Assembly (NCBI RefSeq): GCF_032925565.1
Contig: NZ_CP136708.1
Coordinates: 4,278,001 to 4,342,000, forward strand
Reading direction: 5' to 3'
DNA length: 64,000 bases
DNA from: Alteromonas sp. CI.11.F.A3
Lineage (GTDB): Bacteria; Pseudomonadota; Gammaproteobacteria; Enterobacterales; Alteromonadaceae
Shown here piece by piece: positions 1 to 64,000 of this stretch. The translations under genes and the position numbers were made by a program. The notes beneath the pieces were generated by a model. That model saw only the letters and a list, made by a program, of their open reading frames with translations, was not told the origin of the DNA and made no database searches. Every line of letters starts with the position of its first letter. The first letter of the stretch is position 1.

Positions 1-400
1 CACTGCCCATGTGATTATTAACCCCCACCGCATTTGGCACACTTTTAAGTGCAGCTCTTAGCGTATGAGTAATGGCAGCAGGATACATATCGGTGGATAA
101 ACCTAAGGGGCCCATGGCTTTGCCACTGGTTGATTGCATTGGCATGTGTAACATGACCGCACGGCCTTGCTGCTCGGCTTTACGTGAAATAGTTTGTGCA
201 AGAGGGGTTTGCGGTAAGATGGAAAAGGTAACTTCACTAGGAAGCGCAAAGGCCGCCATATCTGATTTTCTGTATCCCAGATCATCAAGAATTATAATAA
301 CGCGAGGCTTTACAGGGATAGTCGCTGACCCAGCAGCATGACTCGTAAAACTCGTCATTATTATTAACGATAAAATACACAGACGCCAAAGCACCTTCAT
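1..400 (-). CDS. yibQ: Divergent polysaccharide deacetylase family protein (YibQ-like), C-terminal part beyond window
   Basis: The reading frame begins at an ATG whose complement lies at 398-400 and runs off the left edge, so about 133 N-terminal residues are visible. It opens with a hydrophobic signal peptide (about residues 1-22, ending in SHA) and continues with RVIIILDDLGYRKSD, LPSEVTFSILPQ and VMLHMPMQS, which are hallmarks of the divergent polysaccharide deacetylase (YibQ) family. The family has a NodB-like fold and acts in the periplasm; its substrate is not established. In enterobacteria yibQ follows envC in the same operon. Here the order and strand are kept, but a small opposite-strand gene sits between them. 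The family call is confident; function is not. Confidence 0.85.
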   Translation of the reverse strand, partial: MKVLWRLCILSLIIMTSFTSHAAGSATIPVKPRVIIILDDLGYRKSDMAAFALPSEVTFSILPQTPLAQTISRKAEQQGRAVMLHMPMQSTSGKAMGPLGLSTDMYPAAITHTLRAALKSVPNAVGVNNHMGS

Positions 401-682
401 CTACGTTTATTCACTTCCATTATTGATTTTATTATTTCCGCGCGCACTGCTGGTACTAACAACTAGGCTAAACCAAATAAGAGCCAAGCCAGATAAAAAG
501 TGTGGCTGCATCTTGGTTACACTGAACCAGCATTAATGCAGCATACCAATTTACAAAAAGGAAACAAGCACTGCTAAGCCGTTCTTAGTGTGTAAAGGTT
601 GCGTAAAGAGTGACCAGGTCGCTCAATTTCAGCTTTAATAGTCGATAAGGTTACAACGTATACTATTTATTGTGGGGTAATT

Positions 683-1021
683 ATGATTTCTTCTGTAAAC
701 AGCTCAGCCATGCAAGCAGGCATGCCACCTCGCCCTGAAGGCCAAGCACTTAGCGATACTCAAAAAGAATCTGTAAGCGATATTTTGTCATCTTACGACC
801 CAGAAAACTTATCAAGCGAAGATGCTGCTTCCATTGTAGAACAATTCAAAGAGGCAGGTATCGAGCCTAGTAAATCTTTGAATAGCGCGTTAAGCAGTGC
901 AGGTTTTGAAGGTAAAAATATTGCTGAATTAGCGGGTATGGGCAAACCACCGCCTCCTCCACCACCACAACAAGAAGCATCGAACTTACCAGACAATTCC
1001 ACATTTTCAATAACGGTATAA
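683..1021 (+). CDS. Small hypothetical protein with a seven-proline run
   Basis: This 112-residue protein belongs to no family I can name with confidence. It has no signal peptide or membrane segment. Residues 20-87 look like an acidic helical region (SDTQKESVSDILSSYD, DAASIVEQFKEAGI), followed by a run of seven prolines near residue 89 and a short polar tail. The upstream TGGGG about 5 bases before the ATG is a usable ribosome binding site, and TATACT at about 660 resembles a -10 element. It is transcribed opposite to envC and yibQ, which flank it and are adjacent in many relatives. The proline run would be expected to need EF-P for smooth translation. Codon use looks like the host's, so it is probably a real gene. 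Confidence 0.65.
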   Translation: MISSVNSSAMQAGMPPRPEGQALSDTQKESVSDILSSYDPENLSSEDAASIVEQFKEAGIEPSKSLNSALSSAGFEGKNIAELAGMGKPPPPPPPQQEASNLPDNSTFSITV

Positions 1022-1163
1022 TCCGTTCGAGCATAGGGTTTAACTTTTCGCACTGGGCTTTTGAATAAGCTCTGGACTCACTTTGCGTAGCATTTTTACC
1101 GTACATTAAAAGATGAGGTTGAATCAGTGCGATAAGTGAAACCAAGCTATTGTAGTTGCGAAG

Positions 1164-2318
1164 TCAATTAAACCAAGCGGTGGGGTTTAGCGCTTTTCCC
1201 TTATGACGTATTTCAAAATACAAATTAGGGTAATCTTGTCCGCCGCTTCTTCCTACCAAAGCAATACTTTCACCAGAAAGAATATCGTCGCCAGCTTGTT
1301 TCAACAACGCTTGGTTGTGCCCGTAAACACTCATATAACCATCGCCATGGTCGACAATGGCCACTAAACCAAACCCGCGAAGCCAGTCAGCATAAAGTAC
1401 CTTGCCCGATGCCACGCTTTTTACCGCCTCGCCTTCAGAACCATCAATAATAATACCTTTCCAGCGCACTTGCCCTTGCCTACGGTTGCCAAAGAGTTTA
1501 CGAATGTGACCTTCAACAGGCACTAGCAACTTGCCCTTTAATTTGGCCAACCCATCAAGCGATACCTTGGCTCGAGCCGCAGCGCGCTCGGCAGCAATAC
1601 GGGCGGCTTCAATAGCGTCTAGTAACGCTTTTTCATTTGCCTGCATGGTGGCAATTCGTCCGCTTTCACTGGCGATGGTTTTATTAAGTTTGGCTAACGT
1701 TTGCTTTCTATCGTCTTGGCGAGTTAACAATACCCCGCGCTGACTTTCTTGTGTCTTGCGAAGGGCGAGCAGAGATTCCGCTTTTTCAGCCAGTTCTTCG
1801 GTTACCGCTTCAAGGCGAGCTACGTTGTCTCTGAATCGAGTGATTTCTTGCTGACGGGCTTTGGCTAAATACTGATAGTACGTAATGACCCGTTCGAAAT
1901 TACGGGCATCTTCTTGATAGAACAGCATTTTAGCGTAGTCGTAATGCCCTGCCATAAAGGCACTTTTCAACTGACTTGAAAGTAAGGACTGTTGCTGGCG
2001 AATGGCTTCTTTTAAGCCTTCTTGCTCTTCAACAAGCGCTTCTTCTTCCGCTAACACACTATTTAATTGCTGTTTGTTTTGCGCCAAGGCTTTCGCCACT
2101 TTCGCTATTTCAAGCTCTGAGCGCTTGAGTACTTGCTCAAGTTCATGTGCGCTAGCTTTGTTATTTTCTAAAACCTGCTGACGCGCTCTTAATTCAACTT
2201 GCAATTCTGCCAGCTTCTCTTGGCTAACATCTTGCGCAGCCGCGGTAAATGAGACTATGCCCAAGCCGAATATGGCAGCCAGAAAACATACAATTGAGCA
2301 AAAGCGTTGAGTAAACAT
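1164..2318 (-). CDS. envC: Murein hydrolase activator EnvC (degenerate M23/LytM protein)
   Basis: EnvC is a periplasmic divisome-associated protein that activates the amidases AmiA and AmiB to split septal peptidoglycan. The 384-residue product has a signal peptide (cleavage near AAAQD), long coiled-coil segments over roughly residues 30-255 rich in Glu, Gln, Ala and Leu, and a C-terminal LytM domain. Zinc-binding positions of active M23 peptidases are altered: the first His is replaced in RWKGIIIDG and the HxH motif reads NLYFEIRH. This degeneracy is typical of EnvC, which activates rather than cuts. In E. coli gpmM lies directly upstream; here the divergent neighbour is the rhodanese gene and gpmM is absent from the window. 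Confidence 0.92.
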   Translation of the reverse strand: MFTQRFCSIVCFLAAIFGLGIVSFTAAAQDVSQEKLAELQVELRARQQVLENNKASAHELEQVLKRSELEIAKVAKALAQNKQQLNSVLAEEEALVEEQEGLKEAIRQQQSLLSSQLKSAFMAGHYDYAKMLFYQEDARNFERVITYYQYLAKARQQEITRFRDNVARLEAVTEELAEKAESLLALRKTQESQRGVLLTRQDDRKQTLAKLNKTIASESGRIATMQANEKALLDAIEAARIAAERAAARAKVSLDGLAKLKGKLLVPVEGHIRKLFGNRRQGQVRWKGIIIDGSEGEAVKSVASGKVLYADWLRGFGLVAIVDHGDGYMSVYGHNQALLKQAGDDILSGESIALVGRSGGQDYPNLYFEIRHKGKALNPTAWFN

Positions 2319-2575
2319 AAAAAGGTAATAGCAGCCTTTGGCGGTGTATTGGTGGTAAAAACAGATTGCAGAATTTGCCTACAATCATGGTGATAGTTAG
2401 CGTATCAGTGTATCTGAGGGCTAGATTAAATCCCAGTGCAATTTGGTTGTAATATCAAGCAGCTATTGTACCGCACACAATTACCATACACGCTTGTCTA
2501 TTGCAGGGTGGTTTCTCGCCCGTTTTTCTATATACTTTGCACTCTTTTCATGGTCTGTAGACAAGGTTTGAAGTA

Positions 2576-3001
2576 ATGGATCAGCTAATAGCGTTTGCCA
2601 GCGATAATATTGTACTTGCTGGTGTATGGGTTGCTTTGGTGGGCATGTTGGTGTTTAGCTACATTTCAACGTTTACCTCTTCAATCAAAGAAGTAAATAC
2701 ACACGAAGCCACTTTATTAATGAATAAAGACGATGCGGTTGTCTTCGATACTCGTGCGGCTAAAGACTTTAAAGCGGGGCACATTTTAGGTGCTAAGCAA
2801 ATAAAACCAGAAGAATTGCGCGAGAAAAACTTCGCTAAGCTTGAAAACAGCAAAGATAAACCCATTATCGTTGTATGCGCCATGGGCAATCAAGCTCGTG
2901 GTACAGCTGGTGCGATGTCAAAAGCGGGTTTCACTAATGTGAAAGTGCTTAAAGGCGGCATGAACGCGTGGCAAAGTGCAAGTTTACCGATTTCAAAATA
3001 A
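2576..3001 (+). CDS. yibN: Membrane-anchored rhodanese-like protein (YibN-like)
   Basis: The 141-residue protein has one N-terminal transmembrane segment (about residues 12-32, LAGVWVALVGMLVFSYI) and a single rhodanese domain (about 45-140). The active-site loop reads VVCAMGNQARGTAGAM, so the catalytic cysteine is present, and sulfur-carrier activity is possible. The physiological substrate of YibN is not firmly known. It starts a co-directional run with grxC, secB and gpsA, the same order as in E. coli. The downstream grxC start lies about 12 bases after this stop codon, which implies co-transcription. Confidence 0.9.
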   Translation: MDQLIAFASDNIVLAGVWVALVGMLVFSYISTFTSSIKEVNTHEATLLMNKDDAVVFDTRAAKDFKAGHILGAKQIKPEELREKNFAKLENSKDKPIIVVCAMGNQARGTAGAMSKAGFTNVKVLKGGMNAWQSASLPISK

Positions 3002-3013
3002 TAGGTGATCATA

Positions 3014-3274
3014 GTGAGTAAAGTAGAGATTTACACCAAGGGCCATTGCCCATACTGCCATCGTGCTAAAGCACTTCTCGCACAGAAAGGTGTTGAGTTT
3101 CAAGAGTACCCTATTGATGTTCAGCCAGAATTGCGTGACGTAATGATTGAGCGCGCCAATGGCGGTTGGACAGTGCCTCAAATTTTCATCGACGATAAGC
3201 ACGTAGGTGGCTGTGATGAAATGATGGCACTAGAAGCACAGCAAAAACTAAATCCTATGCTTGGGTTAGCATAA
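3014..3274 (+). CDS. grxC: Glutaredoxin 3
   Basis: This is a monothiol/dithiol-exchange glutaredoxin that uses glutathione to reduce protein disulfides in the cytoplasm. The active site is GHCPYCHRAK (CPYC), followed by the cis-Pro motif TVPQIFID and the glutathione-binding GGCDE, and the length (86 residues) matches E. coli GrxC (83). A GTG at 3005 would add three residues. The GTG at 3014 is preferred because AGGTGAT (3003-3009) is correctly spaced from it and the protein then begins directly with SKVEIYTKG as in the family. Confidence 0.93.
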   Translation: MSKVEIYTKGHCPYCHRAKALLAQKGVEFQEYPIDVQPELRDVMIERANGGWTVPQIFIDDKHVGGCDEMMALEAQQKLNPMLGLA

Positions 3275-3335
3275 CGCGTCAGCGCGTAAGCAACGCAATA
3301 CATTAAAGTAAAACGACAATTAAACAGGAAATATC

Positions 3336-3842
3336 ATGGCTGACGATAATCAGACTACCAATGGCGCCGCAGCAGGCGACCAAGCGCAAGCCCCTCAATT
3401 CAACATTCAGCGTATCTTCACTAAAGATATCTCTTTTGAATCGCCAAATGCGCCGGCTATTTTTACTAAAGAGTGGAAGCCAGAAATTAAGCTAGATATT
3501 GACACCAGCACAAACAAGCTAGACGAAAACGTTTACGAAGTTGTGTTGTCAGTAACCGTTACCGCTACCCTTGGCGAAGAAACTGCCTTCTTGTGTGAAG
3601 TTCAGCAAGCCGGTATTTTTGCTATTGGCGAAATGCCAGATCAGAACAAAGCGCATACGCTAGGTTCATTCTGCCCGAACATGCTTTTCCCGTATGCTCG
3701 TGAAACAATTTCAAACCTTGTTAACCGTGGAACTTTCCCTCCACTGAACTTAGCGCCAGTTAATTTCGACGCTATCTTCGCTGCTTACGTTCAAAAGCGT
3801 GCACAGCAAGCACAAGGCGAAGCGCCTAAGATGGACGCGTAA
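3336..3842 (+). CDS. secB: Protein-export chaperone SecB
   Basis: SecB is a cytoplasmic homotetrameric chaperone that keeps preproteins unfolded and hands them to SecA. The 168-residue product has a flexible Gln/Ala-rich N-terminus and then the conserved core: [19 protein letters not shown], the acidic [10 protein letters not shown] and the conserved [20 protein letters not shown]. Length is close to E. coli SecB (155), with slightly longer termini. A GGAAAT site precedes the ATG. The position between grxC and gpsA is the standard gammaproteobacterial arrangement. Confidence 0.96.
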
Positions 3843-3850
3843 GCACCATT

Positions 3851-4858
3851 ATGATGAACCCGAATTCGGTTTCAGTACTAGGGGCGGGGTCTTATGGCAC
3901 CGCCCTTGCTTTTTGTTTAGCCAGAAACGACAACCCTACCTTGTTGTGGGGCCGCGACGAAAAGCACATGGAGGCACTGGCTTCAAGCAGAGAAAACGCT
4001 CGCTATTTGCCAGGCGCTACCTTTCCTGATGCGCTTAATGTAGATGCCAATTTAGAAACGGTTATTGCCGCTAGCCAAGATATTCTTGTCGTCGTGCCAA
4101 GCCATGGCTTTGCTGCAATGCTTCAAAGCATTAAGCCTTTGTTGCAGCCTACCCATAGAATAATCTGGGCAACCAAAGGGCTTGAACCTAAGACAGGTCG
4201 ATTGCTGCGAGAAGTGGCAGAAGAAATTCTGGGAACGGCTTATCCGCTAGCCGTGTTATCAGGCCCCACGTTTGCGAAAGAAATGGTGGCTGGCTTGCCT
4301 ACGGCTATCTCGTTATCATCCACTGACGAAACCTTTGCTGACGAATTTGCTGCTAAGCTGCATTGTGCGAAATCGTTTAGGGTATACAAAAACCCTGACT
4401 TCACCGGCGTACAATTAGGCGGTGCAGTGAAAAACGTGATTGCCATAGGCGCTGGGTTAGCCGATGGGTTAGGTTTTGGGGCCAATGCCCGTACGGCATT
4501 AATTACGCGTGGTCTTGCTGAACTTACCCGCCTTGGCGTGAAGCTTGGCGCGCAGCCAGAAACCTTTATGGGCATGGCTGGCCTTGGTGACTTAGTACTA
4601 ACCTGTACTGACAATCAATCACGTAATCGTCGATTTGGCTTAGCCTTAGGGCAAGGTAAATCTGTCGACACGGCGATTGAAGAAATTGGGCAAGTGGTAG
4701 AAGGCTATCGCAACACAGAAGAAGTGCATGTGTTATCGCATAAAGTAGGTGTTGAAATGCCGATTTGCGAGCAGATTTACGCAGTACTTTATCACGGTAA
4801 ATCGCCCAAAGAGGCCGCATTAACCTTACTCGGTCGCGATCTCAAAAACGAAGGCTAG
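3851..4858 (+). CDS. gpsA: Glycerol-3-phosphate dehydrogenase [NAD(P)+]
   Basis: GpsA reduces dihydroxyacetone phosphate to sn-glycerol 3-phosphate, the backbone of phospholipids. The 335-residue protein begins with the Rossmann motif [12 protein letters not shown] and includes [11 protein letters not shown], the [13 protein letters not shown] active-site segment (catalytic Lys in VKN) and [10 protein letters not shown]. Two adjacent ATGs (3851 and 3854) can serve as start; the ribosome binding site is poor, and translation may be coupled to secB, which ends 8 bases upstream. A strong terminator follows. Confidence 0.95.
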
Positions 4859-4878
4859 TTTGTCTTGCTAAACCGCTT

Positions 4879-4916
4879 AAAAAAACGCGCAGCTTCAAAT
4901 ACTGCGCGTTTTTTTA
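4879..4916. terminator. Bidirectional intrinsic terminator between gpsA and trmL
   Basis: A 13-bp stem AAAAAACGCGCAG / CTGCGCGTTTTTT with a nine-base loop is flanked by A-runs and T-runs. It can therefore terminate both gpsA (plus) and trmL (minus), which converge here. Confidence 0.93.
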
Positions 4917-4919
4917 TGT

Positions 4920-5384
4920 CTAGCGTGCGCCGTCGTAACCTAACTGACGCCAGCTTTCATACACAAACACCGATACCGCATTCGATAAATTCATACTTCT
5001 GCTGTCGGGTAGCATGGGAATACGTACTCGCTGTTCAGGCGGAAGCGCATTAATCACATCGTCGGGTAAGCCTCTGGTCTCTGGCCCAAACAATAAGGCA
5101 TCGCCTTTTTTATATTGTGCATCGCTGTGAAATGCTTTGCCTTTGGTAGTACAAGCAAAGATTCGGCTCGGTTTTTCACTTTCAATGTAAGCATCTAGCG
5201 AAGCATGGCGCTTAACGTGTGCAAATTCATGGTAATCCAGCCCAGCCCTACGTACACGCTTATCGTCCCACTCAAACCCAAGAGGCTCAATTAAATGCAA
5301 CATGAAGCCGCTATTGGCGCATAGGCGGATAATATTTCCGGTATTGGGGGGAATTTCTGGCTGATAAAGTACGATGTCTAACAT
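4920..5384 (-). CDS. trmL: tRNA (cytidine(34)-2'-O)-methyltransferase TrmL
   Basis: TrmL is a SPOUT-class methyltransferase that uses S-adenosylmethionine to 2'-O-methylate the wobble nucleotide of leucine tRNAs. The 154-residue protein, the usual length, has the family start [20 protein letters not shown], the [21 protein letters not shown] region, [11 protein letters not shown] and the C-terminal knot motif [19 protein letters not shown]. In E. coli it also lies near gpsA. It converges on gpsA at the shared terminator. Confidence 0.95.
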
Positions 5385-5434
5385 GCTGGCTCACTGTCGA
5401 AATGCTAAATTGCCACGATTTTAAATGGCGATAA

Positions 5435-5458
5435 CGAATGGGCGCTCATGCCCATTCG
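5435..5458. repeat. Nine-bp perfect hairpin between trmL and pldB
   Basis: CGAATGGGC pairs with GCCCATTCG across a six-base loop. It lies just after the pldB stop on the minus strand and before the trmL start. No T-run follows on either strand, so it may act as a transcript-end stabiliser or Rho-assisted terminator rather than a classical one. Confidence 0.6.
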
Positions 5459-5465
5459 CGCTATT

Positions 5466-6431
5466 TTACGCGCTTAGAAAATCAAATACAGTAGAAAGTG
5501 CAGCGTCACGAATATCGTCTGATTCGGTAAGTACTTCGTGATACGCCACAGGAATAATTTCTACCTCAGCATTGGGGAATTTAGCCGCCACGCGACGTTG
5601 GCGTTTATTCTCAATAATACTGTCGCCATCTGCACTTAAGATTAACGAGCGCGTAGTAATATCGGCCGCATTGAGTTCAATGGTATTCATCGCGGCTTGC
5701 GCTGCTCGTAACCATTCAGTTGTCACGCCACCAAGTTGAATTTGGCGTTCTTCATCATAAAGTTGACGGAATAAGCTGTAGCGACTTTTACTATGCGTAA
5801 GCTTATTTAGGGCATAAGGAAATGCAATATAAGGCGTTTGCCCGAAGAAATAACCCGACTCACGCTTTTTCATTTTATTAATACTAAGCCCTACATTTAT
5901 AAGGCTATTAGCCAACCAATTGGGTAGCGCCGGTTTGATACCAAACATGGGGGATGCAAGTACGGCTTTGTCGAACAAATTAGGGTCTTTTAATAGGGCT
6001 AGTGCGCCAATTGCGCCGCCCATAGAATGGCAAAGTAACTGCAACTCGCCCTGTTGGCGTGGAATTACAATATCATTCACGAAGGTAATTAAATCATCCA
6101 CATAATCGGCGAAATCCGCCACGTATCCATGTTGAGGATCGTGAGTCATACGGCCCGATAACCCTTGACCGCGGTGATCAAGAATGAACACTGCAAAGCC
6201 ATTTTGGTACAAATCGAAAATGAGCTCTTTGTATTTTAAGTAAGACTCGATACGCCCAGAACTTATCACCACCGTGGACCTGGGGTTTTCAGGTATGCAC
6301 CATGCGTAGCGCACATCAATGTTATCTTTACCAACAAATTCGCCAAGGGTGACAGAAGTTTGCCAAAAAGGATTTATTGCAGTGGCAAACGTTGAAGCTA
6401 AGTCTTGCTCTGACGTAAACGTCCAGCTCAT
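5466..6431 (-). CDS. pldB: Alpha/beta hydrolase, lysophospholipase L2-like
   Basis: This protein is closely patterned on PldB, which removes the acyl chain from lysophospholipids at the inner membrane. Matching segments include SSGRIESYLKYKELIFDL, ILDHRGQGLSGR, the nucleophile elbow LLCHSMGGAIGA (Ser), LASPMFGIKP, the acid region SADGDSIIENKRQ and the catalytic His in VAYHEVLTES. The longest frame begins at 6482, but the ATG at 6431 (321 residues, MSWTFTSEQD) aligns better with the family's N-terminus, and AGGA lies upstream of it. It sits between trmL and cpxRA on the minus strand; a functional link to Cpx is only suggestive. Confidence 0.85.
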   Translation of the reverse strand: MSWTFTSEQDLASTFATAINPFWQTSVTLGEFVGKDNIDVRYAWCIPENPRSTVVISSGRIESYLKYKELIFDLYQNGFAVFILDHRGQGLSGRMTHDPQHGYVADFADYVDDLITFVNDIVIPRQQGELQLLCHSMGGAIGALALLKDPNLFDKAVLASPMFGIKPALPNWLANSLINVGLSINKMKKRESGYFFGQTPYIAFPYALNKLTHSKSRYSLFRQLYDEERQIQLGGVTTEWLRAAQAAMNTIELNAADITTRSLILSADGDSIIENKRQRRVAAKFPNAEVEIIPVAYHEVLTESDDIRDAALSTVFDFLSA

Positions 6432-6494
6432 AGAGGCATATCCTAATAGAATCGTGAGGCAGTGAACGCGTGAACGCAACACGGCAATGTGGAG

Positions 6495-7874
6495 CTATGC
6501 GCGTTGAGTGTCTTCTAACTTACGAGGGAAGGATAGTGTGACGCTTAGGCCACCTTCTTCTCTTGTCACTGCTTTTATTGCGCCATGATGCAATTCTACG
6601 GCAGCTTTTGCAATGGATAAGCCCAGGCCTACCCCGCCAGAAGCTCTTTCTCGGGCTAGGGTTGCACGATAAAAAGGAGCAAATACCCGTTCGCACTCTT
6701 CACTTGATAAACCTTCACCATCGTCGCAAATGGTCACTGCCCACTCGGTTTCAGTCACCGTAAACTCAACCGTTGTTAAGTATGTGCTGTGGCGGATGGC
6801 GTTACGTAATACGTTCTCTACCGCACGGCAAAGTAAAACTTGGTCTACCAATACAGTCAGCTTGGGTATTTCGTCTATATCGAGGGCTTTATTACTATTC
6901 GCGGCTTCAAACTGCCCATCGGTAAAAATGTCGCGAAACAACAGAGATAAAGAATAGGAAGAGAAGGTGGTCACCCCGTTTTCAGCGCGACTTAGTTCCA
7001 ACAATTGCGTGACTAGGGCTTCCATACGCTCAGCTTCTCGTTCAATACGAGCTAGTGACGCAGGGTCAACATTTTGCTGATGCGCCAAGCCAAGAGCCAT
7101 TTGCAAGCGTGCAAGGGGAGAACGTAGTTCGTGGGATATATCCGCCAGTAAGCGCTTTTGGGCGCTCCACATTTTTTCCAGCTGATTAGCCATTGAATTG
7201 AAATCTCTACCCAACTGACCTAGCTCATCTTGGCGCTTATCCGTGTTATCAATACGCGTGTCCCAATCGCCATTTGATAGTAAGCGAGCAGACTTTTGAA
7301 TGCGTAGAATTGGACGGGTAAGCGATTTTGCGAATAACCATGACAATAGAAACGTAGTTACAATGGCAATACAGAGAAACAACATAAAAGGAGGGGATTT
7401 TTCGCCAAGCGGTTCAAATTTCGCAAAAAACAGTGCAAATCGTTTTCCATCTCGTTCAAAGAACACAGGCCCAGTTATCTTTAAGGCGCCACGATTCAGC
7501 GTAATAGGTACTTTTTGATCGACAATACGCTGAATATCTTTTCTATCCTCTTCGCGTAAGGGAGGACCACCTGAGGCTATCACACGCCCCGACTCTACAT
7601 GAACTGCGATGGCTCGACCTCTTAAAGCGCGAGCACTTCTATCAATTGCCACTCTCAATGGCCCACGCATCGCATTGTCACTGTTAATACCATCAAGGAC
7701 ACGTTCTAGTTGGTCGAGTTCTTTTACAGAAGGCGTATTGACCTCAAGCTCTTCAAAGAAAAAGCGACTCCCCCACCCTGCTAGTACAGCGGTAAAAATA
7801 AAGGTTGCCCAAAACCATAAAAACAAACGCCCCATAATGGCGCGGGCTGGGTTTAATTTGCGTAGAAACGTCAT
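6495..7874 (-). CDS. cpxA: Envelope-stress sensor histidine kinase CpxA
   Basis: CpxA is an inner-membrane kinase/phosphatase that senses envelope protein misfolding and phosphorylates CpxR. The 459 residues contain TM1 (about 17-35), a periplasmic domain (about 36-160), TM2 (about 163-182), a HAMP linker, the HisKA box LLADISHELRSPLARL (phospho-acceptor His248) and an ATPase domain with NVLRNAIRHS (N box), CDDGEGLS (G1) and GGVGLGLSIAKA (G2). The start codon overlaps the cpxR stop by 4 bases (ATGA), showing translational coupling. The neighbouring cpxP-like gene and CpxR-type box support the specific name. Confidence 0.9.
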   Translation of the reverse strand: MTFLRKLNPARAIMGRLFLWFWATFIFTAVLAGWGSRFFFEELEVNTPSVKELDQLERVLDGINSDNAMRGPLRVAIDRSARALRGRAIAVHVESGRVIASGGPPLREEDRKDIQRIVDQKVPITLNRGALKITGPVFFERDGKRFALFFAKFEPLGEKSPPFMLFLCIAIVTTFLLSWLFAKSLTRPILRIQKSARLLSNGDWDTRIDNTDKRQDELGQLGRDFNSMANQLEKMWSAQKRLLADISHELRSPLARLQMALGLAHQQNVDPASLARIEREAERMEALVTQLLELSRAENGVTTFSSYSLSLLFRDIFTDGQFEAANSNKALDIDEIPKLTVLVDQVLLCRAVENVLRNAIRHSTYLTTVEFTVTETEWAVTICDDGEGLSSEECERVFAPFYRATLARERASGGVGLGLSIAKAAVELHHGAIKAVTREEGGLSVTLSFPRKLEDTQRA

Positions 7875-8581
7875 TGACCAGATAGCAACATGTAACCCAC
7901 ACCACGAATAGTTTTAATTTTTTCGATAGTGCTAATAGCGGCTATTTTTTTACGTAAGTTACTCACATGCATATCGATACTTCTATCAAACGCTTGAAGC
8001 GATTTACCTAAAACCTTCAAACTAATTTCTTCTTTTGTTACTCGGCTTCCTGGGTTTAGCATTAGTAACCGGAGGATAGAAAACTCTGTACTGGTTAAGG
8101 TCATTTCAACCTCACCCACTTTAGCAACTTGACTACTGCTACTTAAAAATAGCTCGTTCACAATCAAGTCTTGCTCAATGGTACCACCGCTGTTGGTCAA
8201 TGCCAGTCTTCGAAATATGGCTTTAATTCGCGCCACCAGCTCTCTATGATTAAATGGCTTTGGCAAGTAATCGTCAGCACCTAGCTCTAACCCTAGAATG
8301 CGGTCGTAGTCGTCGCCGCGGGCTGTCAACATAAGTACAGGAGTAGCATGACTCACTCTTAGCTTCTTAAGTACATCGAAGCCGTCCATTTTAGGCATCA
8401 TGACATCAAGCAGAATGAGATCATAATGACCACCAGCCGTCGCTTCCGCCAACCCTGCCTGTCCGTCATTACTGACCTGAATTTGATACCCCATACTTGA
8501 TAGATAGGTGGCTAGCATGTCAGTTAGTTCATTATCATCATCGATAATAAGAATAGACTGTAAATGAAACTCTGAACTCAT
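7871..8581 (-). CDS. cpxR: Envelope-stress response regulator CpxR
   Basis: CpxR is an OmpR-family transcription factor. The N-terminal receiver domain has the acidic pair IIDDDNE, the phospho-acceptor Asp in LILLDVMMPKMDGF and the conserved Lys in YLPKPFNHREL. The C-terminal winged helix has LTSTEFSILRLLM and the recognition region FDRSIDMHVSNLRKK. The frame is open to 8650, but the ATG at 8581 (MSSEFHLQS, 236 residues) matches E. coli CpxR length (232). It is transcribed divergently from the cpxP-like gene and overlaps cpxA. Confidence 0.9.
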   Translation of the reverse strand: MSSEFHLQSILIIDDDNELTDMLATYLSSMGYQIQVSNDGQAGLAEATAGGHYDLILLDVMMPKMDGFDVLKKLRVSHATPVLMLTARGDDYDRILGLELGADDYLPKPFNHRELVARIKAIFRRLALTNSGGTIEQDLIVNELFLSSSSQVAKVGEVEMTLTSTEFSILRLLMLNPGSRVTKEEISLKVLGKSLQAFDRSIDMHVSNLRKKIAAISTIEKIKTIRGVGYMLLSGQ

Positions 8582-8776
8582 GTTTTTGAAACCTACGACG
8601 GCTTGATTCATCTTTCGGATACCCAAGTATAATGCATAGAGGAATGACAACGGTTAAATACTGCACGCTGTGCTTTAAAGCTAGAAAACACAATGAGCGG
8701 CTACCTAGCCATTCCCACACACAAACGATGGAAATGATAAACTTTGTGACCGATAGAATCTGCGTATGGTTCAAAC

Positions 8777-8792
8777 TTTACACAAGCTTTAC
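8777..8792. promoter_or_regulatory. CpxR-type box in the cpxR/cpxP intergenic region
   Basis: Reading the minus strand gives GTAAA-GCTTGT-GTAAA: two perfect GTAAA half-sites 11 bp apart. The E. coli CpxR consensus is GTAAA-N5-GTAAA, with some spacing variation among natural sites. It lies 68 bases before the cpxP-like start, and a -35-like TTGACT follows at 8799. CpxR autoregulation plus cpxP activation is the likely use; binding is inferred. Confidence 0.75.
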
Positions 8793-8859
8793 ACTGCATT
8801 GACTGCTTTTGCCCGCAGAGCGAGTAAGCTTCTGGAGTGCGAATACAAAGGAGACGCCC

Positions 8860-9684
8860 GTGAAATCAATTCTCATTGCTGGGTTATTAGCTACCACTTT
8901 TACCCTAGCCCATAACGCTAGTGCGGCCCCCAATGGCCCCAAAATGCGAGATCATGCTCCTGGGATGGAAATGATCAAAACGTTAAGCCGCCTTTCTCTC
9001 TCTTCAGAGCAAATGAATGAGGTGAAAAACCTTGTAACCGCGTTTAAGGCCAATCACGAACGGCCAGACGCTCCCCCAAAGAAACCAGAAATGTCCGGTT
9101 TCGCCAGCCTGTCGGAAAGTGAAATTCGTAGTTTTGTTGAAACCAGAATGCTGAAACAACACGAGCAGCATTTTGCTATTGCCGAACTTCGCAGTCAGAT
9201 TTATCGCCTGCTTTCAGAGTCGCAACGCAATATGCTAACCGAGTTTGATGCTAAACGGGAAACTAAGCGAGAAGCAGCCCACGGTCTGAAAAGGGGGGCT
9301 AATAGAGGTGCTGACAGAAGTGCTATGCGAGGCCAGCCACCAAGAGGCCCTCGCCTACCGTTTGAAGAACTGCAACTGACTGACGAGCAGCTAACATCAC
9401 TAGAAACCTTAAACGCCACTTTTCGTGAAACCCGCTTTCAACACAAAGTGACAATGGATGCACTCAAAGACGCTCGAAAAGCTCTTGTAAGAAGTGGCAA
9501 TTTTTCTGAATCTGCGTGGGATGCTCTTTATGCTGAATATAAAGATGATCTCGTTAACGCAGCAATAGAAGACATTACTCATAAACAAGCCACGTATGCT
9601 GTACTGACCGACGCCCAGCAAGTCGAGATGCAGCAAAAGCGCGAAAACATGGACGCGCTTCGCCGTTTGTTTAGCGATAACTAA
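8860..9684 (+). CDS. CpxP/Spy-like periplasmic protein with two tandem CpxP-type domains
   Basis: CpxP is a periplasmic chaperone-like inhibitor of CpxA. The GTG at 8860 is chosen as start because AAAGGAG lies 6 bases upstream and a clean signal peptide follows (KSILIAGLLATTFTLAHNASA). The 274-residue product is far longer than E. coli CpxP (166) or Spy (161). It shows two copies of the LTxxQ-bounded helical unit: LSLSSEQMNEV to LLSESQRNML (about 45-142) and LQLTDEQLTSL to VLTDAQQVEM (about 180-265). An Arg/Gly-rich basic linker separates them. Divergence from cpxR and the intervening CpxR box support a Cpx-regulated role. The duplication is unusual. Confidence 0.85.
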   Translation: MKSILIAGLLATTFTLAHNASAAPNGPKMRDHAPGMEMIKTLSRLSLSSEQMNEVKNLVTAFKANHERPDAPPKKPEMSGFASLSESEIRSFVETRMLKQHEQHFAIAELRSQIYRLLSESQRNMLTEFDAKRETKREAAHGLKRGANRGADRSAMRGQPPRGPRLPFEELQLTDEQLTSLETLNATFRETRFQHKVTMDALKDARKALVRSGNFSESAWDALYAEYKDDLVNAAIEDITHKQATYAVLTDAQQVEMQQKRENMDALRRLFSDN

Positions 9685-9724
9685 CCCTATTGCCTAGAAA
9701 CAGATAACAACATGGAACGTAAGC

Positions 9725-9758
9725 AAAGACGCAAACTTTTAGTTTGCGTCTTTTTTTT
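9725..9758. terminator. Intrinsic terminator after the cpxP-like gene
   Basis: AAAGACGCAAACT pairs with AGTTTGCGTCTTT over a three-base loop, followed by a run of T. It overlaps the flgT stop codon region (flgT ends at 9739), so it probably serves both converging transcripts. Confidence 0.9.
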
Positions 9759-10929
9759 GTACGGGCGAAACAATGTCGTATAAGTGAACCGCCGATTCAG
9801 CGCCTTCAACCTTCAGCACACTCACTTCATCACCTAAATGGGTAATGGCAAATTGCCCATTTTCTACAGGTAACATAACGCTCTTAGTGGGTGATAAAAG
9901 CACCGGTAATGACTGCTGTTTATACAACTGAAAGCTGTCACCTTCGCGAATACCTTGGGCAATACCTAAATCGACAATCAACTGCTGATTACTCGTATTA
10001 ACCACTCGCGCAAAAGTGGGCTCGCAGGTAATGGCGGCAGAGATATCGGTTACCGCTGCATTTACTGTATTTAGTACCATTCGCCCGTACTCACTGCGCC
10101 AAAACAAGCTGTTGTTAGTATCAACTTGATAGCTATTTTCAAACCCCCAGTCTGCCTCACTGTGATAACTGTCGTTATAAATAATGCGTTGCCTGAAGGT
10201 ATCTAGCACAAAGACTTGAAGGGTAAAGTTGCGTCTAACCGCCACCTCGTCACTGTCAAAAAAAGATTCACTTTGTGCTATCTGCTCAAACAAGCTGACG
10301 TCTTTTATATAGCCGAAGAGTGCGAATTGCTGACCATAGGTATCACGTAAGTAGGTAGATTTTTGTTGCAACTCTACTCCTGATAGCGCTTCGGCAGACC
10401 ACATATCGGCGTTTGTCATGGCCTGTGATATTTGCATAACGTTAGGCGTATCTGCAGTATTTTTCAGTTGCTGCGCGAATCTTTGCGTAATGTGTTTACC
10501 AATATTATAAATACCGCCTGTGGCCGCCTGTCGTGAATCGAGTAAGGCAAAGTGGGTCACCAGCAAACGCTTTTGAAAACGATTGGGTTCGCAGTCAAAT
10601 AAAGGGGTTAAATTAACATTCACCACTACCGATAGCACATTGTCTTGAACGCTTTCGCTAATGATTTCAACCCGCTGTATTCGACCCGCGGTACGAAGCT
10701 CGGCTTTACTGCTAAGTATTAACCCATTAATTAAAACATCTTCGGCGGCAATAACACTTCCGCTCTTATACGACGCATCGGCAATCGCATTTTTAATCAC
10801 CGTAGGGCGTACAGAATCTAAGTCTGCACCGGTAAAATTGAGACTAGCTTCACCTTGTACCCAAACGGCCATGGCTGCGCCGTGCCACATGGTTATTACT
10901 GCTATACCCAGACGAAAATAGCCTTTCAT
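9739..10929 (-). CDS. flgT: Flagellar assembly protein FlgT (H-ring component)
   Basis: FlgT builds the periplasmic H ring around the LP ring of sodium-driven polar flagella in Vibrio and relatives. The 396-residue protein has a signal peptide ending near MAVWVQ, an N-terminal domain starting VQGEASLNFTGADLDSVRPT with Cys pairs (CEPNRF and CEPTFA), a middle ABC-GAF-like segment with VTHFALLDSRQAA, and a C-terminal domain with GIAQGIREGDSFQLYKQ. ATG 10929 is preferred over GTG 10938 because AGGTG is well spaced from it. It follows flgH by 12 bases in the same direction. Vibrio flgT has flgO and flgP as neighbours instead. Confidence 0.85.
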   Translation of the reverse strand: MKGYFRLGIAVITMWHGAAMAVWVQGEASLNFTGADLDSVRPTVIKNAIADASYKSGSVIAAEDVLINGLILSSKAELRTAGRIQRVEIISESVQDNVLSVVVNVNLTPLFDCEPNRFQKRLLVTHFALLDSRQAATGGIYNIGKHITQRFAQQLKNTADTPNVMQISQAMTNADMWSAEALSGVELQQKSTYLRDTYGQQFALFGYIKDVSLFEQIAQSESFFDSDEVAVRRNFTLQVFVLDTFRQRIIYNDSYHSEADWGFENSYQVDTNNSLFWRSEYGRMVLNTVNAAVTDISAAITCEPTFARVVNTSNQQLIVDLGIAQGIREGDSFQLYKQQSLPVLLSPTKSVMLPVENGQFAITHLGDEVSVLKVEGAESAVHLYDIVSPVQKKDAN

Positions 10930-10941
10930 GCTTTTCACCTA

Positions 10942-11691
10942 CTAACCGAATATTGCGAACAATTTGTCTATTACAGAGCGCTCTTGGTTCTCTTGCAAAT
11001 CTCCGGTGCCGCTATATTCAATAAGTGCATTACCCACTTTTGAAGACACCACCGTATTGCTTTCATCCACATCTTGCTTGCGTACTTCACCTGAAAAACG
11101 AATATATTCTTTCCCTTTATTCATGGTTATCCATTTTTCCCCGGTGACCAGCAGGTTTCCCGCTGGTGTAATCGCGGTAACGTAAACCGTTATACTTCCT
11201 TGCAGTGAATTTGACTGGCTTGATTGGGCCGAACTGGTAAATTCGCTGTCTTGCTCATGGTCTACTTCAAGATCATCACCTTCAATTTGAATTCCCCCTA
11301 CCCGCACAGTTAAAGGTTCTATATCAAAGGTGCTGTTCTTATCTTGGTTGTAATCGAGTGACTTCTCAGACTGGGTGGTTTCATCCAGCTTTATCAAAAT
11401 CATATCGCCAACTTTGTACTGGCTATGACGCTGATATAACCCCATGGCCAACTCTGGATTAAATAAAGAGCCGCTAGGAATACGAACTTGTTCAACAGAA
11501 TAAGCCCGCGGCGGGGCATAAGTAGGATCGCCTGGTGCAGGTTCATCAGAGGTGGGCGAGATAGCGCGTTGCTCTACTTTTGGATTGGTTGGACTGCTTG
11601 CCACCACTTCTTCTTCTTGTGAAACCGTTTGGGCGCAACCGGTCATTGTAAAGATAAGGGCAAGAAACACTTTCTGGCATCGATTTTTCAT
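10942..11691 (-). CDS. flgH: Flagellar L-ring lipoprotein FlgH
   Basis: FlgH forms the outer-membrane L ring of the flagellar basal body. The frame is open further upstream, but ATG 11691 gives a lipoprotein signal MKNRCQKVFLALIFTMTGCAQ with a clear lipobox Cys, so 249 residues. Family segments are GSLFNPELA, KVGDMILIKLDETTQSEKS, SLQGSITVYVTAITPAGNL, VTGEKWITMNKGKEYIRFSG and the C-terminal SKVGNALIEYSGTG. The N-terminal linker after the lipobox is longer and more acidic than in E. coli. No other rod or ring genes are near, so this may be a relocated or second flgH copy. Transcribed with flgT. Confidence 0.85.
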   Translation of the reverse strand: MKNRCQKVFLALIFTMTGCAQTVSQEEEVVASSPTNPKVEQRAISPTSDEPAPGDPTYAPPRAYSVEQVRIPSGSLFNPELAMGLYQRHSQYKVGDMILIKLDETTQSEKSLDYNQDKNSTFDIEPLTVRVGGIQIEGDDLEVDHEQDSEFTSSAQSSQSNSLQGSITVYVTAITPAGNLLVTGEKWITMNKGKEYIRFSGEVRKQDVDESNTVVSSKVGNALIEYSGTGDLQENQERSVIDKLFAIFG

Positions 11692-11850
11692 AATGTGCTC
11701 TGAAGGAAATAAAAAATAATGTTGTTTAAGTGCCATCCATGACCCGAACAGGAGCAAGTTTAAACGAATAATTTCAACACGAAATACGTTCTTTAGTAAC
11801 TTTGCAAAACCTTTACAAAACAATGATATGCCTGCGGGTATGGGGGAGTT

Positions 11851-12687
11851 ATGGCCATTGAAACATCTACACAAGGCACAATAAATTCGTTGCTTTCAGC
11901 AGTGCCGTCAGCGGGGGGAAATTCCACCTCCACTACGGCAGAGGAAGCGGCAACAACTAGCCAGTCTTTGCCGTCTATGTTTGCCGCTTTGTTGTCAAAT
12001 GAAGAAGCCAGCAATGACGAAACGTCAAGTTCACAAAGCAGTACTAGCACAAGTCAATTTGATACCAGCTTGTTATCGAACCTCGTCACTGATGACGCCA
12101 TTAGCCTAATGCAAAATCAATTGCTTGGTGCCCTGCAAAATAATGTTTTCGCGGCGCTGACTGCCTCAGCATCAACGTCTTCAGCTGACACCGCGGCTCA
12201 GGCATCAAGCAGCACTTCGACTTCAACAGCCGATTCAACTGCGGTTGAAGCAGCAAGTACAGAAACCGACCTGCCAACAACCTCGAGGTTCGATAGCATG
12301 ATGACATCAGCATTTGGTGAGGATGGATTGGGGCTGCAAGACGGTTTTGACACACTCAATATTGTAAACCATTTACCGATTGTATCTGATATTTATGAGG
12401 CGACGACATCAAGCCATATTGCAGCGGCTTCCAGTATGGCAGGCAGCTTCTTATATGGTGGTCTCGGTGGATTACTTTATAACGCCGTCGACCTCACTGT
12501 AGAGGGACTTACCGGTAAAAGTATCTCAAATAATTTATGGGACGCCGGTAAACAAATAATCAATGGCAATGCAGCCACCGAAAGCACCGGAGAAAATAGC
12601 TTAATGGTAGATGAGGCCGATGGCGAGACGTCATCAACTGCCGCTAGTGACGTTTATGAATTTGTACGTCGACAAGTTGGTGGCTAA
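11851..12687 (+). CDS. Uncharacterised Ser/Thr/Ala-rich protein divergent from flgH-flgT
   Basis: I do not recognise this 278-residue protein. Residues 1-160 are low-complexity Ser/Thr/Ala/Glu-rich (SSSTSTSTADSTAVEAAS) broken by short hydrophobic patches such as QNQLLGALQNNVFAALTA. Residues about 165-235 are ordered-looking and Gly/Ala-rich (SSMAGSFLYGGLGGLLYNAVD). The C-terminus is acidic with a basic end. There is no signal peptide. GGGGGAG directly before the ATG supports the start. It faces away from flgH with 159 bases between and its stop precedes a GC-rich hairpin. Its placement suggests a surface or flagellar link, but that is inference only. Confidence 0.7.
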   Translation: MAIETSTQGTINSLLSAVPSAGGNSTSTTAEEAATTSQSLPSMFAALLSNEEASNDETSSSQSSTSTSQFDTSLLSNLVTDDAISLMQNQLLGALQNNVFAALTASASTSSADTAAQASSSTSTSTADSTAVEAASTETDLPTTSRFDSMMTSAFGEDGLGLQDGFDTLNIVNHLPIVSDIYEATTSSHIAAASSMAGSFLYGGLGGLLYNAVDLTVEGLTGKSISNNLWDAGKQIINGNAATESTGENSLMVDEADGETSSTAASDVYEFVRRQVGG

Positions 12688-12719
12688 ATGAAAACGCGAA
12701 AGCGGTAAGCGAAATCGAT

Positions 12720-12745
12720 AAGCGGCGGCTAGCGCCGCCACGCTT
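12720..12745. terminator. GC-rich hairpin between convergent genes
   Basis: AAGCG-GGCGGC paired elements face GCCGCC-CGCTT with a TAGC loop and a one-base bulge. The hairpin sits between the Ser/Thr/Ala-rich gene and mgsA, which converge. No strong T-run is present on either side, so termination may be inefficient or Rho-assisted. Confidence 0.55.
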
Positions 12746-13154
12746 AGAAGTTAGGCTTAATGGGTTTGTATTCAGACGACAAGAAGAGCGGTGACGTTAC
12801 CATTAAATCAGCGGTGGCTGGCGTACATGCCACTGGCACATTCCACACTGAACACAATCGCAATAGTGCGCGAACATCAGGGTCGTGAGGAGCTGCGTTT
12901 AACGGATCCCAAAAGAAAAACAGCGCATCGAGTCTGTTTTCAGCGATTAATGCACCAATTTGCTGATCGCCGCCAAGTGGACCACTTTTAAACCGTTTTA
13001 CTTCTAATCCAGTTTCATCACTGATTAGCCCACCTGTAGTGCCAGTTGCCACTAGGTCACACTGCTTCATTATTTCGATGTGATTATTCACCCATGCTAG
13101 TAATTCGGGCTTTTTATGATCGTGAGCCACCAGCGCAACGGTAAGTTTACTCAT
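12744..13154 (-). CDS. mgsA: Methylglyoxal synthase
   Basis: MgsA converts dihydroxyacetone phosphate to methylglyoxal and phosphate, a bypass that relieves phosphate-limited glycolysis. The 136-residue protein carries [17 protein letters not shown] (phosphate-binding loop), [14 protein letters not shown] with the catalytic Asp, [16 protein letters not shown] and CTPATADLM. The frame could start at a TTG at 13169, but ATG 13154 gives [13 protein letters not shown], which fits the family. It is divergent from the arg operon and has no obvious operon partner. Confidence 0.93.
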
Positions 13155-13222
13155 ACTTAGAAATTCCAACTGTCGTTTGTTTAACCATGGTTAATCCGTA
13201 TCATCGCCGATTTATGCGATAA

Positions 13223-13240
13223 TTAGTATAAATATTCAGT
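13223..13240. promoter_or_regulatory. Weak ARG-box-like site
   Basis: AGTAT-AAAT-ATTCA resembles the ArgR consensus TGAAT-WWWW-ATTCA with one perfect half-site (ATTCA) and three of five in the other. It lies 69 bases upstream of mgsA and 100 bases before the tandem pair ahead of argC. The AT-rich context makes chance matches likely. Confidence 0.35.
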
Positions 13241-13339
13241 TTTATACACTCAATTGTCAACATTATGTCATATCTCAGTGGCTACTATAGATAAAACTCC
13301 TACCCAGCTATTTAATACGAGATCTATGGCACCAAAAAC

Positions 13340-13378
13340 TTAAAATATTTATACATTTTTATTGCATAAATATTCCAT
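13340..13378. promoter_or_regulatory. Tandem ARG boxes (ArgR operator) upstream of the arg operon
   Basis: Two 18-bp ARG-box-like sites sit 21 bp apart (13340-13357 and 13361-13378), the spacing of classical paired ArgR operators. The downstream box TGCAT-AAAT-ATTCC matches eight of ten consensus half-site positions; the upstream box AAAAT-ATTT-ATACA is weaker (about seven of ten). A -10-like TATAAG (13378-13383) abuts the downstream box, consistent with ArgR-arginine repressing initiation. Confidence 0.65.
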
Positions 13379-13448
13379 ATAAGTAAACTAGGCGACGGTT
13401 AAGGCATCAAACCCATTTTTAGGGTTGATACAGACACAGGAAGCACCG

Positions 13449-13574
13449 ATGACACAACCAACTCTCGTTCGTGGTAGTAATACTGGGAACGTCAATGAGT
13501 TAACCTCTCCCCTGGATAGCTGCACATTGCATTGCTTGCGACGACGAATGTCTGCGAATATGCTTTTTCGGTAG
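13449..13574 (+). CDS. Putative arginine leader peptide upstream of argC
   Basis: A 41-codon frame starts at ATG 13449 with a well placed AGGAAG (13438-13443, seven bases from AGGA to the ATG). It encodes a peptide with an Arg at codon 8, three consecutive CGA arginine codons at 13539-13547 (context CLRRRMS) and a final CGG arginine codon directly before TAG (13572-13574). The stop is 2 bases before the first arm of a long terminator-like hairpin. This is the layout of amino-acid leader-peptide attenuators. No such control is standard for argC in E. coli, where ArgR repression dominates. The peptide resembles no protein I know, so its meaning may lie in its translation. No clear antiterminator was found by eye. 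Confidence 0.5.
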   Translation: MTQPTLVRGSNTGNVNELTSPLDSCTLHCLRRRMSANMLFR

Positions 13575-13576
13575 CA

Positions 13577-13658
13577 CACTTTTTACCTTTGTAATGTGGT
13601 AGCGGTTAGGCAAGGAATTACGCCAAATCAGTTTACAAAGGTAAAAAGTGATTTTTTT
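13577..13658 (+). terminator. Candidate attenuator: 18-bp perfect hairpin with T-run directly before argC
   Basis: CACTTTTTACCTTTGTAA (13577-13594) is the exact inverse of 13633-13650, with a 38-base loop, and is followed by ATTTTTTTCT. The structure is a long if AT-rich intrinsic terminator. It ends only about 24 bases before the argC ATG, too close for another sigma-70 promoter, so argC transcripts must either read through it or start inside it. No Shine-Dalgarno sequence is visible between it and argC. Confidence 0.65.
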
Positions 13659-13681
13659 CTCCATTTATTGAATTTCTCATT

Positions 13682-14695
13682 ATGTATAACGTATCGATTA
13701 TTGGTGCCAGTGGTTACACCGGCGCACAGCTAGTTCAATTAGTTCATCAACATCCTGCTTTGTCGCTTGATGGGACTTATGTCTCAGAAAATAGTGCCGA
13801 TGCAGGCAAAAACATTGCGGCACTTCATGGCAACCTAGCCCACCTCAACTATACGTTGACGCCTATTAGCAATGACATATTAGTAGAGTTGGCAACCAAA
13901 ATGGACTTTGTGCTGTTGGCGACTCCTCATGAAGCTAGTCACGATTGGATGGAAACCTTGTCTGCGGGCAAAGCGAAAATACTAGATTTATCTGGTGCGT
14001 TTAGAATTAAAGATACCCAAGTCTTTGAGCAGTTTTATGGCTTCCCTCATACCGCGAAGGCGAGTTTGCAAGAGGCGGTATATGGGCTAGCTGAATGGTA
14101 CGAAGATGATATTGCACAAGCAGATATTATTGCCGTACCTGGCTGCTACCCTACTGCCAGTTTATCCGCGCTGAAACCTTTGGCTGCTAATGGCTTACTG
14201 GATAACGCGGTTCGCCCTGTGATCAATGCGGTATCGGGTGTATCCGGTGCGGGTAGAAAAGCCAGCCTAACGTCAAGTTTCTATGAAGTAAGCTTGCAAG
14301 CTTATGGCGTACTTGGCCATCGTCATACACCAGAAATTGAAGCTTATTTAGCAACCCCGGTTATATTTACCCCTCATTTAGGTAACTTCAAACGGGGCAT
14401 ACTTGCGACGGTTACGGTTAAACTAAATAAAGGCGTGACCAGCGCTCAATTAGATGCCGCCTTTACCGAAGCTTATACTAATGCGCCTTTAGTAAGATTA
14501 CGTTCAAGTTTTCCAAAGATTGACGATGTGGCGCATACGCCTTTTGTTGATTTACACTGGAAGCTTGATGAAACATCTGGTTATGCAGTAGTGACGGCAG
14601 CTATCGACAATGTCATGAAAGGGGCTGCATCACAGGCCATTCAATGCCTTAATATTATGACTGCCCAGCCGGTTGAAACAGGACTCGTGCAATAA
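13682..14695 (+). CDS. argC: N-acetyl-gamma-glutamyl-phosphate reductase
   Basis: ArgC reduces N-acetylglutamyl phosphate to N-acetylglutamate semialdehyde with NADPH, the third step of arginine synthesis. The 337-residue protein opens with the Rossmann motif [14 protein letters not shown], has the catalytic Cys in [10 protein letters not shown] and the conserved [16 protein letters not shown] and [13 protein letters not shown]. Its start is fixed by family alignment, although no ribosome binding site is visible. It leads argCBFGHA; its stop overlaps the argB start by one base (TAATG). Confidence 0.95.
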
Positions 14696-15501
14696 TGAAC
14701 AGTTCACCCGTTGTAATTAAAGTGGGTGGCGCGTTATTAGATGACGCTGCCGCTATGCAAAAGCTATTTTTAAGTATTAAACAAGTCAGCGAATCACGCC
14801 CTGTTGCCGTGGTTCACGGTGGCGGCCCTTTGGTTGAAACCCTAATGGCAAGCTTAGGCTTGGCAAGCACCAAAATTGATGGCCTTCGAGTAACCCCTGA
14901 TGAACATATGCCGTATATCTGTGGTGCGTTAGCGGGCGCAGCAAACAAACAATTATGTGCTGCGGCGATTGCCTCAGGATTAACGCCCGTCGGCCTTTCT
15001 TTACTTGATGGCAATATGGTAGTGTGCCAACCGATGGCTGAGAAGTATGGCGCTGTAGGTATTCCTTCAACTGCCGATGCCTCTTTCCTTAAGAGTGCGC
15101 TAGCGCAAGCCACATTACCGATAATAAGCTCAATTGGCAGCAGCCCTGAAGGTCGCTTGTTGAACATCAACGCCGACCAAGCCGCGACAGTGGTTGCCGA
15201 ACTGCTTGACGCTGAATTGCTGTTGTTATCGAACGTTGATGGGGTACTTGATGCTGATAAGCAACTGATAGAAGTGCTTAATCAAGACTCTATTGCCGAG
15301 CTTGCACAAGCTGGGGTCATTACTGATGGTATGAAAGTTAAGGTAGACGCCGCGCTGCAATCTGCCAATACCCTTGGACTCCCGGTTTACATTGCTAGCT
15401 GGGCGGCTGACATTACTGACATTTTAAATAAGAATACGGGCACGCAGGTATTACCTTCATTGCAAGCACCGGAACGTGGCGTACTAGGAGACGCATTATG
15501 A
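14695..15501 (+). CDS. argB: Acetylglutamate kinase
   Basis: ArgB phosphorylates N-acetylglutamate, the second step of arginine synthesis. The 268-residue amino-acid-kinase fold has [11 protein letters not shown], the substrate loop [25 protein letters not shown] and the C-terminal [13 protein letters not shown]. The length resembles the E. coli enzyme (258), which lacks the N-terminal helix of arginine-feedback-inhibited forms. Feedback control in this operon therefore probably falls on argA, encoded downstream. Translation is coupled to argC (one-base overlap) and to argF (four-base ATGA overlap). Confidence 0.95.
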
Positions 15502-16409
15502 AACAAGACCTACTGACTTTTTCCAATTGGACACCCGAAGCAATGCATAAGTTGTTGAATTTGGCTGTTGAAATTAAACAATCACCTTCAAGCTACAGCA
15601 ATGTATTAGCCGGAAAATCGGTAGTCGCCTTGTTTGAAAAGCCATCTTTACGTACCCGTGTCAGCTTCGATATTGGCATTAACCGCTTAGGCGGCCACAT
15701 GGTGTATCTTGATAGTCAAGGTGGAAAACTTGCTGGCCGTGAAGACGCGGTTGATATGGCTGCAAACTTGGCCTGTTGGGCTGATGCGATAGTGGCCCGA
15801 GTTTTTTCTCACAAGACCTTAGAGCAGTTTTCTACTGCCTCTAAAGTACCTGTCGTTAATGCACTGTGCGATAAGTATCACCCTTGTCAGGCATTGGCAG
15901 ACTACCTTACCGTATTTGAACGCTTTGGTAAGACCCAAGGCATTACCATGGCGTACATTGGTGATGGCAATAACGTCACTCACTCTTTGTTAATTGCAGG
16001 TGCGTTAATAGGCTGCAATCAGGTGGTAGTTACTCCTGAAGGTCACGAATGTGATGCCGAGATTGTCGCGCACGCCAAAAAGCTTGCCGAACAAACTGGC
16101 GCGACCATTGTTGAAAGCCATGACGTTAGCGCTGCAAATGGCGCCGATGTGATCTACGCTGATACCTGGTTGTCGATGGGTGATGAAACGCCTTTGGCTG
16201 ATATTAAAGCGAAATTTATGCCTTATCAGGTTAACGAGGCGCTGATGGAATCTACTGGTGCAAGCTATGTAATGCACTGCCAACCAGCACACCGCGACCT
16301 AGAAATTACAGGTTCGTTGATTGATAGCGACAAGTCGTTATTGATGCAACAAGCCGAAAATAGAATGCATGGCCAAAACGCCATTCTCACTCAATTATTA
16401 AGTGCCTAA
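15498..16409 (+). CDS. argF: Ornithine carbamoyltransferase
   Basis: ArgF makes citrulline from ornithine and carbamoyl phosphate. The 303-residue product has the carbamoyl-phosphate motif [13 protein letters not shown], the HPCQ motif in [10 protein letters not shown], the [10 protein letters not shown] segment and the ornithine-side loop DTWLSMGDE. The Cys-containing motif reads VMHCQPAHR rather than the more common HCLP; this variant appears typical of the Shewanella/Alteromonas group and is not a defect as far as I can judge. The start overlaps argB by four bases. Confidence 0.93.
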
Positions 16410-16423
16410 GAGGACTCTTTTAG

Positions 16424-17629
16424 ATGCAAAACGTAAAGAAAATCGTACTCGCCTATTCAGGCGGCCTTGACACTTCAGCCATCATTCCATGGCTTAAAGA
16501 AAACTACGACTGTGAAGTTGTTGCCTTTGCGGCCGATGTTGGCCAAGGCGATGAAGAGCTTGAAGGCTTACACGAGAAAGCCATTGCTTCTGGTGCTAGC
16601 GAATGTCACATCGTTGACTTGAAAGAAGAGTTCGTACGCGAATACATCTACCCTACCATTAAAACCGGTGCGGTATACGAAGGTGAATACCTACTTGGTA
16701 CGTCGATGGCGCGCCCTGTTATTGCTAAAGCGCAGGTAGAAATCGCCCTTAAAGTAGGTGCAGATGCACTTTGTCACGGTTGTACCGGTAAAGGTAACGA
16801 CCAAGTACGTTTTGAAAGTACGTTTGCGGCCCTTGCTCCACAGCTTACTGTAATTGCGCCATGGCGTGAGTGGGACATGGTATCTCGTGAAGACTTATTG
16901 GCCTACTTGGCTGAACGCAATATCGAAACCACAGCCTCTGCTACCAAAATTTACAGCCGCGATGCAAACGCATGGCATATTTCTCACGAAGGTGGGGAAT
17001 TAGAAGATCCATGGCAGGAGCCTACCAAGCAAATCTGGACCATGACAGTTGATCCAGAAGATGCGCCAGATGCGCCAGAGCGCGTGACGCTTTCATTTAA
17101 CGAAGGTGAACTTACTCACGTTGACGGTGAAGCTTTATCGCCTTACCAAGCATTGGTTAAGCTAAACACAGTTGCCGCAGCACATGGTGTTGGCCGTATC
17201 GATATTGTTGAAAACCGTTTGGTTGGCATGAAGTCTCGTGGTTGTTATGAAACACCAGGAGGCACGGTAATGCTTAAAGCATACAAAGCCCTTGAAACTA
17301 TGGTGCTTGATAAAGCTGCGCTTAAATACCGCGAGCAAATTGGCCTTGAGTTCTCTCACGTAATGTACGACGGCCGTTGGTTCACAGCCTTAAACGATGC
17401 CTTACTAGCAGGCGCAGAATCTTTCGCTAAGAAAGTGACTGGCGACATCGTAGTGAAGCTTTATAAAGGTCAGGCGACCGTTACTCAACGTCGTTCACCG
17501 AACAGCCTATACTCTGAAGATTTTGCTACCTTTGGTGCAGATGATGTTTACGACCAAAAACATGCTGAAGGCTTTATTCGTCTGTTCAGTCTTTCAAGTC
17601 GTATTTCTGCATTGAAAAACCAGGGTTAA
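16424..17629 (+). CDS. argG: Argininosuccinate synthase
   Basis: ArgG condenses citrulline and aspartate with ATP. The 401 residues contain the PP-loop [15 protein letters not shown], the [11 protein letters not shown] segment, [15 protein letters not shown] and the ATP/substrate motif [13 protein letters not shown]. It follows argF by 14 bases with an AGAGGA site before the ATG. Its place between argF and argH matches the argCBFGH order of Vibrio and Shewanella. Confidence 0.96.
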
Positions 17630-17639
17630 GGAGTAACAC

Positions 17640-19022
17640 ATGGCATTGTGGGGTGGTCGATTCGAATCAGGCGCTAGTAGCATGTTCAAGCAGGTTAACG
17701 ATTCGTTGCCGTTTGACCAAGTGATGGCAAGCCAAGATATTCAAGGCTCTATTAGCTGGTCTCGTGCACTGCAAAAAGCAGGTGTGCTAACCACAGACGA
17801 ACAAGCACAACTTGAAGGTGCACTCAGCGACTTAAAAGCGAAAGCTGACGCGGGTGAATTAGACTTCAACGCTTCTAGCGAAGAAGACATTCATAGTTTT
17901 GTTGAGTCGGCGCTTATTGAGCAGCTTGGTGATATTGGTCGTAAGTTACATACGGGTAGAAGCCGTAACGATCAGGTAGCCACCGATTTCCGTTTGTGGG
18001 TACGTGAGCATATCGCTTCACTTCGTAGTGATGTTGTAGCCGTTATTCGCTCACTCCTTAATGCCGCAAGTCGTCACCAGGAAGCCATTATTCCTGGTTA
18101 CACCCACTTGCAACGTGCTCAGCCTATTCACTTTGCGCACTGGTGCTTAGCGTATGTTGAAATGTTTAAGCGCGACTTAAGCCGTCTAGACGATTTAAAA
18201 GTACGCATGAACCAGTGTCCGCTTGGCTCTGGTGCATTGGCTGGTACAACTTACCCGGTTGACCGTCACGCTATTGCCGAAGAACTGGGATTTGATTCTC
18301 CGTGCTTAAACAGCCTAGATGCGGTTTCGGACAGAGACTTCGTATTAGAACTTCTGTTTGTTGCGAGCACCAGCATGATGCATTTGTCTCGCGTGGCTGA
18401 AGACATGATTTTTTATAACTCTGGTGAAGCGGGCTTCTTGCAGCTTGGCGATAGCGTAACCTCAGGTTCGTCGTTAATGCCGCAAAAGAAAAACCCGGAT
18501 GCACTTGAGCTTATGCGTGGTAAATGTGGCCGTGTATTCGGTTCACTTCAAGCCTTGCTTGTAACCATGAAGGGCCTTCCTCTTGCGTACAACAAAGATA
18601 TGCAAGAAGACAAAGAAGGCGCTATTGATACAGTAAACCAATGGCATATATGCTTGTGTATTGCTACCGAGGTGCTTGATTCATTGCAGCTTAATGAAGA
18701 CCGTTGCCGCGAAGCTGCCACACAAGGTTTTGCTAACGCCACTGAACTTGCCGACTACTTAGTAGGTAAAGGTATTCCGTTTAGAACGGGTCATGATATT
18801 GCCGGTAAAGTGGTACTAGAAGCTATTGAAGCAGGTTGCGCGATTGAAGACTTACCTTTGGCAAGCTTACAAGCGGTATGCGATAAAATTGAAGATGATG
18901 TTTATACCGTATTGCAATTAGAGTATGGCGTGAACCAACGCAACATTTTAGGTGGCACTAGCAAAGAAACAGTGACAAAAGCACTGTATCAAGAGCTAGA
19001 AAACCTCGACAAGCAAGGGTAA
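17640..19022 (+). CDS. argH: Argininosuccinate lyase
   Basis: ArgH splits argininosuccinate into arginine and fumarate, the last biosynthetic step. The 460-residue protein has the fumarase/lyase superfamily regions LHTGRSRNDQVATDFRLW, GYTHLQRAQPIHFAHW and the signature loop SGSSLMPQKKNPDALEL with the catalytic Ser. It is a stand-alone lyase of usual length, not the ArgH-ArgA fusion known in Vibrio and Moritella. A GGAG precedes the ATG and the next gene, argA, starts 4 bases after the stop. Confidence 0.96.
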   Translation: MALWGGRFESGASSMFKQVNDSLPFDQVMASQDIQGSISWSRALQKAGVLTTDEQAQLEGALSDLKAKADAGELDFNASSEEDIHSFVESALIEQLGDIGRKLHTGRSRNDQVATDFRLWVREHIASLRSDVVAVIRSLLNAASRHQEAIIPGYTHLQRAQPIHFAHWCLAYVEMFKRDLSRLDDLKVRMNQCPLGSGALAGTTYPVDRHAIAEELGFDSPCLNSLDAVSDRDFVLELLFVASTSMMHLSRVAEDMIFYNSGEAGFLQLGDSVTSGSSLMPQKKNPDALELMRGKCGRVFGSLQALLVTMKGLPLAYNKDMQEDKEGAIDTVNQWHICLCIATEVLDSLQLNEDRCREAATQGFANATELADYLVGKGIPFRTGHDIAGKVVLEAIEAGCAIEDLPLASLQAVCDKIEDDVYTVLQLEYGVNQRNILGGTSKETVTKALYQELENLDKQG

Positions 19023-19026
19023 TAAC

Positions 19027-20337
19027 ATGGTGCTTGCCCATCATGACGGCGTTAAGCTTTTTAGAAGCTCACTGCCGTATATCAATGCTCATCAAGGGAA
19101 AACCTTTGTTTTGATGTTCGGTGGCGAAGCCATTGAACATCCTAACTTCCCCAACATTATTCATGACATTGCCCTGCTGAACACCTTAGGGGTTCGCGTG
19201 GTGGTGGTACATGGTGCGCGCCCTCAAATTGATCAGCGTGTTGCCCTTCGCACCATTGAAGGTCGGTTCGAAAATGGCGTGCGTATTACTGATAAGCAAA
19301 CCCTAGAGTGCGTGAAAGATGCCGCAGGCTCTGTGCGCTCACAGGTAGAAGCCTTACTTACCATGGGGCTACCCAATTCACCGATGCACGGCGCACAAAT
19401 TCGCGTGTGCTCAGGTAATTTAGTGGTGGCTAAGCCTATGGGCGTACGCAACGGTATTGATTTTGAAAATACCGGTATGGTGCGTCGTATAGATACCACA
19501 GGTATTAATGACCATTTAAACGATGGCTCTATAGTACTGCTCTCCCCTATGGGATATTCCGCTACGGGGGAAGTCTTTAACCTTTCCCATGAAGATGTAG
19601 CCACCCAAGCGGCCATTGCCCTTAAAGCTGACAAGCTTATTGTTTTCTCTAACTTCGACGGTATTTACAATAGCGAAGATAAGTTACTTCGCACCATTGA
19701 ACGCCCTCAGTTAGAACAACTTATTTTAAGCGGTAATATTACTACCGAAGATACGGTGTTAAAGGCGCTGACTACCAGTGTCGCAGCTGGCGTGCCAAGA
19801 GCTCATTGCATAAGCTACGAAAAGGACGGTGCACTACTCCAAGAACTTTTCACTCGTGACGGTACAGGTTCATTAGTAATGGAACATCATTACGAACAAC
19901 TACGTGCCGCAACTATCGATGATGTGGGCGGTATTTTAAAGCTCATCAAACCGCTAGAAGAAAGCGGCGTGTTGGTAAAACGCTCCCGTGAACGGCTGGA
20001 AAGTGAAATTAACCAGTTTATTGTGATTGTTCGCGACGGTATGATAATCGCGTGTGCGGCGCTTTATCTTTACCCTGAGGATGGCTGCGCTGAATTAGCC
20101 TGTGTGGCTACCCACCCTGATTATCGCGGTAAAAATCGTGGTGAGCGCATCTTAGATGAAGTTAAAATTCGTGCCCGCGAAGCAGATATCAATCGTGTGT
20201 TTGTACTGACTACGGTAACTGCACACTGGTTCTTAGAGCAAGGTTTTGAACATGCTGATATCAGTGCCCTACCGGAAGTAAAAAAAGAGCTCTATAATTT
20301 TCAGCGTAACTCTAAAGTGTTCACTCTAAACATATAA
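19027..20337 (+). CDS. argA: Amino-acid N-acetyltransferase (N-acetylglutamate synthase)
   Basis: ArgA acetylates glutamate from acetyl-CoA to start arginine synthesis and is the usual target of arginine feedback inhibition. The 436-residue protein is a classical bacterial NAGS: an amino-acid-kinase-like domain (about 1-290; VVVVHGARPQIDQR, VLLSPMGYSATGEVFN, KLIVFSNFDGIY) and a GNAT domain (about 295-436; ACVATHPDYRGKNRGERIL, LTTVTAHWFLEQGF). Placement as the last gene, 4 bases after argH, keeps the whole linear glutamate-to-arginine route except the aminotransferase and deacetylase steps in one operon. argE is not seen, and astC at 52.5 kb may supply the ArgD activity. Confidence 0.95.
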   Translation: MVLAHHDGVKLFRSSLPYINAHQGKTFVLMFGGEAIEHPNFPNIIHDIALLNTLGVRVVVVHGARPQIDQRVALRTIEGRFENGVRITDKQTLECVKDAAGSVRSQVEALLTMGLPNSPMHGAQIRVCSGNLVVAKPMGVRNGIDFENTGMVRRIDTTGINDHLNDGSIVLLSPMGYSATGEVFNLSHEDVATQAAIALKADKLIVFSNFDGIYNSEDKLLRTIERPQLEQLILSGNITTEDTVLKALTTSVAAGVPRAHCISYEKDGALLQELFTRDGTGSLVMEHHYEQLRAATIDDVGGILKLIKPLEESGVLVKRSRERLESEINQFIVIVRDGMIIACAALYLYPEDGCAELACVATHPDYRGKNRGERILDEVKIRAREADINRVFVLTTVTAHWFLEQGFEHADISALPEVKKELYNFQRNSKVFTLNI

Positions 20338-20347
20338 TAATGGTATA

Positions 20348-20369
20348 GCGCGCTAACATTGAAGCGCGC
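20348..20369. terminator. Hairpin downstream of argA
   Basis: GCGCGCT pairs with AGCGCGC over an eight-base loop, 11 bases after the argA stop. No T-run follows, so it may mark the operon end with Rho help or protect the 3' end. Confidence 0.45.
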
Positions 20370-20490
20370 ACAACCCATTAACAAAAAAGAGAAATTTGTT
20401 AATAATTATCAGTAATTTAAAACAATACTCTCGACAAACAGCTAAGGCTGAGATAACGTTGATGACAGAATAATTACTCGGTTATATGTA

Positions 20491-22749
20491 GTGTTTAATC
20501 GTTGCAGTACTTTACTTAAACGTTATCTCCTTCTAGATACAGAGCATGTTCGCGCCCCCGACGCTGACACTTGGAAGCTCAGTGTGCTACGAATTATCCT
20601 TCTTATTGGGGTTACGTTAACCTCAGCCATCGTACTGCATTCCTCTTATGCCGCCTATCAAGAGGGTATGTATTACGTTTTGTATCTCACGATTGGCTTT
20701 TCAGCGTTACTTTACGCCACGTTGGGGCTTCGTAAAGGTCAAATAAAACTCGCGTCAGCCAGCCTTACTCTCACCATTGTACTAGCAGGGTTGTGCATAC
20801 TTTTCTTCACGATTGATATTACCTCAGCGCGCTACGGCTTGTTATTTTTCTTCACGCTTCCCATTATTTTACGACTATTTTACGGCAATAAAGCGGCCAT
20901 GATCGGCATGCTTTTAAACCTCATTCCTTTTGCTATTTTAATAAATAACAAGCCAATCGCTCCACTTTTCGGCATCGACATCACCTTACCCGATACTCAC
21001 ACCTATTTGAGTTCGTTAATATTTATGTTTTTTAACTTTTGCCTTCCTATGGCCGTGATTCGAGTGATGACGTCATTAGAAAGTCAGTCATCTTTGAATT
21101 TGAAGCAAAAGAAAAAGATGGAAAAGCTGGTAAGTCGTTATCAGGAAATTTTTAATAACGGCGGCACCCCTTCCCTTTTTTGTGATCAGCAAGGGAAAAT
21201 ATTGCAGGCCAATAAAAGCGCCCGAAAACTTATTAATCAATTACCAGAGCCCTGCTACTATGTTCATCAACTGTTTGAGCTTAATGAGCCAATAAGTGCC
21301 GGTCATCGACACAAAACACATCTATCGGGCAATCCTCTCGCTACTTTTGAACTCCAATCAGCCAGCCTTCAGCTTCACAAAAAACAATTAATCCATTGCT
21401 TCGACGTATCTGAAGCTACGGAACATGGCCGCAAGTTCGACGCATTTAAACGTCAACATTTTGAAAAGCACTATTACGATGAACTCACTGGCCTGCGAAA
21501 CCATCATTATTGGAATTGCAGTGTTAATCAACCCGTTCCCGCAAATACACAAGCGGTAATGCTCAAGCTTGCGAATTTGCGGGACATTAATTTGCAGTAT
21601 GGTTACACGCAAGGTGACAAAGCAATGGCCCAATGTGCAGCGCAAATACAAAGTGCATTGCCCGCATCAGCCTGCGTGTATCGTTTACCTGGCGCTAGGT
21701 TTCTCGTTTCATGCCAACACGACTTGCACAAATCGAAAGACTTTAATACTTGGCTTCGCGACACACTTCCTAGCCTCATTCAGATTGATGACAACCTGGA
21801 AACAATCTCTCAACCTTTGAATTGGCTTGGCGGTTTCGTGCATGTTGACACTCCCCAAATGCCCTCTCAGATTACCGAGTCTTGTGCTATTGCCTTAAGC
21901 CAAGCCGGTAGTAATAGAGATTTCAGCCAGTTCGATAGCAATGTAATAAAACTTATTCGCAAGGACACGCAGCACAGAGACAAAGTGAAGCGATTACTCG
22001 ACAATCGCTGTTTAGCGTTATGGCTACAACCTCAAGTTTCCATTGATAATGCAATAGTGGGCTTTGAAGTGCTGGCTCGGCTTAAAGATGATGATGAGGG
22101 TAAAATACTTCACCCTTACCAATTTCTTCCTGTTATTGAAAAGAATAATTGGCATATTCTCTTTACTCAAAAGGTGCTTGATAACACCATTGAGCTTATA
22201 GAAAATTGGCCCACCAGTATTCCACCTGTTCCTGTGGCTATAAACTTGTCGGGCCCTGAACTACTCAGTGACTTATTTTATGAAAAATTACTGCGCCGCT
22301 ATTCAGAGAGCCCTTTTTTACAAGAACGCTTGAAGCTTGAATTAACGGAAACCTCTGTATTGGCAAGTCATCAAGAGACAAAACGCAGACTAACTTCATT
22401 GGCCAATGTGGGCGCGACTATCATTATTGATGACTTCGGTACTGGCCACGCATCGTTGTCGCAACTTATTGATATGTCAGCATCTGTGCTAAAAATAGAC
22501 AGAGAATTTGTCGATCGCATTGATTGCTCAGATCGCCACCGTAAAATAGTGCAGATGACGCTAGATTTAGCCAAAAGCCTTGAAATGAAAACCATTGCTG
22601 AAGGGGTAGAAACCCAAGCGCAACTTAACCTGCTTATTGATATGGGCTTCACCCTTTTTCAAGGTTATTTGTACGGTAAACCAGCCCCACTTGAAGCCTG
22701 GCAGGGAATGGACAAAGCTATTATCGTCGGAAAAGCTGCGCTTCAATAA
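20491..22749 (+). CDS. Membrane-anchored c-di-GMP phosphodiesterase with degenerate GGDEF and EAL domains
   Basis: The 752-residue protein has about six N-terminal transmembrane segments (roughly residues 30-195), a PAS-like linker, a GGDEF-type domain and an EAL domain. The GGDEF motif is lost: the equivalent stretch near residue 400 reads YRLPGARFLVS. The EAL domain keeps its metal-binding and catalytic signature in order: FEVLARL, AINLSG, LELTET, IIDDFGTGHASLS, LKIDREFV, AEGVET and FQGYLYGKP. It should therefore hydrolyse c-di-GMP, with the GGDEF domain regulatory. The start is a GTG without a clear ribosome binding site, so the N-terminus is uncertain. It stands alone between argA and a hydrolase gene. 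Confidence 0.85.
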   Translation: MFNRCSTLLKRYLLLDTEHVRAPDADTWKLSVLRIILLIGVTLTSAIVLHSSYAAYQEGMYYVLYLTIGFSALLYATLGLRKGQIKLASASLTLTIVLAGLCILFFTIDITSARYGLLFFFTLPIILRLFYGNKAAMIGMLLNLIPFAILINNKPIAPLFGIDITLPDTHTYLSSLIFMFFNFCLPMAVIRVMTSLESQSSLNLKQKKKMEKLVSRYQEIFNNGGTPSLFCDQQGKILQANKSARKLINQLPEPCYYVHQLFELNEPISAGHRHKTHLSGNPLATFELQSASLQLHKKQLIHCFDVSEATEHGRKFDAFKRQHFEKHYYDELTGLRNHHYWNCSVNQPVPANTQAVMLKLANLRDINLQYGYTQGDKAMAQCAAQIQSALPASACVYRLPGARFLVSCQHDLHKSKDFNTWLRDTLPSLIQIDDNLETISQPLNWLGGFVHVDTPQMPSQITESCAIALSQAGSNRDFSQFDSNVIKLIRKDTQHRDKVKRLLDNRCLALWLQPQVSIDNAIVGFEVLARLKDDDEGKILHPYQFLPVIEKNNWHILFTQKVLDNTIELIENWPTSIPPVPVAINLSGPELLSDLFYEKLLRRYSESPFLQERLKLELTETSVLASHQETKRRLTSLANVGATIIIDDFGTGHASLSQLIDMSASVLKIDREFVDRIDCSDRHRKIVQMTLDLAKSLEMKTIAEGVETQAQLNLLIDMGFTLFQGYLYGKPAPLEAWQGMDKAIIVGKAALQ

Positions 22750-22837
22750 CCGTCTATAACAAATTTAAATACCTATTCTCTTGCATTTTTAACCGGCTAT
22801 CGCTTTACTGGTAAGACCAGAGGAACGGGAACGTCGA

Positions 22838-23698
22838 ATGCCTAAAGATATCAGTGTTACCTGTGAAGACAGTACTCACTTAACCGCAACACGCTATATG
22901 CCCAATCATTCTATTAAAGGCGCAGTCATGATAGCGCCCGCTACGGGTATCAAACGCCAGTTCTACGCAGCGTTTGCTAGCTACCTTTGTGAACAGGGTT
23001 TTGGTGTGATCACATTCGACAACCGTGGTATTGCAGAATCGTTAAAAGGTAAGGTTAGACACAGTAAAGCGTCATTAGTGTCCTGGGGGCAGCAAGATAT
23101 GCCCGCAGTTTTAGAAACCTTAAAAATGCACTTCCCCAAGACTCAATACTTTTTAGTCGGTCATAGTGCGGGCGGGCAACTTTTAGGTCTAATGCCAAAC
23201 GTGAATGACCTTACTGCATTTTGTAACTTTGGTAGCTCATCGGGTAGTTTGCGTAATATGCCCAAAAGCTATTTGTTAAAAGCTCACTTCTTTATGAATT
23301 TTTATATTCCCGTGAACAATCTACTTTTCGGACACACAAAGTCGCATTTAGTGGGCATGGGTGAGCCTTTGCCTAAAGGGGTTAGCAGGCAGTGGCAAAA
23401 ATGGTGCAATGGCCAAGGTTATGTGAAGGAAGCCTTTGGAAAAGAAGTTTTACAGCACTGGTATAACGATATTTGTTTACCATCTAGATGGTTATTAGCC
23501 AGCGATGATGACATAGCTAACCTGTCAAATGTTAAAGATATGATTAGTGTTTTCCCTGAGCTAGAGGCCGAAATTCGCTTACTCAAACCTCATGAACATA
23601 ATCTTGAAGAGATTGGCCACATGAAATTTTTCTCACGGAGATCTCAGTCACTGTGGCCCGAAGTAAGTGATTTTCTTATATCTCACCTTAACGCTTAA
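22838..23698 (+). CDS. Alpha/beta hydrolase of unknown substrate
   Basis: The 286-residue cytoplasmic protein has the alpha/beta hydrolase fold with oxyanion region MIAPATGIKRQFY, strand-turn FGVITFDNRGIAESLKG, nucleophile elbow LVGHSAGGQLLGL (Ser about 110) and a likely acid/His pair in LLASDDDIANLS and EEIGHMKFFS. It resembles the predicted hydrolases of COG4757, which have no assigned substrate. GAGGAACGGG upstream is a fair ribosome binding site. Its last 11 bases overlap the 3' end of the converging prsT gene. Confidence 0.8.
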   Translation: MPKDISVTCEDSTHLTATRYMPNHSIKGAVMIAPATGIKRQFYAAFASYLCEQGFGVITFDNRGIAESLKGKVRHSKASLVSWGQQDMPAVLETLKMHFPKTQYFLVGHSAGGQLLGLMPNVNDLTAFCNFGSSSGSLRNMPKSYLLKAHFFMNFYIPVNNLLFGHTKSHLVGMGEPLPKGVSRQWQKWCNGQGYVKEAFGKEVLQHWYNDICLPSRWLLASDDDIANLSNVKDMISVFPELEAEIRLLKPHEHNLEEIGHMKFFSRRSQSLWPEVSDFLISHLNA

Positions 23699-26522
23699 TT
23701 TCTGTCAGCAAAGCTTCGGCCTGTGGGCGAGTATCAAAATATTCTTCGACGGTAAGTAACGCCGTTAGTATTCGCTCGGCCTCATCAGCTTTACCCAAGT
23801 GATAAAGCGTATAGGCTAAATGGTATTTCAGCGATGGGGATATAGCATTCCTAGCCGACGCCTCTCTTAGAATTGGTAAACTTTCGTTGTAACGGCCTTT
23901 AAGCGTTAAACTCCAACCGTAGGAATGCAAGACATCTGCATTGTTAGGCGCAAGTTCATAGGCTTTTTTTGCATAAGCGAAGCTTTGGTCGGTATCAGTG
24001 GAGAAATGTAAAACAGCTAGCCGGTTTAACATGGCATATCGGCTATTATCATCAACAAGACTAAGTAGCTGTTGATAATGACCAATAGCCTGGTTTTTAT
24101 CGCCATAGTAGTAGTGATATTGAGCGAGTAAATTACGGGGAAAATAACGCGTTGGTTCTTGCTTTACTATGCTATTTAAGCGCACCACCAGGTGGTTAAA
24201 ACTTTGCTTTTGAACGCTAATGGAATACAGTTTAGCCAAGGCTAAATCGAAACTTGCATCAAGTGCCAATACGTTTTCAAAATGCTTATAGGCTGTGTCT
24301 AGTTGCCCTTGCGCTTGTGCTAATTCGCCCTGCTTAAACTTAACTAGCGGATCATTCGGGAAGTCATTTTCAAGCATTTCCAGAGAGGCTGCAGCATCTT
24401 TCAATTCCCCAGAAACAAGCATTAACTTCACCAGCTGTAAATGAATATTTTTATCATCAGGTACTAGTTCGTGGATACTTTGCATCACCTGCAACGCCTT
24501 GGCTTGCTCACCTAATGCTGTCCAAAGTGCGACTTGCGCAAGTCGAGTATTGATAGAAAGCGACGGAATAACATCCATTTTCTTAAGGGTAGTCAGCGCT
24601 TGTTGTTTATCGCTTACTTTTACAAAAAAACCTGCTAGTTGTACTAACGCGATTTGATTCCCAGGCTCGCTAGCCAAAAGCTTTCTTAGCAATTCTATCG
24701 CACTGTTGTAGTCGCCTATTTGCGCATAAGCCGCTACTGCAGAAAAGGTAACGTTCGACGGCGTAGACGCACCATTAGATACTAATATTTTACGAAAGCC
24801 TGAAATGGCAGCCTGAACGTTACCCATTTGGAAATCAATTTTGGCCAACTGAAAAGCAACTTGTAAGTGCTCAGGACGCAAAGCAGATAGGGAAAGTAAT
24901 ATTTCTCTGGCTTCATCTAACTCATTACGTTGAAGCAACAAGGTCGCCTGATTATAGCGTGCTGCGAACAACCTAGGTGATTGTAAAAGAACCCTATCAA
25001 GAACCTCTTGTGCTTTTTCGTATTGTTTATCAATAATAAGCTGAGCTGCGTACATATTTTGAATCGACACATCACTGGGAAAGCGAGCTGAGAGCAACGT
25101 AATTGCTTCACCAGCCAACGCCGAATTTCCGTTATTAAGATGATGTAGCGCGTAGGTCATCAGCACTTGCCGATTTTCAGGATAACGTGCCTTTAAACTA
25201 GATAGCTGTGCATTGCTTTGCGCAACTTTGCCTCGACTTAAGGCAACTCGCACGGCATACAAAGCGACATTAACGTTATTTGGGTACGCCGCTTCCAACT
25301 TATTCAATAGGTTTACCGCTGCAAAATTTTGCTTGTTCTCGAGAAAAAGTGTTCCCAGCATTAGCGCTTGATCAATATTGTTATCTATTAAGGTTTCTGC
25401 GTGAGGTTGCAAAGCAGACATCGCTGATTTTTTATCTCCAAGCGCTATATTAGTGCTTGCTAGCAGTATCGCCGTTTGTACATCTTCCTCTGTATGCTTC
25501 GCATAACTACGAAAATTATCGCGGGCTGTTTCGTAATTCTTCTGCATTAACGCCACCATGCCCCGCAGGTAATAAAGTGCGGGTTCAGTGTGTAACATTA
25601 CTTCATCTACATTCGCTAGTTGAGTAGCAATTTGCTCTAACTGAGGCCTGATAACCGCTAACGATTCAACTTGACTGGTTAACCAACTATTGACGAACAA
25701 TACGTATAGATCGCCCTCTGTTTGTAACAACAGATCTTCAGTAATTAAAAGTGCCGCATCAAAGTCAGAAGAAGAAATGTAAGCATCGATTAAACTACGT
25801 GCCATGGTTGGATTATTGGGAGACAACAAGAAAGCTTTACTGTAAAACGCTTGGGCTTGGGCATACTCCCGGCGCTCTTTTGCCAATTGCCCCTTTAGCC
25901 ACCACGTTTGCGCTTGAGTATCACTTTGCCCCATCGACATCGCCAATAGGGGCTCAGCTTCCTCAAAGCGACGCTCAAGTATAGCCAACAACGCTAATCC
26001 GTTAAGGCCTTTTGGGTGGTCAGCCACACGCGATAAGATTTGTTCATATTCGTATTTAGCACACAACATTCGAGACTGCTGTATACATGCCTTAGCGCGA
26101 ATTGTATGCCAGTTTATTTGCGCTTCAACATGAAAGGTTGAATCAAAATCAAGAGCAAGGATACGTTCACTCTCGCCTAAGCGAAGTAGTACCTCGCCCC
26201 AAGGCTCGAAGATAAGTCGAGCATCACCCCCTGCGTTATAGGCGGTTTGAAATGCAGCATCTGCTTGGGCAAACATGCCGTTCACTTGATACAACTGTGC
26301 TAATAAGATTTGTGCGGGTAAATAGTCTGGTTCAGCTTGAAGTGCACTTTTTACATGAATAAATGCTTCTTTGTATTCCTTTAGGTAGAAAGAAGCTTTC
26401 CCTTTTTCATAATCCTCGTTATTGGCTGAATATACCGAGAAAGATAGAGAGAGACACACAAAGAAAACAAGCGCACACCGTGCGCTTGTAGTTATAAATA
26501 TCTGGGGAAAAGTATAAGTCAT
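23688..26522 (-). CDS. prsT: PEP-CTERM system TPR-repeat protein PrsT
   Basis: PrsT proteins accompany exosortase/PEP-CTERM surface-protein systems and are made almost wholly of TPR repeats. After a signal peptide (hydrophobic stretch CALVFFVCLSLSFSVYSA) the mature protein begins NNEDYEKGKASFYLKEYKEA as in the family and continues with about twenty TPR-like units to the end. Many PrsT members are annotated as lipoproteins; no lipobox Cys lies at the cleavage site here. ATG 26522 is chosen over a GTG at 26561 because it puts the signal peptide near the N-terminus, though neither has a strong ribosome binding site. It follows a PEP-CTERM anchor gene closely enough to be one operon. No exosortase is in the window. 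Confidence 0.82.
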   Translation of the reverse strand: MTYTFPQIFITTSARCALVFFVCLSLSFSVYSANNEDYEKGKASFYLKEYKEAFIHVKSALQAEPDYLPAQILLAQLYQVNGMFAQADAAFQTAYNAGGDARLIFEPWGEVLLRLGESERILALDFDSTFHVEAQINWHTIRAKACIQQSRMLCAKYEYEQILSRVADHPKGLNGLALLAILERRFEEAEPLLAMSMGQSDTQAQTWWLKGQLAKERREYAQAQAFYSKAFLLSPNNPTMARSLIDAYISSSDFDAALLITEDLLLQTEGDLYVLFVNSWLTSQVESLAVIRPQLEQIATQLANVDEVMLHTEPALYYLRGMVALMQKNYETARDNFRSYAKHTEEDVQTAILLASTNIALGDKKSAMSALQPHAETLIDNNIDQALMLGTLFLENKQNFAAVNLLNKLEAAYPNNVNVALYAVRVALSRGKVAQSNAQLSSLKARYPENRQVLMTYALHHLNNGNSALAGEAITLLSARFPSDVSIQNMYAAQLIIDKQYEKAQEVLDRVLLQSPRLFAARYNQATLLLQRNELDEAREILLSLSALRPEHLQVAFQLAKIDFQMGNVQAAISGFRKILVSNGASTPSNVTFSAVAAYAQIGDYNSAIELLRKLLASEPGNQIALVQLAGFFVKVSDKQQALTTLKKMDVIPSLSINTRLAQVALWTALGEQAKALQVMQSIHELVPDDKNIHLQLVKLMLVSGELKDAAASLEMLENDFPNDPLVKFKQGELAQAQGQLDTAYKHFENVLALDASFDLALAKLYSISVQKQSFNHLVVRLNSIVKQEPTRYFPRNLLAQYHYYYGDKNQAIGHYQQLLSLVDDNSRYAMLNRLAVLHFSTDTDQSFAYAKKAYELAPNNADVLHSYGWSLTLKGRYNESLPILREASARNAISPSLKYHLAYTLYHLGKADEAERILTALLTVEEYFDTRPQAEALLTEIKR

Positions 26523-26561
26523 CAAGTCACATGCTCTGCTATAGGCAGTCGCTGAAGACAC

Positions 26562-27512
26562 TTAGTAGCGGCGTACTCTTCTAAAGCTTAAGAATAACAA
26601 GAACAACGCCAATACTGCAATGGTAGGCGGCTCTGGGACAGTCACTACCGGAGGCGCTGAAGGTGTTTCGTAATTAAAGACATAATTATGAAATTCACGA
26701 GCGCCTGTATATGAAACCGCGGCGAAAGAGCCATCAAACGACGCACCACCACGGGTGGTCGCTAAAGGGGCTAACACTGAACCTTTAACAGCTAAACTAT
26801 TAAAATCTATACTTTCTGCGTCGTAGAAGTTCCACAGAACATTTGAAAATGCTTCGCTACCGTTGAAACCATTGTTCAGGTTTACACCACCACCCACTAC
26901 GATGTCATTCGCAATAGCATCACTTGCAGAAACATTGATGATAACGGTTTCTGCATCGCCCCAGTTCAGCGATAAATTACTATTTTGTGCAAAGATATCG
27001 CCAGCGGATACATTAAAGATTGCAACGCTGTCTGTGCCTATATAGTTAAATATGCCATTACTGTATGTGCCATTTGCGCTAAGGCTGGCAAAGTACGCTG
27101 AATCGGCGTGCAGCGAGGCCGCTACCTCATCAATACTGAGATCAGCATTATAAATCGCTTCGCCATCACTACCGTCATTCAGTTCTACATGCGACACATT
27201 AAGCGCGCCACCGTAAACTAAATTATTGTCATTTAAAACGCGAATTTGATTGGCATTGACGTCACCCATAATGGTAACAGCATCGATGGCAGTGTTTGTA
27301 TTCGCCAGCCGACTACCGAACTCAACCGCATGACCATTAGCGTTTAAGTCACCACCGATAAGCACTTGGCCCTGCACATCACCACCTTGAAAATTGTAAT
27401 CTTCTAACAAGATGAGGTTGTAAGTACCCAACGTACTTGAAGTAGACTCTGAGGCGCTCACTGAAGCTACAAACGTAAACAACGATATCACTAATACGAC
27501 TAAGCGAAACAT
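26562..27512 (-). CDS. Choice-of-anchor A family protein with PEP-CTERM sorting signal
   Basis: The 316-residue exported protein has a signal peptide (MFRLVVLVISLFTFVASVSA), a choice-of-anchor A domain (TYNLILLEDYNFQGGDVQG, VLIGGDLNANGH, and near the C-terminus GSVLAPLATTRGGASFDGSF) and a classic tripartite PEP-CTERM tail: VPEPP, a hydrophobic helix IAVLALFLLFLSF and Arg-rich RRVRRY. Exosortase A family enzymes process such tails, delivering the protein to the surface or matrix. An earlier TTG at 27557 is possible, but ATG 27512 has AAGG upstream and gives a normal signal peptide. A sigma-54-type promoter precedes it, and prsT follows. Confidence 0.85.
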   Translation of the reverse strand: MFRLVVLVISLFTFVASVSASESTSSTLGTYNLILLEDYNFQGGDVQGQVLIGGDLNANGHAVEFGSRLANTNTAIDAVTIMGDVNANQIRVLNDNNLVYGGALNVSHVELNDGSDGEAIYNADLSIDEVAASLHADSAYFASLSANGTYSNGIFNYIGTDSVAIFNVSAGDIFAQNSNLSLNWGDAETVIINVSASDAIANDIVVGGGVNLNNGFNGSEAFSNVLWNFYDAESIDFNSLAVKGSVLAPLATTRGGASFDGSFAAVSYTGAREFHNYVFNYETPSAPPVVTVPEPPTIAVLALFLLFLSFRRVRRY

Positions 27513-27598
27513 CACGTACTGCCTTATATTTGCATGAGGTTCAAACAAGTTCATCAACTTAAGAAATCAAGTTAAAACTTGCGTATTCCGCAATATAA

Positions 27599-27613
27599 GC
27601 AAGATTCACACCA
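27599..27613 (-). promoter_or_regulatory. Sigma-54-type promoter for the PEP-CTERM/prsT pair
   Basis: On the minus strand TGGTGTGAATCTTGC has the -24 GG and -12 GC separated by exactly ten bases and a full TTGC, matching TGG...TTGC of the RpoN consensus; the CA of TGGCAC is not conserved. Transcription would start near 27588, 76 bases before the chosen ATG. An upstream palindrome at 27727 fits an enhancer-binding activator. Confidence 0.6.
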
Positions 27614-27726
27614 TTAAAATAAAGCCATGATTTAATTGATATTTATACAATAAGGGAAGATGCCAACTATAAGCTATGTAAAAAAAACTGACGCCCGACA
27701 ATTTCTTTACACTTTGTTAACTAGTG

Positions 27727-27741
27727 GCACCATGTTGGTGC
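27727..27741. promoter_or_regulatory. NtrC-type palindrome upstream of the PEP-CTERM promoter
   Basis: GCACC-ATGTT-GGTGC is a perfect palindrome of the form GCACC-N5-GGTGC bound by NtrC-family activators. It is centred about 145 bases upstream of the predicted sigma-54 start site. PEP-CTERM systems often carry an NtrC-like regulator, PrsR, so either NtrC or PrsR could bind; this is inference. Confidence 0.5.
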
Positions 27742-27814
27742 ATAGGTATTTTAGACATCTTCCCTGAATCGCGATGCGGCCAATCCTATCTAATAGGGAT
27801 GAAGGTAAAAAATA

Positions 27815-29032
27815 TTACGGTATAAATATCAAACCTTCGTGAGGAGAAACATCACCGTGACAAATCGCGGCAAAGTTTTCCATTAATGACACAATATTTT
27901 TATGCTCTTTTACCGACAGCCATGAAGAAGTCCACTGCATGGCTTCTTTTACAAAAGCCCCACTTTGTGATTGAAATTTACTTGCACCTAGCTCAGCCAT
28001 TCTGGTTTGAATGTGCGCAGGTGCAAAGAAGAATTCATCGCTATTACCAGAGGCGTCTTCGGTATTTTCAGCGCCATCCCCTGTGCCCGCATCTTGCCAA
28101 TGGGTTAATCCCACTTGCACATAGCGCATGAGATCATCACCAAGCCTAACCTTAAGCCGCTGCTTAACCTCACTGTTGCCCGACATATCTACCACAATAC
28201 TGGCTTTACTGGCGATGTCATCTAGCTTGTCATAACAAACCACTTGATTGTAGACATCTAGTCCCTCAACAAACGCTTGGCTTTTGTTAGAGGTCACACC
28301 CACCACGTGATAGTCATCTTTTTTAAGGGCATAGGCCAACCCTAAACTGGTTTTGCTTGATGCGCTTAATACAATCACTTGTCTCGGTTTAGGCGCGTTG
28401 TACTGGTCTATTAAATCCCATAAACAATAGGATGTGATGTATAAAGGCCACAGTAGCATTTGCAGGTTTTCACGGTGTGACTGGGTTTTATCGCCGCCAC
28501 TTTCTAACGGGCGATACAGGTTATATCCCTGCGGTAATGCTTTTCTATGGGCGCTGGTATCAATCAAATTTCCTTGAGCAAAAGCAACGGCGTCCATATG
28601 CAGATGAGTGGCAGGCGGGAAATACCCAAAATAGCGGCTGCCTACGTCCACCCCCTCTACGCTAGATGCTGACACCTTACCTATCCCCCACACAGGAATA
28701 ACCCCCCACTTATCGCTGACGTTGTTCTCATGGGATTTGTTAGTAGCAGCGTTGTCGGCAGTGTTTTTGTCGGCAAGGGCTTTGTCAGAAAACGCTGGAA
28801 AAAACTGCCAATATCCAAGCTTTTCACCCATCATGAAATAAGTGAGATTGTTGGCGGTAAAGGCAAAACGCTCTACTTCAAAGGTTACTCCTTTTTTCGA
28901 TAGCCCTTCTTTGGATGATGTTTCTTTTAATAGTGTTTGATTTAATCGCCCTTGATTAGAAAGTTTGGCGTCTTCTGTCGCGACTATACGGTGTTGGCTT
29001 AAGTCTTGTTTATCAACTTGAAACTGCTGCAT
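27815..29032 (-). CDS. DUF2855 family protein (MDR-like)
   Basis: The 405-residue protein belongs to DUF2855, a family without assigned reaction. The central part looks like a medium-chain dehydrogenase/reductase Rossmann domain: RQVIVLSASSKTSLGLAYAL then VVGVTSNKSQ, VCYDKLDD and VVDMSGNSEV. Zinc ligands of alcohol dehydrogenases are not evident. The frame extends upstream to 29224 inside the neighbouring gene, but ATG 29032 with AAGGAACAAGG before it is the likely start. It follows a flavoprotein gene by 23 bases on the same strand, so a two-gene operon facing a TetR regulator is likely. Confidence 0.78.
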   Translation of the reverse strand: MQQFQVDKQDLSQHRIVATEDAKLSNQGRLNQTLLKETSSKEGLSKKGVTFEVERFAFTANNLTYFMMGEKLGYWQFFPAFSDKALADKNTADNAATNKSHENNVSDKWGVIPVWGIGKVSASSVEGVDVGSRYFGYFPPATHLHMDAVAFAQGNLIDTSAHRKALPQGYNLYRPLESGGDKTQSHRENLQMLLWPLYITSYCLWDLIDQYNAPKPRQVIVLSASSKTSLGLAYALKKDDYHVVGVTSNKSQAFVEGLDVYNQVVCYDKLDDIASKASIVVDMSGNSEVKQRLKVRLGDDLMRYVQVGLTHWQDAGTGDGAENTEDASGNSDEFFFAPAHIQTRMAELGASKFQSQSGAFVKEAMQWTSSWLSVKEHKNIVSLMENFAAICHGDVSPHEGLIFIP

Positions 29033-29055
29033 AACCTTGTTCCTTTTTCTTAGTG

Positions 29056-30471
29056 TTAGAGTTTGCCACTGGCTTTTAGCATATGCATGTACTCCATGAG
29101 TTTCCCCATAGCAGGTTGCGACGCGGCTTTTAGGCGCCCTAACACTTGTAGTTTCGGCATATCGTCTTTGGCCACACCATGAACAATTTTGGAAAAACCA
29201 TCGAGTCGACAATTGTGGATCCATGCTCGAAGCTCAGGCGCCTCACCCCAAATATGCATATTTCGCAGCATGGCTGCTGTCATAGGTATCCAGTCAATAT
29301 CACGATTGGGCAAAGGGACTACTTGCGTCAGTTTTTGTTTGGTAGCTTCATCTTCATAGACTGCCTCAACATGCGCAATTAGCGCCGCACTGAATACTGG
29401 TTGGTAAGCTCGCACGGTTTGCGGTGTAATAGTATTGCCCTCAAAAACAGGCTTTATCTCTAAATTGGTAAGTGCTGACGCCGAACAGTCAACCACCAAT
29501 GCATCTTCTGGCATTGCCCACTCAGTATCCTCGAACGAAAGCGCCTCTTTTGCCACATGAGTCACTCTGCCATGGCGAATAATATTGGGTAGGGTTTGCA
29601 GTGCCGCCAGTTCGGCTTCGCTTACCGTTGCGCCATGGAACATAGCAGGCCTGATGTCTTTATCTATACGCAGCATCACGCCCTTTTCCTCTAACTTATC
29701 GAACATGTCATCGATAGAGGTCGACTGAGCAATAGCTTCCATTTGGTTCGCTTGCGCACCAATGGTATCGAAGAAAAAGTCATCGAGTGGCTGGGTGTTT
29801 TTGCGATTAAGCAGCCATGCATCCCGCGATACCACCCAATGAATGTTTTCAGGGTTTACAAAATTGCTAAGCAACCATAAACAAGTGTCGATCCCCGTTT
29901 TACCACCGCCTATGACCACATAGTTTTTATGCCCGCGTACACGTTGGGTTAAGGTGTTTACTGGCGTAAAATCAACATTTTCATCAAGGGTAAAGCTAGG
30001 CTTGTGGGTAATAGGAATACTGGTTTTTAAGTAGGTCGCATCCACGGTTTTTTTATTCACGGTAACCTCGTAGGTTTTACCGCCCGTTATATTAGTAAAC
30101 TTACCATCGCCTTCGTATTGGCTGAGGGGAAAATACTGAACGCGACCTGAGGGTAAAAAGGTCTCTTGCATGACTGCATCAAAGTAGGCACTCACCTCAG
30201 CACCAGAGGCTAATCCCATTAACCCTTCGTTCATTCCTGTTTTATCAATGACGCCGCGATTTAGCTCTCGTGAACAAACACCATAGAAAGCAGAAGGCTG
30301 ATGTAGGGTGACAAAAGGATAGGCTAAGTTCCAATGGCCACCAGGCTTAGCGTATTTATCAACAATGATGATGCTGGCATCAGTTTCACTGAGTAGCACA
30401 TCGGCAAATGCCATGCCTACCGCCCCACTTCCCACAATCAAATAATCGCAAGTTAATTGTTCTGCTTTCAT
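29056..30471 (-). CDS. FAD/NAD(P)-binding oxidoreductase (flavin monooxygenase-like)
   Basis: The 471-residue protein begins with a dinucleotide-binding motif LIVGSGAVGMAFADVL, followed by VDKYAKPGGHWNLAY typical of flavin-dependent monooxygenases, and has a second nucleotide motif YVVIGGGKTGIDTCLWL for NADPH. The substrate is unknown. The adjacent DUF2855 gene and the divergent TetR-type repressor with two palindromic operators suggest an inducible small-molecule or lipid oxidation module. The start ATG at 30471 is followed immediately by a well formed N-terminus. Confidence 0.8.
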   Translation of the reverse strand: MKAEQLTCDYLIVGSGAVGMAFADVLLSETDASIIIVDKYAKPGGHWNLAYPFVTLHQPSAFYGVCSRELNRGVIDKTGMNEGLMGLASGAEVSAYFDAVMQETFLPSGRVQYFPLSQYEGDGKFTNITGGKTYEVTVNKKTVDATYLKTSIPITHKPSFTLDENVDFTPVNTLTQRVRGHKNYVVIGGGKTGIDTCLWLLSNFVNPENIHWVVSRDAWLLNRKNTQPLDDFFFDTIGAQANQMEAIAQSTSIDDMFDKLEEKGVMLRIDKDIRPAMFHGATVSEAELAALQTLPNIIRHGRVTHVAKEALSFEDTEWAMPEDALVVDCSASALTNLEIKPVFEGNTITPQTVRAYQPVFSAALIAHVEAVYEDEATKQKLTQVVPLPNRDIDWIPMTAAMLRNMHIWGEAPELRAWIHNCRLDGFSKIVHGVAKDDMPKLQVLGRLKAASQPAMGKLMEYMHMLKASGKL

Positions 30472-30553
30472 ATACTATGTCCTTTATGTATGAACCGGCC
30501 TGCACGCGGGTTTATAAAATATAATCAGGTTAAACGACAATCTAATGGAACGA

Positions 30554-30598
30554 TTGAATATAACAGTGTTATATTCAATATATATAACGCCGTTATAT
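30554..30598. promoter_or_regulatory. Two palindromic operators for the divergent TetR regulator
   Basis: Site 1 (30554-30578) is a perfect 25-bp palindrome, TTGAATATAACA and its inverse around one central base. Site 2 (30582-30598) is a perfect 17-bp palindrome, ATATAACG and its inverse around one base. Both share the core ATATAAC-N3-GTTATAT and their centres are 24 bp apart. They lie between the flavoprotein and tetR starts, where a self-regulating TetR repressor would bind. Confidence 0.85.
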
Positions 30599-30623
30599 TG
30601 CGCAACATGTAAATTCAATGTAA

Positions 30624-31214
30624 ATGAAAAAAGATACTCGTCAGAAAATTTTAGATGCAGCTTCCACCTTGTTTTTAAAAGGGGGCACCCACGCATTAAG
30701 CGTACGTGCCATCGCGGAGGGCGCTGGTATGTCTACCATTGGCATTTATAGCCATTTCAAAGGGAAGCAAGGTATTCTCGATGCCTTGTATATTGAAGGC
30801 TTTACCCTTGTCGATGACATGATGAAGCAGTCAGGGGGTAATACCCCATCAGATCGGTTACTTAATGCCTGCGAACGTGTACTGCAATTCTCTGAGGCTC
30901 ATGCAGCGCATTACAATCTGATATTTGGATCTAATCTGAAAGATTATACTCCCAGTGAAGATGCCATTGCGGCGGGGGAAAAGGCATTTATTACGTTAAC
31001 GAAAGTGGTAGCTGCGATAATTAAAAAAGAGATTGCTGTAGAAGAGCGTCAAGATATGGCCATGCAAATTTGGGCGTTATGTCATGGTTATATAAGTTTA
31101 AACCAACATGAAATTCGCAATAGAATTAATTGGGTAGACTGGAAAGCGCGGGCATTGAATGCAATTCGCCTGCACGTATACGCTTTGGTTGCTACGCACA
31201 ACAGTCATTGCTAA
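30624..31214 (+). CDS. TetR/AcrR family transcriptional regulator
   Basis: The 196-residue protein has the typical N-terminal helix-turn-helix: KKDTRQKILDAASTLFLKGG, HALSVRAIAEGAGMSTIGIYSHFKGKQ. The C-terminal ligand-binding domain (about 60-196) is all helical, with a predicted TetR_C-type fold. It probably represses itself and the divergent flavoprotein-DUF2855 operon through the two palindromes. The effector is unknown, likely a substrate of the flavoprotein. Confidence 0.9.
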   Translation: MKKDTRQKILDAASTLFLKGGTHALSVRAIAEGAGMSTIGIYSHFKGKQGILDALYIEGFTLVDDMMKQSGGNTPSDRLLNACERVLQFSEAHAAHYNLIFGSNLKDYTPSEDAIAAGEKAFITLTKVVAAIIKKEIAVEERQDMAMQIWALCHGYISLNQHEIRNRINWVDWKARALNAIRLHVYALVATHNSHC

Positions 31215-31285
31215 AGACGCTTGTTAAAGTCGCTTGAAGAAGTCACTTATAATAAGAATACAAAGCAGCAACACATTAACCGGCC

Positions 31286-31307
31286 TATCACGAACATGCT
31301 CGTGATA
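31286..31307. terminator. Hairpin between tetR and the yghU-like gene
   Basis: TATCACGA pairs with TCGTGATA over a six-base loop between two converging genes. No T-run is present; it is plausibly a weak bidirectional terminator. Confidence 0.4.
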
Positions 31308-31350
31308 AGTGACAAGTTATGTGTTGCTGACTCATGGTACGGTTCGAGGC

Positions 31351-32208
31351 TTATTTCGCTTCGTTTAGCGCATCATCGATGTCTTTCGCGCTATGCCTAT
31401 CTTTAAGCTGCGCATCGCCCCACGTACGATTAACAATTACGCCGCGCTGTACTGCCGGGCGAGCCTCAATTTCTGTTGCCCAACGCAGAACATGTTTGTA
31501 GTCGTTAACTTGCAAGAAGGTGGCTGCGTCATACAGGTTTCCAAGTACTAAGTTGCCATACCATGGCCAAATAGCCATATCAGCAATACTGTACTCCTCA
31601 CCCGCAAAATAGGTATTTTTGGCGAGGTGTTTGTCTAGTACATCTAGCTCACGTTTTACTTCCATGGTAAATCGGTTAATGGGGTATTCCATTGGGTAAG
31701 GTGCATAACTGTAGAAGTGACCAAAGCCGCCGCCTAAGTAAGGCGCTGAACCTACTTGCCAGAATAACCAATTAAAACATTCTACTTTTGCAGCAGGATC
31801 GTTAGGAATAAATACATCAAACTTTTCCGCTAAATAGTGCAGTATCGAACCCGATTCAAATAGCTTTGTTTCAGGTGTAGTCGATGTATCTACCATGGCA
31901 GGAATTTTAGAATTCGGGTTTACATCAACGAAGCCAGATGAAAATTGATCACCTTCGCCGATGTTAACCAACCATGCATCGTAATCGGCGTCTGTAATAC
32001 CTGCAGCTAAAAGCTCTTCCAACATGATAGTCACTTTCTGACCGTTGGGAGTAGCCAAAGAATAAAGCTGAAGTGGGTGCTGGCCTACAGAGCGTTCTTG
32101 CTCATGAGTGGCACCCGATACAGGGCGATTGATACTAGCCCATTTGTTACCGTCATCTTCATTTTGGCTCCATACTTTTGGAGGCGTATAAGTATTACTG
32201 TCAGACAT
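31351..32208 (-). CDS. yghU: YghU-like glutathione S-transferase / disulfide-bond oxidoreductase
   Basis: The 285-residue protein matches the Nu-class GST YghU, which binds glutathione and reduces organic hydroperoxides and disulfides. Recognisable segments are TYTPPKVW, QLYSLATPNGQKVTIMLEEL (thioredoxin-like start), VDVNPNSKIPAM, ESGSILHYLAEKF (glutathione-binding SNAIL/TRAIL-type loop) and the C-terminal helical domain with SIADMAIWPWYG. It has its own upstream gap and probably forms a single-gene unit. Confidence 0.88.
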   Translation of the reverse strand: MSDSNTYTPPKVWSQNEDDGNKWASINRPVSGATHEQERSVGQHPLQLYSLATPNGQKVTIMLEELLAAGITDADYDAWLVNIGEGDQFSSGFVDVNPNSKIPAMVDTSTTPETKLFESGSILHYLAEKFDVFIPNDPAAKVECFNWLFWQVGSAPYLGGGFGHFYSYAPYPMEYPINRFTMEVKRELDVLDKHLAKNTYFAGEEYSIADMAIWPWYGNLVLGNLYDAATFLQVNDYKHVLRWATEIEARPAVQRGVIVNRTWGDAQLKDRHSAKDIDDALNEAK

Positions 32209-32516
32209 ATCAGATCCTTTTCTATCGCGTTAGCATGATTATAAATTTGATGTGTGTACTGAATATGGAATTACAAGGGATAGGATGAATGATATACGAC
32301 CAAGCGCTTATCGCTGGGATAATTCGCAAATAAGCAGATTAAAATCGTTTTAACACGTATTTTAAACTGCCCCTGCGTGAATAAAAGGCGCGCAATCCAT
32401 TGCCCGCAAACTGAGTGGTTATTAGGTGCGTGCTATTAAATAGCGTATTCGCTATAACGAGCATCACCAGTAACCGAATTCTTTTCTAACAAGTGCTAAT
32501 TGCTGCTTGAGAAAGC
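32209..32516. other. Intergenic stretch without a recognised gene
   Basis: This AT-rich region is upstream of the yghU-like gene and presumably holds its promoter. I see no credible ORF, RNA gene or repeat in it. The whole gap continues to 32997 and contains only the small ORF at 32517-32645 and the maeA terminator. Confidence 0.5.
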
Positions 32517-32645
32517 CTAGTCTTGTTCCAAAGAGGACAGTGCATCAAGCAACATGCATGTATTGAAATCGTTCGACATGAGCTCGTTTGACATAAGCTC
32601 ATTAGCAAAAATGGTTTTAGTGAAATTCCTTACTACTGCAAACAT
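32517..32645 (-). CDS. Possible 42-residue small protein with a strong ribosome binding site
   Basis: An ATG at 32645 on the minus strand is preceded, six bases away, by GGGAGGAAG, an unusually good Shine-Dalgarno sequence in a gap otherwise free of genes. It encodes 42 residues: an amphipathic start (MFAVVRNFTKTIFANE), the short duplication ELMSNELMSN caused by a 15-base imperfect DNA repeat (about 32570-32601), and an acidic end LDALSSLEQD. I recognise no family. The strong initiation signal is the main support; no clear promoter was identified. Confidence 0.42.
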   Translation of the reverse strand: MFAVVRNFTKTIFANELMSNELMSNDFNTCMLLDALSSLEQD

Positions 32646-32932
32646 ACGCTTCCTCCCTGTGGGTATTGCTTTGAGACACAATACCGATGCTGCTATTGCT
32701 GTGGTCTCGATTAAGAGTAAGCAGCATTTGTGCCAGCACAACAAATTAGTAAATATCAGTAACTTATTGGAAACCATTCGTTAAGTGAGATAAAGGGCAC
32801 TGAGAAAATGTTGCACTCTCGCAACACTTTATTACTGACTAGAGAAACATCCGAAGCTTGAAGTAAAAACCTGGACTTAAAATATGAAGTAAAAGAGTTA
32901 GTGTATTTGAACTAGCAAAACCTGACAGAAGG

Positions 32933-32961
32933 GATAAAAAAAGCAGCCCTAGGGCTGCTTT
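32933..32961 (-). terminator. Intrinsic terminator of maeA
   Basis: AAAGCAGCCCT and AGGGCTGCTTT form a perfect 22-bp palindrome (32940-32961). Read on the minus strand it is followed by seven T residues, 37 bases after the maeA stop. Confidence 0.88.
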
Positions 32962-32997
32962 CGTAGACTTTTATTAACTACTTACACGCACATTAGT

Positions 32998-34689
32998 TTA
33001 AATGCTAACGCGCTTGTAAGGTCTGTATTCAGCTTTCCAGAAATTCCGTTCAATATGGTCATTCAACGCATCGTCTGACATCTCAAGGGCTAGCCCTTGT
33101 GCCATGGCAACCTTACCCACTTCAAAGGCTATTTTACGGCTAAGCTCAGCAATAGCAACCAATGGCGGCAACAAGGAACCTTCGCCAGTGTTTACCAGCG
33201 GCGACGCATCAGCAAGTGCATTACTTGCAGCCATCAGCATTTCATCACTGATTAATTTTGCTTTTGCAGCAACGACACCAAGACCTATACCAGGGAAAAT
33301 ATACGAGTTATTACACTGGGCAATGGTAAAAACTTTACCTTTATACTCAACGGGCTTGAACGGGCTTCCCGTTGCAATAACCACTTCGCCATCAGTCCAT
33401 TCAATAACCTGTTCAGGTCGCGCTTCAACCTGGCGAGACGGGTTACTTAATGGAAAGATAATAGGTAATTCACAGTTTTGCTTCATGGCACGAACCACCT
33501 GCTCGGTGAACAAACCAGGTTGCCCCGATACACCAATAAGAATATCTGGCTTGGCACAGTGCATAACATCAAGTAGCGATGCGTAATCACCGCTAAAGGT
33601 CCAACTTTCAAGGTCGACTAACTGTTGATTTAGCTTTTGCTGGAAGTCACGTAATCCTTCCATACCTTCGGTCACTAGGCCGAAGCGGTCTACCATGAAG
33701 ACTTGTTTACGCGCTTGCGCATCGCTAATACCTTCATGCACCATTTGTTGAATAAGCATTTCAGCAATACCGCAACCGGCTGAACCTGCCCCAACAAACA
33801 CCACTTTCATGTCTGATAGCTTTTGTTGCTTCATGCGACATGCTGCTAAAATGGTACCTAATGTGACCGCAGCAGTACCTTGAATATCGTCGTTAAAGCA
33901 GCACACTTGATTGCGATAGCGGTTTAGCAACGGCATCGCGTTAGGCTGTGCGAAATCTTCAAACTGAATCATCACTTCAGGCCAGCGACGTTTTACTGCC
34001 TGAATGAACATATCGACAAATTCGTCGTAGTCTTCTTGGCCAATACGAGGATGACGTGCCCCCATGTACATAGGGTCGTTAAGTAACTTCTCGTTGTTCG
34101 TTCCTACATCAAGCATAACCGGCAAGGTATAAGCTGGGCTAATACCACCACAGGCGGTATAAAGCGAAAGCTTACCGATTGGAATACCCATGCCACCAAT
34201 ACCTTGGTCACCAAGACCAAGAATTCGCTCGCCGTCTGTGACAACAATGACTTTCACTTTGCGCTTAGTGGCATTGCGAACAATATCATCTATTTGATGG
34301 CGCTCTTCCCACGAGACAAACAACCCGCGCGAACTACGATAAATGTCCGAGAATTGCTCACAGGCATCCCCCACTGTTGGGGTGTATATAATTGGCATCA
34401 TCTCATCAATATGCTTTTGAATAAGACGATAAAACAAGGTTTCGTTGTTATCTTGAATAGCGCGTAAATAAATATGCTTGTTCAGTACTTCATCGAAGCT
34501 ACTGTATTGCATGTATGCACGCTCTACTTGCTCTTCAATACTTTCGTAACGAGGCGGAACTAAGCCTGTTAGATTAAATGCGGCACGTTCTCTGGAAGTA
34601 AAGGCACTGCCTTTATTTAATAGGGGCGTTTCCAGCAGCGAGGGGCCAGCATGAGGAATATAAAGATATCGATTTGAATCTTCTGACAT
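32998..34689 (-). CDS. maeA: NAD-dependent malic enzyme
   Basis: MaeA oxidatively decarboxylates malate to pyruvate with NAD. The 563-residue protein aligns throughout with E. coli MaeA (565): [52 protein letters not shown], the metal-binding [29 protein letters not shown] and the NAD-binding [17 protein letters not shown] 34689 is preferred to an upstream TTG at 34716. It is a single-gene unit with a strong terminator. Confidence 0.95.
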
Positions 34690-34760
34690 GGGTAATCCGG
34701 TTGTATTTACAGGCAATCACTTAGCTGCAACCTGATGAGCGCGCTCTTGCACGCTCTTTA

Positions 34761-37439
34761 TTAAAATATTTCTTCAGGCTCAGGCGTAGTCGTTTTATTC
34801 TGCGAGGCAGGGTCTACCACTTCATCATCAAGAACATATGAGGTAGGTTCGGTGCCTTGCAAGAAATATTCAAACAGTGTCGTATGGTCTGTCCTTCGGG
34901 TCAACTTCCCACTGGTACGATCAATGCGAACGCGAACTATTTTTTCAGGCACAGGAATAGGTGAATGTGGCTTTTCTGCCAATGCATATTCCATAAACCT
35001 TATCCATGCCGGACCTGCCGCTTTAGCTCCATCTTCGGTGCCAATTAACGCATTACCAATCCAATTGAATTTTTCAGGGTTGCGATTAACTAAGTTTTGA
35101 TTGCGTGTAGCACGACCAAGTTGTCTGCCCATGTTATCGAAACCAACCCAAGCAGTGGCGACAATGTCTTTTTGGAAACCACTGAACCAGGTATCTCTTG
35201 AATCGTTCGTAGTACCGGTTTTACCGGCAATATCGGTGCGCTGAAGAATATTCCGTGCGCGCCAACCTGTACCTAGCCAGTACGTTTTCTTACTCCAGTT
35301 CCCGTTAGCACGCACACCGGTACGCATCATCTCACCCACCAAAAAAGCATTTTGTGCGGTAATAACCTGCGGTGCGCTTTGCTTTTCAGTTACATCACTT
35401 TCAGCTAGCAACACATCTTTATTAAGCTGGGCTTCGAGTAAGGCTTCCACATCAACTTCGTCACTGTCCAAACCGCTTTCTAAATCACTTTCTGGATAGC
35501 TTTCAGGTGCATGAGCTTTGGTGCAGTTGTCGCATGCCCACACAGGGTTGGCTTGCCACAATACTTGATTATGTTCGTCCAGCACTTTAGCGATAAAGTG
35601 AGGGTTTACTAAGTAGCCGCCATTAGCAATAACTGACATACCACGAACCACTTCTAGCGGTGTATGAGAGCTAGATCCTAACGACACGGTTTCATCTAAC
35701 GGGATATCGTCAGGATCAAAACCAAAGCGGGTAAGATAGTCGGCCGCTTTACGAAGCCCAACACCCCGCAATAGACGAACTGACACCACGTTCTTCGATT
35801 TGCCTAAGGCTTTACGCATACGAATAGGACCGTCGTATTCTGCGGGTGAATTCTGGGGACGCCAAGCAACACCCGTCGCCGCATTCCATTGGTTGATTGG
35901 AGCATCATTAATAATAGAAGCAAGGGTGTAGCCGCTGTCTATCGCCGCAGAATAAATAAATGGCTTAATGTTTGAACCTACTTGCCGTTTCGCCTGTGTG
36001 GCACGATTAAACTGGCTTTGATAAAAACTATAACCGCCAACGACCGCTTCAACTGCACCATTTTTAGGATTAAGCGCAATAAACGCTCCACTTACTTCAG
36101 GTAATTGCGCGATACGCCATGCATCATCTTGCTCACGGATGTATATAACCGCCCCCGGCTGGGTGATATCTGAGGCCGTTTCAGGTTCACTACCTTGCCT
36201 AAAGTCAGTGATATATCGCCTTGCCCAATCTAGTCCTTCCCACGTGATCGTGCGCTTCTCGCCATTTACATCAAGCACATCAATAGATTGCTCTGCAGTT
36301 GAGAGTACAACTGCAGGTACGAGAGGCTTGATATAAGGCACTTGAGAGAGTGCAGAAAGCATCTCGCGCTCGCTCCAATCACTGGCAAGTAATTTATTAC
36401 TAACATCGGTTTTTAAAGAAAGCTGCGGCACTGGCTCATCTTGGCTGTCGGGCGAAGGAGTGTCCCATAAATAACCAAGCGGCCCTTTATAACCATGGCG
36501 CTCATCGTAATCGTGCAGATTTCTTACCACCGCTCGTTGAGCAGCAAGTTGCAAGTCGGAACCTGCGGTCGCGTAAACTTGATAGCCACCGGTTTCAGCT
36601 TCATCTTTACCGTAAATGTCGACCATTTCGTTATAGATGATGTCGGCCAAATATGGTGCATCTACTTCAATTTCAGCACCATGCTTACGCGCAGTTATCG
36701 GCGCGCTTGCCGCACGGTCAAAGTCTGCTTTAGAAATGTACTCTTCATCAAGCATACGCAGCAACACCACGCGGCGGCGACCTGCAGATGCTTCAGGATC
36801 GGTGATAGGATTTAGTGCTGAAGGCGCTTTGGGGAGGCCAGCAATGGTGGCAAGTTGTGCCAAAGTAAGTTCATTAAGAGATTTGCCGTAATATACTTGG
36901 GCGGCGGCACCGAAGCCAAACGAACGATGGCCTAGCTCGACTTTATTTAAGTAGAGTTCAAGGATCTCTTCTTTACTGAGTTCCTGCTCCATATGCCAAG
37001 CGATAAATATTTCTTTTACCTTACGAATATATGTCTTTTCTCGACTCAAAAAGAAGCCTCGAGCAAGCTGCATCGTCAATGTGCTCGCACCTTGCCGTTT
37101 TTCACCCGTAAGAATTAAACTCAGCGCTGCACGGGCGATACCGATAGGGTCAATACCATGATGTTCGAAGAAGCGACTGTCTTCGGTGGCCAAAATCGCG
37201 TGAATTAATTGCTCAGGTACTTCCTCAAGTTTTACGGGGATCCGCCGTTTAACGCCATATTGGGAAATTAATTTTCCATCATGGGTGTATATCTGCATGG
37301 GCGTTTGGAGTCTAACGTCCTTAAGTACAGTAACGCTTGGTAGGTTAGGTTTGATATAAAAGTAAATACCAACAAGCGCCACACAACCAATAAGGCCAGA
37401 GATGACAAAAAATAATAATAACGGTTTAATGTACTTCAC
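34761..37439 (-). CDS. mrcA: Penicillin-binding protein 1A (bifunctional transglycosylase/transpeptidase)
   Basis: This class A PBP polymerises and crosslinks peptidoglycan. After one N-terminal membrane anchor (about 7-29) the GT51 domain has ILATEDSRFFEHHGID (catalytic Glu), GASTLTMQLARGFFLSREKT and LYLNKVELGHRSFGFGAAAQ. A linker/OB-like region follows (about 260-430). The transpeptidase domain has the nucleophile box RQVGSNIKPFIY (SxxK), SKN (SxN) and AGKTGTTND (KTG). Length 892 is close to E. coli PBP1A (850). The position divergent from pilMNOPQ is the same as in Pseudomonas, Shewanella and E. coli (mrcA/hof). Confidence 0.95.
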   Translation of the reverse strand: MKYIKPLLLFFVISGLIGCVALVGIYFYIKPNLPSVTVLKDVRLQTPMQIYTHDGKLISQYGVKRRIPVKLEEVPEQLIHAILATEDSRFFEHHGIDPIGIARAALSLILTGEKRQGASTLTMQLARGFFLSREKTYIRKVKEIFIAWHMEQELSKEEILELYLNKVELGHRSFGFGAAAQVYYGKSLNELTLAQLATIAGLPKAPSALNPITDPEASAGRRRVVLLRMLDEEYISKADFDRAASAPITARKHGAEIEVDAPYLADIIYNEMVDIYGKDEAETGGYQVYATAGSDLQLAAQRAVVRNLHDYDERHGYKGPLGYLWDTPSPDSQDEPVPQLSLKTDVSNKLLASDWSEREMLSALSQVPYIKPLVPAVVLSTAEQSIDVLDVNGEKRTITWEGLDWARRYITDFRQGSEPETASDITQPGAVIYIREQDDAWRIAQLPEVSGAFIALNPKNGAVEAVVGGYSFYQSQFNRATQAKRQVGSNIKPFIYSAAIDSGYTLASIINDAPINQWNAATGVAWRPQNSPAEYDGPIRMRKALGKSKNVVSVRLLRGVGLRKAADYLTRFGFDPDDIPLDETVSLGSSSHTPLEVVRGMSVIANGGYLVNPHFIAKVLDEHNQVLWQANPVWACDNCTKAHAPESYPESDLESGLDSDEVDVEALLEAQLNKDVLLAESDVTEKQSAPQVITAQNAFLVGEMMRTGVRANGNWSKKTYWLGTGWRARNILQRTDIAGKTGTTNDSRDTWFSGFQKDIVATAWVGFDNMGRQLGRATRNQNLVNRNPEKFNWIGNALIGTEDGAKAAGPAWIRFMEYALAEKPHSPIPVPEKIVRVRIDRTSGKLTRRTDHTTLFEYFLQGTEPTSYVLDDEVVDPASQNKTTTPEPEEIF

Positions 37440-37578
37440 AATTTAAGGATACCAAGGCATTTTTGCGAAAATGACGTATATTTTCATACGTATGTGTTAT
37501 CAATAGAACCATACGCACAATAAAAACTGAGTAATATTGTACTTTAGAGCAATTACCATTGAAACTGGACACTTGTAA

Positions 37579-38646
37579 ATGAAATCGCTGTTCAAGAAAA
37601 AGATGCCTCCCATTGTGGGTTTAGACATAGGCACACGTCAAATAAAAGCGGTATGGCTAGAACATTCAGTCAATGGCTACATGCTTCAAGGTTATGCATG
37701 TGAATCTATCAATAAAGTTGCTTTTTCAGAGCGCGATATTAAAGATTACGAGGCGGTAAGTTTAGCACTTAAAAAAGTGCGTAACAGCTTAAAAACTAAA
37801 ATAAAGCAAGCTAATGTCGCGGTAGCGGGTACATCGGTAATCAGTAAAATCGTTTATATGGAACCCGACCAAAACGATTACGAACTGGAAAGCCAGATAG
37901 AAATTGAAGCCGATAGCCTCATTCCTTTTCCCCTTGAAGAGGTTTATTTAGATTTCGAAGAGCTTGGCCCCAGTGAAACCCATTCTGGCAAGGTCAATGT
38001 TCTATTAACCGCTGCTCATAAAGATTTAGTAGATAGCCGTTTACTGCTGTCTCGCGAAGCCGATTTCGAACCTAAAATTGTTGATGTGGAAAATTACGCG
38101 ATTGGGAATGCCATCGACTTTTTCTACAATGGAAAAGTAGAAGATGAAGCCGTTTGTGCCATTAATGTAGGTGCCTCATTGCTTCAAGTTAGCGTGGTAC
38201 GTAACGCCACTGTGATCTACACAAAAGAACACGCATTTGGGCTAAATAACTTAGTCAACGATATTAGCGCTATTCAAATGATTGAGCGTGAAGAAGCCGA
38301 ACGTCTATTAATGGATGATTCATCATCTAACAGTTGGGTAGATGAAGTATTACCTATCTTTGCCGCTAATTTACAACAGAACATCAATCGTGCATTGCAA
38401 ATGTATATGACGACATTTCATGTTGACCGCCCCGCAAAAATTTTACTTTGTGGCGGCGCGGCCACTATCCAACCTTTAGTAGACATATTACGTCAAGACT
38501 TAGGCCTACAAGTTGATGTATTCGACCCCTTTTTGGGCATGACCATGAACCCTAAGTTAGATTCACAGCGGTTACGCCGTATCGCCCCACAGCTCACTAT
38601 TGCTGCAGGCCTTGCTAGCCGGAGTTTCACATCATGGCACATGTAA
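37579..38646 (+). CDS. pilM: Type IV pilus assembly protein PilM
   Basis: PilM is an actin/FtsA-like cytoplasmic protein that binds the PilN N-terminus and connects pilus motors to the PilNOP alignment complex. The 355-residue protein begins with a PVVGLD-type nucleotide motif (IVGLDIGTRQIKAVWL), has DYELESQIEIEADSLIPFP and the second phosphate motif LLCGGAATIQPLVD. It leads the pilMNOPQ operon divergent from mrcA and overlaps pilN by 13 bases. Confidence 0.94.
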   Translation: MKSLFKKKMPPIVGLDIGTRQIKAVWLEHSVNGYMLQGYACESINKVAFSERDIKDYEAVSLALKKVRNSLKTKIKQANVAVAGTSVISKIVYMEPDQNDYELESQIEIEADSLIPFPLEEVYLDFEELGPSETHSGKVNVLLTAAHKDLVDSRLLLSREADFEPKIVDVENYAIGNAIDFFYNGKVEDEAVCAINVGASLLQVSVVRNATVIYTKEHAFGLNNLVNDISAIQMIEREEAERLLMDDSSSNSWVDEVLPIFAANLQQNINRALQMYMTTFHVDRPAKILLCGGAATIQPLVDILRQDLGLQVDVFDPFLGMTMNPKLDSQRLRRIAPQLTIAAGLASRSFTSWHM

Positions 38647-39215
38647 ACTTACTTCCTTGGCGCGAACAACAACGCCAACATCAAAAGCAGCAGTATCTAA
38701 TGGGCCTGGTTGCCGTTGCCGCTATTGTGGGGTTAATTTTTTGGTTTATCGGTCAAGCTATCGACCAACAAATTAATCATCAGAATTCAAGAAACCAGTT
38801 TCTTGAGCGAGAGATTGGCTTATTAGATGCGCAAATTGCAGATATAAAAAATATTAAAGAAAGCAAAAATGCGATTGAACAGCGCATGGCCCTTATTGAG
38901 CAATTACAGGCTAGTCGAAATGTCGCGGCCATAATATTTGATGAGCTTGCTAAAATCGTACCCGTGGGCGTGACCTTCCAATCTATGAAGCGCATAGGTA
39001 ATCAATTACAAATTGAAGGTATCAGCGATTCAAATAACCGACTTTCTGATTTCATGCGCTCATTAGATAATTCAGATGTTTTTGTTGGAGCTGAATTGTC
39101 TTCTATAAAAGCAGACACCAATGCCTCTCGCGCAATTAGCACCTTCACGCTTACCTTCATGGTTAGCGATTCGGTATCACCGTTGGAACAAGATGCTGAA
39201 GGGGAGACAAACTAA
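38634..39215 (+). CDS. pilN: Type IV pilus assembly protein PilN
   Basis: PilN is a bitopic inner-membrane protein whose cytoplasmic N-terminus inserts in PilM. The conserved NLLPWREQQR motif is at residues 4-13, followed by a transmembrane helix (about 22-43), a coiled coil (about 45-90) and a ferredoxin-like periplasmic domain (FDELAKIVPVGVTFQSM). The 193-residue length is usual. It overlaps pilM by 13 bases and pilO by one base (TAATG). Confidence 0.93.
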   Translation: MAHVNLLPWREQQRQHQKQQYLMGLVAVAAIVGLIFWFIGQAIDQQINHQNSRNQFLEREIGLLDAQIADIKNIKESKNAIEQRMALIEQLQASRNVAAIIFDELAKIVPVGVTFQSMKRIGNQLQIEGISDSNNRLSDFMRSLDNSDVFVGAELSSIKADTNASRAISTFTLTFMVSDSVSPLEQDAEGETN

Positions 39216-39826
39216 TGAAATTTGATGTCGAAAAGCTCAAAGAACTCAATGAATTAGATTTTGAACAAATTGCTATTTGGCCCAATGAAATACGTATAGT
39301 GGTGGCTGCCTTTGTGGCAATCGTAATTGGTGCACTTAGCTATTATCTACTTATAAACCCTAAGCTCCCTATTCTAGATGCTGCGGAATTAAAAGAACAA
39401 GAGCTGAAGCTGCAATACGAAGCCAAGTACCGCATTGCGGTAAATAAAGAAGCGTATCGAGAGCAGCTCGCACAGCTAGAAAATGACTTTTCTTCCATGC
39501 TGAAAAGCTTACCTACCAGCAATGAAACCCCTGGCTTGCTAGACGATATAACTTATGTAGGCACCTCATCAGGACTTACCTTCAAGTTATTGAACTGGCA
39601 ACAAGAGGTACCTAAAGAGTTCTACACCGAACTGCCTATTGAAATTGAAGTCAGTGGCGGCTATCACCATTTTGGAGAGTTCGTTTCTAAGGTGGCTGGG
39701 CTTCCTCGTATTGTTACCTTGCATGACTTTGATATTTTACGGGAAAGTAATGGGCTTACCTTGCAATTACAAGCGAAAACCTACCGCTCAGAAAACAGTA
39801 CCGGTATAAGCGGGGGATCTCAGTGA
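39215..39826 (+). CDS. pilO: Type IV pilus assembly protein PilO
   Basis: PilO pairs with PilN in the periplasm to form the alignment subcomplex. The 203-residue protein has a cytoplasmic leader (LKELNELDFEQIAIWP), one transmembrane helix (about 28-50), a coiled coil (LKEQELKLQYEAKYRIA) and the periplasmic domain ending in HHFGEFVSKVAGLPRIVTLHDF, a PilO hallmark. The start overlaps pilN by one base and the end overlaps pilP by four. Confidence 0.94.
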   Translation: MKFDVEKLKELNELDFEQIAIWPNEIRIVVAAFVAIVIGALSYYLLINPKLPILDAAELKEQELKLQYEAKYRIAVNKEAYREQLAQLENDFSSMLKSLPTSNETPGLLDDITYVGTSSGLTFKLLNWQQEVPKEFYTELPIEIEVSGGYHHFGEFVSKVAGLPRIVTLHDFDILRESNGLTLQLQAKTYRSENSTGISGGSQ

Positions 39827-40356
39827 TGCGCTATTATTTAGTTCTTGCTACTGTTGCCCTAATAACCGCTTGCTCGCCAAAACTTGATGACTTGCAGGCG
39901 TATACGCAAAGTGTGAGCGAAAATGCGGTTCACAATATTGAACCCTACCCTGAGTTTGCTACACCTAAAACCTTTGAATATTCGGCGAGCGAGTTGCCTA
40001 GCCCTTTTGATTCGCCTAAAGAAAACACGCCACCACTGACACAAACTCGACAACAAAACTGTTTTCAACCTGACTTTGAACGCACAAAACAGAAACTGGA
40101 AAGGTATGGCTTAGACTCATTAGGGTTGACCGGAAACTTTAAAAGCCAAGGCGTTGAATGGGCGCTAGTTACCAGTAATGACGGTATTCTACATAAAGCC
40201 AAAATTGGCAGCCGCATCGGTTTATTTTACGGTAAAATCACTGGAATTAATCCAAACTCACTAACAATAGAACAGCTTATACCTGATGGCGCAGGTTGCT
40301 GGCAGAAAAAAGAGATAACGTTGAGCAAAACCTCAACGTCAGGAGAGAAAAAATAA
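39823..40356 (+). CDS. pilP: Type IV pilus biogenesis lipoprotein PilP
   Basis: PilP is an inner-membrane lipoprotein that links PilNO to the secretin PilQ. The 177 residues start with a lipoprotein signal (LVLATVALITACSPK, lipobox Cys at 17), a disordered Pro-rich linker (about 25-85) and a C-terminal beta domain with LDSLGLTGNFKSQGVEWALV and KIGSRIGLFYGKITGI. The stop and the pilQ start share one base. Confidence 0.92.
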   Translation: MMRYYLVLATVALITACSPKLDDLQAYTQSVSENAVHNIEPYPEFATPKTFEYSASELPSPFDSPKENTPPLTQTRQQNCFQPDFERTKQKLERYGLDSLGLTGNFKSQGVEWALVTSNDGILHKAKIGSRIGLFYGKITGINPNSLTIEQLIPDGAGCWQKKEITLSKTSTSGEKK

Positions 40357-42116
40357 TGGCTGAGCGTTACCTATTTAACAAATCTTTAAATCGTAGAAGT
40401 TCTCGCTGGCCTTGGTTGCTTGGCTTTGCTGCTATATGTACGGTATTGATGGTTTATGTTGCGCCCGCCAAAGCGTTAGAACCCGTATTGTTCGACCCAA
40501 GTAACGACACTCCCTCAACCCGAATTACCGGTATCGATTTTACCCGAGAAGCGAATAATATTGGTGTTACATTAGTCACCTTTGAAGGAGCTTCACCTAC
40601 ACCGCAACTCGTTGAGTCTCAAGGAAAGGTTACCATTACATTCGCTGATAGCGTGTTAGATGACAGTCAGCTCGTTGAATTAAATGTGACAGAGTTCTCC
40701 ACGCCTGTATCAACCATTGAAACCTTTCAAGATAAAAAAGGTACGCGCATAGAGATTCTTTATAGCGATACCGTGACAGCTCGCCACGCGATAGACAATA
40801 ACGTCATTCGCATCAAAATTGAGCCGATGAGCTTGTCGCAACAAGAAGAATTAGAAAACAAAAAAACCTATACAGGCGACCCTATCTCGCTAGACTTTCA
40901 AGATGTACCTGTACGTCAAGTGTTGCAAATTATCGCGCAAGTTAATGGCTTTAACTTAGTGACCACAGACACAGTGACTGGAAATGTCACTATTAGCCTA
41001 TCAGGTGTACCTTGGGATCAAGCCCTTGATATGATTTTGCGTGTTAAAGGATTAGATAAACGCTTAGAGGGTAACATTCTGTTGATTGCGCCAACTGAAG
41101 AGCTTACCGCCAGAGAAACCCAAGCATTACAGTCAAAGAAGCAGGTGTCTGATTTAGCCCCGCTTAGTACAGTCAACATCTCGGTAAATTACGCTAAGGC
41201 AGCTAACCTGGCGACGATTTTGAAATCTTCAGAAGGCGGCATTTTGTCTGAGCGCGGGACAGTTACCGTGGATGAACGTACCAACACTATGCTTATTCGA
41301 GATACGTTACCTTCTATTGATGAAGCAAGAAAAATGATTGATGCGCTGGATATTCCAGTTAAACAAGTATTAATTGAAAGCAGAATGGTGACCGTACTTG
41401 ATAATGTGGATGAAGAGCTAGGTGTTCGCTGGGGCTTAAGCGATAGGGAAAGTGACAGTGGTGTTTCAGGGAGTATTGAAGGAGCTGAAACTATTGCAGG
41501 CGGCTCTATTCCGAGTATTGATGACAGACTAAACGTAAACCTTCCGGTTTCGGGTGCAACGGGCACTATTGGCTTTCAAATCGCAAGTTTGGTTGATGGC
41601 ACCATATTAGATTTAGAGCTATCTGCGCTTGAGTCTGAAAACAAAGGTGAGATTATCGCTAGCCCACGTATTACCGTGGCGAACCAACAAGAAGCCTACA
41701 TTGAACAAGGAACCGAAATACCTTATGTTCAAGCCACCTCAAGTGGCGCAACGTCGGTTGAATTCAAAAAAGCGGTACTGTCGCTTCGCGTAACACCGCA
41801 AATTACGCCAGATAATCGCATTATTTTGGATTTGGTGGTTACACAAGATACCCGTGGTGAAACAGTGTCTACTTCTACCGGTGATGCCGTTGCTATTGAT
41901 ACGCAAGAAATCAAAACTCAGGTCTTGGTAGAGAACGGCGAAACCATCGTATTAGGCGGAATTTTCCAGCAAACGAGTACCGATAACGTGTCAAAAGTGC
42001 CATTATTTGGTGACCTGCCGTTTTTAGGTGTGCTGTTTCGCAATACATCGGAGTTTCAAGAGAAGCGTGAGCTACTTATATTTGTAACACCGAAAATAAT
42101 AACAGAAAAACCGTAA
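40356..42116 (+). CDS. pilQ: Type IV pilus secretin PilQ
   Basis: PilQ is the outer-membrane channel for the pilus. ATG 40356 is chosen because AGGAGAG lies 9 bases upstream and it overlaps the pilP stop; the frame is open further upstream within pilP. The 586-residue protein has a signal segment, one AMIN domain (about 55-150, peptidoglycan binding), an STN/N0 domain (SLDFQDVPVRQVLQIIAQ), an N1 NolW domain (AKAANLATILKS, TNTMLIRDT) and the secretin domain with VLIESRMV, EIPYVQATSSGAT and the C-terminal LLIFVTPKII. Pseudomonas PilQ (714) has two AMIN domains; this shorter form has one. Confidence 0.93.
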   Translation: MAERYLFNKSLNRRSSRWPWLLGFAAICTVLMVYVAPAKALEPVLFDPSNDTPSTRITGIDFTREANNIGVTLVTFEGASPTPQLVESQGKVTITFADSVLDDSQLVELNVTEFSTPVSTIETFQDKKGTRIEILYSDTVTARHAIDNNVIRIKIEPMSLSQQEELENKKTYTGDPISLDFQDVPVRQVLQIIAQVNGFNLVTTDTVTGNVTISLSGVPWDQALDMILRVKGLDKRLEGNILLIAPTEELTARETQALQSKKQVSDLAPLSTVNISVNYAKAANLATILKSSEGGILSERGTVTVDERTNTMLIRDTLPSIDEARKMIDALDIPVKQVLIESRMVTVLDNVDEELGVRWGLSDRESDSGVSGSIEGAETIAGGSIPSIDDRLNVNLPVSGATGTIGFQIASLVDGTILDLELSALESENKGEIIASPRITVANQQEAYIEQGTEIPYVQATSSGATSVEFKKAVLSLRVTPQITPDNRIILDLVVTQDTRGETVSTSTGDAVAIDTQEIKTQVLVENGETIVLGGIFQQTSTDNVSKVPLFGDLPFLGVLFRNTSEFQEKRELLIFVTPKIITEKP

Positions 42117-42139
42117 CAACCTATTATTCAAGGTAAAAT

Positions 42140-42164
42140 GCGGGCTGATAGCAGTCCGCTTTTT
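42140..42164 (+). terminator. Intrinsic terminator after pilQ
   Basis: GCGGGCTG pairs with CAGTCCGC (one G-U) over a four-base loop and is followed by five T residues, 24 bases after the pilQ stop. Confidence 0.85.
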
Positions 42165-42292
42165 GCGTTTTCAGGTACTGCAATACCCCTGTATTTACAT
42201 TATAGTGCTAATTGTTTTCAACAATACTTGCAAGGGCTTGTTAGAAACTGAGATAATCGCGGTCTCGAAATTTTAGCGAGGTTAAAGGAGTA

Positions 42293-42318
42293 GTGCTTAT
42301 TGGACATTAAATAAGCAC
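42293..42318. repeat. Nine-bp perfect inverted repeat upstream of aroK
   Basis: GTGCTTATT and AATAAGCAC face each other across eight bases, about 71 bases before the aroK start. There is no T-run. It could be an operator or a 5'-leader hairpin; nothing identifies the binder. Confidence 0.5.
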
Positions 42319-42388
42319 GAGTCAATGGGTAGGCTGGTAAGGCAACAGTGCATGCCCCTAACATGATAAAGTTGTGATATAAGCAAAT

Positions 42389-42904
42389 ATGGCTGAAAAA
42401 CGTAATATCTTTTTGGTTGGCCCAATGGGTGCTGGCAAAAGCACCATCGGTAGACACCTGGCAGACGAACTTCACCTGGATTTTTATGACTCCGATCAGG
42501 AAATAGAGCGCCGTTCTGGTGCTGATATCGCCTGGATCTTCGACCTTGAAGGCGAAGATGGATTCCGTGCGCGTGAAGAAAACATCATCAATGATTTAAC
42601 AGACAAGCAGGGTATCGTGCTTGCCACTGGCGGCGGTTCAATTGTAACCAAAGCAGTTCGTAATCGTTTGTCTGCACGAGGCATTGTTGTTTACTTGCAA
42701 ACTACGATTGATAAGCAAGTTGCTCGAACACAGCGCGATAAGCGTCGCCCTTTGCTTCAAAACGACGATCCGGAGCAAGTACTTCGCGATCTAGCAGATT
42801 TGCGTAATCCTCTTTACGAAGAAGTTGCAGATTATGTAGTTGATACTGATGACCAATCTGCTCGCGCAGTGGCAAATCAGATCATTAGTAAAATCGGTTT
42901 ATAA
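42389..42904 (+). CDS. aroK: Shikimate kinase I
   Basis: AroK phosphorylates shikimate at the 3-hydroxyl using ATP in the chorismate pathway. The 171-residue protein has the Walker A motif [15 protein letters not shown], the shikimate-binding [11 protein letters not shown] and the GGGS loop ATGGGSIV, and the lid [11 protein letters not shown]. Length matches E. coli AroK (173). It precedes aroB by 27 bases, as in most gammaproteobacteria. Confidence 0.96.
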
Positions 42905-42931
42905 ATAAAATAATTAGGAGGTGCTACGCCC

Positions 42932-43999
42932 ATGTCAACCTTAACTGTGGAACTTGGTGAACGTAGCTATCCTATACATATTGAGGCCGGGTTGCTCAAG
43001 CAGCCTGGCCTTTTTGTGCCTTATATAAAAGGTCCATTGGCGGTTATTGTCACCAATGAAACTGTTGCGCCATTATACCTTGAGACAGTGAAAGCGGCAT
43101 GTGGTAGCAAGCAAATCGAAACCATTGTATTGCCTGACGGTGAACAATATAAAAACCTCGAGCAATTCGAGGTAGTCATGACCCGCTTGCTTGAACTCAA
43201 CGCAGCTCGAGATACCACCCTTATTGCTTTAGGGGGTGGTGTTATTGGCGATTTATGTGGTTTTGTGGCTGCAACATATCAACGCGGCGTACCCTTTATT
43301 CAAGTGCCCACTACCCTACTTTCACAAGTAGACTCTTCTGTAGGTGGTAAAACTGCGGTTAATCACCCATTGGGCAAAAATATGATTGGTGCTTTTTATC
43401 AGCCAATCTTGGTCGCTATTGATACGCAATCACTGTCTACGCTACCTCCCCGTGAATTCTCTGCTGGTATGGCGGAAGTCATAAAATACGGCATCATATA
43501 TGATGAAGCCTTTTTCTCTTGGCTTGAAGCGAATGAGCAAGCACTAAAACAGCTTGATGAATCAACCCTCAATGTTGCCATTAAACGCTGCTGTGAAATT
43601 AAAGCGGAAGTGGTTGCTAAAGATGAACGTGAAGGCGGCCTGAGAGCTATTTTAAACTTAGGTCACACCTTTGGCCACGCCATTGAAGCTGAACAGGGTT
43701 ATGGTAACTGGTTACATGGCGAAGCCGTGTCAGCTGGTACTATAATTGCTTGTGTAGCTGCAGAGCAGTTAGGTTGGTTTACAGCGCCAGAAACTCGTCG
43801 CGTACGTTCACTCTTTGAGGCATTTTCACTTCCAGTGGAAGGGCCTAGTACAATGAGCAAAGCAGATTATGTAAAGCATATGAAGCGCGACAAAAAAGTA
43901 GAAGCCGGTAATATTCGTTTTGTGCTTCCTAAGAATATGGGCAATGCAGTTGTCACTAAAGACGTCACTGACGATATTCTTACTGAGATTCTACGCTAG
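42932..43999 (+). CDS. aroB: 3-Dehydroquinate synthase
   Basis: AroB converts DAHP to 3-dehydroquinate with NAD and a divalent metal. The 355-residue protein has [10 protein letters not shown], the NAD-binding [32 protein letters not shown], the zinc ligands in [12 protein letters not shown] and [10 protein letters not shown] strong TAGGAGG site precedes the ATG. It is co-directional with aroK and damX. Confidence 0.96.
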
Positions 44000-44072
44000 C
44001 CATATACTGGCAAACCTAACTAACACCAACATTCGTTTTCTTTGCTAGCCCTTTACACAGGTATTGGGCTTT

Positions 44073-45569
44073 ATGGGGTTATTGCGCATGCACAGTGAAT
44101 TGCATGAACGTCTTGAGTATTTAGTTAATTATTCCTCTCAACTGGTTTTTGTCAGTGGCGACTCTATTGCAGAGCAACAGCAAACTCTTGAAGCTTTCGT
44201 TTACCAGCAACATGACGATACTGAGATAGCGTATTTAACCGCTGAATCTAATATGGAAATTTCTGACTACCGTGGTCAGTTATGCCGCCAGTTGTTAGGT
44301 CAAGTAGTAGGTAGTTTCGTACGCCCTCTTAATGAATTATTGTCTGCACTTAATAGCCATGAAGGGCCAGTACTCATTGCTATAACGCAAGCCGAGCACA
44401 TGCCCGACAAACTGCTTCAAGAACTATGGGATTTGGTATTACAAAGCCGCTTTGCGGGTAACAAGCAACATTTGAACGTATTGCTATTTGCCACAACCAA
44501 GTGGGCTGAAAATGCCAAAAAGTGGCTCCCAGCCAAAAATACCGATACCCCATTACTTATTAGTAGCCAATCCATTTCTTCAAACCTTCAAGCTTCAAAA
44601 CCTCAAGGTTCTGAACTAGATAGGATGATTTCCCAGCGCCGAGAAGCGTTTCAAGCTCACCTTGATAAACGAAATATTCCTGTCGAAGCCACCCCGTCTA
44701 ATCCACTTACCTCTACGGGGTTCTATATAGCTATTGCTTTGGTATTTTTATTGACCTTTGGCGGATTGGTTACCTGGCAGTATGGCGATTCAATATCGTC
44801 ATTATTTTCACCAATTGCACAACAACCTAAGCCTTCTGAGTCAAAGAATGTGGTACCAGGCTCTGCTTTTAGCAAAGTCGCAGATAATCAAGTTGAGCAG
44901 CCTATTGCGACAACTTCAGACCATGAAAGCAACGTAGAACTGGTGACAGACTGGAAAGGTGCAGTTTCCTCGCTTGATGGCGATGCATCTAGCGAAATAG
45001 TTGGCGAAGTAACAGACAGCGCTTTTGAACCTACTACGCTGGTTGCGAGCACACCAATGCAGAGCAGCAATCAAGAGCCTCAACAACAAGTAGTCTCGAT
45101 TGAAGGGGCTGATAGCGCCCCTTCTTTAAACACGCCTGATAGCAGTGCGGCAAAGCCAGCTGCAAATGAAGCCCAGCAAACCGCCAAGGCTCAACAAGCC
45201 AGCGTGCAAGTGCAATCACAAAGTGATGATGGGGTAACCAGTGAAAGTGCTACTAGCACTACCGCAGAAATCTTAAAGCCTGACATGGTTTTGCCCAACG
45301 ATTTTGTGATTCAGATGGTGGGCATTAAAGATAAAAACGTTGTTAGCCAATTTATTGCACAGCATAACTTGCAAGCAGTTACCCGGCAGTATGTGACTAC
45401 ACGGTATGGCGGTGATTGGCATGTGGTGGTTTTTCATCAACCATTTAAATCACTCACTGACGCGCGTGCTGCGCTATCCGCTTTACCGGATTATCCGACT
45501 AAAAACGAAGCGTTCATTAAACGTGGGCAGCAAATTTTAGACGAAATGGCGCTGGAAGCTGGCGAATAA
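44073..45569 (+). CDS. damX: SPOR-domain protein DamX-like
   Basis: DamX is an inner-membrane protein recruited to the division septum through its SPOR domain. The product (about 498 residues) has a cytoplasmic N-terminal region related to AAA/MSHA-ATPase-like domains (LVFVSGDSIAEQQQTLEAF), one transmembrane helix near 213-233 (GFYIAIALVFLLTFGGLVTW), a long Ser/Gln/Pro-rich periplasmic linker and a C-terminal SPOR domain (NDFVIQMVGIKDKNVVSQF, WHVVVFHQPFKSLTDARAAL). Start is uncertain: TTG 44064, ATG 44073 or ATG 44088. Order aroB-damX-dam matches E. coli. Confidence 0.88.
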   Translation: MGLLRMHSELHERLEYLVNYSSQLVFVSGDSIAEQQQTLEAFVYQQHDDTEIAYLTAESNMEISDYRGQLCRQLLGQVVGSFVRPLNELLSALNSHEGPVLIAITQAEHMPDKLLQELWDLVLQSRFAGNKQHLNVLLFATTKWAENAKKWLPAKNTDTPLLISSQSISSNLQASKPQGSELDRMISQRREAFQAHLDKRNIPVEATPSNPLTSTGFYIAIALVFLLTFGGLVTWQYGDSISSLFSPIAQQPKPSESKNVVPGSAFSKVADNQVEQPIATTSDHESNVELVTDWKGAVSSLDGDASSEIVGEVTDSAFEPTTLVASTPMQSSNQEPQQQVVSIEGADSAPSLNTPDSSAAKPAANEAQQTAKAQQASVQVQSQSDDGVTSESATSTTAEILKPDMVLPNDFVIQMVGIKDKNVVSQFIAQHNLQAVTRQYVTTRYGGDWHVVVFHQPFKSLTDARAALSALPDYPTKNEAFIKRGQQILDEMALEAGE

Positions 45570-45780
45570 TAGTACGTTGTGCCCATTGTACTGACTTCAA
45601 ACAAAAGAAAAGCCGTCAGCTTTACGTTTCATGGTTGTTCCATCGTATGAGGAAAGATACAATCTATCTTTAGCGTGGTATTGCGAGATAATTGCAGCGC
45701 CACTCCCCAGAATTACGCCAAACTCGGCGAGTACCGGAATGACAACCGTCTATATTCCGTGCAGGTAGTAACGTTTACGC

Positions 45781-46659
45781 ATGATGCAGAAAAAAAACCG
45801 GGCCTTTTTAAAGTGGGCCGGTGGCAAGTACAGCCTAGTAGAGCATATTCAGGCAAGGTTACCTCAAGCAAACAAACTTATTGAACCGTTTGTAGGCGCG
45901 GGGTCAGTGTTTCTGAATACTCAGTATAAGCGGTATTTGCTGAACGACATCAATCCTGACCTTATAAACCTGTACAACTTCTTAAAAGTTCAGCCCGATG
46001 CCATCATCCACGACGCACGCAGTTTTTTTAGCGGCGAGCGTAACGATGAGAAAATGTACTATGCATTGCGAGAAGAATTTAATGCAACCGAAGACGAGTA
46101 CTACCGCGCTATTTTATTCCTATACCTTAATAGGCATGGGTACAATGGATTATGTCGCTATAGTTTAGCGGGCAGGTTCAACGTACCATTTGGGCGCTAT
46201 AAAAAGCCCTACTTCCCTGAGCATGAAATGTTTGTGTTTGCCGAGAAGGCGCAAAAAGCCACGTTCACTTGTTTACCCTTTGAAAAAGTCTTTACTCGCG
46301 CTCGCCGTGGAAATGTCATTTATTGTGACCCGCCCTACGCGCCTATCAGTAAAACCGCTGCGTTTACCAGCTATGCTGCACGTAGTTTTGGGCAAGAATC
46401 GCAAGAAAAGCTAGCAGAATTAGCCATGCGTGCAGCGAAGAAGCGTGGCATACCGGTATTGGTATCGAATCACGATCTACCTCTCACTCGTTCTTTATAT
46501 AAAGGCGCAGACTTTAGCATGTTGTCGGTAAAGCGCTCCATTAGTCAAAATGGTGCGACTAGAAAGCCCGTAGATGAAATTTTGGCGTACTTCCCACCTA
46601 GCGCAGTAGTAAAAAAGCCAAAACGAATCCAACGCAAAAGTGTTGAAGCGAAAAAATAA
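45781..46659 (+). CDS. dam: DNA adenine methylase Dam
   Basis: Dam methylates adenine in GATC, guiding mismatch repair and replication control. The 292-residue protein has the AdoMet-binding AFLKWAGGKYSLV, VGAGSVFLNTQY, the catalytic motif VIYCDPPYAPIS (DPPY) and the target recognition region LYLNRHGYNGLCRYS. Length is near E. coli Dam (278), with a basic C-terminal extension. Two ATG codons begin the gene. A 211-base gap from damX may hold its own promoter. It ends one base before the converging DUF2970 gene. Confidence 0.94.
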   Translation: MMQKKNRAFLKWAGGKYSLVEHIQARLPQANKLIEPFVGAGSVFLNTQYKRYLLNDINPDLINLYNFLKVQPDAIIHDARSFFSGERNDEKMYYALREEFNATEDEYYRAILFLYLNRHGYNGLCRYSLAGRFNVPFGRYKKPYFPEHEMFVFAEKAQKATFTCLPFEKVFTRARRGNVIYCDPPYAPISKTAAFTSYAARSFGQESQEKLAELAMRAAKKRGIPVLVSNHDLPLTRSLYKGADFSMLSVKRSISQNGATRKPVDEILAYFPPSAVVKKPKRIQRKSVEAKK

Positions 46660-46860
46660 CTAATAACCGGTTAGCCACTTCACAAACATCATTAAAGATA
46701 CCACCATCATGGCAACTAAAATTATGCCAATGATCAGAAAGCTAACGAAGGTTCCTTTGGTAAAATCACGCTCATAGTTTTTATGGCTTTGCACACCGAA
46801 CACACCAGCAACAACACTCATAAGCACTGACCAGAAGCCGGTACCCGGTTGTTGACTCAT
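46660..46860 (-). CDS. DUF2970 family small membrane protein
   Basis: The 66-residue protein has the DUF2970 pattern: SVLMSVVAGVFGVQSHKNYERDF followed by one C-terminal transmembrane helix (SFLIIGIILVAMMVVSLMMF). Function of the family is unknown. It is on the minus strand in tandem with a small secreted protein gene. Confidence 0.8.
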   Translation of the reverse strand: MSQQPGTGFWSVLMSVVAGVFGVQSHKNYERDFTKGTFVSFLIIGIILVAMMVVSLMMFVKWLTGY

Positions 46861-46893
46861 TACTGATAAGTCTTTTGTTGGGAAACTGCGATG

Positions 46894-47172
46894 CTACTTG
46901 CTGTCATCATTATGAAGTAACTCAAGCAAATCGAGAAAATGAAACTGAAATGAAGGAGACTTTCCAGCAATCCATGACAGCCAACTGACTTCAGCAACAC
47001 CGTCTCTGTCTCTGGCGCACTGATTCTGTACATGACTAGCAGGTAACTTAGGGTTAAAACTAGAAGAGGGTTGAAACTCGCACACTGAGGCTTCCGAGCC
47101 CGAACGTGGATAGACTGCTACGCTAACTAGCGCAACCATGCCGCATACTGCATAAAATGGAAGTACTTTCAT
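46894..47172 (-). CDS. Small putative exported protein, unknown
   Basis: ATG 47172 has AGGAG eight bases upstream and begins a 92-residue protein with a hydrophobic N-terminal helix (VLPFYAVCGMVALVSVAVYP), so it is likely exported or membrane-anchored. The rest is polar with single cysteines (SVCEFQPS and NQCARDRD), possibly a disulfide, and an acidic tail. I recognise no family. Confidence 0.6.
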   Translation of the reverse strand: MKVLPFYAVCGMVALVSVAVYPRSGSEASVCEFQPSSSFNPKLPASHVQNQCARDRDGVAEVSWLSWIAGKSPSFQFHFLDLLELLHNDDSK

Positions 47173-47280
47173 CCTGAACACTCCTTGCGCTATTTTGCAT
47201 TGAACTTCATTATAAATAAAACCTTATTAGTCACAAGATAATATTCACTAATGATGAATATAATTACTGTTTCCAACAGT

Positions 47281-47313
47281 AAAAAAAGCCTGACACGTAC
47301 GCATCAGGCTTTT
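47281..47313 (-). terminator. Intrinsic terminator of the TorF-type porin gene
   Basis: AAAAGCCTGA (47284-47293) pairs with TCAGGCTTTT (47304-47313) over a ten-base loop; on the minus strand a run of seven T follows. It lies 53 bases after the porin stop. Confidence 0.88.
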
Positions 47314-47365
47314 AATTTCAGACATCAACAACAATTAATTCATTGTTTTCGAGGTCATTTTGAAC

Positions 47366-48091
47366 TTACAGTTCGAAGTCCATGCTGTAAGCAACAGTGA
47401 ATTTAACCGCATCGTTATCTAGTGAATCATCATCACCACTATCATCTAAATCAGTACCAGTTACCGCAAAGCTAAATCCATCTTTCGCAATAGACACACC
47501 CCAATCTGCGTAACCGCCAACTACACCGTTGAAATCTTCCGCAAAATCACCTTGGTGGTAACCAACGTGGAAACCTAGTTCCGAACCATTTAGTACTTCT
47601 AAACCATAATCGAGAGAAACATAAGTCGCTTCACCAAAACCGTAATCACGGTTATCAGCTTCATCCGCTTCGGTATGAGCAAGAACAGAAAGGGTCAGGC
47701 TTAGTCCACCCATACCAACAGAGCCGTAAACTTCAGCAAAATCGAAGTTCGCTGCAGCATCATAGTTGTAATAAAGGTAACCGAAGTCGTAGGAGATATC
47801 GTTAGATTCACCAGAGAATCCGAAATACATATCGTGCTCATACGAATAATTGTCGTCTGAACCGTATTTCACGTTCGATGCCCAAGTACCTGCATAAAAG
47901 CCACTTTCGTGTGCGTAGTCAATTCCGCCCTGAACGGCAGCTTCATTCATTGTTTGCGTTAAACCACGCCAAATGTAGTTACTTGTCGCGCCGGCGTTAG
48001 CCGTAACTTCTGCGTAACTAGGTAGCGCAGTAAATAGGCAAGCTGACGATACAGCAACGGCAAGCAGTGTGCTTTTAGTAGATAATTTCAT
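47366..48091 (-). CDS. TorF family putative porin
   Basis: The 241-residue outer-membrane protein belongs to the TIGR02001/TorF family. It has a signal peptide (STKSTLLAVAVSSACLFTALPSYA), the conserved N-terminal strand EVTANAGATSNYIWRGLTQT, many alternating aromatic/polar strands (YAGTWASNVKYG, DFGYLYYNYD) and a C-terminal strand ending in FEL-type residues (KFTVAYSMDFEL). The frame is open upstream to 48340, but ATG 48091 with GGAG gives the signal peptide. A sigma-54-like promoter and an NtrC-type inverted repeat lie upstream; I recall that this family is often near ammonium transporters, which fits nitrogen control. Confidence 0.87.
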   Translation of the reverse strand: MKLSTKSTLLAVAVSSACLFTALPSYAEVTANAGATSNYIWRGLTQTMNEAAVQGGIDYAHESGFYAGTWASNVKYGSDDNYSYEHDMYFGFSGESNDISYDFGYLYYNYDAAANFDFAEVYGSVGMGGLSLTLSVLAHTEADEADNRDYGFGEATYVSLDYGLEVLNGSELGFHVGYHQGDFAEDFNGVVGGYADWGVSIAKDGFSFAVTGTDLDDSGDDDSLDNDAVKFTVAYSMDFEL

Positions 48092-48172
48092 GTGTGTGTT
48101 CTCCGTGAAGTTCCAAAACTTGTTGTAATTAATTTTTCTGTCTTGATTTTTCTTATATTTGGGTTGGTTTAC

Positions 48173-48187
48173 GCAAGAGTGATGCCC
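48173..48187 (-). promoter_or_regulatory. Sigma-54-like promoter of the porin gene
   Basis: On the minus strand GGGCATCACTCTTGC has the -24 GG and -12 GC ten bases apart and retains GGCA and TTGC of the RpoN consensus. The predicted start is near 48161, about 70 bases before the porin ATG. An inverted repeat about 160 bases upstream could bind the activator. Confidence 0.6.
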
Positions 48188-48300
48188 ACTTAATGCACAA
48201 ATACCACAATGGCCAAAATACACATAACAACTTGATTTTAGTAACAAAAACAAAAATAAAAAAATTAGATATAATTTTACCGCAAAGTTTAAGGGCGCTA

Positions 48301-48342
48301 AATTGCACCAATAATAGGCACAACACCCAACATGGTGCAATT
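48301..48342. promoter_or_regulatory. NtrC-type inverted repeat upstream of the porin gene
   Basis: AATTGCACCA (48301-48310) and its exact inverse TGGTGCAATT (48333-48342) are separated by 22 bases. Each contains TGCACC, the half-site of NtrC boxes (TGCACC-N5-GGTGCA); weaker partner half-sites fall in the spacer, so two adjacent dimers may bind. It lies at the normal distance for activation of the sigma-54-like promoter. Confidence 0.5.
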
Positions 48343-48478
48343 ATTTTAATCTTTTTAACCCCTTATTTTTACTTACCTTTAACACTAGTGGTAATGTAAT
48401 CAGCGCTGTTTTCAACTGCTAACTTTCGGTAAACTTCCCCTTTAGAAGTACGCTCCTCACCATGAACAGGGAAAACTA

Positions 48479-49156
48479 ATGAAACCATTTTTGATTGCCC
48501 CCTCTATTCTTTCAGCCGATTTCGCTCGACTAGGAGAAGAAGTAGAGAATGTACTCAACTCTGGTGCAGATGTAGTCCATTTTGATGTAATGGATAATCA
48601 CTATGTGCCCAACCTCACATTTGGTCCTATGATATGCGAGGCTTTACGAAAGTATGGCATTACTGCACCTATTGATGTGCATTTGATGGTGAAGCCGGTT
48701 GATGACTTAATCGAAAAATTTGCCGATGCCGGTGCCAGTTATATTAGTTTTCACCCTGAAGCATCCGAGCATATCGATCGCTCATTACAGCTTATAATTG
48801 ATGCTGGCTGTAAACCTGGGTTGGTGTTTAACCCTGCCACGCCTTTGCATTATCTGGATCATGTCATGGACAAGTTACACCATATCCTTATTATGTCGGT
48901 CAATCCGGGCTTTGGTGGACAAAAGTTTATCCCTAGCACATTAGATAAAGTGCGCGCCGTTAAGCAACGCGTGTTAGAAAGTGGTCACGATATAAGAATA
49001 GAAATTGACGGTGGCGTAAAAGTCGATAACATTCGCGACATTGCTGAAGCTGGCGCGGATATGTTCGTAGCCGGTTCTGCTATTTTTTCTGAAGCCGATT
49101 ATCGCGCAGTTATTGATGACATGCGCACTGAATTATCTCGCCTTTCTAAGGCGTAA
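48479..49156 (+). CDS. rpe: Ribulose-phosphate 3-epimerase
   Basis: Rpe interconverts ribulose 5-phosphate and xylulose 5-phosphate in the pentose phosphate pathway. The 225-residue TIM barrel has [36 protein letters not shown] (metal/catalytic Asp), [20 protein letters not shown] and [12 protein letters not shown] (second catalytic Asp). GGGAAA precedes the ATG. It leads rpe-trpS-pabA; E. coli has gph between rpe and trpS, absent here. Confidence 0.96.
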
Positions 49157-49186
49157 CTAAACAACGTTAACGTACAGGTACACATT

Positions 49187-50194
49187 ATGAGTAACAAGCC
49201 TATTGTATTAAGTGGCTGTCAGCCTTCTGGACAACTTACCCTTGGTAATTACATGGGTGCGCTTAAGCAGTGGGTTTCCATGCAAGACGATCATGATTGC
49301 CTATACATGTTAGTGGATTTGCATGCCATAACGGTTAGGCAAGATCCTAAGCAATTGTTTGAGGCCTGCCTCGATGGCTTGGCGTTATACCTAGCTTGCG
49401 GTATCGATCCAGAAAAAAGCACCTTATTCGTGCAGTCTCATGTACCTCAACATGCCCAGCTTTCATGGGTACTTAATTGCTACACCCAAATGGGTGAGCT
49501 AAATCGCATGACGCAATTTAAAGATAAGTCAGCGAAGAACGAAAACAATATTAATGTTGGCCTTTATGGCTATCCGGTATTGATGGCAGCAGACATTCTA
49601 ATGTACCAAGCTGATAAAGTGCCTGTAGGTGATGATCAAAAACAGCATTTAGAGCTTACCCGTGATATCGCTAACCGTATGAACAACTTGTATGGCGACA
49701 TTTTACGTGTACCAGAACCTCATATTCCTGAGTTTGGTGCTCGTATCATGAGCCTACAAGAGCCAGAAAAGAAAATGTCGAAGTCTGACGTTAATCCAAA
49801 CAACTTCATTGGCTTGCTTGAAGATCCTAAAAAGATTACCAAGAAAATTAAACGTGCGGTAACCGATTCAGACGAACAAGCCAACATTTACTTCAACCCA
49901 CAAGAAAAGCCTGGGGTATCAAACCTGCTTACCCTATTGTCATTATCGACAGGAAAGTCGATAGATGAATTAGTACCGGCATACGAAGATAAAATGTATG
50001 GTCACTTGAAGGGTGATGTAGCGGAAGCGGTAGTGGGCCTATTAGAGCCAATTCAGCAACGCTATGCCGACATTCGCACCAATCGTGACTACTTAAACGA
50101 TGTGATGCGAAATGGCGCTGAAAAAGCATCGGCCCGCGCAGAAGAAACCCTTAAAAAGGTTTATGAAGCCGTTGGTTTTATTCCAAAGCCTTAA
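49187..50194 (+). CDS. trpS: Tryptophanyl-tRNA synthetase
   Basis: TrpS charges tRNA-Trp. The 335-residue class I enzyme has [18 protein letters not shown] (HIGH-equivalent TLGN), the [15 protein letters not shown] active-site segment, [18 protein letters not shown] and the KMSKS loop [10 protein letters not shown]. Length equals the E. coli enzyme (334). It lies 30 bases after rpe and 30 before pabA. Confidence 0.96.
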
Positions 50195-50224
50195 TTAGCG
50201 TTGTATTGAACAGGTCAGGTTGTC

Positions 50225-50800
50225 GTGTTGCTGTTAATTGATAATTTCGATTCATTTACTCACAACCTTGCCCGTTATCTTACCGAATTAGGTGCATGCG
50301 TTAAGGTGATGAGAAACAATGCCCTTACTATTGCCGATATAGAAGCCTTATCACCAAGTCATTTAGTGATTTCACCAGGCCCCTGTACACCCAATGAGTC
50401 GGGAATTAGCGTAGAGGCTATTAAGCATTTTGCTGGGAAGATCCCCTTACTTGGCGTGTGCTTAGGCCATCAAGCCATAGGGCAGGTATTTGGCGCTTCA
50501 GTTATTGGAGCAAAAGAAATTAAGCACGGCAAAACTTCCGCGCTCTTTCATAAAAATCGAGGCTTATTTAACGGGTTTGAGCAAGGTTACGCGGTAACCC
50601 GCTATCACTCGTTAGTGCTTGATGAAAGCCAATTTCCTGAAACCTTAAATATCGATGCGTGGTGCGTAACTGATGACGGGGAAAAAGAGATTATGGGGAT
50701 CTCTCATAACGCTCTCCCTATATGGGGTGTACAATTTCACCCTGAATCTCTGCTCACCGAATACGGCCATGACATTTTAAGTGCTTTTCTAAACGCCTAG
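50225..50800 (+). CDS. pabA: Aminodeoxychorismate/anthranilate synthase glutamine amidotransferase component
   Basis: This class I glutamine amidotransferase supplies ammonia to PabB (folate) or TrpE (tryptophan). The 191-residue protein begins at GTG 50225 with LLIDNFDSFTHNLARYL and has the oxyanion region VISPGPCTPNESG, the nucleophile GVCLGHQAIGQVFG and the His/Glu in WGVQFHPESLLTEYG. No trpE or pabB partner is in the window, so pabA is the more likely name. It is downstream of trpS. Confidence 0.88.
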   Translation: MLLLIDNFDSFTHNLARYLTELGACVKVMRNNALTIADIEALSPSHLVISPGPCTPNESGISVEAIKHFAGKIPLLGVCLGHQAIGQVFGASVIGAKEIKHGKTSALFHKNRGLFNGFEQGYAVTRYHSLVLDESQFPETLNIDAWCVTDDGEKEIMGISHNALPIWGVQFHPESLLTEYGHDILSAFLNA

Positions 50801-50972
50801 GGTGTAACCCTTATTTATTCTGCCAACGCTTCAGAATAAACTTAAGCTATAGGGCTTCCTGCCGATAAAAAGTTCTGTAATTATTCGCATTGGGCGTTGT
50901 TTTTGTTTACTTTTTATAGGTTAATCAACAAAGCGCCTTTGTAAGTATATATTTAGGAAGTAGGGCGACCCA

Positions 50973-52196
50973 ATGCACGGCATCTATGAACAGACGCACG
51001 AACAGTTACTTAGCAGGAGCTACTTTAAGATGACGACCCAAGCATCGACCCCGCCGCCTATCGATGAGCGCTTTGAGAGCCTATTAATCTCTCCAGAACT
51101 CGCGATGAAAATGCTGGGGAAACGTGGTCCTGGTGAAGTCAGCTTTGAGCAATCTGAACAAGGTGACGCCCGCAGACAATTACTTCACGTCGAAAAAGTC
51201 GCTATCGAGAATAAGCGCCTAAAAGCGCAGTCTGATGCTTCATATACCGAAACCGTTAATCATTACTTACATGAAGTTTTGTTAGGTGAGCTTACTGAGC
51301 AGTTATCGTTTACCTCAGACGTATTTAACAACACATTGAATTTAAGTGACGACACCGGTGCATTACTCGATGCGCTTTCGGTACGCGCGGCATCGGTATC
51401 TAAACTAGAACCTATTGCAGCTAATTTACCTTGGCTTTATGACGAGTTAATGCAAGTCGTGAACTCTCCCGCTTTTAGAAGACGGGATTCCAAAGGCCGG
51501 GTAATCGTGGTTGAAACCTTCAGGACGGCGCTTAGCTTTTTAGGCATTGAGAATTTACGCCTGCTTATTCCTTCTCTTGTAGTAAAACGCGCCATGCCTC
51601 AGGTAACCGACCCATACCCTTGCATCAAACTTAAACTCACTCAGTTTGCGCACGGCACGGCGGTTACGGCTAGGCATCTTGCACCACACTACAAGCTCAA
51701 CCCCGTTCAGGCTTATAGTTTCGGTATGCTCAGTCAATTAGGTCGCTGTGCCATCATCCGATTGTACTTCAAGTTATTTGATAAGGTGCAGCTTCACCTT
51801 TTAACCGAATGCCAAAAAGACAAAGAGCGCATGCGCCATGAAGCCTTGTTAAAGCTGGCGCCGTCGGCAAATTACCTGATTGCATTACAAGATGAATATG
51901 CCGATGCGGTATCAGCCGACCTCATTGAAAATATGATGTTGAAACGCTTATTTATTGGTGATGCGATGCGCCAATGTGCCACCAGAGAACCCTGTGAAGT
52001 AGGCTCGATGCCCAAACTTCTACACCAAGCTCGCACTTATTCGAAAGTAAGAATGCTACACCAATCACGCATGGTTGAAGTAGCAGAGGTAAAACCAATG
52101 ATTAAAGAGCAGGAATATCCATCAGGAGCATTGGAACAACTAAGATCTGTTGATATTTTCACCCTTCCCTTATCTCGGGAAGAAGAAAGCAGCTAA
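50973..52196 (+). CDS. HDOD domain-containing protein
   Basis: The 407-residue protein carries a HDOD-type helical domain (about 140-330; LPWLYDELMQVVNSPAFRRR, TALSFLGIENLRLLIPSLVV, AYSFGMLSQLGRCAIIRLYF) but lacks an obvious HD phosphodiesterase pair. HDOD proteins are regulatory, often tied to c-di-GMP, chemotaxis or stress signalling; the specific role is unknown. Two in-frame starts have ribosome binding sites: ATG 50973 (AGGG) and ATG 51030 (AGGAG). The C-terminus is divergent. It stands between pabA and the ast genes as its own unit. Confidence 0.78.
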   Translation: MHGIYEQTHEQLLSRSYFKMTTQASTPPPIDERFESLLISPELAMKMLGKRGPGEVSFEQSEQGDARRQLLHVEKVAIENKRLKAQSDASYTETVNHYLHEVLLGELTEQLSFTSDVFNNTLNLSDDTGALLDALSVRAASVSKLEPIAANLPWLYDELMQVVNSPAFRRRDSKGRVIVVETFRTALSFLGIENLRLLIPSLVVKRAMPQVTDPYPCIKLKLTQFAHGTAVTARHLAPHYKLNPVQAYSFGMLSQLGRCAIIRLYFKLFDKVQLHLLTECQKDKERMRHEALLKLAPSANYLIALQDEYADAVSADLIENMMLKRLFIGDAMRQCATREPCEVGSMPKLLHQARTYSKVRMLHQSRMVEVAEVKPMIKEQEYPSGALEQLRSVDIFTLPLSREEESS

Positions 52197-52338
52197 TTTT
52201 TTGTGGATATTCATGCAAAGTCGCCAAATATCTTCTTTTACCCTTATTTGACCCACGCTAGATCAGCGCGCTCTGGCTGTGAGATTACACACCTAATTCA
52301 CCTTTTAATTACACTATTCCTAAACAATATGGCTTAGT

Positions 52339-52356
52339 AGTAAATAGTTATTCACT
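52339..52356. promoter_or_regulatory. ARG box upstream of astC
   Basis: TAAAT-AGTT-ATTCA matches nine of ten half-site positions of the ArgR consensus TGAAT-WWWW-ATTCA. A weaker partner TGCAA-ATTA-AGCCA follows at 21-bp spacing (52360-52377). It lies about 165 bases before the astC start, suiting either activation of the ast genes, as in E. coli, or repression of the argD role. Confidence 0.6.
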
Positions 52357-52428
52357 TTTCCTGCAAATTAAGCCAGAGTCCTTGTATATAAAGGGCTGCA
52401 GCCATTCACAAACAAGACAAACCCTTAA

Positions 52429-53730
<1,302 letters not shown>

Positions 53731-53754
53731 ACGCCAAATTAGCGAGTAGCGAAC

Positions 53755-54792
53755 ATGAATATAATTCGCCCTATTACACAAGCTGATTACAAGGCCTTGT
53801 ACGACATTGCAGTGGAATCAGGTATCGGATTTACCTCGTTACCTGTTAACGATGATCTGCTGCATAGGAAAGTCGACCGTGCGCAAGACGCTTTCACTAA
53901 AGCTAACGTGACCCAACCGGGTGATGAGTCGTACCTTTTTGTTATGGAAGATACGACCACTGGTGAAGTAGTAGGTACGTCAGGTATTGAAGCCGCTGTT
54001 GGTATTGATGATGCGTTTTACCACTATCATTTGAGTAAAGTGGTGCACGCCTCTCGCGAGCTAAACATTCACAATACGGTTGAAATTCTCACCTTTTGTA
54101 ATGACTACACGGGCGTAACTGAGATTTGTACGTTGTTTTTAAGAGAGCAGGCCCGTGGTGGCATTAACGGCCGTTTTCTATCGAAAGTACGCTTCTTATT
54201 TATGATGGAGCACCGTGAGCGCTTCTCTGAAACTATCATTGCCGAAATGCGTGGTGTGAGTGATGAAGAAGGTCGTTCGCCTTTCTGGGAATGGCTTGAA
54301 ACCCACTTTTTCTCAATGGACTTCCCTACGGCTGATTACCTTACCGGTATTGGCAATAAGGTGTTTATTGCAGAACTGATGCCTAAATACCCTATATACG
54401 TCAATCTATTGAGCAAAGAAGCACAGGCGGTTATTGGACAGGTTCATGAAAAAACCCGCCCCGCCTTGCAATTGCTTGAAGGTGAAGGGTTTAGCTGTCG
54501 CGGTTACGTTGATATTTTTGATGCGGGCCCTACGGTAGAGGCCAACCTCAGTCATATCCGAACGGCGCAATCTAGCTTAAAAATGCCAATTGTTATTGAT
54601 GATGCGGCGGCCGCACAAGGCCAAACCCATTACATCATAAACACCTCTGTTGCAGATTTTCGCGCGGTAGCCACCGAAATAGGTGTTAACGAAGAGCAAA
54701 ATATTGCCGTGCTTTCGCGTCAGGCCGCTGCTGCTCTGAATGTGCAAGAGGGCGACCACGTTCGTCTTGCACCTGTAAAGTTCAGAGATTAA
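53755..54792 (+). CDS. astA: Arginine N-succinyltransferase
   Basis: AstA transfers succinate from succinyl-CoA to arginine, the first step of the AST degradation route. The 345-residue protein has the family start IRPITQADYKALYDIAVESGIGFTSLP, the acyl-CoA region TGTSGIEAAVGIDDAFYHYHLS and the C-terminal GYVDIFDAGPTVEANLSHIRT. Length matches E. coli AstA (344). It follows astC by 24 bases. Confidence 0.94.
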   Translation: MNIIRPITQADYKALYDIAVESGIGFTSLPVNDDLLHRKVDRAQDAFTKANVTQPGDESYLFVMEDTTTGEVVGTSGIEAAVGIDDAFYHYHLSKVVHASRELNIHNTVEILTFCNDYTGVTEICTLFLREQARGGINGRFLSKVRFLFMMEHRERFSETIIAEMRGVSDEEGRSPFWEWLETHFFSMDFPTADYLTGIGNKVFIAELMPKYPIYVNLLSKEAQAVIGQVHEKTRPALQLLEGEGFSCRGYVDIFDAGPTVEANLSHIRTAQSSLKMPIVIDDAAAAQGQTHYIINTSVADFRAVATEIGVNEEQNIAVLSRQAAAALNVQEGDHVRLAPVKFRD

Positions 54793-54808
54793 TTGAAGGA
54801 CACTTTTT

Positions 54809-56278
54809 ATGTTACATACACATTTTATCGACGGACAATGGGTTACCGGTGAAGGGCACGACTTAGCTTCAATCGACCCAGCTAAGAACCAAGTTATTTG
54901 GGAAGGTAAGTCAGCCTCCCCTAGCCAGATTGACTTAGCGGTAAAAGCCGCTCGCGCTGCGGCTCCTGCTTGGGGAATGATGACAGTTGAAGAACGTTTA
55001 AACATCATTAAAGTTTACGGCGAAAAGCTAGGCGAAGCGAAAGAGCACCTAGCTAAAGTGATGGCGAAAGAAACCGGTAAACCAGAGTGGGAAACTGCCA
55101 CAGAAGTAGGTGCCATGATGGGTAAAATCGCTATTTCTGAAAAAGCTTATTTCGAGCGTACCGGCAACGTTGAAAATCCTATGCCTGTAGGTAAAGCTTT
55201 CATTCGCCATAAAGCCCATGGTGTTGTAGCAGTATTCGGCCCGTATAATTTCCCAGGCCACTTGCCCAATGGTCACATTGTACCTGCGCTTATTGCTGGT
55301 AATACTGTGGTATTTAAACCTAGCGATCTTACCCCTATGGTTGCCGAAGAAATGGTTAAGCTATGGGAACAAGCGGGCTTGCCTGCCGGCGTACTTAACC
55401 TGGTTCAAGGTGAAGTTGAAACCGGTAAAGCACTAGCGTCGCACAATGGTATTGATGGGTTATTCTTTACCGGAAGTTCACGCACTGGCAAAATTTTGCA
55501 CGAACAGTTTGCGGGACACCCAGGCAAAATTTTGGCCCTTGAAATGGGCGGAAATAACCCGTTAATCGTGAAAGACGTTGCCGATATTGATGGTGCGGTT
55601 CACGATATCGTGCAGTCAGCCTTTATTACGTCGGGTCAACGCTGCACCTGTGCGCGCCGTTTGTTTTTACCTGCCAATGCTCAAGGTGATGCCACATTAG
55701 CTCGTCTGCTTGAAGTCACTAAAAATATCAAAATTGATGACTATGATGCCGATGATCAGCCTTTCATGGGGGCAATGATTTCAGCAAACGCTGCAGCATC
55801 TATGGTTAAAGCGCAGCAAGAACTTGAAGCCCTAGGCGGCAAGGTGTTATTGCGATTAGAACAGCCTGATACCCAAAAGGGTTTCGCCACCCCAGGTATT
55901 ATTGATGTGACTGACATGCTATCTGAATTGCCTGATGAAGAGCACTTCGGCCCATTGCTTAAGGTTATTCGCTACACCGACTTTGATAGCGCAATTGAAG
56001 AAGCGAACAACACGAGCTTTGGCTTATCTGCAGGATTGCTAGCGGATAACGAAGAAGACTACCGTTATTTCTTTGCACGTATTCGTGCAGGTATCGTTAA
56101 CTGGAACCGCCCTATAACGGGTGCAAGCAGTGCAGCACCCTTTGGTGGCATTGGTGAAAGTGGAAATCATCGCGCCAGTGCATTTTATGCCGCCGACTAT
56201 TGTGCGTTCCCAGTCGCCTCGGTAGAGCTTGAAAAAGTAACCTTGCCAGGTAAGTTAAGCCCAGGTCTAACACTTTAA
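54809..56278 (+). CDS. astD: N-succinylglutamate 5-semialdehyde dehydrogenase
   Basis: AstD oxidises succinylglutamate semialdehyde with NAD. The 489-residue aldehyde dehydrogenase has the NAD-binding [30 protein letters not shown], the general base Glu in [13 protein letters not shown] and the catalytic Cys in [12 protein letters not shown]. Length matches E. coli AstD (492). The astB and astE genes that complete the route are not in the window. It is 16 bases after astA. Confidence 0.94.
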
Positions 56279-56294
56279 ATAAACCAATACAGAC

Positions 56295-56322
56295 AAAGCC
56301 GCTATTAATAGCGGCTTTATTT
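56295..56322 (+). terminator. Palindromic terminator between astD and the DUF1338 gene
   Basis: AAAGCCGCTATT and its inverse form a perfect 24-bp palindrome (56295-56318) followed by a short T-rich stretch. It lies 14 bases before the DUF1338 ATG, so it probably gives partial termination that lowers expression of the downstream gene. Confidence 0.7.
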
Positions 56323-56336
56323 ATAGGACACCCCTC

Positions 56337-57143
56337 ATGCATAACAATATCGATACACTCTTTGCCAATATGTGGGACGATTATGTTGCAATTACCCCTT
56401 CAGCTCACAAAATCCATGCCCTTCTTGCCGATGAAGAAAGCACGAATAACATTGTGAACGACCATGTTGCTTTTAGAACCTTTGCATTAGATAAAACCGC
56501 GCTTGAAAAATTGGCTGCTCACTTTCTTGCCCTTGGTTATAGCGAAATGGGTGATTACAATTTTAAAGCGAAGAAGCTAACCGCTAAGCACTTCGAACAC
56601 CCTGATGACACTAAACCAAAAGTTTTCATCAGTGAGTTGAGAGTGAACGAACTGTCTGACAATGCACAAGCTATAATTCAAAAGCTCGTAACACAAATGG
56701 ATGCCGATGTAGTGACCGCCGACAATTTCCTTTATTCAGGACGTCACTGGGATATCAGTAAAGCCGATTATGATGCCCTGCTCAGCGAATCAGAATATGC
56801 TGCATGGTTAGCGGCATGGGGCTTTCGCGCTAATCACTTTACGGTGAGCGTTAATCATTTGGGGCAAACTGATGAGCTTTCAGACGTCAATACGCGTCTT
56901 AAAGAAGCCGGTTTTCTGCTAAATACCTCTGGCGGCGAAATAAAAGGCGGACCTGAGGTCTTCCTCGCGCAGTCTTCTACTATGGCCGACCGCGCTCCTG
57001 TGGGTTTTTCTGATGAGACCGCCGCTATTCCTAGCTGCTTTTACGAATTCGCTCAGCGTTATAACATGCCTAATGGCAAGCGTTACCAAGGCTTTGTGGC
57101 AGCGTCTGCAGATAAGATTTTTGAAAGCACTAACGCCAGTTAA
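56337..57143 (+). CDS. DUF1338 family VOC-fold protein (HglS-related)
   Basis: DUF1338 proteins are metal-dependent VOC-fold enzymes; the longer homologue HglS converts 2-oxoadipate to 2-hydroxyglutarate in lysine catabolism. The 268-residue short form keeps the likely metal ligands: His in NDHVAFRTFAL, His in RANHFTVSVNHL and Glu in SCFYEFAQRYN. The reaction of short DUF1338 proteins is not known to me. Its placement after astD, common in Vibrio and Shewanella by memory, suggests a tie to arginine or lysine catabolism. Confidence 0.82.
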   Translation: MHNNIDTLFANMWDDYVAITPSAHKIHALLADEESTNNIVNDHVAFRTFALDKTALEKLAAHFLALGYSEMGDYNFKAKKLTAKHFEHPDDTKPKVFISELRVNELSDNAQAIIQKLVTQMDADVVTADNFLYSGRHWDISKADYDALLSESEYAAWLAAWGFRANHFTVSVNHLGQTDELSDVNTRLKEAGFLLNTSGGEIKGGPEVFLAQSSTMADRAPVGFSDETAAIPSCFYEFAQRYNMPNGKRYQGFVAASADKIFESTNAS

Positions 57144-57204
57144 GTTATTTACGCGTTAAATTAGCGCGCATTGAACGAAAAACAAGAACAGATATGCGAC
57201 AAAT

Positions 57205-57230
57205 AAAAGGGCGAACGCCCTTTTATTTTC
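57205..57230. terminator. Bidirectional terminator between the DUF1338 gene and the GGDEF-EAL gene
   Basis: AAAAGGGCG and CGCCCTTTT pair over a two-base loop (57205-57224). A- and T-rich flanks on both sides allow use by both converging genes; it overlaps the stop codon of the minus-strand gene. Confidence 0.85.
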
Positions 57231-59394
57231 TGTCAGGAAAAGTATCTGACGGGTTCGTATGCCTTGCCAGGAACTGATCATAGGGCATGGGTTTATCGAA
57301 ATAGAAACCCTGCATTAAATTCACGTCAGCATTTTCCATAAAGGGCAAGTAAGACTCCTGCTCTACCCCTTCCACCACAATTTCAATCTGCAATCTATTG
57401 AGCATGGCCACCAATCCGCAAAAAAGCGAATTCGCTTTACTGTTGTTATGAATATCCTTAACCAAGCTTCTATCCACTTTAACGACTTCAAAATGAAAGT
57501 TTCGAAGATAACTTAAGGAAGAAAACCCACTGCCAAAATCGTCTAGTGAAAGGCGAAAGCCGACTTCACGCAGACTATTTAGCGCAACAAGCGCAGCTTT
57601 CTCATCACGGATAAAAATAGACTCAGTAAGCTCAAGTTCAATCATGTCAGTGCGCACTGAACAGTCACCACAAATTTTGGTGGCTTGGGCGGGGAAATCG
57701 GTGTCGAGCATTTGGTTAACGCTGATATTAATTGAAAGCGGTATGCTCTCTCCTTGCTGCGCTTCCATCATGGCGATATAGTCGCATGCAGCTTCCAGCG
57801 CTTGCAACCCAATCTGGCGGTCTAGGTCGTGCTCTTCCGCAATAGGAATGAATACCACAGGAGGTACAACACCGTGTAAACCAGATATCCACCTACAAAG
57901 TACTTCTCCGCCTTTCAAAGTACCCTGCAAGTCATACTTGCCTTGAATATAGTAATCGAGCAAATTGTTTTCAATAGCCTTACGCAAGTCATTCACCATA
58001 CTGACCTGTTGCGACATTCTCTCGTGAAGCCCTTCTTCGTATACATTCACTTGGCCTTTGCCAAGCTTTTTGGCTTGATACATCGCTGCATCTGCACATT
58101 GGACAACGCCTTCAATACTGTCATTGTCTTCGGGAAATTTGGCAATACCAATACTTGCTGACAGTTTTAATTCGACCTTTTTGGTCACCACAAAATCTTC
58201 TTCTATGAGCCCAATAAGCGCTTCGGATTGCTCCACCGCCCAGTCAATATCTTGTCGTGGAAGTACAGCGATAAACTCATCGCCTCCCCACCGCGCCACA
58301 TCGCCGTGCGGACCAAAAGAAGCAGTTAGCAGAGCAGCAACACGCTGAAGCTCGGTATCTCCTTTCTCGTGCCCAGCGGTATCATTAATAGCTTTGAACC
58401 CATCAAGGTCGATAAACACCACTAAAAAGTTTGTTTGGCTGTCGAAAAGGTGCCGGAAAATATCTCGTAGGGCGCTGCGATTATTGAGCCCGGTTAATTC
58501 ATCGTACAGGGCAAGTTGCTGCAACCGCGCTTCGCTTCGTTTACGTTCACTGATATCCCGCATAGTAGCGATAAGCGACGACGAAGCTTGTAGGTAATTA
58601 TCGAAAACCGATACAGAAATATCTACCGGAGTGTTTTTACCGACTCTAGGCACAATAACAGATTCAAACCTAAGCTGTTTGTTGTGGTGCAGGCTGTTTG
58701 TATTAACTTTTTCCCCCATCAGCAAATCATTGAGATTAAGATTGATACAAGCCTTCTTATCTGCTGCGCCCACTAACTTCACAAACGCCTCATTGCACTC
58801 GTTTATGCTTAAGCTAGGTGATAATACCAACATGGGTTCGCGGGAATTCGCAAAGGCTGATGCCATTAGTTGGAAGGATTGTTCTGCTTGCCTTTGCTGC
58901 GTAATGTCTCTGGTGGTGCCCACTATTTGCAAGGCTTCACCGCTACTACCACGCTTAAGCACACGCCCTCTCAAACGAATCCATTGCAACTTACCTTGTA
59001 TGCTCATACGAAAGGAAAGTTCTATGCGTTCGCGGCCGCCATGAAGCGCCATCGTCCATTGAAACTGTAAGTTTTCCATGTCGTCTTCATGCACTAACGC
59101 CATTAAGTCGATTGGCGTTCCTGACCAGGTAGATTCACTTTCTGAATTGAGCGAAAACGCTCGAATATCAATGATGTCATGGCTTGCTTGCCAATCCCAA
59201 AATGACGCTTGCGATGCCCACAAAGCGAGCTCTAATTTTTTCTGTGATTGCTGACTGAAAAGTAGTGCGTTATATAGCTCGTCAGACTTTAGCAGCAGCA
59301 AGGATTCAGCGTTTTCTCTGGCCGCTTTTTCACGCTGAAGCCGCCTTTCTAAGCTCTGTAGTTTTTTCTCTAGAGGATCTAGATTGGCGCCCAC
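57223..59394 (-). CDS. PAS-GGDEF-EAL c-di-GMP enzyme paired with H-NOX (HaCE-type)
   Basis: The 723-residue cytoplasmic protein has an N-terminal coiled coil (about 1-45), two PAS domains (about 50-170 and 175-290), a GGDEF domain with the intact motif ARWGGDEFIAVL (about 365) and an EAL domain with EVLCRW, SINISVNQ, ELELTES, SLDDFGSGFSSLSY, VVKVDRSLV, VEGVEQ and QGFYFDKP. Both activities are plausible. It starts at GTG 59394, 3 bases after the H-NOX stop. This H-NOX/diguanylate cyclase-phosphodiesterase pairing is known from Shewanella woodyi and Legionella, where NO bound to H-NOX shifts c-di-GMP level. Confidence 0.9.
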   Translation of the reverse strand: MGANLDPLEKKLQSLERRLQREKAARENAESLLLLKSDELYNALLFSQQSQKKLELALWASQASFWDWQASHDIIDIRAFSLNSESESTWSGTPIDLMALVHEDDMENLQFQWTMALHGGRERIELSFRMSIQGKLQWIRLRGRVLKRGSSGEALQIVGTTRDITQQRQAEQSFQLMASAFANSREPMLVLSPSLSINECNEAFVKLVGAADKKACINLNLNDLLMGEKVNTNSLHHNKQLRFESVIVPRVGKNTPVDISVSVFDNYLQASSSLIATMRDISERKRSEARLQQLALYDELTGLNNRSALRDIFRHLFDSQTNFLVVFIDLDGFKAINDTAGHEKGDTELQRVAALLTASFGPHGDVARWGGDEFIAVLPRQDIDWAVEQSEALIGLIEEDFVVTKKVELKLSASIGIAKFPEDNDSIEGVVQCADAAMYQAKKLGKGQVNVYEEGLHERMSQQVSMVNDLRKAIENNLLDYYIQGKYDLQGTLKGGEVLCRWISGLHGVVPPVVFIPIAEEHDLDRQIGLQALEAACDYIAMMEAQQGESIPLSINISVNQMLDTDFPAQATKICGDCSVRTDMIELELTESIFIRDEKAALVALNSLREVGFRLSLDDFGSGFSSLSYLRNFHFEVVKVDRSLVKDIHNNSKANSLFCGLVAMLNRLQIEIVVEGVEQESYLPFMENADVNLMQGFYFDKPMPYDQFLARHTNPSDTFPDRK

Positions 59395-59397
59395 CGG

Positions 59398-59934
59398 CTA
59401 CACAACCTGAATACTAAATTCGTACGTATGAGGGAATGACATCTGATGAGTTTCACGTTCTAGGGTGCAGCCGAAATGTACCGCTGCGGCATCCATTAGC
59501 CCTTCAGCAAGGGGATATAACTCTCGTTCAGAGAAGTAGCGCAAGCGCATACCGGTATCAGTTCTAGATATCACGGTAAAGCGCGGTAAATCAGCATCTG
59601 GATAGAGTTTTCGCACTTGTACATGAATGTCACCATCTAGGTGTTCTAGCAACTGCAAAATGTCTTTTGTGTCTGCAAGTACATTGCCGTGTACTGCTGC
59701 TAACTTACCAAAAAGGTAAACCCCAAAATCGTAAAGCAGTTCATTGACTGACTTACCGGTTTTCGCGGCAAGAATAGATAAAATTTTCTGCATTTCTTCA
59801 AAAGGGTAATAGCCGACCGCAGTATAGGCACCATCATTAGTTAACTCAGCTTCTACTATCACTTCGTCAGCAAATTCAGGCGATACCTTTTCTTCTAGCA
59901 TGTCTATAAGCGAAGTAAATACAATCCCTAACAT
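59398..59934 (-). CDS. Heme NO-binding (H-NOX) sensor protein
   Basis: The 178-residue protein is a stand-alone HNOB/H-NOX domain that binds NO through heme. The proximal heme ligand is His104 in GDIHVQVRKLYPDADLP and the propionate-binding YxSxR motif is Tyr133-Ser135-Arg137 in LRYFSERELY. The N-terminal lobe has AYTAVGYYPFEEMQKIL and FGVYLFGKL. AGGAG precedes the ATG by six bases. It is translationally close to the GGDEF-EAL gene, so NO control of c-di-GMP, and hence of biofilm state, is the likely role. Confidence 0.92.
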   Translation of the reverse strand: MLGIVFTSLIDMLEEKVSPEFADEVIVEAELTNDGAYTAVGYYPFEEMQKILSILAAKTGKSVNELLYDFGVYLFGKLAAVHGNVLADTKDILQLLEHLDGDIHVQVRKLYPDADLPRFTVISRTDTGMRLRYFSERELYPLAEGLMDAAAVHFGCTLERETHQMSFPHTYEFSIQVV

Positions 59935-59994
59935 ACGGTCTCCTTATACGATTAATAATAGTGTAGTTCAGTCCCACTCAACGACAACCATTGT

Positions 59995-62301
59995 TTAGGA
60001 AATATCGTTGTCCTGGCCCTCTGGACTATCATCACTTGGGGCACTTTGACTTTGTACCACTTCAACACCATCAACCCGCTGTAAACCGCGTGGTAATTTG
60101 TTTCCTCTGCGTCCTCGCTCTCCATAATAATGTTCCAAATCTGAAGCAGATAAGGTCATATTACGTTTACCCGCAGTCACTTTTAATGAAGCCCCATCAG
60201 GCACTACAGCTAACACCGTCACAAATTCTTCGCGGGATTGTGCTTTGGCACCAGGAATATTAATTAGTTTGTTCCCTTTTCCTTTACCTAAGCTAGGTAA
60301 GTCTTTAAGCGGGAACAACAACATACGCCCTTCGTTAGAAATGGTTAAGCACCAATCTGATTCAGGGTTAGTAACAGGTTTAGGGATCATTACCTTGGCT
60401 GCGGTTGGCAAAGAAAGGTAGGCTTTCCCTGCTTTATTCTTGCTCACCATGTCTTTAAATGTGCCAAGGAAGCCGTAGCCTGCATCGGAGCCTACCAAAA
60501 ACTTAGCTTCGTCGGATGCCATAATAACGTGCTCAAACGACTCACCACCTACCAAGGAAAAACGCCCGGTAAGCGGTTCTCCCTGACTTCGCGCCGATGG
60601 CAAACCATGGGCATCACATGAGAAAGTCCGTCCCGAGGTATCCATAAATACCGCAGGCTGATTACTTTTCCCTTCTGCGCTTGATAGATATCCATCACCC
60701 GCTTTATAGCTCAATCCTTCGGCATCAATGTCATGGCCTTTAGCACAACGTGCCCAACCCTTTTCCGATAACACCACGGTAACCGATTCGGCTGGCACAA
60801 GTTCTTTTTCAGATAATGCTTTCGCTTCACCGCGCTCAACAATAGGTGAACGTCTATCATCACCATACTTTTCAGCATCCGCTAAAATTTCTTTCTTGAT
60901 AAGGGTTTTTAAGCGGCAATCTGAACCTAACAAGGTTTGCAATTTATCACGCTCTGCTGCCAGTTCGTCTTGCTCACCCTTAATTTTCATTTCTTCAAGC
61001 TTGGCTAAATGACGAAGCTTTAATTCTAGTATTGCTTCTGCTTGCTTATCGCTAAGCGAGAATCGTGAGATTAATTCTTGCTTGGGTTTTTCGTAAGTAC
61101 GAATAATTTCGATAACTTCGTCGATATTCAAAAAGGCAATGAGCAAACCTTCAAGAATGTGTAAGCGAGCGAGTACTTTGTCTAGGCGGTACTGAAGACG
61201 GCGCGTCACCGTCTCTTTTCGGTAAATCAACCATTCAGATAATATAGTACGAAGGTCTTTAACTTTAGGGCGACCGTCCAAACCAATCATGTTTAGGTTT
61301 ACGCGATAGTTCTTTTCTAAATCCGTAGTTGCAAACAAATGCTGCATTAACTGCGCGGTATCGATACGGTTTGAACGCGGCGTAATAATTAAACGGGTAG
61401 GATTTTCGTGGTCTGACTCGTCACGCAAGTCACTCACCATTGGCAGCTTCTTAGCTTGCATCTGCCCTGCAATTTGCTCTAGGATTTTACCGCCTGAAGC
61501 TTGGTGAGGTAGCGCAGTGACAACAATATCGCCATTTTCTTCATGGAATACCGCACGCATTTTAATTGAGCCGCGACCGGTTTCATACAGTTTACGAATA
61601 TCAGCTTTAGGCGTAATAACTTCAGCTTCGGTAGGGTAATCCGGCCCGTTAACGTGCTCTAACACGTCGCTAAGCTCTGCTTTGCTGTTATCGAGCAACA
61701 TGGCACAGGCATAGGCCAATTCACGCACATTATGTGGTGGAATATCTGTTGCCATACCAACAGCAATACCCGTTACGCCATTAAGCAAGATATGCGGCAA
61801 ACGAGCGGGTAACACACAAGGCTCTTCTAATGTGCCATCGAAATTGGGGGTCCAATCAACGGTGCCTTGGCCTAATTCATCCAGTAATACTTCTGAAAAA
61901 CGAGAAAGTTTAGCCTCGGTGTATCGCATGGCAGCGAAAGATTTAGGATCGTCCGGTGCTCCCCAGTTTCCTTGCCCATCGACTAGCGGATAGCGGTAAG
62001 AAAAGGGCTGCGCCATCAAAACCATCGCTTCATAACACGCGGAATCGCCATGAGGGTGAAACTTACCTAGTACATCACCTACCGTTCTGGCTGACTTTTT
62101 ATATTTAGCATTGGCGCTCAGTCCTAAGTCAGACATAGCGTATATAATGCGTCTTTGTACGGGTTTTAGGCCATCTGCAATATGAGGTAGGGCACGGTCC
62201 ATGATGACGTACATGGAATAATTTAAGTAAGCGTCTTCGGTAAAGCGCCTTAAAGGCAGTTGTTCTACACCGTCACGGTTAATAATAATGTCGTCGCTCA
62301 T
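59995..62301 (-). CDS. parC: DNA topoisomerase IV subunit A
   Basis: ParC is the breakage-reunion subunit of topoisomerase IV, which decatenates daughter chromosomes. The 768-residue protein has [20 protein letters not shown], the quinolone region [13 protein letters not shown] with the wild-type Ser and Glu at the two resistance positions, the catalytic Tyr in [11 protein letters not shown] and a shorter C-terminal beta-pinwheel ending with [15 protein letters not shown]. The parE partner is not in the window. It is separated from the H-NOX gene by 60 bases and has its own upstream region. Confidence 0.95.
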
Positions 62302-62594
62302 GATAATTTTTTCGTTTTGTTATTTTCACAATACAGCGTTAATGCAAAGCCTTTAGTTTTTTAGACAGGTGGCAGCGTTAACGAACGGCGTGTTTATGTG
62401 GAAGAGTTTAACCACAAAGGAGGACTTTTTATTAAGCCTTCAATGTTTCTATTGTGGGGGAAACTAGGGGCTAGTGCAATAATCACTATTAGGTTAACTC
62501 ACTATGACGATAGACGTTAATGCCTCAATCTTTTGTACAATTGTCCGCCAGAGTGGTTTAATAACAATAGAAGAAGATTAAGAAGCTATTCAGG

Positions 62595-64000
62595 ATGTAT
62601 TTGTTTCGAATTTTTACACTGCTGTGCGCACTACTTTGGCTTATCGCCCCTCAACCAAGTCACGCTCAGCACATTGAGCAACTTTTCGATGAAGATGCTT
62701 CTTTAGACCTCTCCGACTCCCTGTACTATTTATACGAAGCCAATCTACCACTCACAATAAATGATGTGAGTAGAAGACGCAGCGACTTTCGCATGCATCC
62801 TTATAGCAACCCCAACTTCGGCTTTAGAGACAAAGGAATGTGGTTGTTAACTTCATTTTCCAACGTGTCAAACCAAGAGAACTGGGTATTTTCTATCAAT
62901 TTTAGTCAACTAGACAAGGTCGACTTCTATTTGGTTAAAAATGGCGAAGTATTGCAACAAAGCCATCAGGGTAAATCTCAAAAAGAACAAATTTTTCGCA
63001 TACCCACATTACGGGTAACGCTAGCCAACGCCGAACGGGTCGATCTATTTATACGTGTTGAAAGCCAATCATCAAGCCTTATTACACCATTAAAAGTGCA
63101 ACCTGAGCCTGTTCACAGCAGTTCGTTCCAAATGGACAGCCTGATGTGGGGGCTCTTTTACGGCGGCTTGCTGATACTGGCTGTTTATAACCTTGTGCTT
63201 TATTTCGGGGTTCACGAGCGCAGCCTGATTGCTTACGTAGGCTATATATGCGCCGTTATTCTTTGGCAGTTTGTTTGGGGCGGCCATATACACCTGTTGT
63301 TTTCAGGGGGGATACCCTATTGGCTTGTTGGTCACACCGAACTGATTTTTGTGATTATAGGTATTTCGTCCGGTTTGTTTACCGTGAGCTTCCTAGAGAC
63401 CAAGAAGAACGCCAAGGCCGCACACCCCGTCATTGTGCTGTTATTGGCGGTGCAAATAGTTATTGGGGTAATTTGTTTTCTGGGGTTACTTCCCTCAATT
63501 TGGAAGAACAACCTAGTTTACGGCGTAGGTCTTATTGCTATTTGTAGTTATATATTTGCCGGTATCGAGGCCTTCGTTAACCGTTTCCAACCTGCTCGGT
63601 ACTTTATATTTGCATGGGGAATGCTGGCAACAGGTGCCATTATTGGCATGCTAAGTCTAGTTGGGGTACTCCCTTCAAACGACTTCACCACATACTGTTT
63701 CCAAGTGGGCGTATTTTTAGAATCTGGGCTGTTTTCATTCGCGCTAATGGAAAAAAGCAGAAGCCAACTTGAACACGAAGTTGAGCAAGCTACCGATGAT
63801 CTACGCAACAATATGGAGCTCATTGAAGAGCAAAATGCGCGCTTAGATATTGCTCGTAAAGATGCCATTAAAGCCAGTAATGTGAAATCGCAATTTCTTG
63901 CCAATATGAGCCATGAAATACGTACGCCTCTTAACGGTATTCTAGGGTTTAGCCGAGAACTGACCCATGCTTCTTTACCATCCGATCAACAAGAGCAAGT
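62595..64000 (+). CDS. 7TMR-DISM sensor histidine kinase, partial (runs off right edge)
   Basis: The frame from ATG 62595 stays open to the window end (about 468 residues). It has a signal peptide (ending SHAQH), a periplasmic 7TMR-DISMED2 sensor domain (about 30-175, DKGMWLLTSFSNVSNQENW), seven transmembrane helices (about 180-385, SLMWGLFYGGLLILAVYNLVL first), a coiled coil and the HisKA box FLANMSHEIRTPLNGILGFS. The sequence ends in the dimerisation domain, so the ATPase and any receiver domains lie beyond the edge. Such kinases are often hybrids; the ligand is unknown. Confidence 0.85.
   Translation, partial: MYLFRIFTLLCALLWLIAPQPSHAQHIEQLFDEDASLDLSDSLYYLYEANLPLTINDVSRRRSDFRMHPYSNPNFGFRDKGMWLLTSFSNVSNQENWVFSINFSQLDKVDFYLVKNGEVLQQSHQGKSQKEQIFRIPTLRVTLANAERVDLFIRVESQSSSLITPLKVQPEPVHSSSFQMDSLMWGLFYGGLLILAVYNLVLYFGVHERSLIAYVGYICAVILWQFVWGGHIHLLFSGGIPYWLVGHTELIFVIIGISSGLFTVSFLETKKNAKAAHPVIVLLLAVQIVIGVICFLGLLPSIWKNNLVYGVGLIAICSYIFAGIEAFVNRFQPARYFIFAWGMLATGAIIGMLSLVGVLPSNDFTTYCFQVGVFLESGLFSFALMEKSRSQLEHEVEQATDDLRNNMELIEEQNARLDIARKDAIKASNVKSQFLANMSHEIRTPLNGILGFSRELTHASLPSDQQEQ

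What the first reader, a model, noticed from the sequence alone, without database searches (positions are those of the whole stretch)
13449..13658. Candidate arginine leader-peptide attenuator ahead of argC
A 41-codon ORF with a strong, well spaced AGGAAG encodes three consecutive Arg codons (CGA x3) plus a terminal Arg codon and stops 2 bases before an 18-bp perfect hairpin followed by seven T. The hairpin ends about 24 bases before argC, so no room remains for a downstream promoter. This is the architecture of trp/his/leu-type attenuators, but for arginine, where ArgR repression is the textbook control in gammaproteobacteria. I found no clear antiterminator by eye, and argC lacks a visible ribosome binding site, so the element might act on translation or differ mechanistically.
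Basis: partly seen in the sequence, partly recalled or inferred. Interest (0 to 1): 0.75.

Follow-up and report, generated by a model that had tools for sequence, protein, structure and literature searches.

The report
Arginine attenuator locked to CGA-CGA codons
In front of the arginine-making genes of this marine bacterium and many relatives sits a tiny gene whose one constant feature is the same rare codon pair for arginine (CGA-CGA), probably a sensor that lets the genes be read only when arginine runs short.

Summary
A 41-codon ORF (13449-13574) with an AGGAAG Shine-Dalgarno, CGA codons, an 18-bp hairpin and T7 lie between ARG-box-like sites and argCBFGH-argA. All 30 same-genus (Alteromonas) loci examined, the window included, keep an ORF with in-frame CGA-CGA. 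A sequence-only alignment of 53 loci supports the terminator (15 of 18 pairs with two-sided changes) and, more modestly, a protector hairpin P1 around the codons.

Between families the peptides share nothing else by eye. In the host genome the only tRNA found that can read CGA is tRNA-Arg(ACG); CGA pairs are slow in a his-leader assay (PMC4046918, passages).

Best explanation: ribosome-mediated arginine attenuator with a codon-locked stall site, on top of ArgR. Stalling, termination and arginine response are inferred. No conserved antiterminator was found, a conserved RNA motif is unexplained, and several lineages lack a convincing intrinsic terminator.

The parts
13340..13378 (+). Two ARG-box-like 18-mers, 13340-13357 and 13361-13378, 3 bp apart; overlap the putative -35
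   Evidence: 13/16 and 14/16 to the recalled consensus; a third 14/16 match lies at 13223-13240, and 14% of shuffled genus regions reach 13, so single matches mean little; the block is conserved in the genus; ArgR gene in the genome
13362..13389 (+). Putative promoter TTGCAT-16-TAAACT
   Evidence: read by eye and conserved in the alignment (15 loci); not returned by the stricter scan; TSS not mapped
13438..13443 (+). Shine-Dalgarno AGGAAG of the leader ORF
   Evidence: SD-like site in 28 of 30 genus loci
13449..13574 (+). Leader ORF, 41 codons and TAG
   Evidence: over the stretch tested the leader frame is open in 28 of 30 genus loci, the other frames have stops in 22 and 28 of 30
13506..13523 (+). 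RNA motif UCUCCCCUGGAUAGCUGC (consensus by eye UCCCnUGnnUnGCUAY); its last 5 nt are the 5' arm of P1
   Evidence: conserved including third codon positions in A4; no pairing partner found for its first 13 nt
13539..13544 (+). Conserved CGA-CGA codon pair, proposed stall site (a third CGA follows at 13545-13547)
   Evidence: 95 of 162 argC loci, 28 of 50 genus/family groups
13519..13575 (+). P1 protector hairpin: GCUGC 13519-13523 with GUAGC 13571-13575, enclosing the CGA codons
   Evidence: 78.9% of cells paired, 20 two-sided-change cells, covariation score 0.164 (0 of 500 shuffles reach it; slid versions at most 0.116); two of five measures do not beat shuffles
13577..13658 (+). Intrinsic terminator: arms 13577-13594 / 13633-13650, U-tract 13652-13658
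   Evidence: -29.3 kcal/mol hairpin; two-sided changes in 15 of 18 pairs
13682..14695 (+). argC, first gene of argCBFGH-argA (to 20337; genes after argC named from their translations, recalled)
   Evidence: argC over the TIGR01850 cut-off

Best explanation
The element is a ribosome-mediated arginine attenuator for argCBFGH-argA, downstream of an ArgR-type operator. A ribosome translates the short leader ORF on the nascent RNA. With enough charged tRNA-Arg(ICG) it passes CGA-CGA, leaves, P1 and the adjacent terminator fold, and most transcripts end before argC. When charged tRNA-Arg(ICG) is short, the ribosome lingers on CGA-CGA, P1 cannot form, the terminator fails more often and RNA polymerase enters argC. 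CGA, a codon that the ICG tRNA reads poorly, is kept rather than CGU/CGC because it makes the stall site sensitive to this one tRNA. Shown here: conserved ORF, codon pair, P1 and terminator; no tRNA-Arg(UCG) among the tRNA genes found. Inferred: translation, stalling, termination, the link from lost P1 to read-through, and the response to arginine.
For: In-frame CGACGA ORF in 30 of 30 genus loci and 95 of 162 order-wide argC loci, versus at most 4 of 160 for any other Arg-Arg codon pair. Arg codons outside the pair in the same 95 ORFs (taken from the leftmost ATG): CGC 27, CGA 22 (18 of them directly following the pair), CGT 19, CGG 18, AGA 15, AGG 10; CGA is 10.9% of 758 Arg codons in 40 window ORFs of 200 aa or more. 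Terminator and P1 covary. 76 of 95 loci have a hairpin of -8 kcal/mol or better before a U-rich tract by a lenient scan run without a shuffle control. In one unnamed family (f16, 5 of 5) and one Alteromonadaceae locus (L134, g71) the CGA codons lie inside the 5' arm of the terminator, so a stalled ribosome would cover it directly. All 62 tRNA genes found were typed: Arg ACG x2, TCT, CCG, CCT (150 of 309 first-look candidates were scored). PMC4046918 (passages): CGA-containing Arg pairs in a his leader relieve attenuation strongly.
Against: No expression data. The downstream region does not fold better than shuffles as an antiterminator in the window (z -0.56, 48 of 200 shuffles as good), and neither the RNA motif nor the P1 3' strand has more complementarity to the rest than shuffles on average. 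The motif is unexplained. P1 support is modest: only three of its seven pairs show two-sided changes, and a version slid by -3 columns has more two-sided cells (23) though far fewer paired cells (54.1%). Seven of seven Glaciecola-like loci (g31) lack the pair, and by eye several have lost the ORF while P1-like and terminator elements remain. Families f2 and f25, parts of f6 and f12, and some Alteromonadaceae loci (L095, L109, L140, L146, L150, L294) have the codon pair but no convincing intrinsic terminator. Ten of 18 families sampled lack the pair. In another leader (Salmonella orf34) CGACGA and CGCCGC both supported arginine regulation (PMC6386406, passages), so codon identity did not matter there. 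Relatedness inflates counts of loci.
Confidence: 0.8

Rival explanations
1. The leader acts through something other than intrinsic termination: stalling at CGA-CGA controls Rho access, RNA decay or argC translation, as in Salmonella orf34-speF; the hairpin is secondary.
For: argC has no Shine-Dalgarno-like site in 30 of 30 genus loci; several lineages keep the codon pair without a convincing intrinsic terminator; orf34-speF works through Rho and RNase G (PMC6386406, passages).
Against: In the Alteromonas-like group the terminator covaries over 53 loci with a U-tract right after it.
Confidence: 0.12
2. The 5' region is an RNA-only sensor (riboswitch-like) built on the UCCCnUGnnUnGCUAY motif and P1; the ORF is a passenger.
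For: Motif conserved at third codon positions and still recognisable in Glaciecola-like loci whose ORF looks lost by eye.
Against: No Rfam family at gathering score in the window, only five sub-threshold matches near the leader; in families outside f1 the motif is not seen by eye while the in-frame CGA-CGA ORF stays.
Confidence: 0.04
3. An arrest peptide: the nascent chain itself stalls the ribosome with arginine as ligand.
For: Within Alteromonadaceae a loose L-x-x-[YF]-x5/6-R-R pattern is seen by eye.
Against: Between families only Arg-Arg is shared (by eye) and the codons, not just the residues, are fixed; third positions are conserved in the motif.
Confidence: 0.03
4. An unrelated small protein gene with its own terminator sits by chance before argC.
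For: Short ORF plus terminator alone would look like this.
Against: Same position before argC in 28 of 50 groups with unrelated peptides; no + strand sigma-70-like promoter between hairpin and argC in the simple scan.
Confidence: 0.01

Closest known systems
trp/his/leu/ilv leader-peptide attenuators (recalled; his leader assay in PMC4046918, passages)
   Same: Short leader ORF with cognate codons, protector hairpin around them, terminator before the first gene of the biosynthetic operon
   Different: Arginine; two conserved regulatory codons, always the same synonymous codon; no conserved 2:3 antiterminator found; ArgR-type operator upstream
Salmonella orf34 (SpeFL) of speF (PMC6386406, abstract and passages)
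   Same: Two consecutive Arg codons in a leader ORF tune expression to arginine
   Different: Its codons are AGG CGG, it carries DUF2618, works by Rho, RNase G and RBS occlusion, and controls ornithine decarboxylase; the leaders tested here match no Pfam or NCBIfam model
Fungal arginine attenuator peptide (recalled)
   Same: Arginine-responsive upstream ORF on an arginine-pathway mRNA
   Different: Eukaryotic nascent-chain arrest acting on translation
Yeast inhibitory CGA-CGA codon pairs (PMC6301793, start of abstract in the listing)
   Same: The identical codon pair impedes ribosomes
   Different: There an inhibitory pair in yeast reporters (recalled), here a conserved regulatory position

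Membership tests
Ribosome-mediated transcription attenuator | Short translated-looking ORF in the leader | tested here: met
   (SD, conserved frame); translation itself not measured
Ribosome-mediated transcription attenuator | Codons for the end product at a conserved place | tested here: met
   CGA-CGA
Ribosome-mediated transcription attenuator | Protector (1:2) hairpin including the codons | tested here: met
   P1; modest: three of five measures exceed all 500 shuffles, two do not (400 and 177 of 500 reach them)
Ribosome-mediated transcription attenuator | Intrinsic terminator (3:4) before the first gene | tested here: met
   for the window and the Alteromonas-like group; not for all lineages
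Ribosome-mediated transcription attenuator | Mutually exclusive antiterminator (2:3) | tested here: inconclusive
   possible folds in some loci but mostly not better than shuffles
Ribosome-mediated transcription attenuator | Response to charged cognate tRNA | not testable with these tools
   needs expression experiments
SpeFL/orf34 leader | DUF2618 peptide before speF | tested here: not met
   no Pfam match; gene is argC
Known riboswitch, T-box or leader family in Rfam 15 | Match to a covariance model at gathering score | tested here: not met
Arrest peptide | Conserved nascent-chain sequence | tested here: not met
   only Arg-Arg shared across families, by eye

The most novel reading that the evidence does not exclude
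A codon-locked attenuator: evolution has fixed the synonymous pair CGA-CGA because it must be read twice in a row by the inosine wobble of tRNA-Arg(ICG). The leader would then report the decoding capacity of that single tRNA (charging, and possibly its A34-to-I editing), not arginine in general, and the same codon pair would drive different downstream switches in different families: protector plus terminator, codons inside the terminator arm, or terminator-independent control.
Probability: 0.4. Interest if true: 0.85.

Novelty: new variant of a known kind. Interest (0 to 1): 0.72.

Why it matters
Arginine biosynthesis in gammaproteobacteria is taught as ArgR repression; a conserved argC leader in 8 of 18 families sampled would add a second, translation-based sensor. 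The near-absolute choice of one synonymous codon pair in otherwise unrelated peptides is a natural experiment on why leader peptides choose particular codons, and gives a direct test of whether I:A wobble pairs are used as regulatory stall sites in bacteria.

Tried and rejected
Antiterminator: folding the RNA downstream of a stalled ribosome gave possible alternative stems in some Alteromonas loci, but their energies are ordinary against shuffles in 9 of 11 sequences (z between -1.00 and +0.72; L021 -1.57, L023 -2.39) and the P1 3' strand has no excess complementarity (mean z -0.11 over 53 loci). Partner for the UCCC motif: six downstream stretches and the upstream leader, none better on average than shuffled motif. 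GGUAG:UUACC and GCGU:ACGC as antiterminators: seen by eye in some loci, not conserved, dropped. Peptide-level constraint on the N-terminal half: 17, 17 and 18 of 18 columns vary by codon position in the 20 genus loci with equal length. Known families: Rfam, NCBIfam and Pfam without a match. The pair upstream of argC outside the order: 0 of 28 loci; the E. coli K-12 argE-argC gap has no CGACGA. A T-box reading was considered and dropped for lack of any model match. Literature searches without an argC leader-peptide report in their listings: (open-licence PMC only). Term-searched papers: PMC2965389, PMC1262725 and PMC2659441 hold no 'argC'; PMC1382215 holds argC but no 'leader' or 'attenuat'. 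Supplementary tables were not open to me.

Full report
What is there. The window is an Alteromonas-type chromosome (the host genome is one 4.66-Mb contig; the best named ArgC match is Alteromonas sp. MMG017, 100%). Between a minus-strand ORF that I take for mgsA (recalled) and argC lies a leader with, in order: two ARG-box-like sites 3 bp apart overlapping a TTGCAT-16-TAAACT promoter-like pair, an SD and a 41-codon ORF with CGA CGA CGA at codons 31-33, and an 18-bp AT-rich perfect hairpin with T7 that ends 23 nt before argC. The ARG-box evidence is modest: an equally good match lies at 13223-13240, and 8 of 30 genus regions have no match above 12 of 16 within the 330 bases scanned.

Conservation in the genus. 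A DNA search of 60 relatives gave a match in 33 of 35 same-genus genomes at E <= 0.001 (G023 and G031 had none, and G031's element was found with the RNA model). In the 30 loci taken from that search (the window's own included) every one has CGACGA in frame in a short ORF (searches show them); an SD-like site precedes the leader ATG in 28 and argC in 0. The spacing between the conserved Tyr codon and CGA-CGA changes by whole codons. Over the stretch tested the leader frame is open in 28 of 30 and the other two frames have stops in 22 and 28 of 30. The N-terminal half shows no codon-position bias, so the peptide sequence there hardly matters, as in known leader peptides (recalled). The terminal Arg is present in 16 of 30.

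Structure. Covariance model R1 (25 of the 30 sequences) found the element in 51 of 395 family genomes at E <= 0.1, including all 32 same-genus ones; two of the 51 are weak, E about 0.06-0.07. For an alignment not fitted to structure I took 53 of 72 full-length matches (76 loci searched); left out were 8 near-identical rows and 11 others (one near-duplicate, ten weaker or more distant), which may favour the structure. On it the terminator pairs in 94.8% of cells with two-sided changes in 15 of 18 pairs; P1 (GCUAY.. with ..RUAGC) pairs in 78.9% of cells, with 20 two-sided-change cells against 10.7 in shuffles and a covariation score of 0.164 against 0.123 (0 of 500 shuffles) and at most 0.116 when slid. 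Two further measures for P1 do not beat shuffles (400 and 177 of 500), the two-sided changes fall in three of seven pairs, and the version slid by -3 has 23 two-sided cells at 54.1% paired. P1 and terminator are separated by one base, and P1 encloses the CGA codons. The stop codon often lies in the 3' strand of P1 in the genus, but directly after the pair in the eight Paraglaciecola leaders and within about one codon in the eight Aliiglaciecola leaders.

The codon pair. I then read 330 bases upstream of argC in 162 loci from 18 families of the order (30 genus loci; 60 other Alteromonadaceae loci; the rest). Families and loci were chosen by me from the best ArgC matches, not at random; repeat fetches (L031-L090 and most of L170-L244, largely the same genomes) and distant ArgC homologues L167-L169 were left out. 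Counting all Arg-Arg codon pairs in short ORFs that stop before argC, CGACGA occurs in 94 of the first 160 loci; the next, CGACGC, in 4. With L164 and L299 added it is 95 of 162, in 28 of 50 groups and 8 of 18 families: f1 72/100, f2 3/4, f6 6/7, f10 1/2, f12 4/4, f15 1/1, f16 5/5, f25 3/5; none in f3, f5, f8, f9, f11, f14, f18, f20, f21, f23. One f1 hit (L146, g76, 78% complete genome) has the same peptide as f2 and may be contamination. Controls: mean 0.8 of 162 in 20 mononucleotide shuffles, 2 of 162 antisense, 0 of 39 before other window ORFs, 0 of 30 before carA (where CGC-CGG is in frame in 14 of 30), 0 of 28 argC loci of other orders. By eye the peptides share nothing else between families (for example MHTLKLRR, MNRFSWFRRDSI, MFCHLICNRRRISA). 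Loci are not independent, so the group counts are the safer ones.

Why CGA. The same ORFs use all six Arg codons elsewhere, and CGA is 10.9% of Arg codons in 40 window ORFs. All 62 tRNA genes found in the genome were typed; the Arg ones are ACG x2, TCT, CCG and CCT (150 of 309 first-look candidates were scored), so CGA would be read by the ACG tRNA through inosine (general knowledge; PMC10454642, abstract start in the listing, which also reports the editing enzyme non-essential in B. subtilis). In a his-leader assay CGA-containing Arg-Arg pairs gave strong de-attenuation and CGA was read more poorly than CGU/CGC (PMC4046918, passages). Against this, orf34-speF kept its arginine response with CGACGA or CGCCGC (PMC6386406, passages).

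Different switches. A lenient scan without shuffle control finds a hairpin of -8 kcal/mol or better before a U-rich tract in 76 of 95 loci. In the Alteromonas-like loci printed there the terminator arm starts 21-33 nt after the codon pair. In f16 (5 of 5) and in L134 (g71) the CGA codons are inside the terminator's 5' arm, so a stalled ribosome would directly block it. In f2 and f25, parts of f6 and f12 and a few Alteromonadaceae loci no convincing intrinsic terminator is seen.

What does not fit. No conserved antiterminator. The motif UCCCnUGnnUnGCUAY is conserved down to third codon positions; it is still recognisable in Glaciecola-like loci, where the codon pair is absent in 7 of 7 and the ORF looks lost or reduced to one CGA codon in several; it has no partner. 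So the step from a stalled ribosome to read-through in the window is inferred, not shown.

Verdict. A real, conserved arginine leader of the ribosome-mediated attenuator type, with a codon-level signature that I met in no listing of the searches made. New variant of a known kind.

Noticed in passing
13506-13523: RNA motif UCCCnUGnnUnGCUAY, conserved at third codon positions in the 53-locus alignment; partner and role unknown.
   Followed up: partly
L111-L113, L117 (Glaciecola-like): Leader ORF lost or lacking the CGA pair while P1-like and terminator elements remain; by eye ACACTC near the motif could pair with GAGTGT in the loop of a strong hairpin (pseudoknot-like).
   Followed up: no
L282-L284 (family f25): After the CGA-CGA ORF the stretches GCCCCU / AGGGGC / CCCCUU would allow two mutually exclusive stems without a U-tract: possibly a different switch (by eye).
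   Followed up: no
L154 (family f2): First CGA of the pair reads TGA, so the leader ends as MNRFSSF; relatives have MNRFSWFRRDSI or MNRFSSFRRDSI.
   Followed up: no
L398, L400, upstream of carA: A hairpin AAAUGAG..CUCAUUUUUU precedes carA in Alteromonas, and CGC-CGG is in frame in a short ORF in 14 of 30 carA regions; possibly a separate attenuator.
   Followed up: no
L097 (Paraglaciecola): Lacks motif, codon pair and terminator by eye although its genus mates have them.
   Followed up: no
13659-13681 and relatives: argC has no Shine-Dalgarno-like site within 20 nt in 30 of 30 genus loci, only a pyrimidine-rich stretch ending mostly in TTATG.
   Followed up: partly
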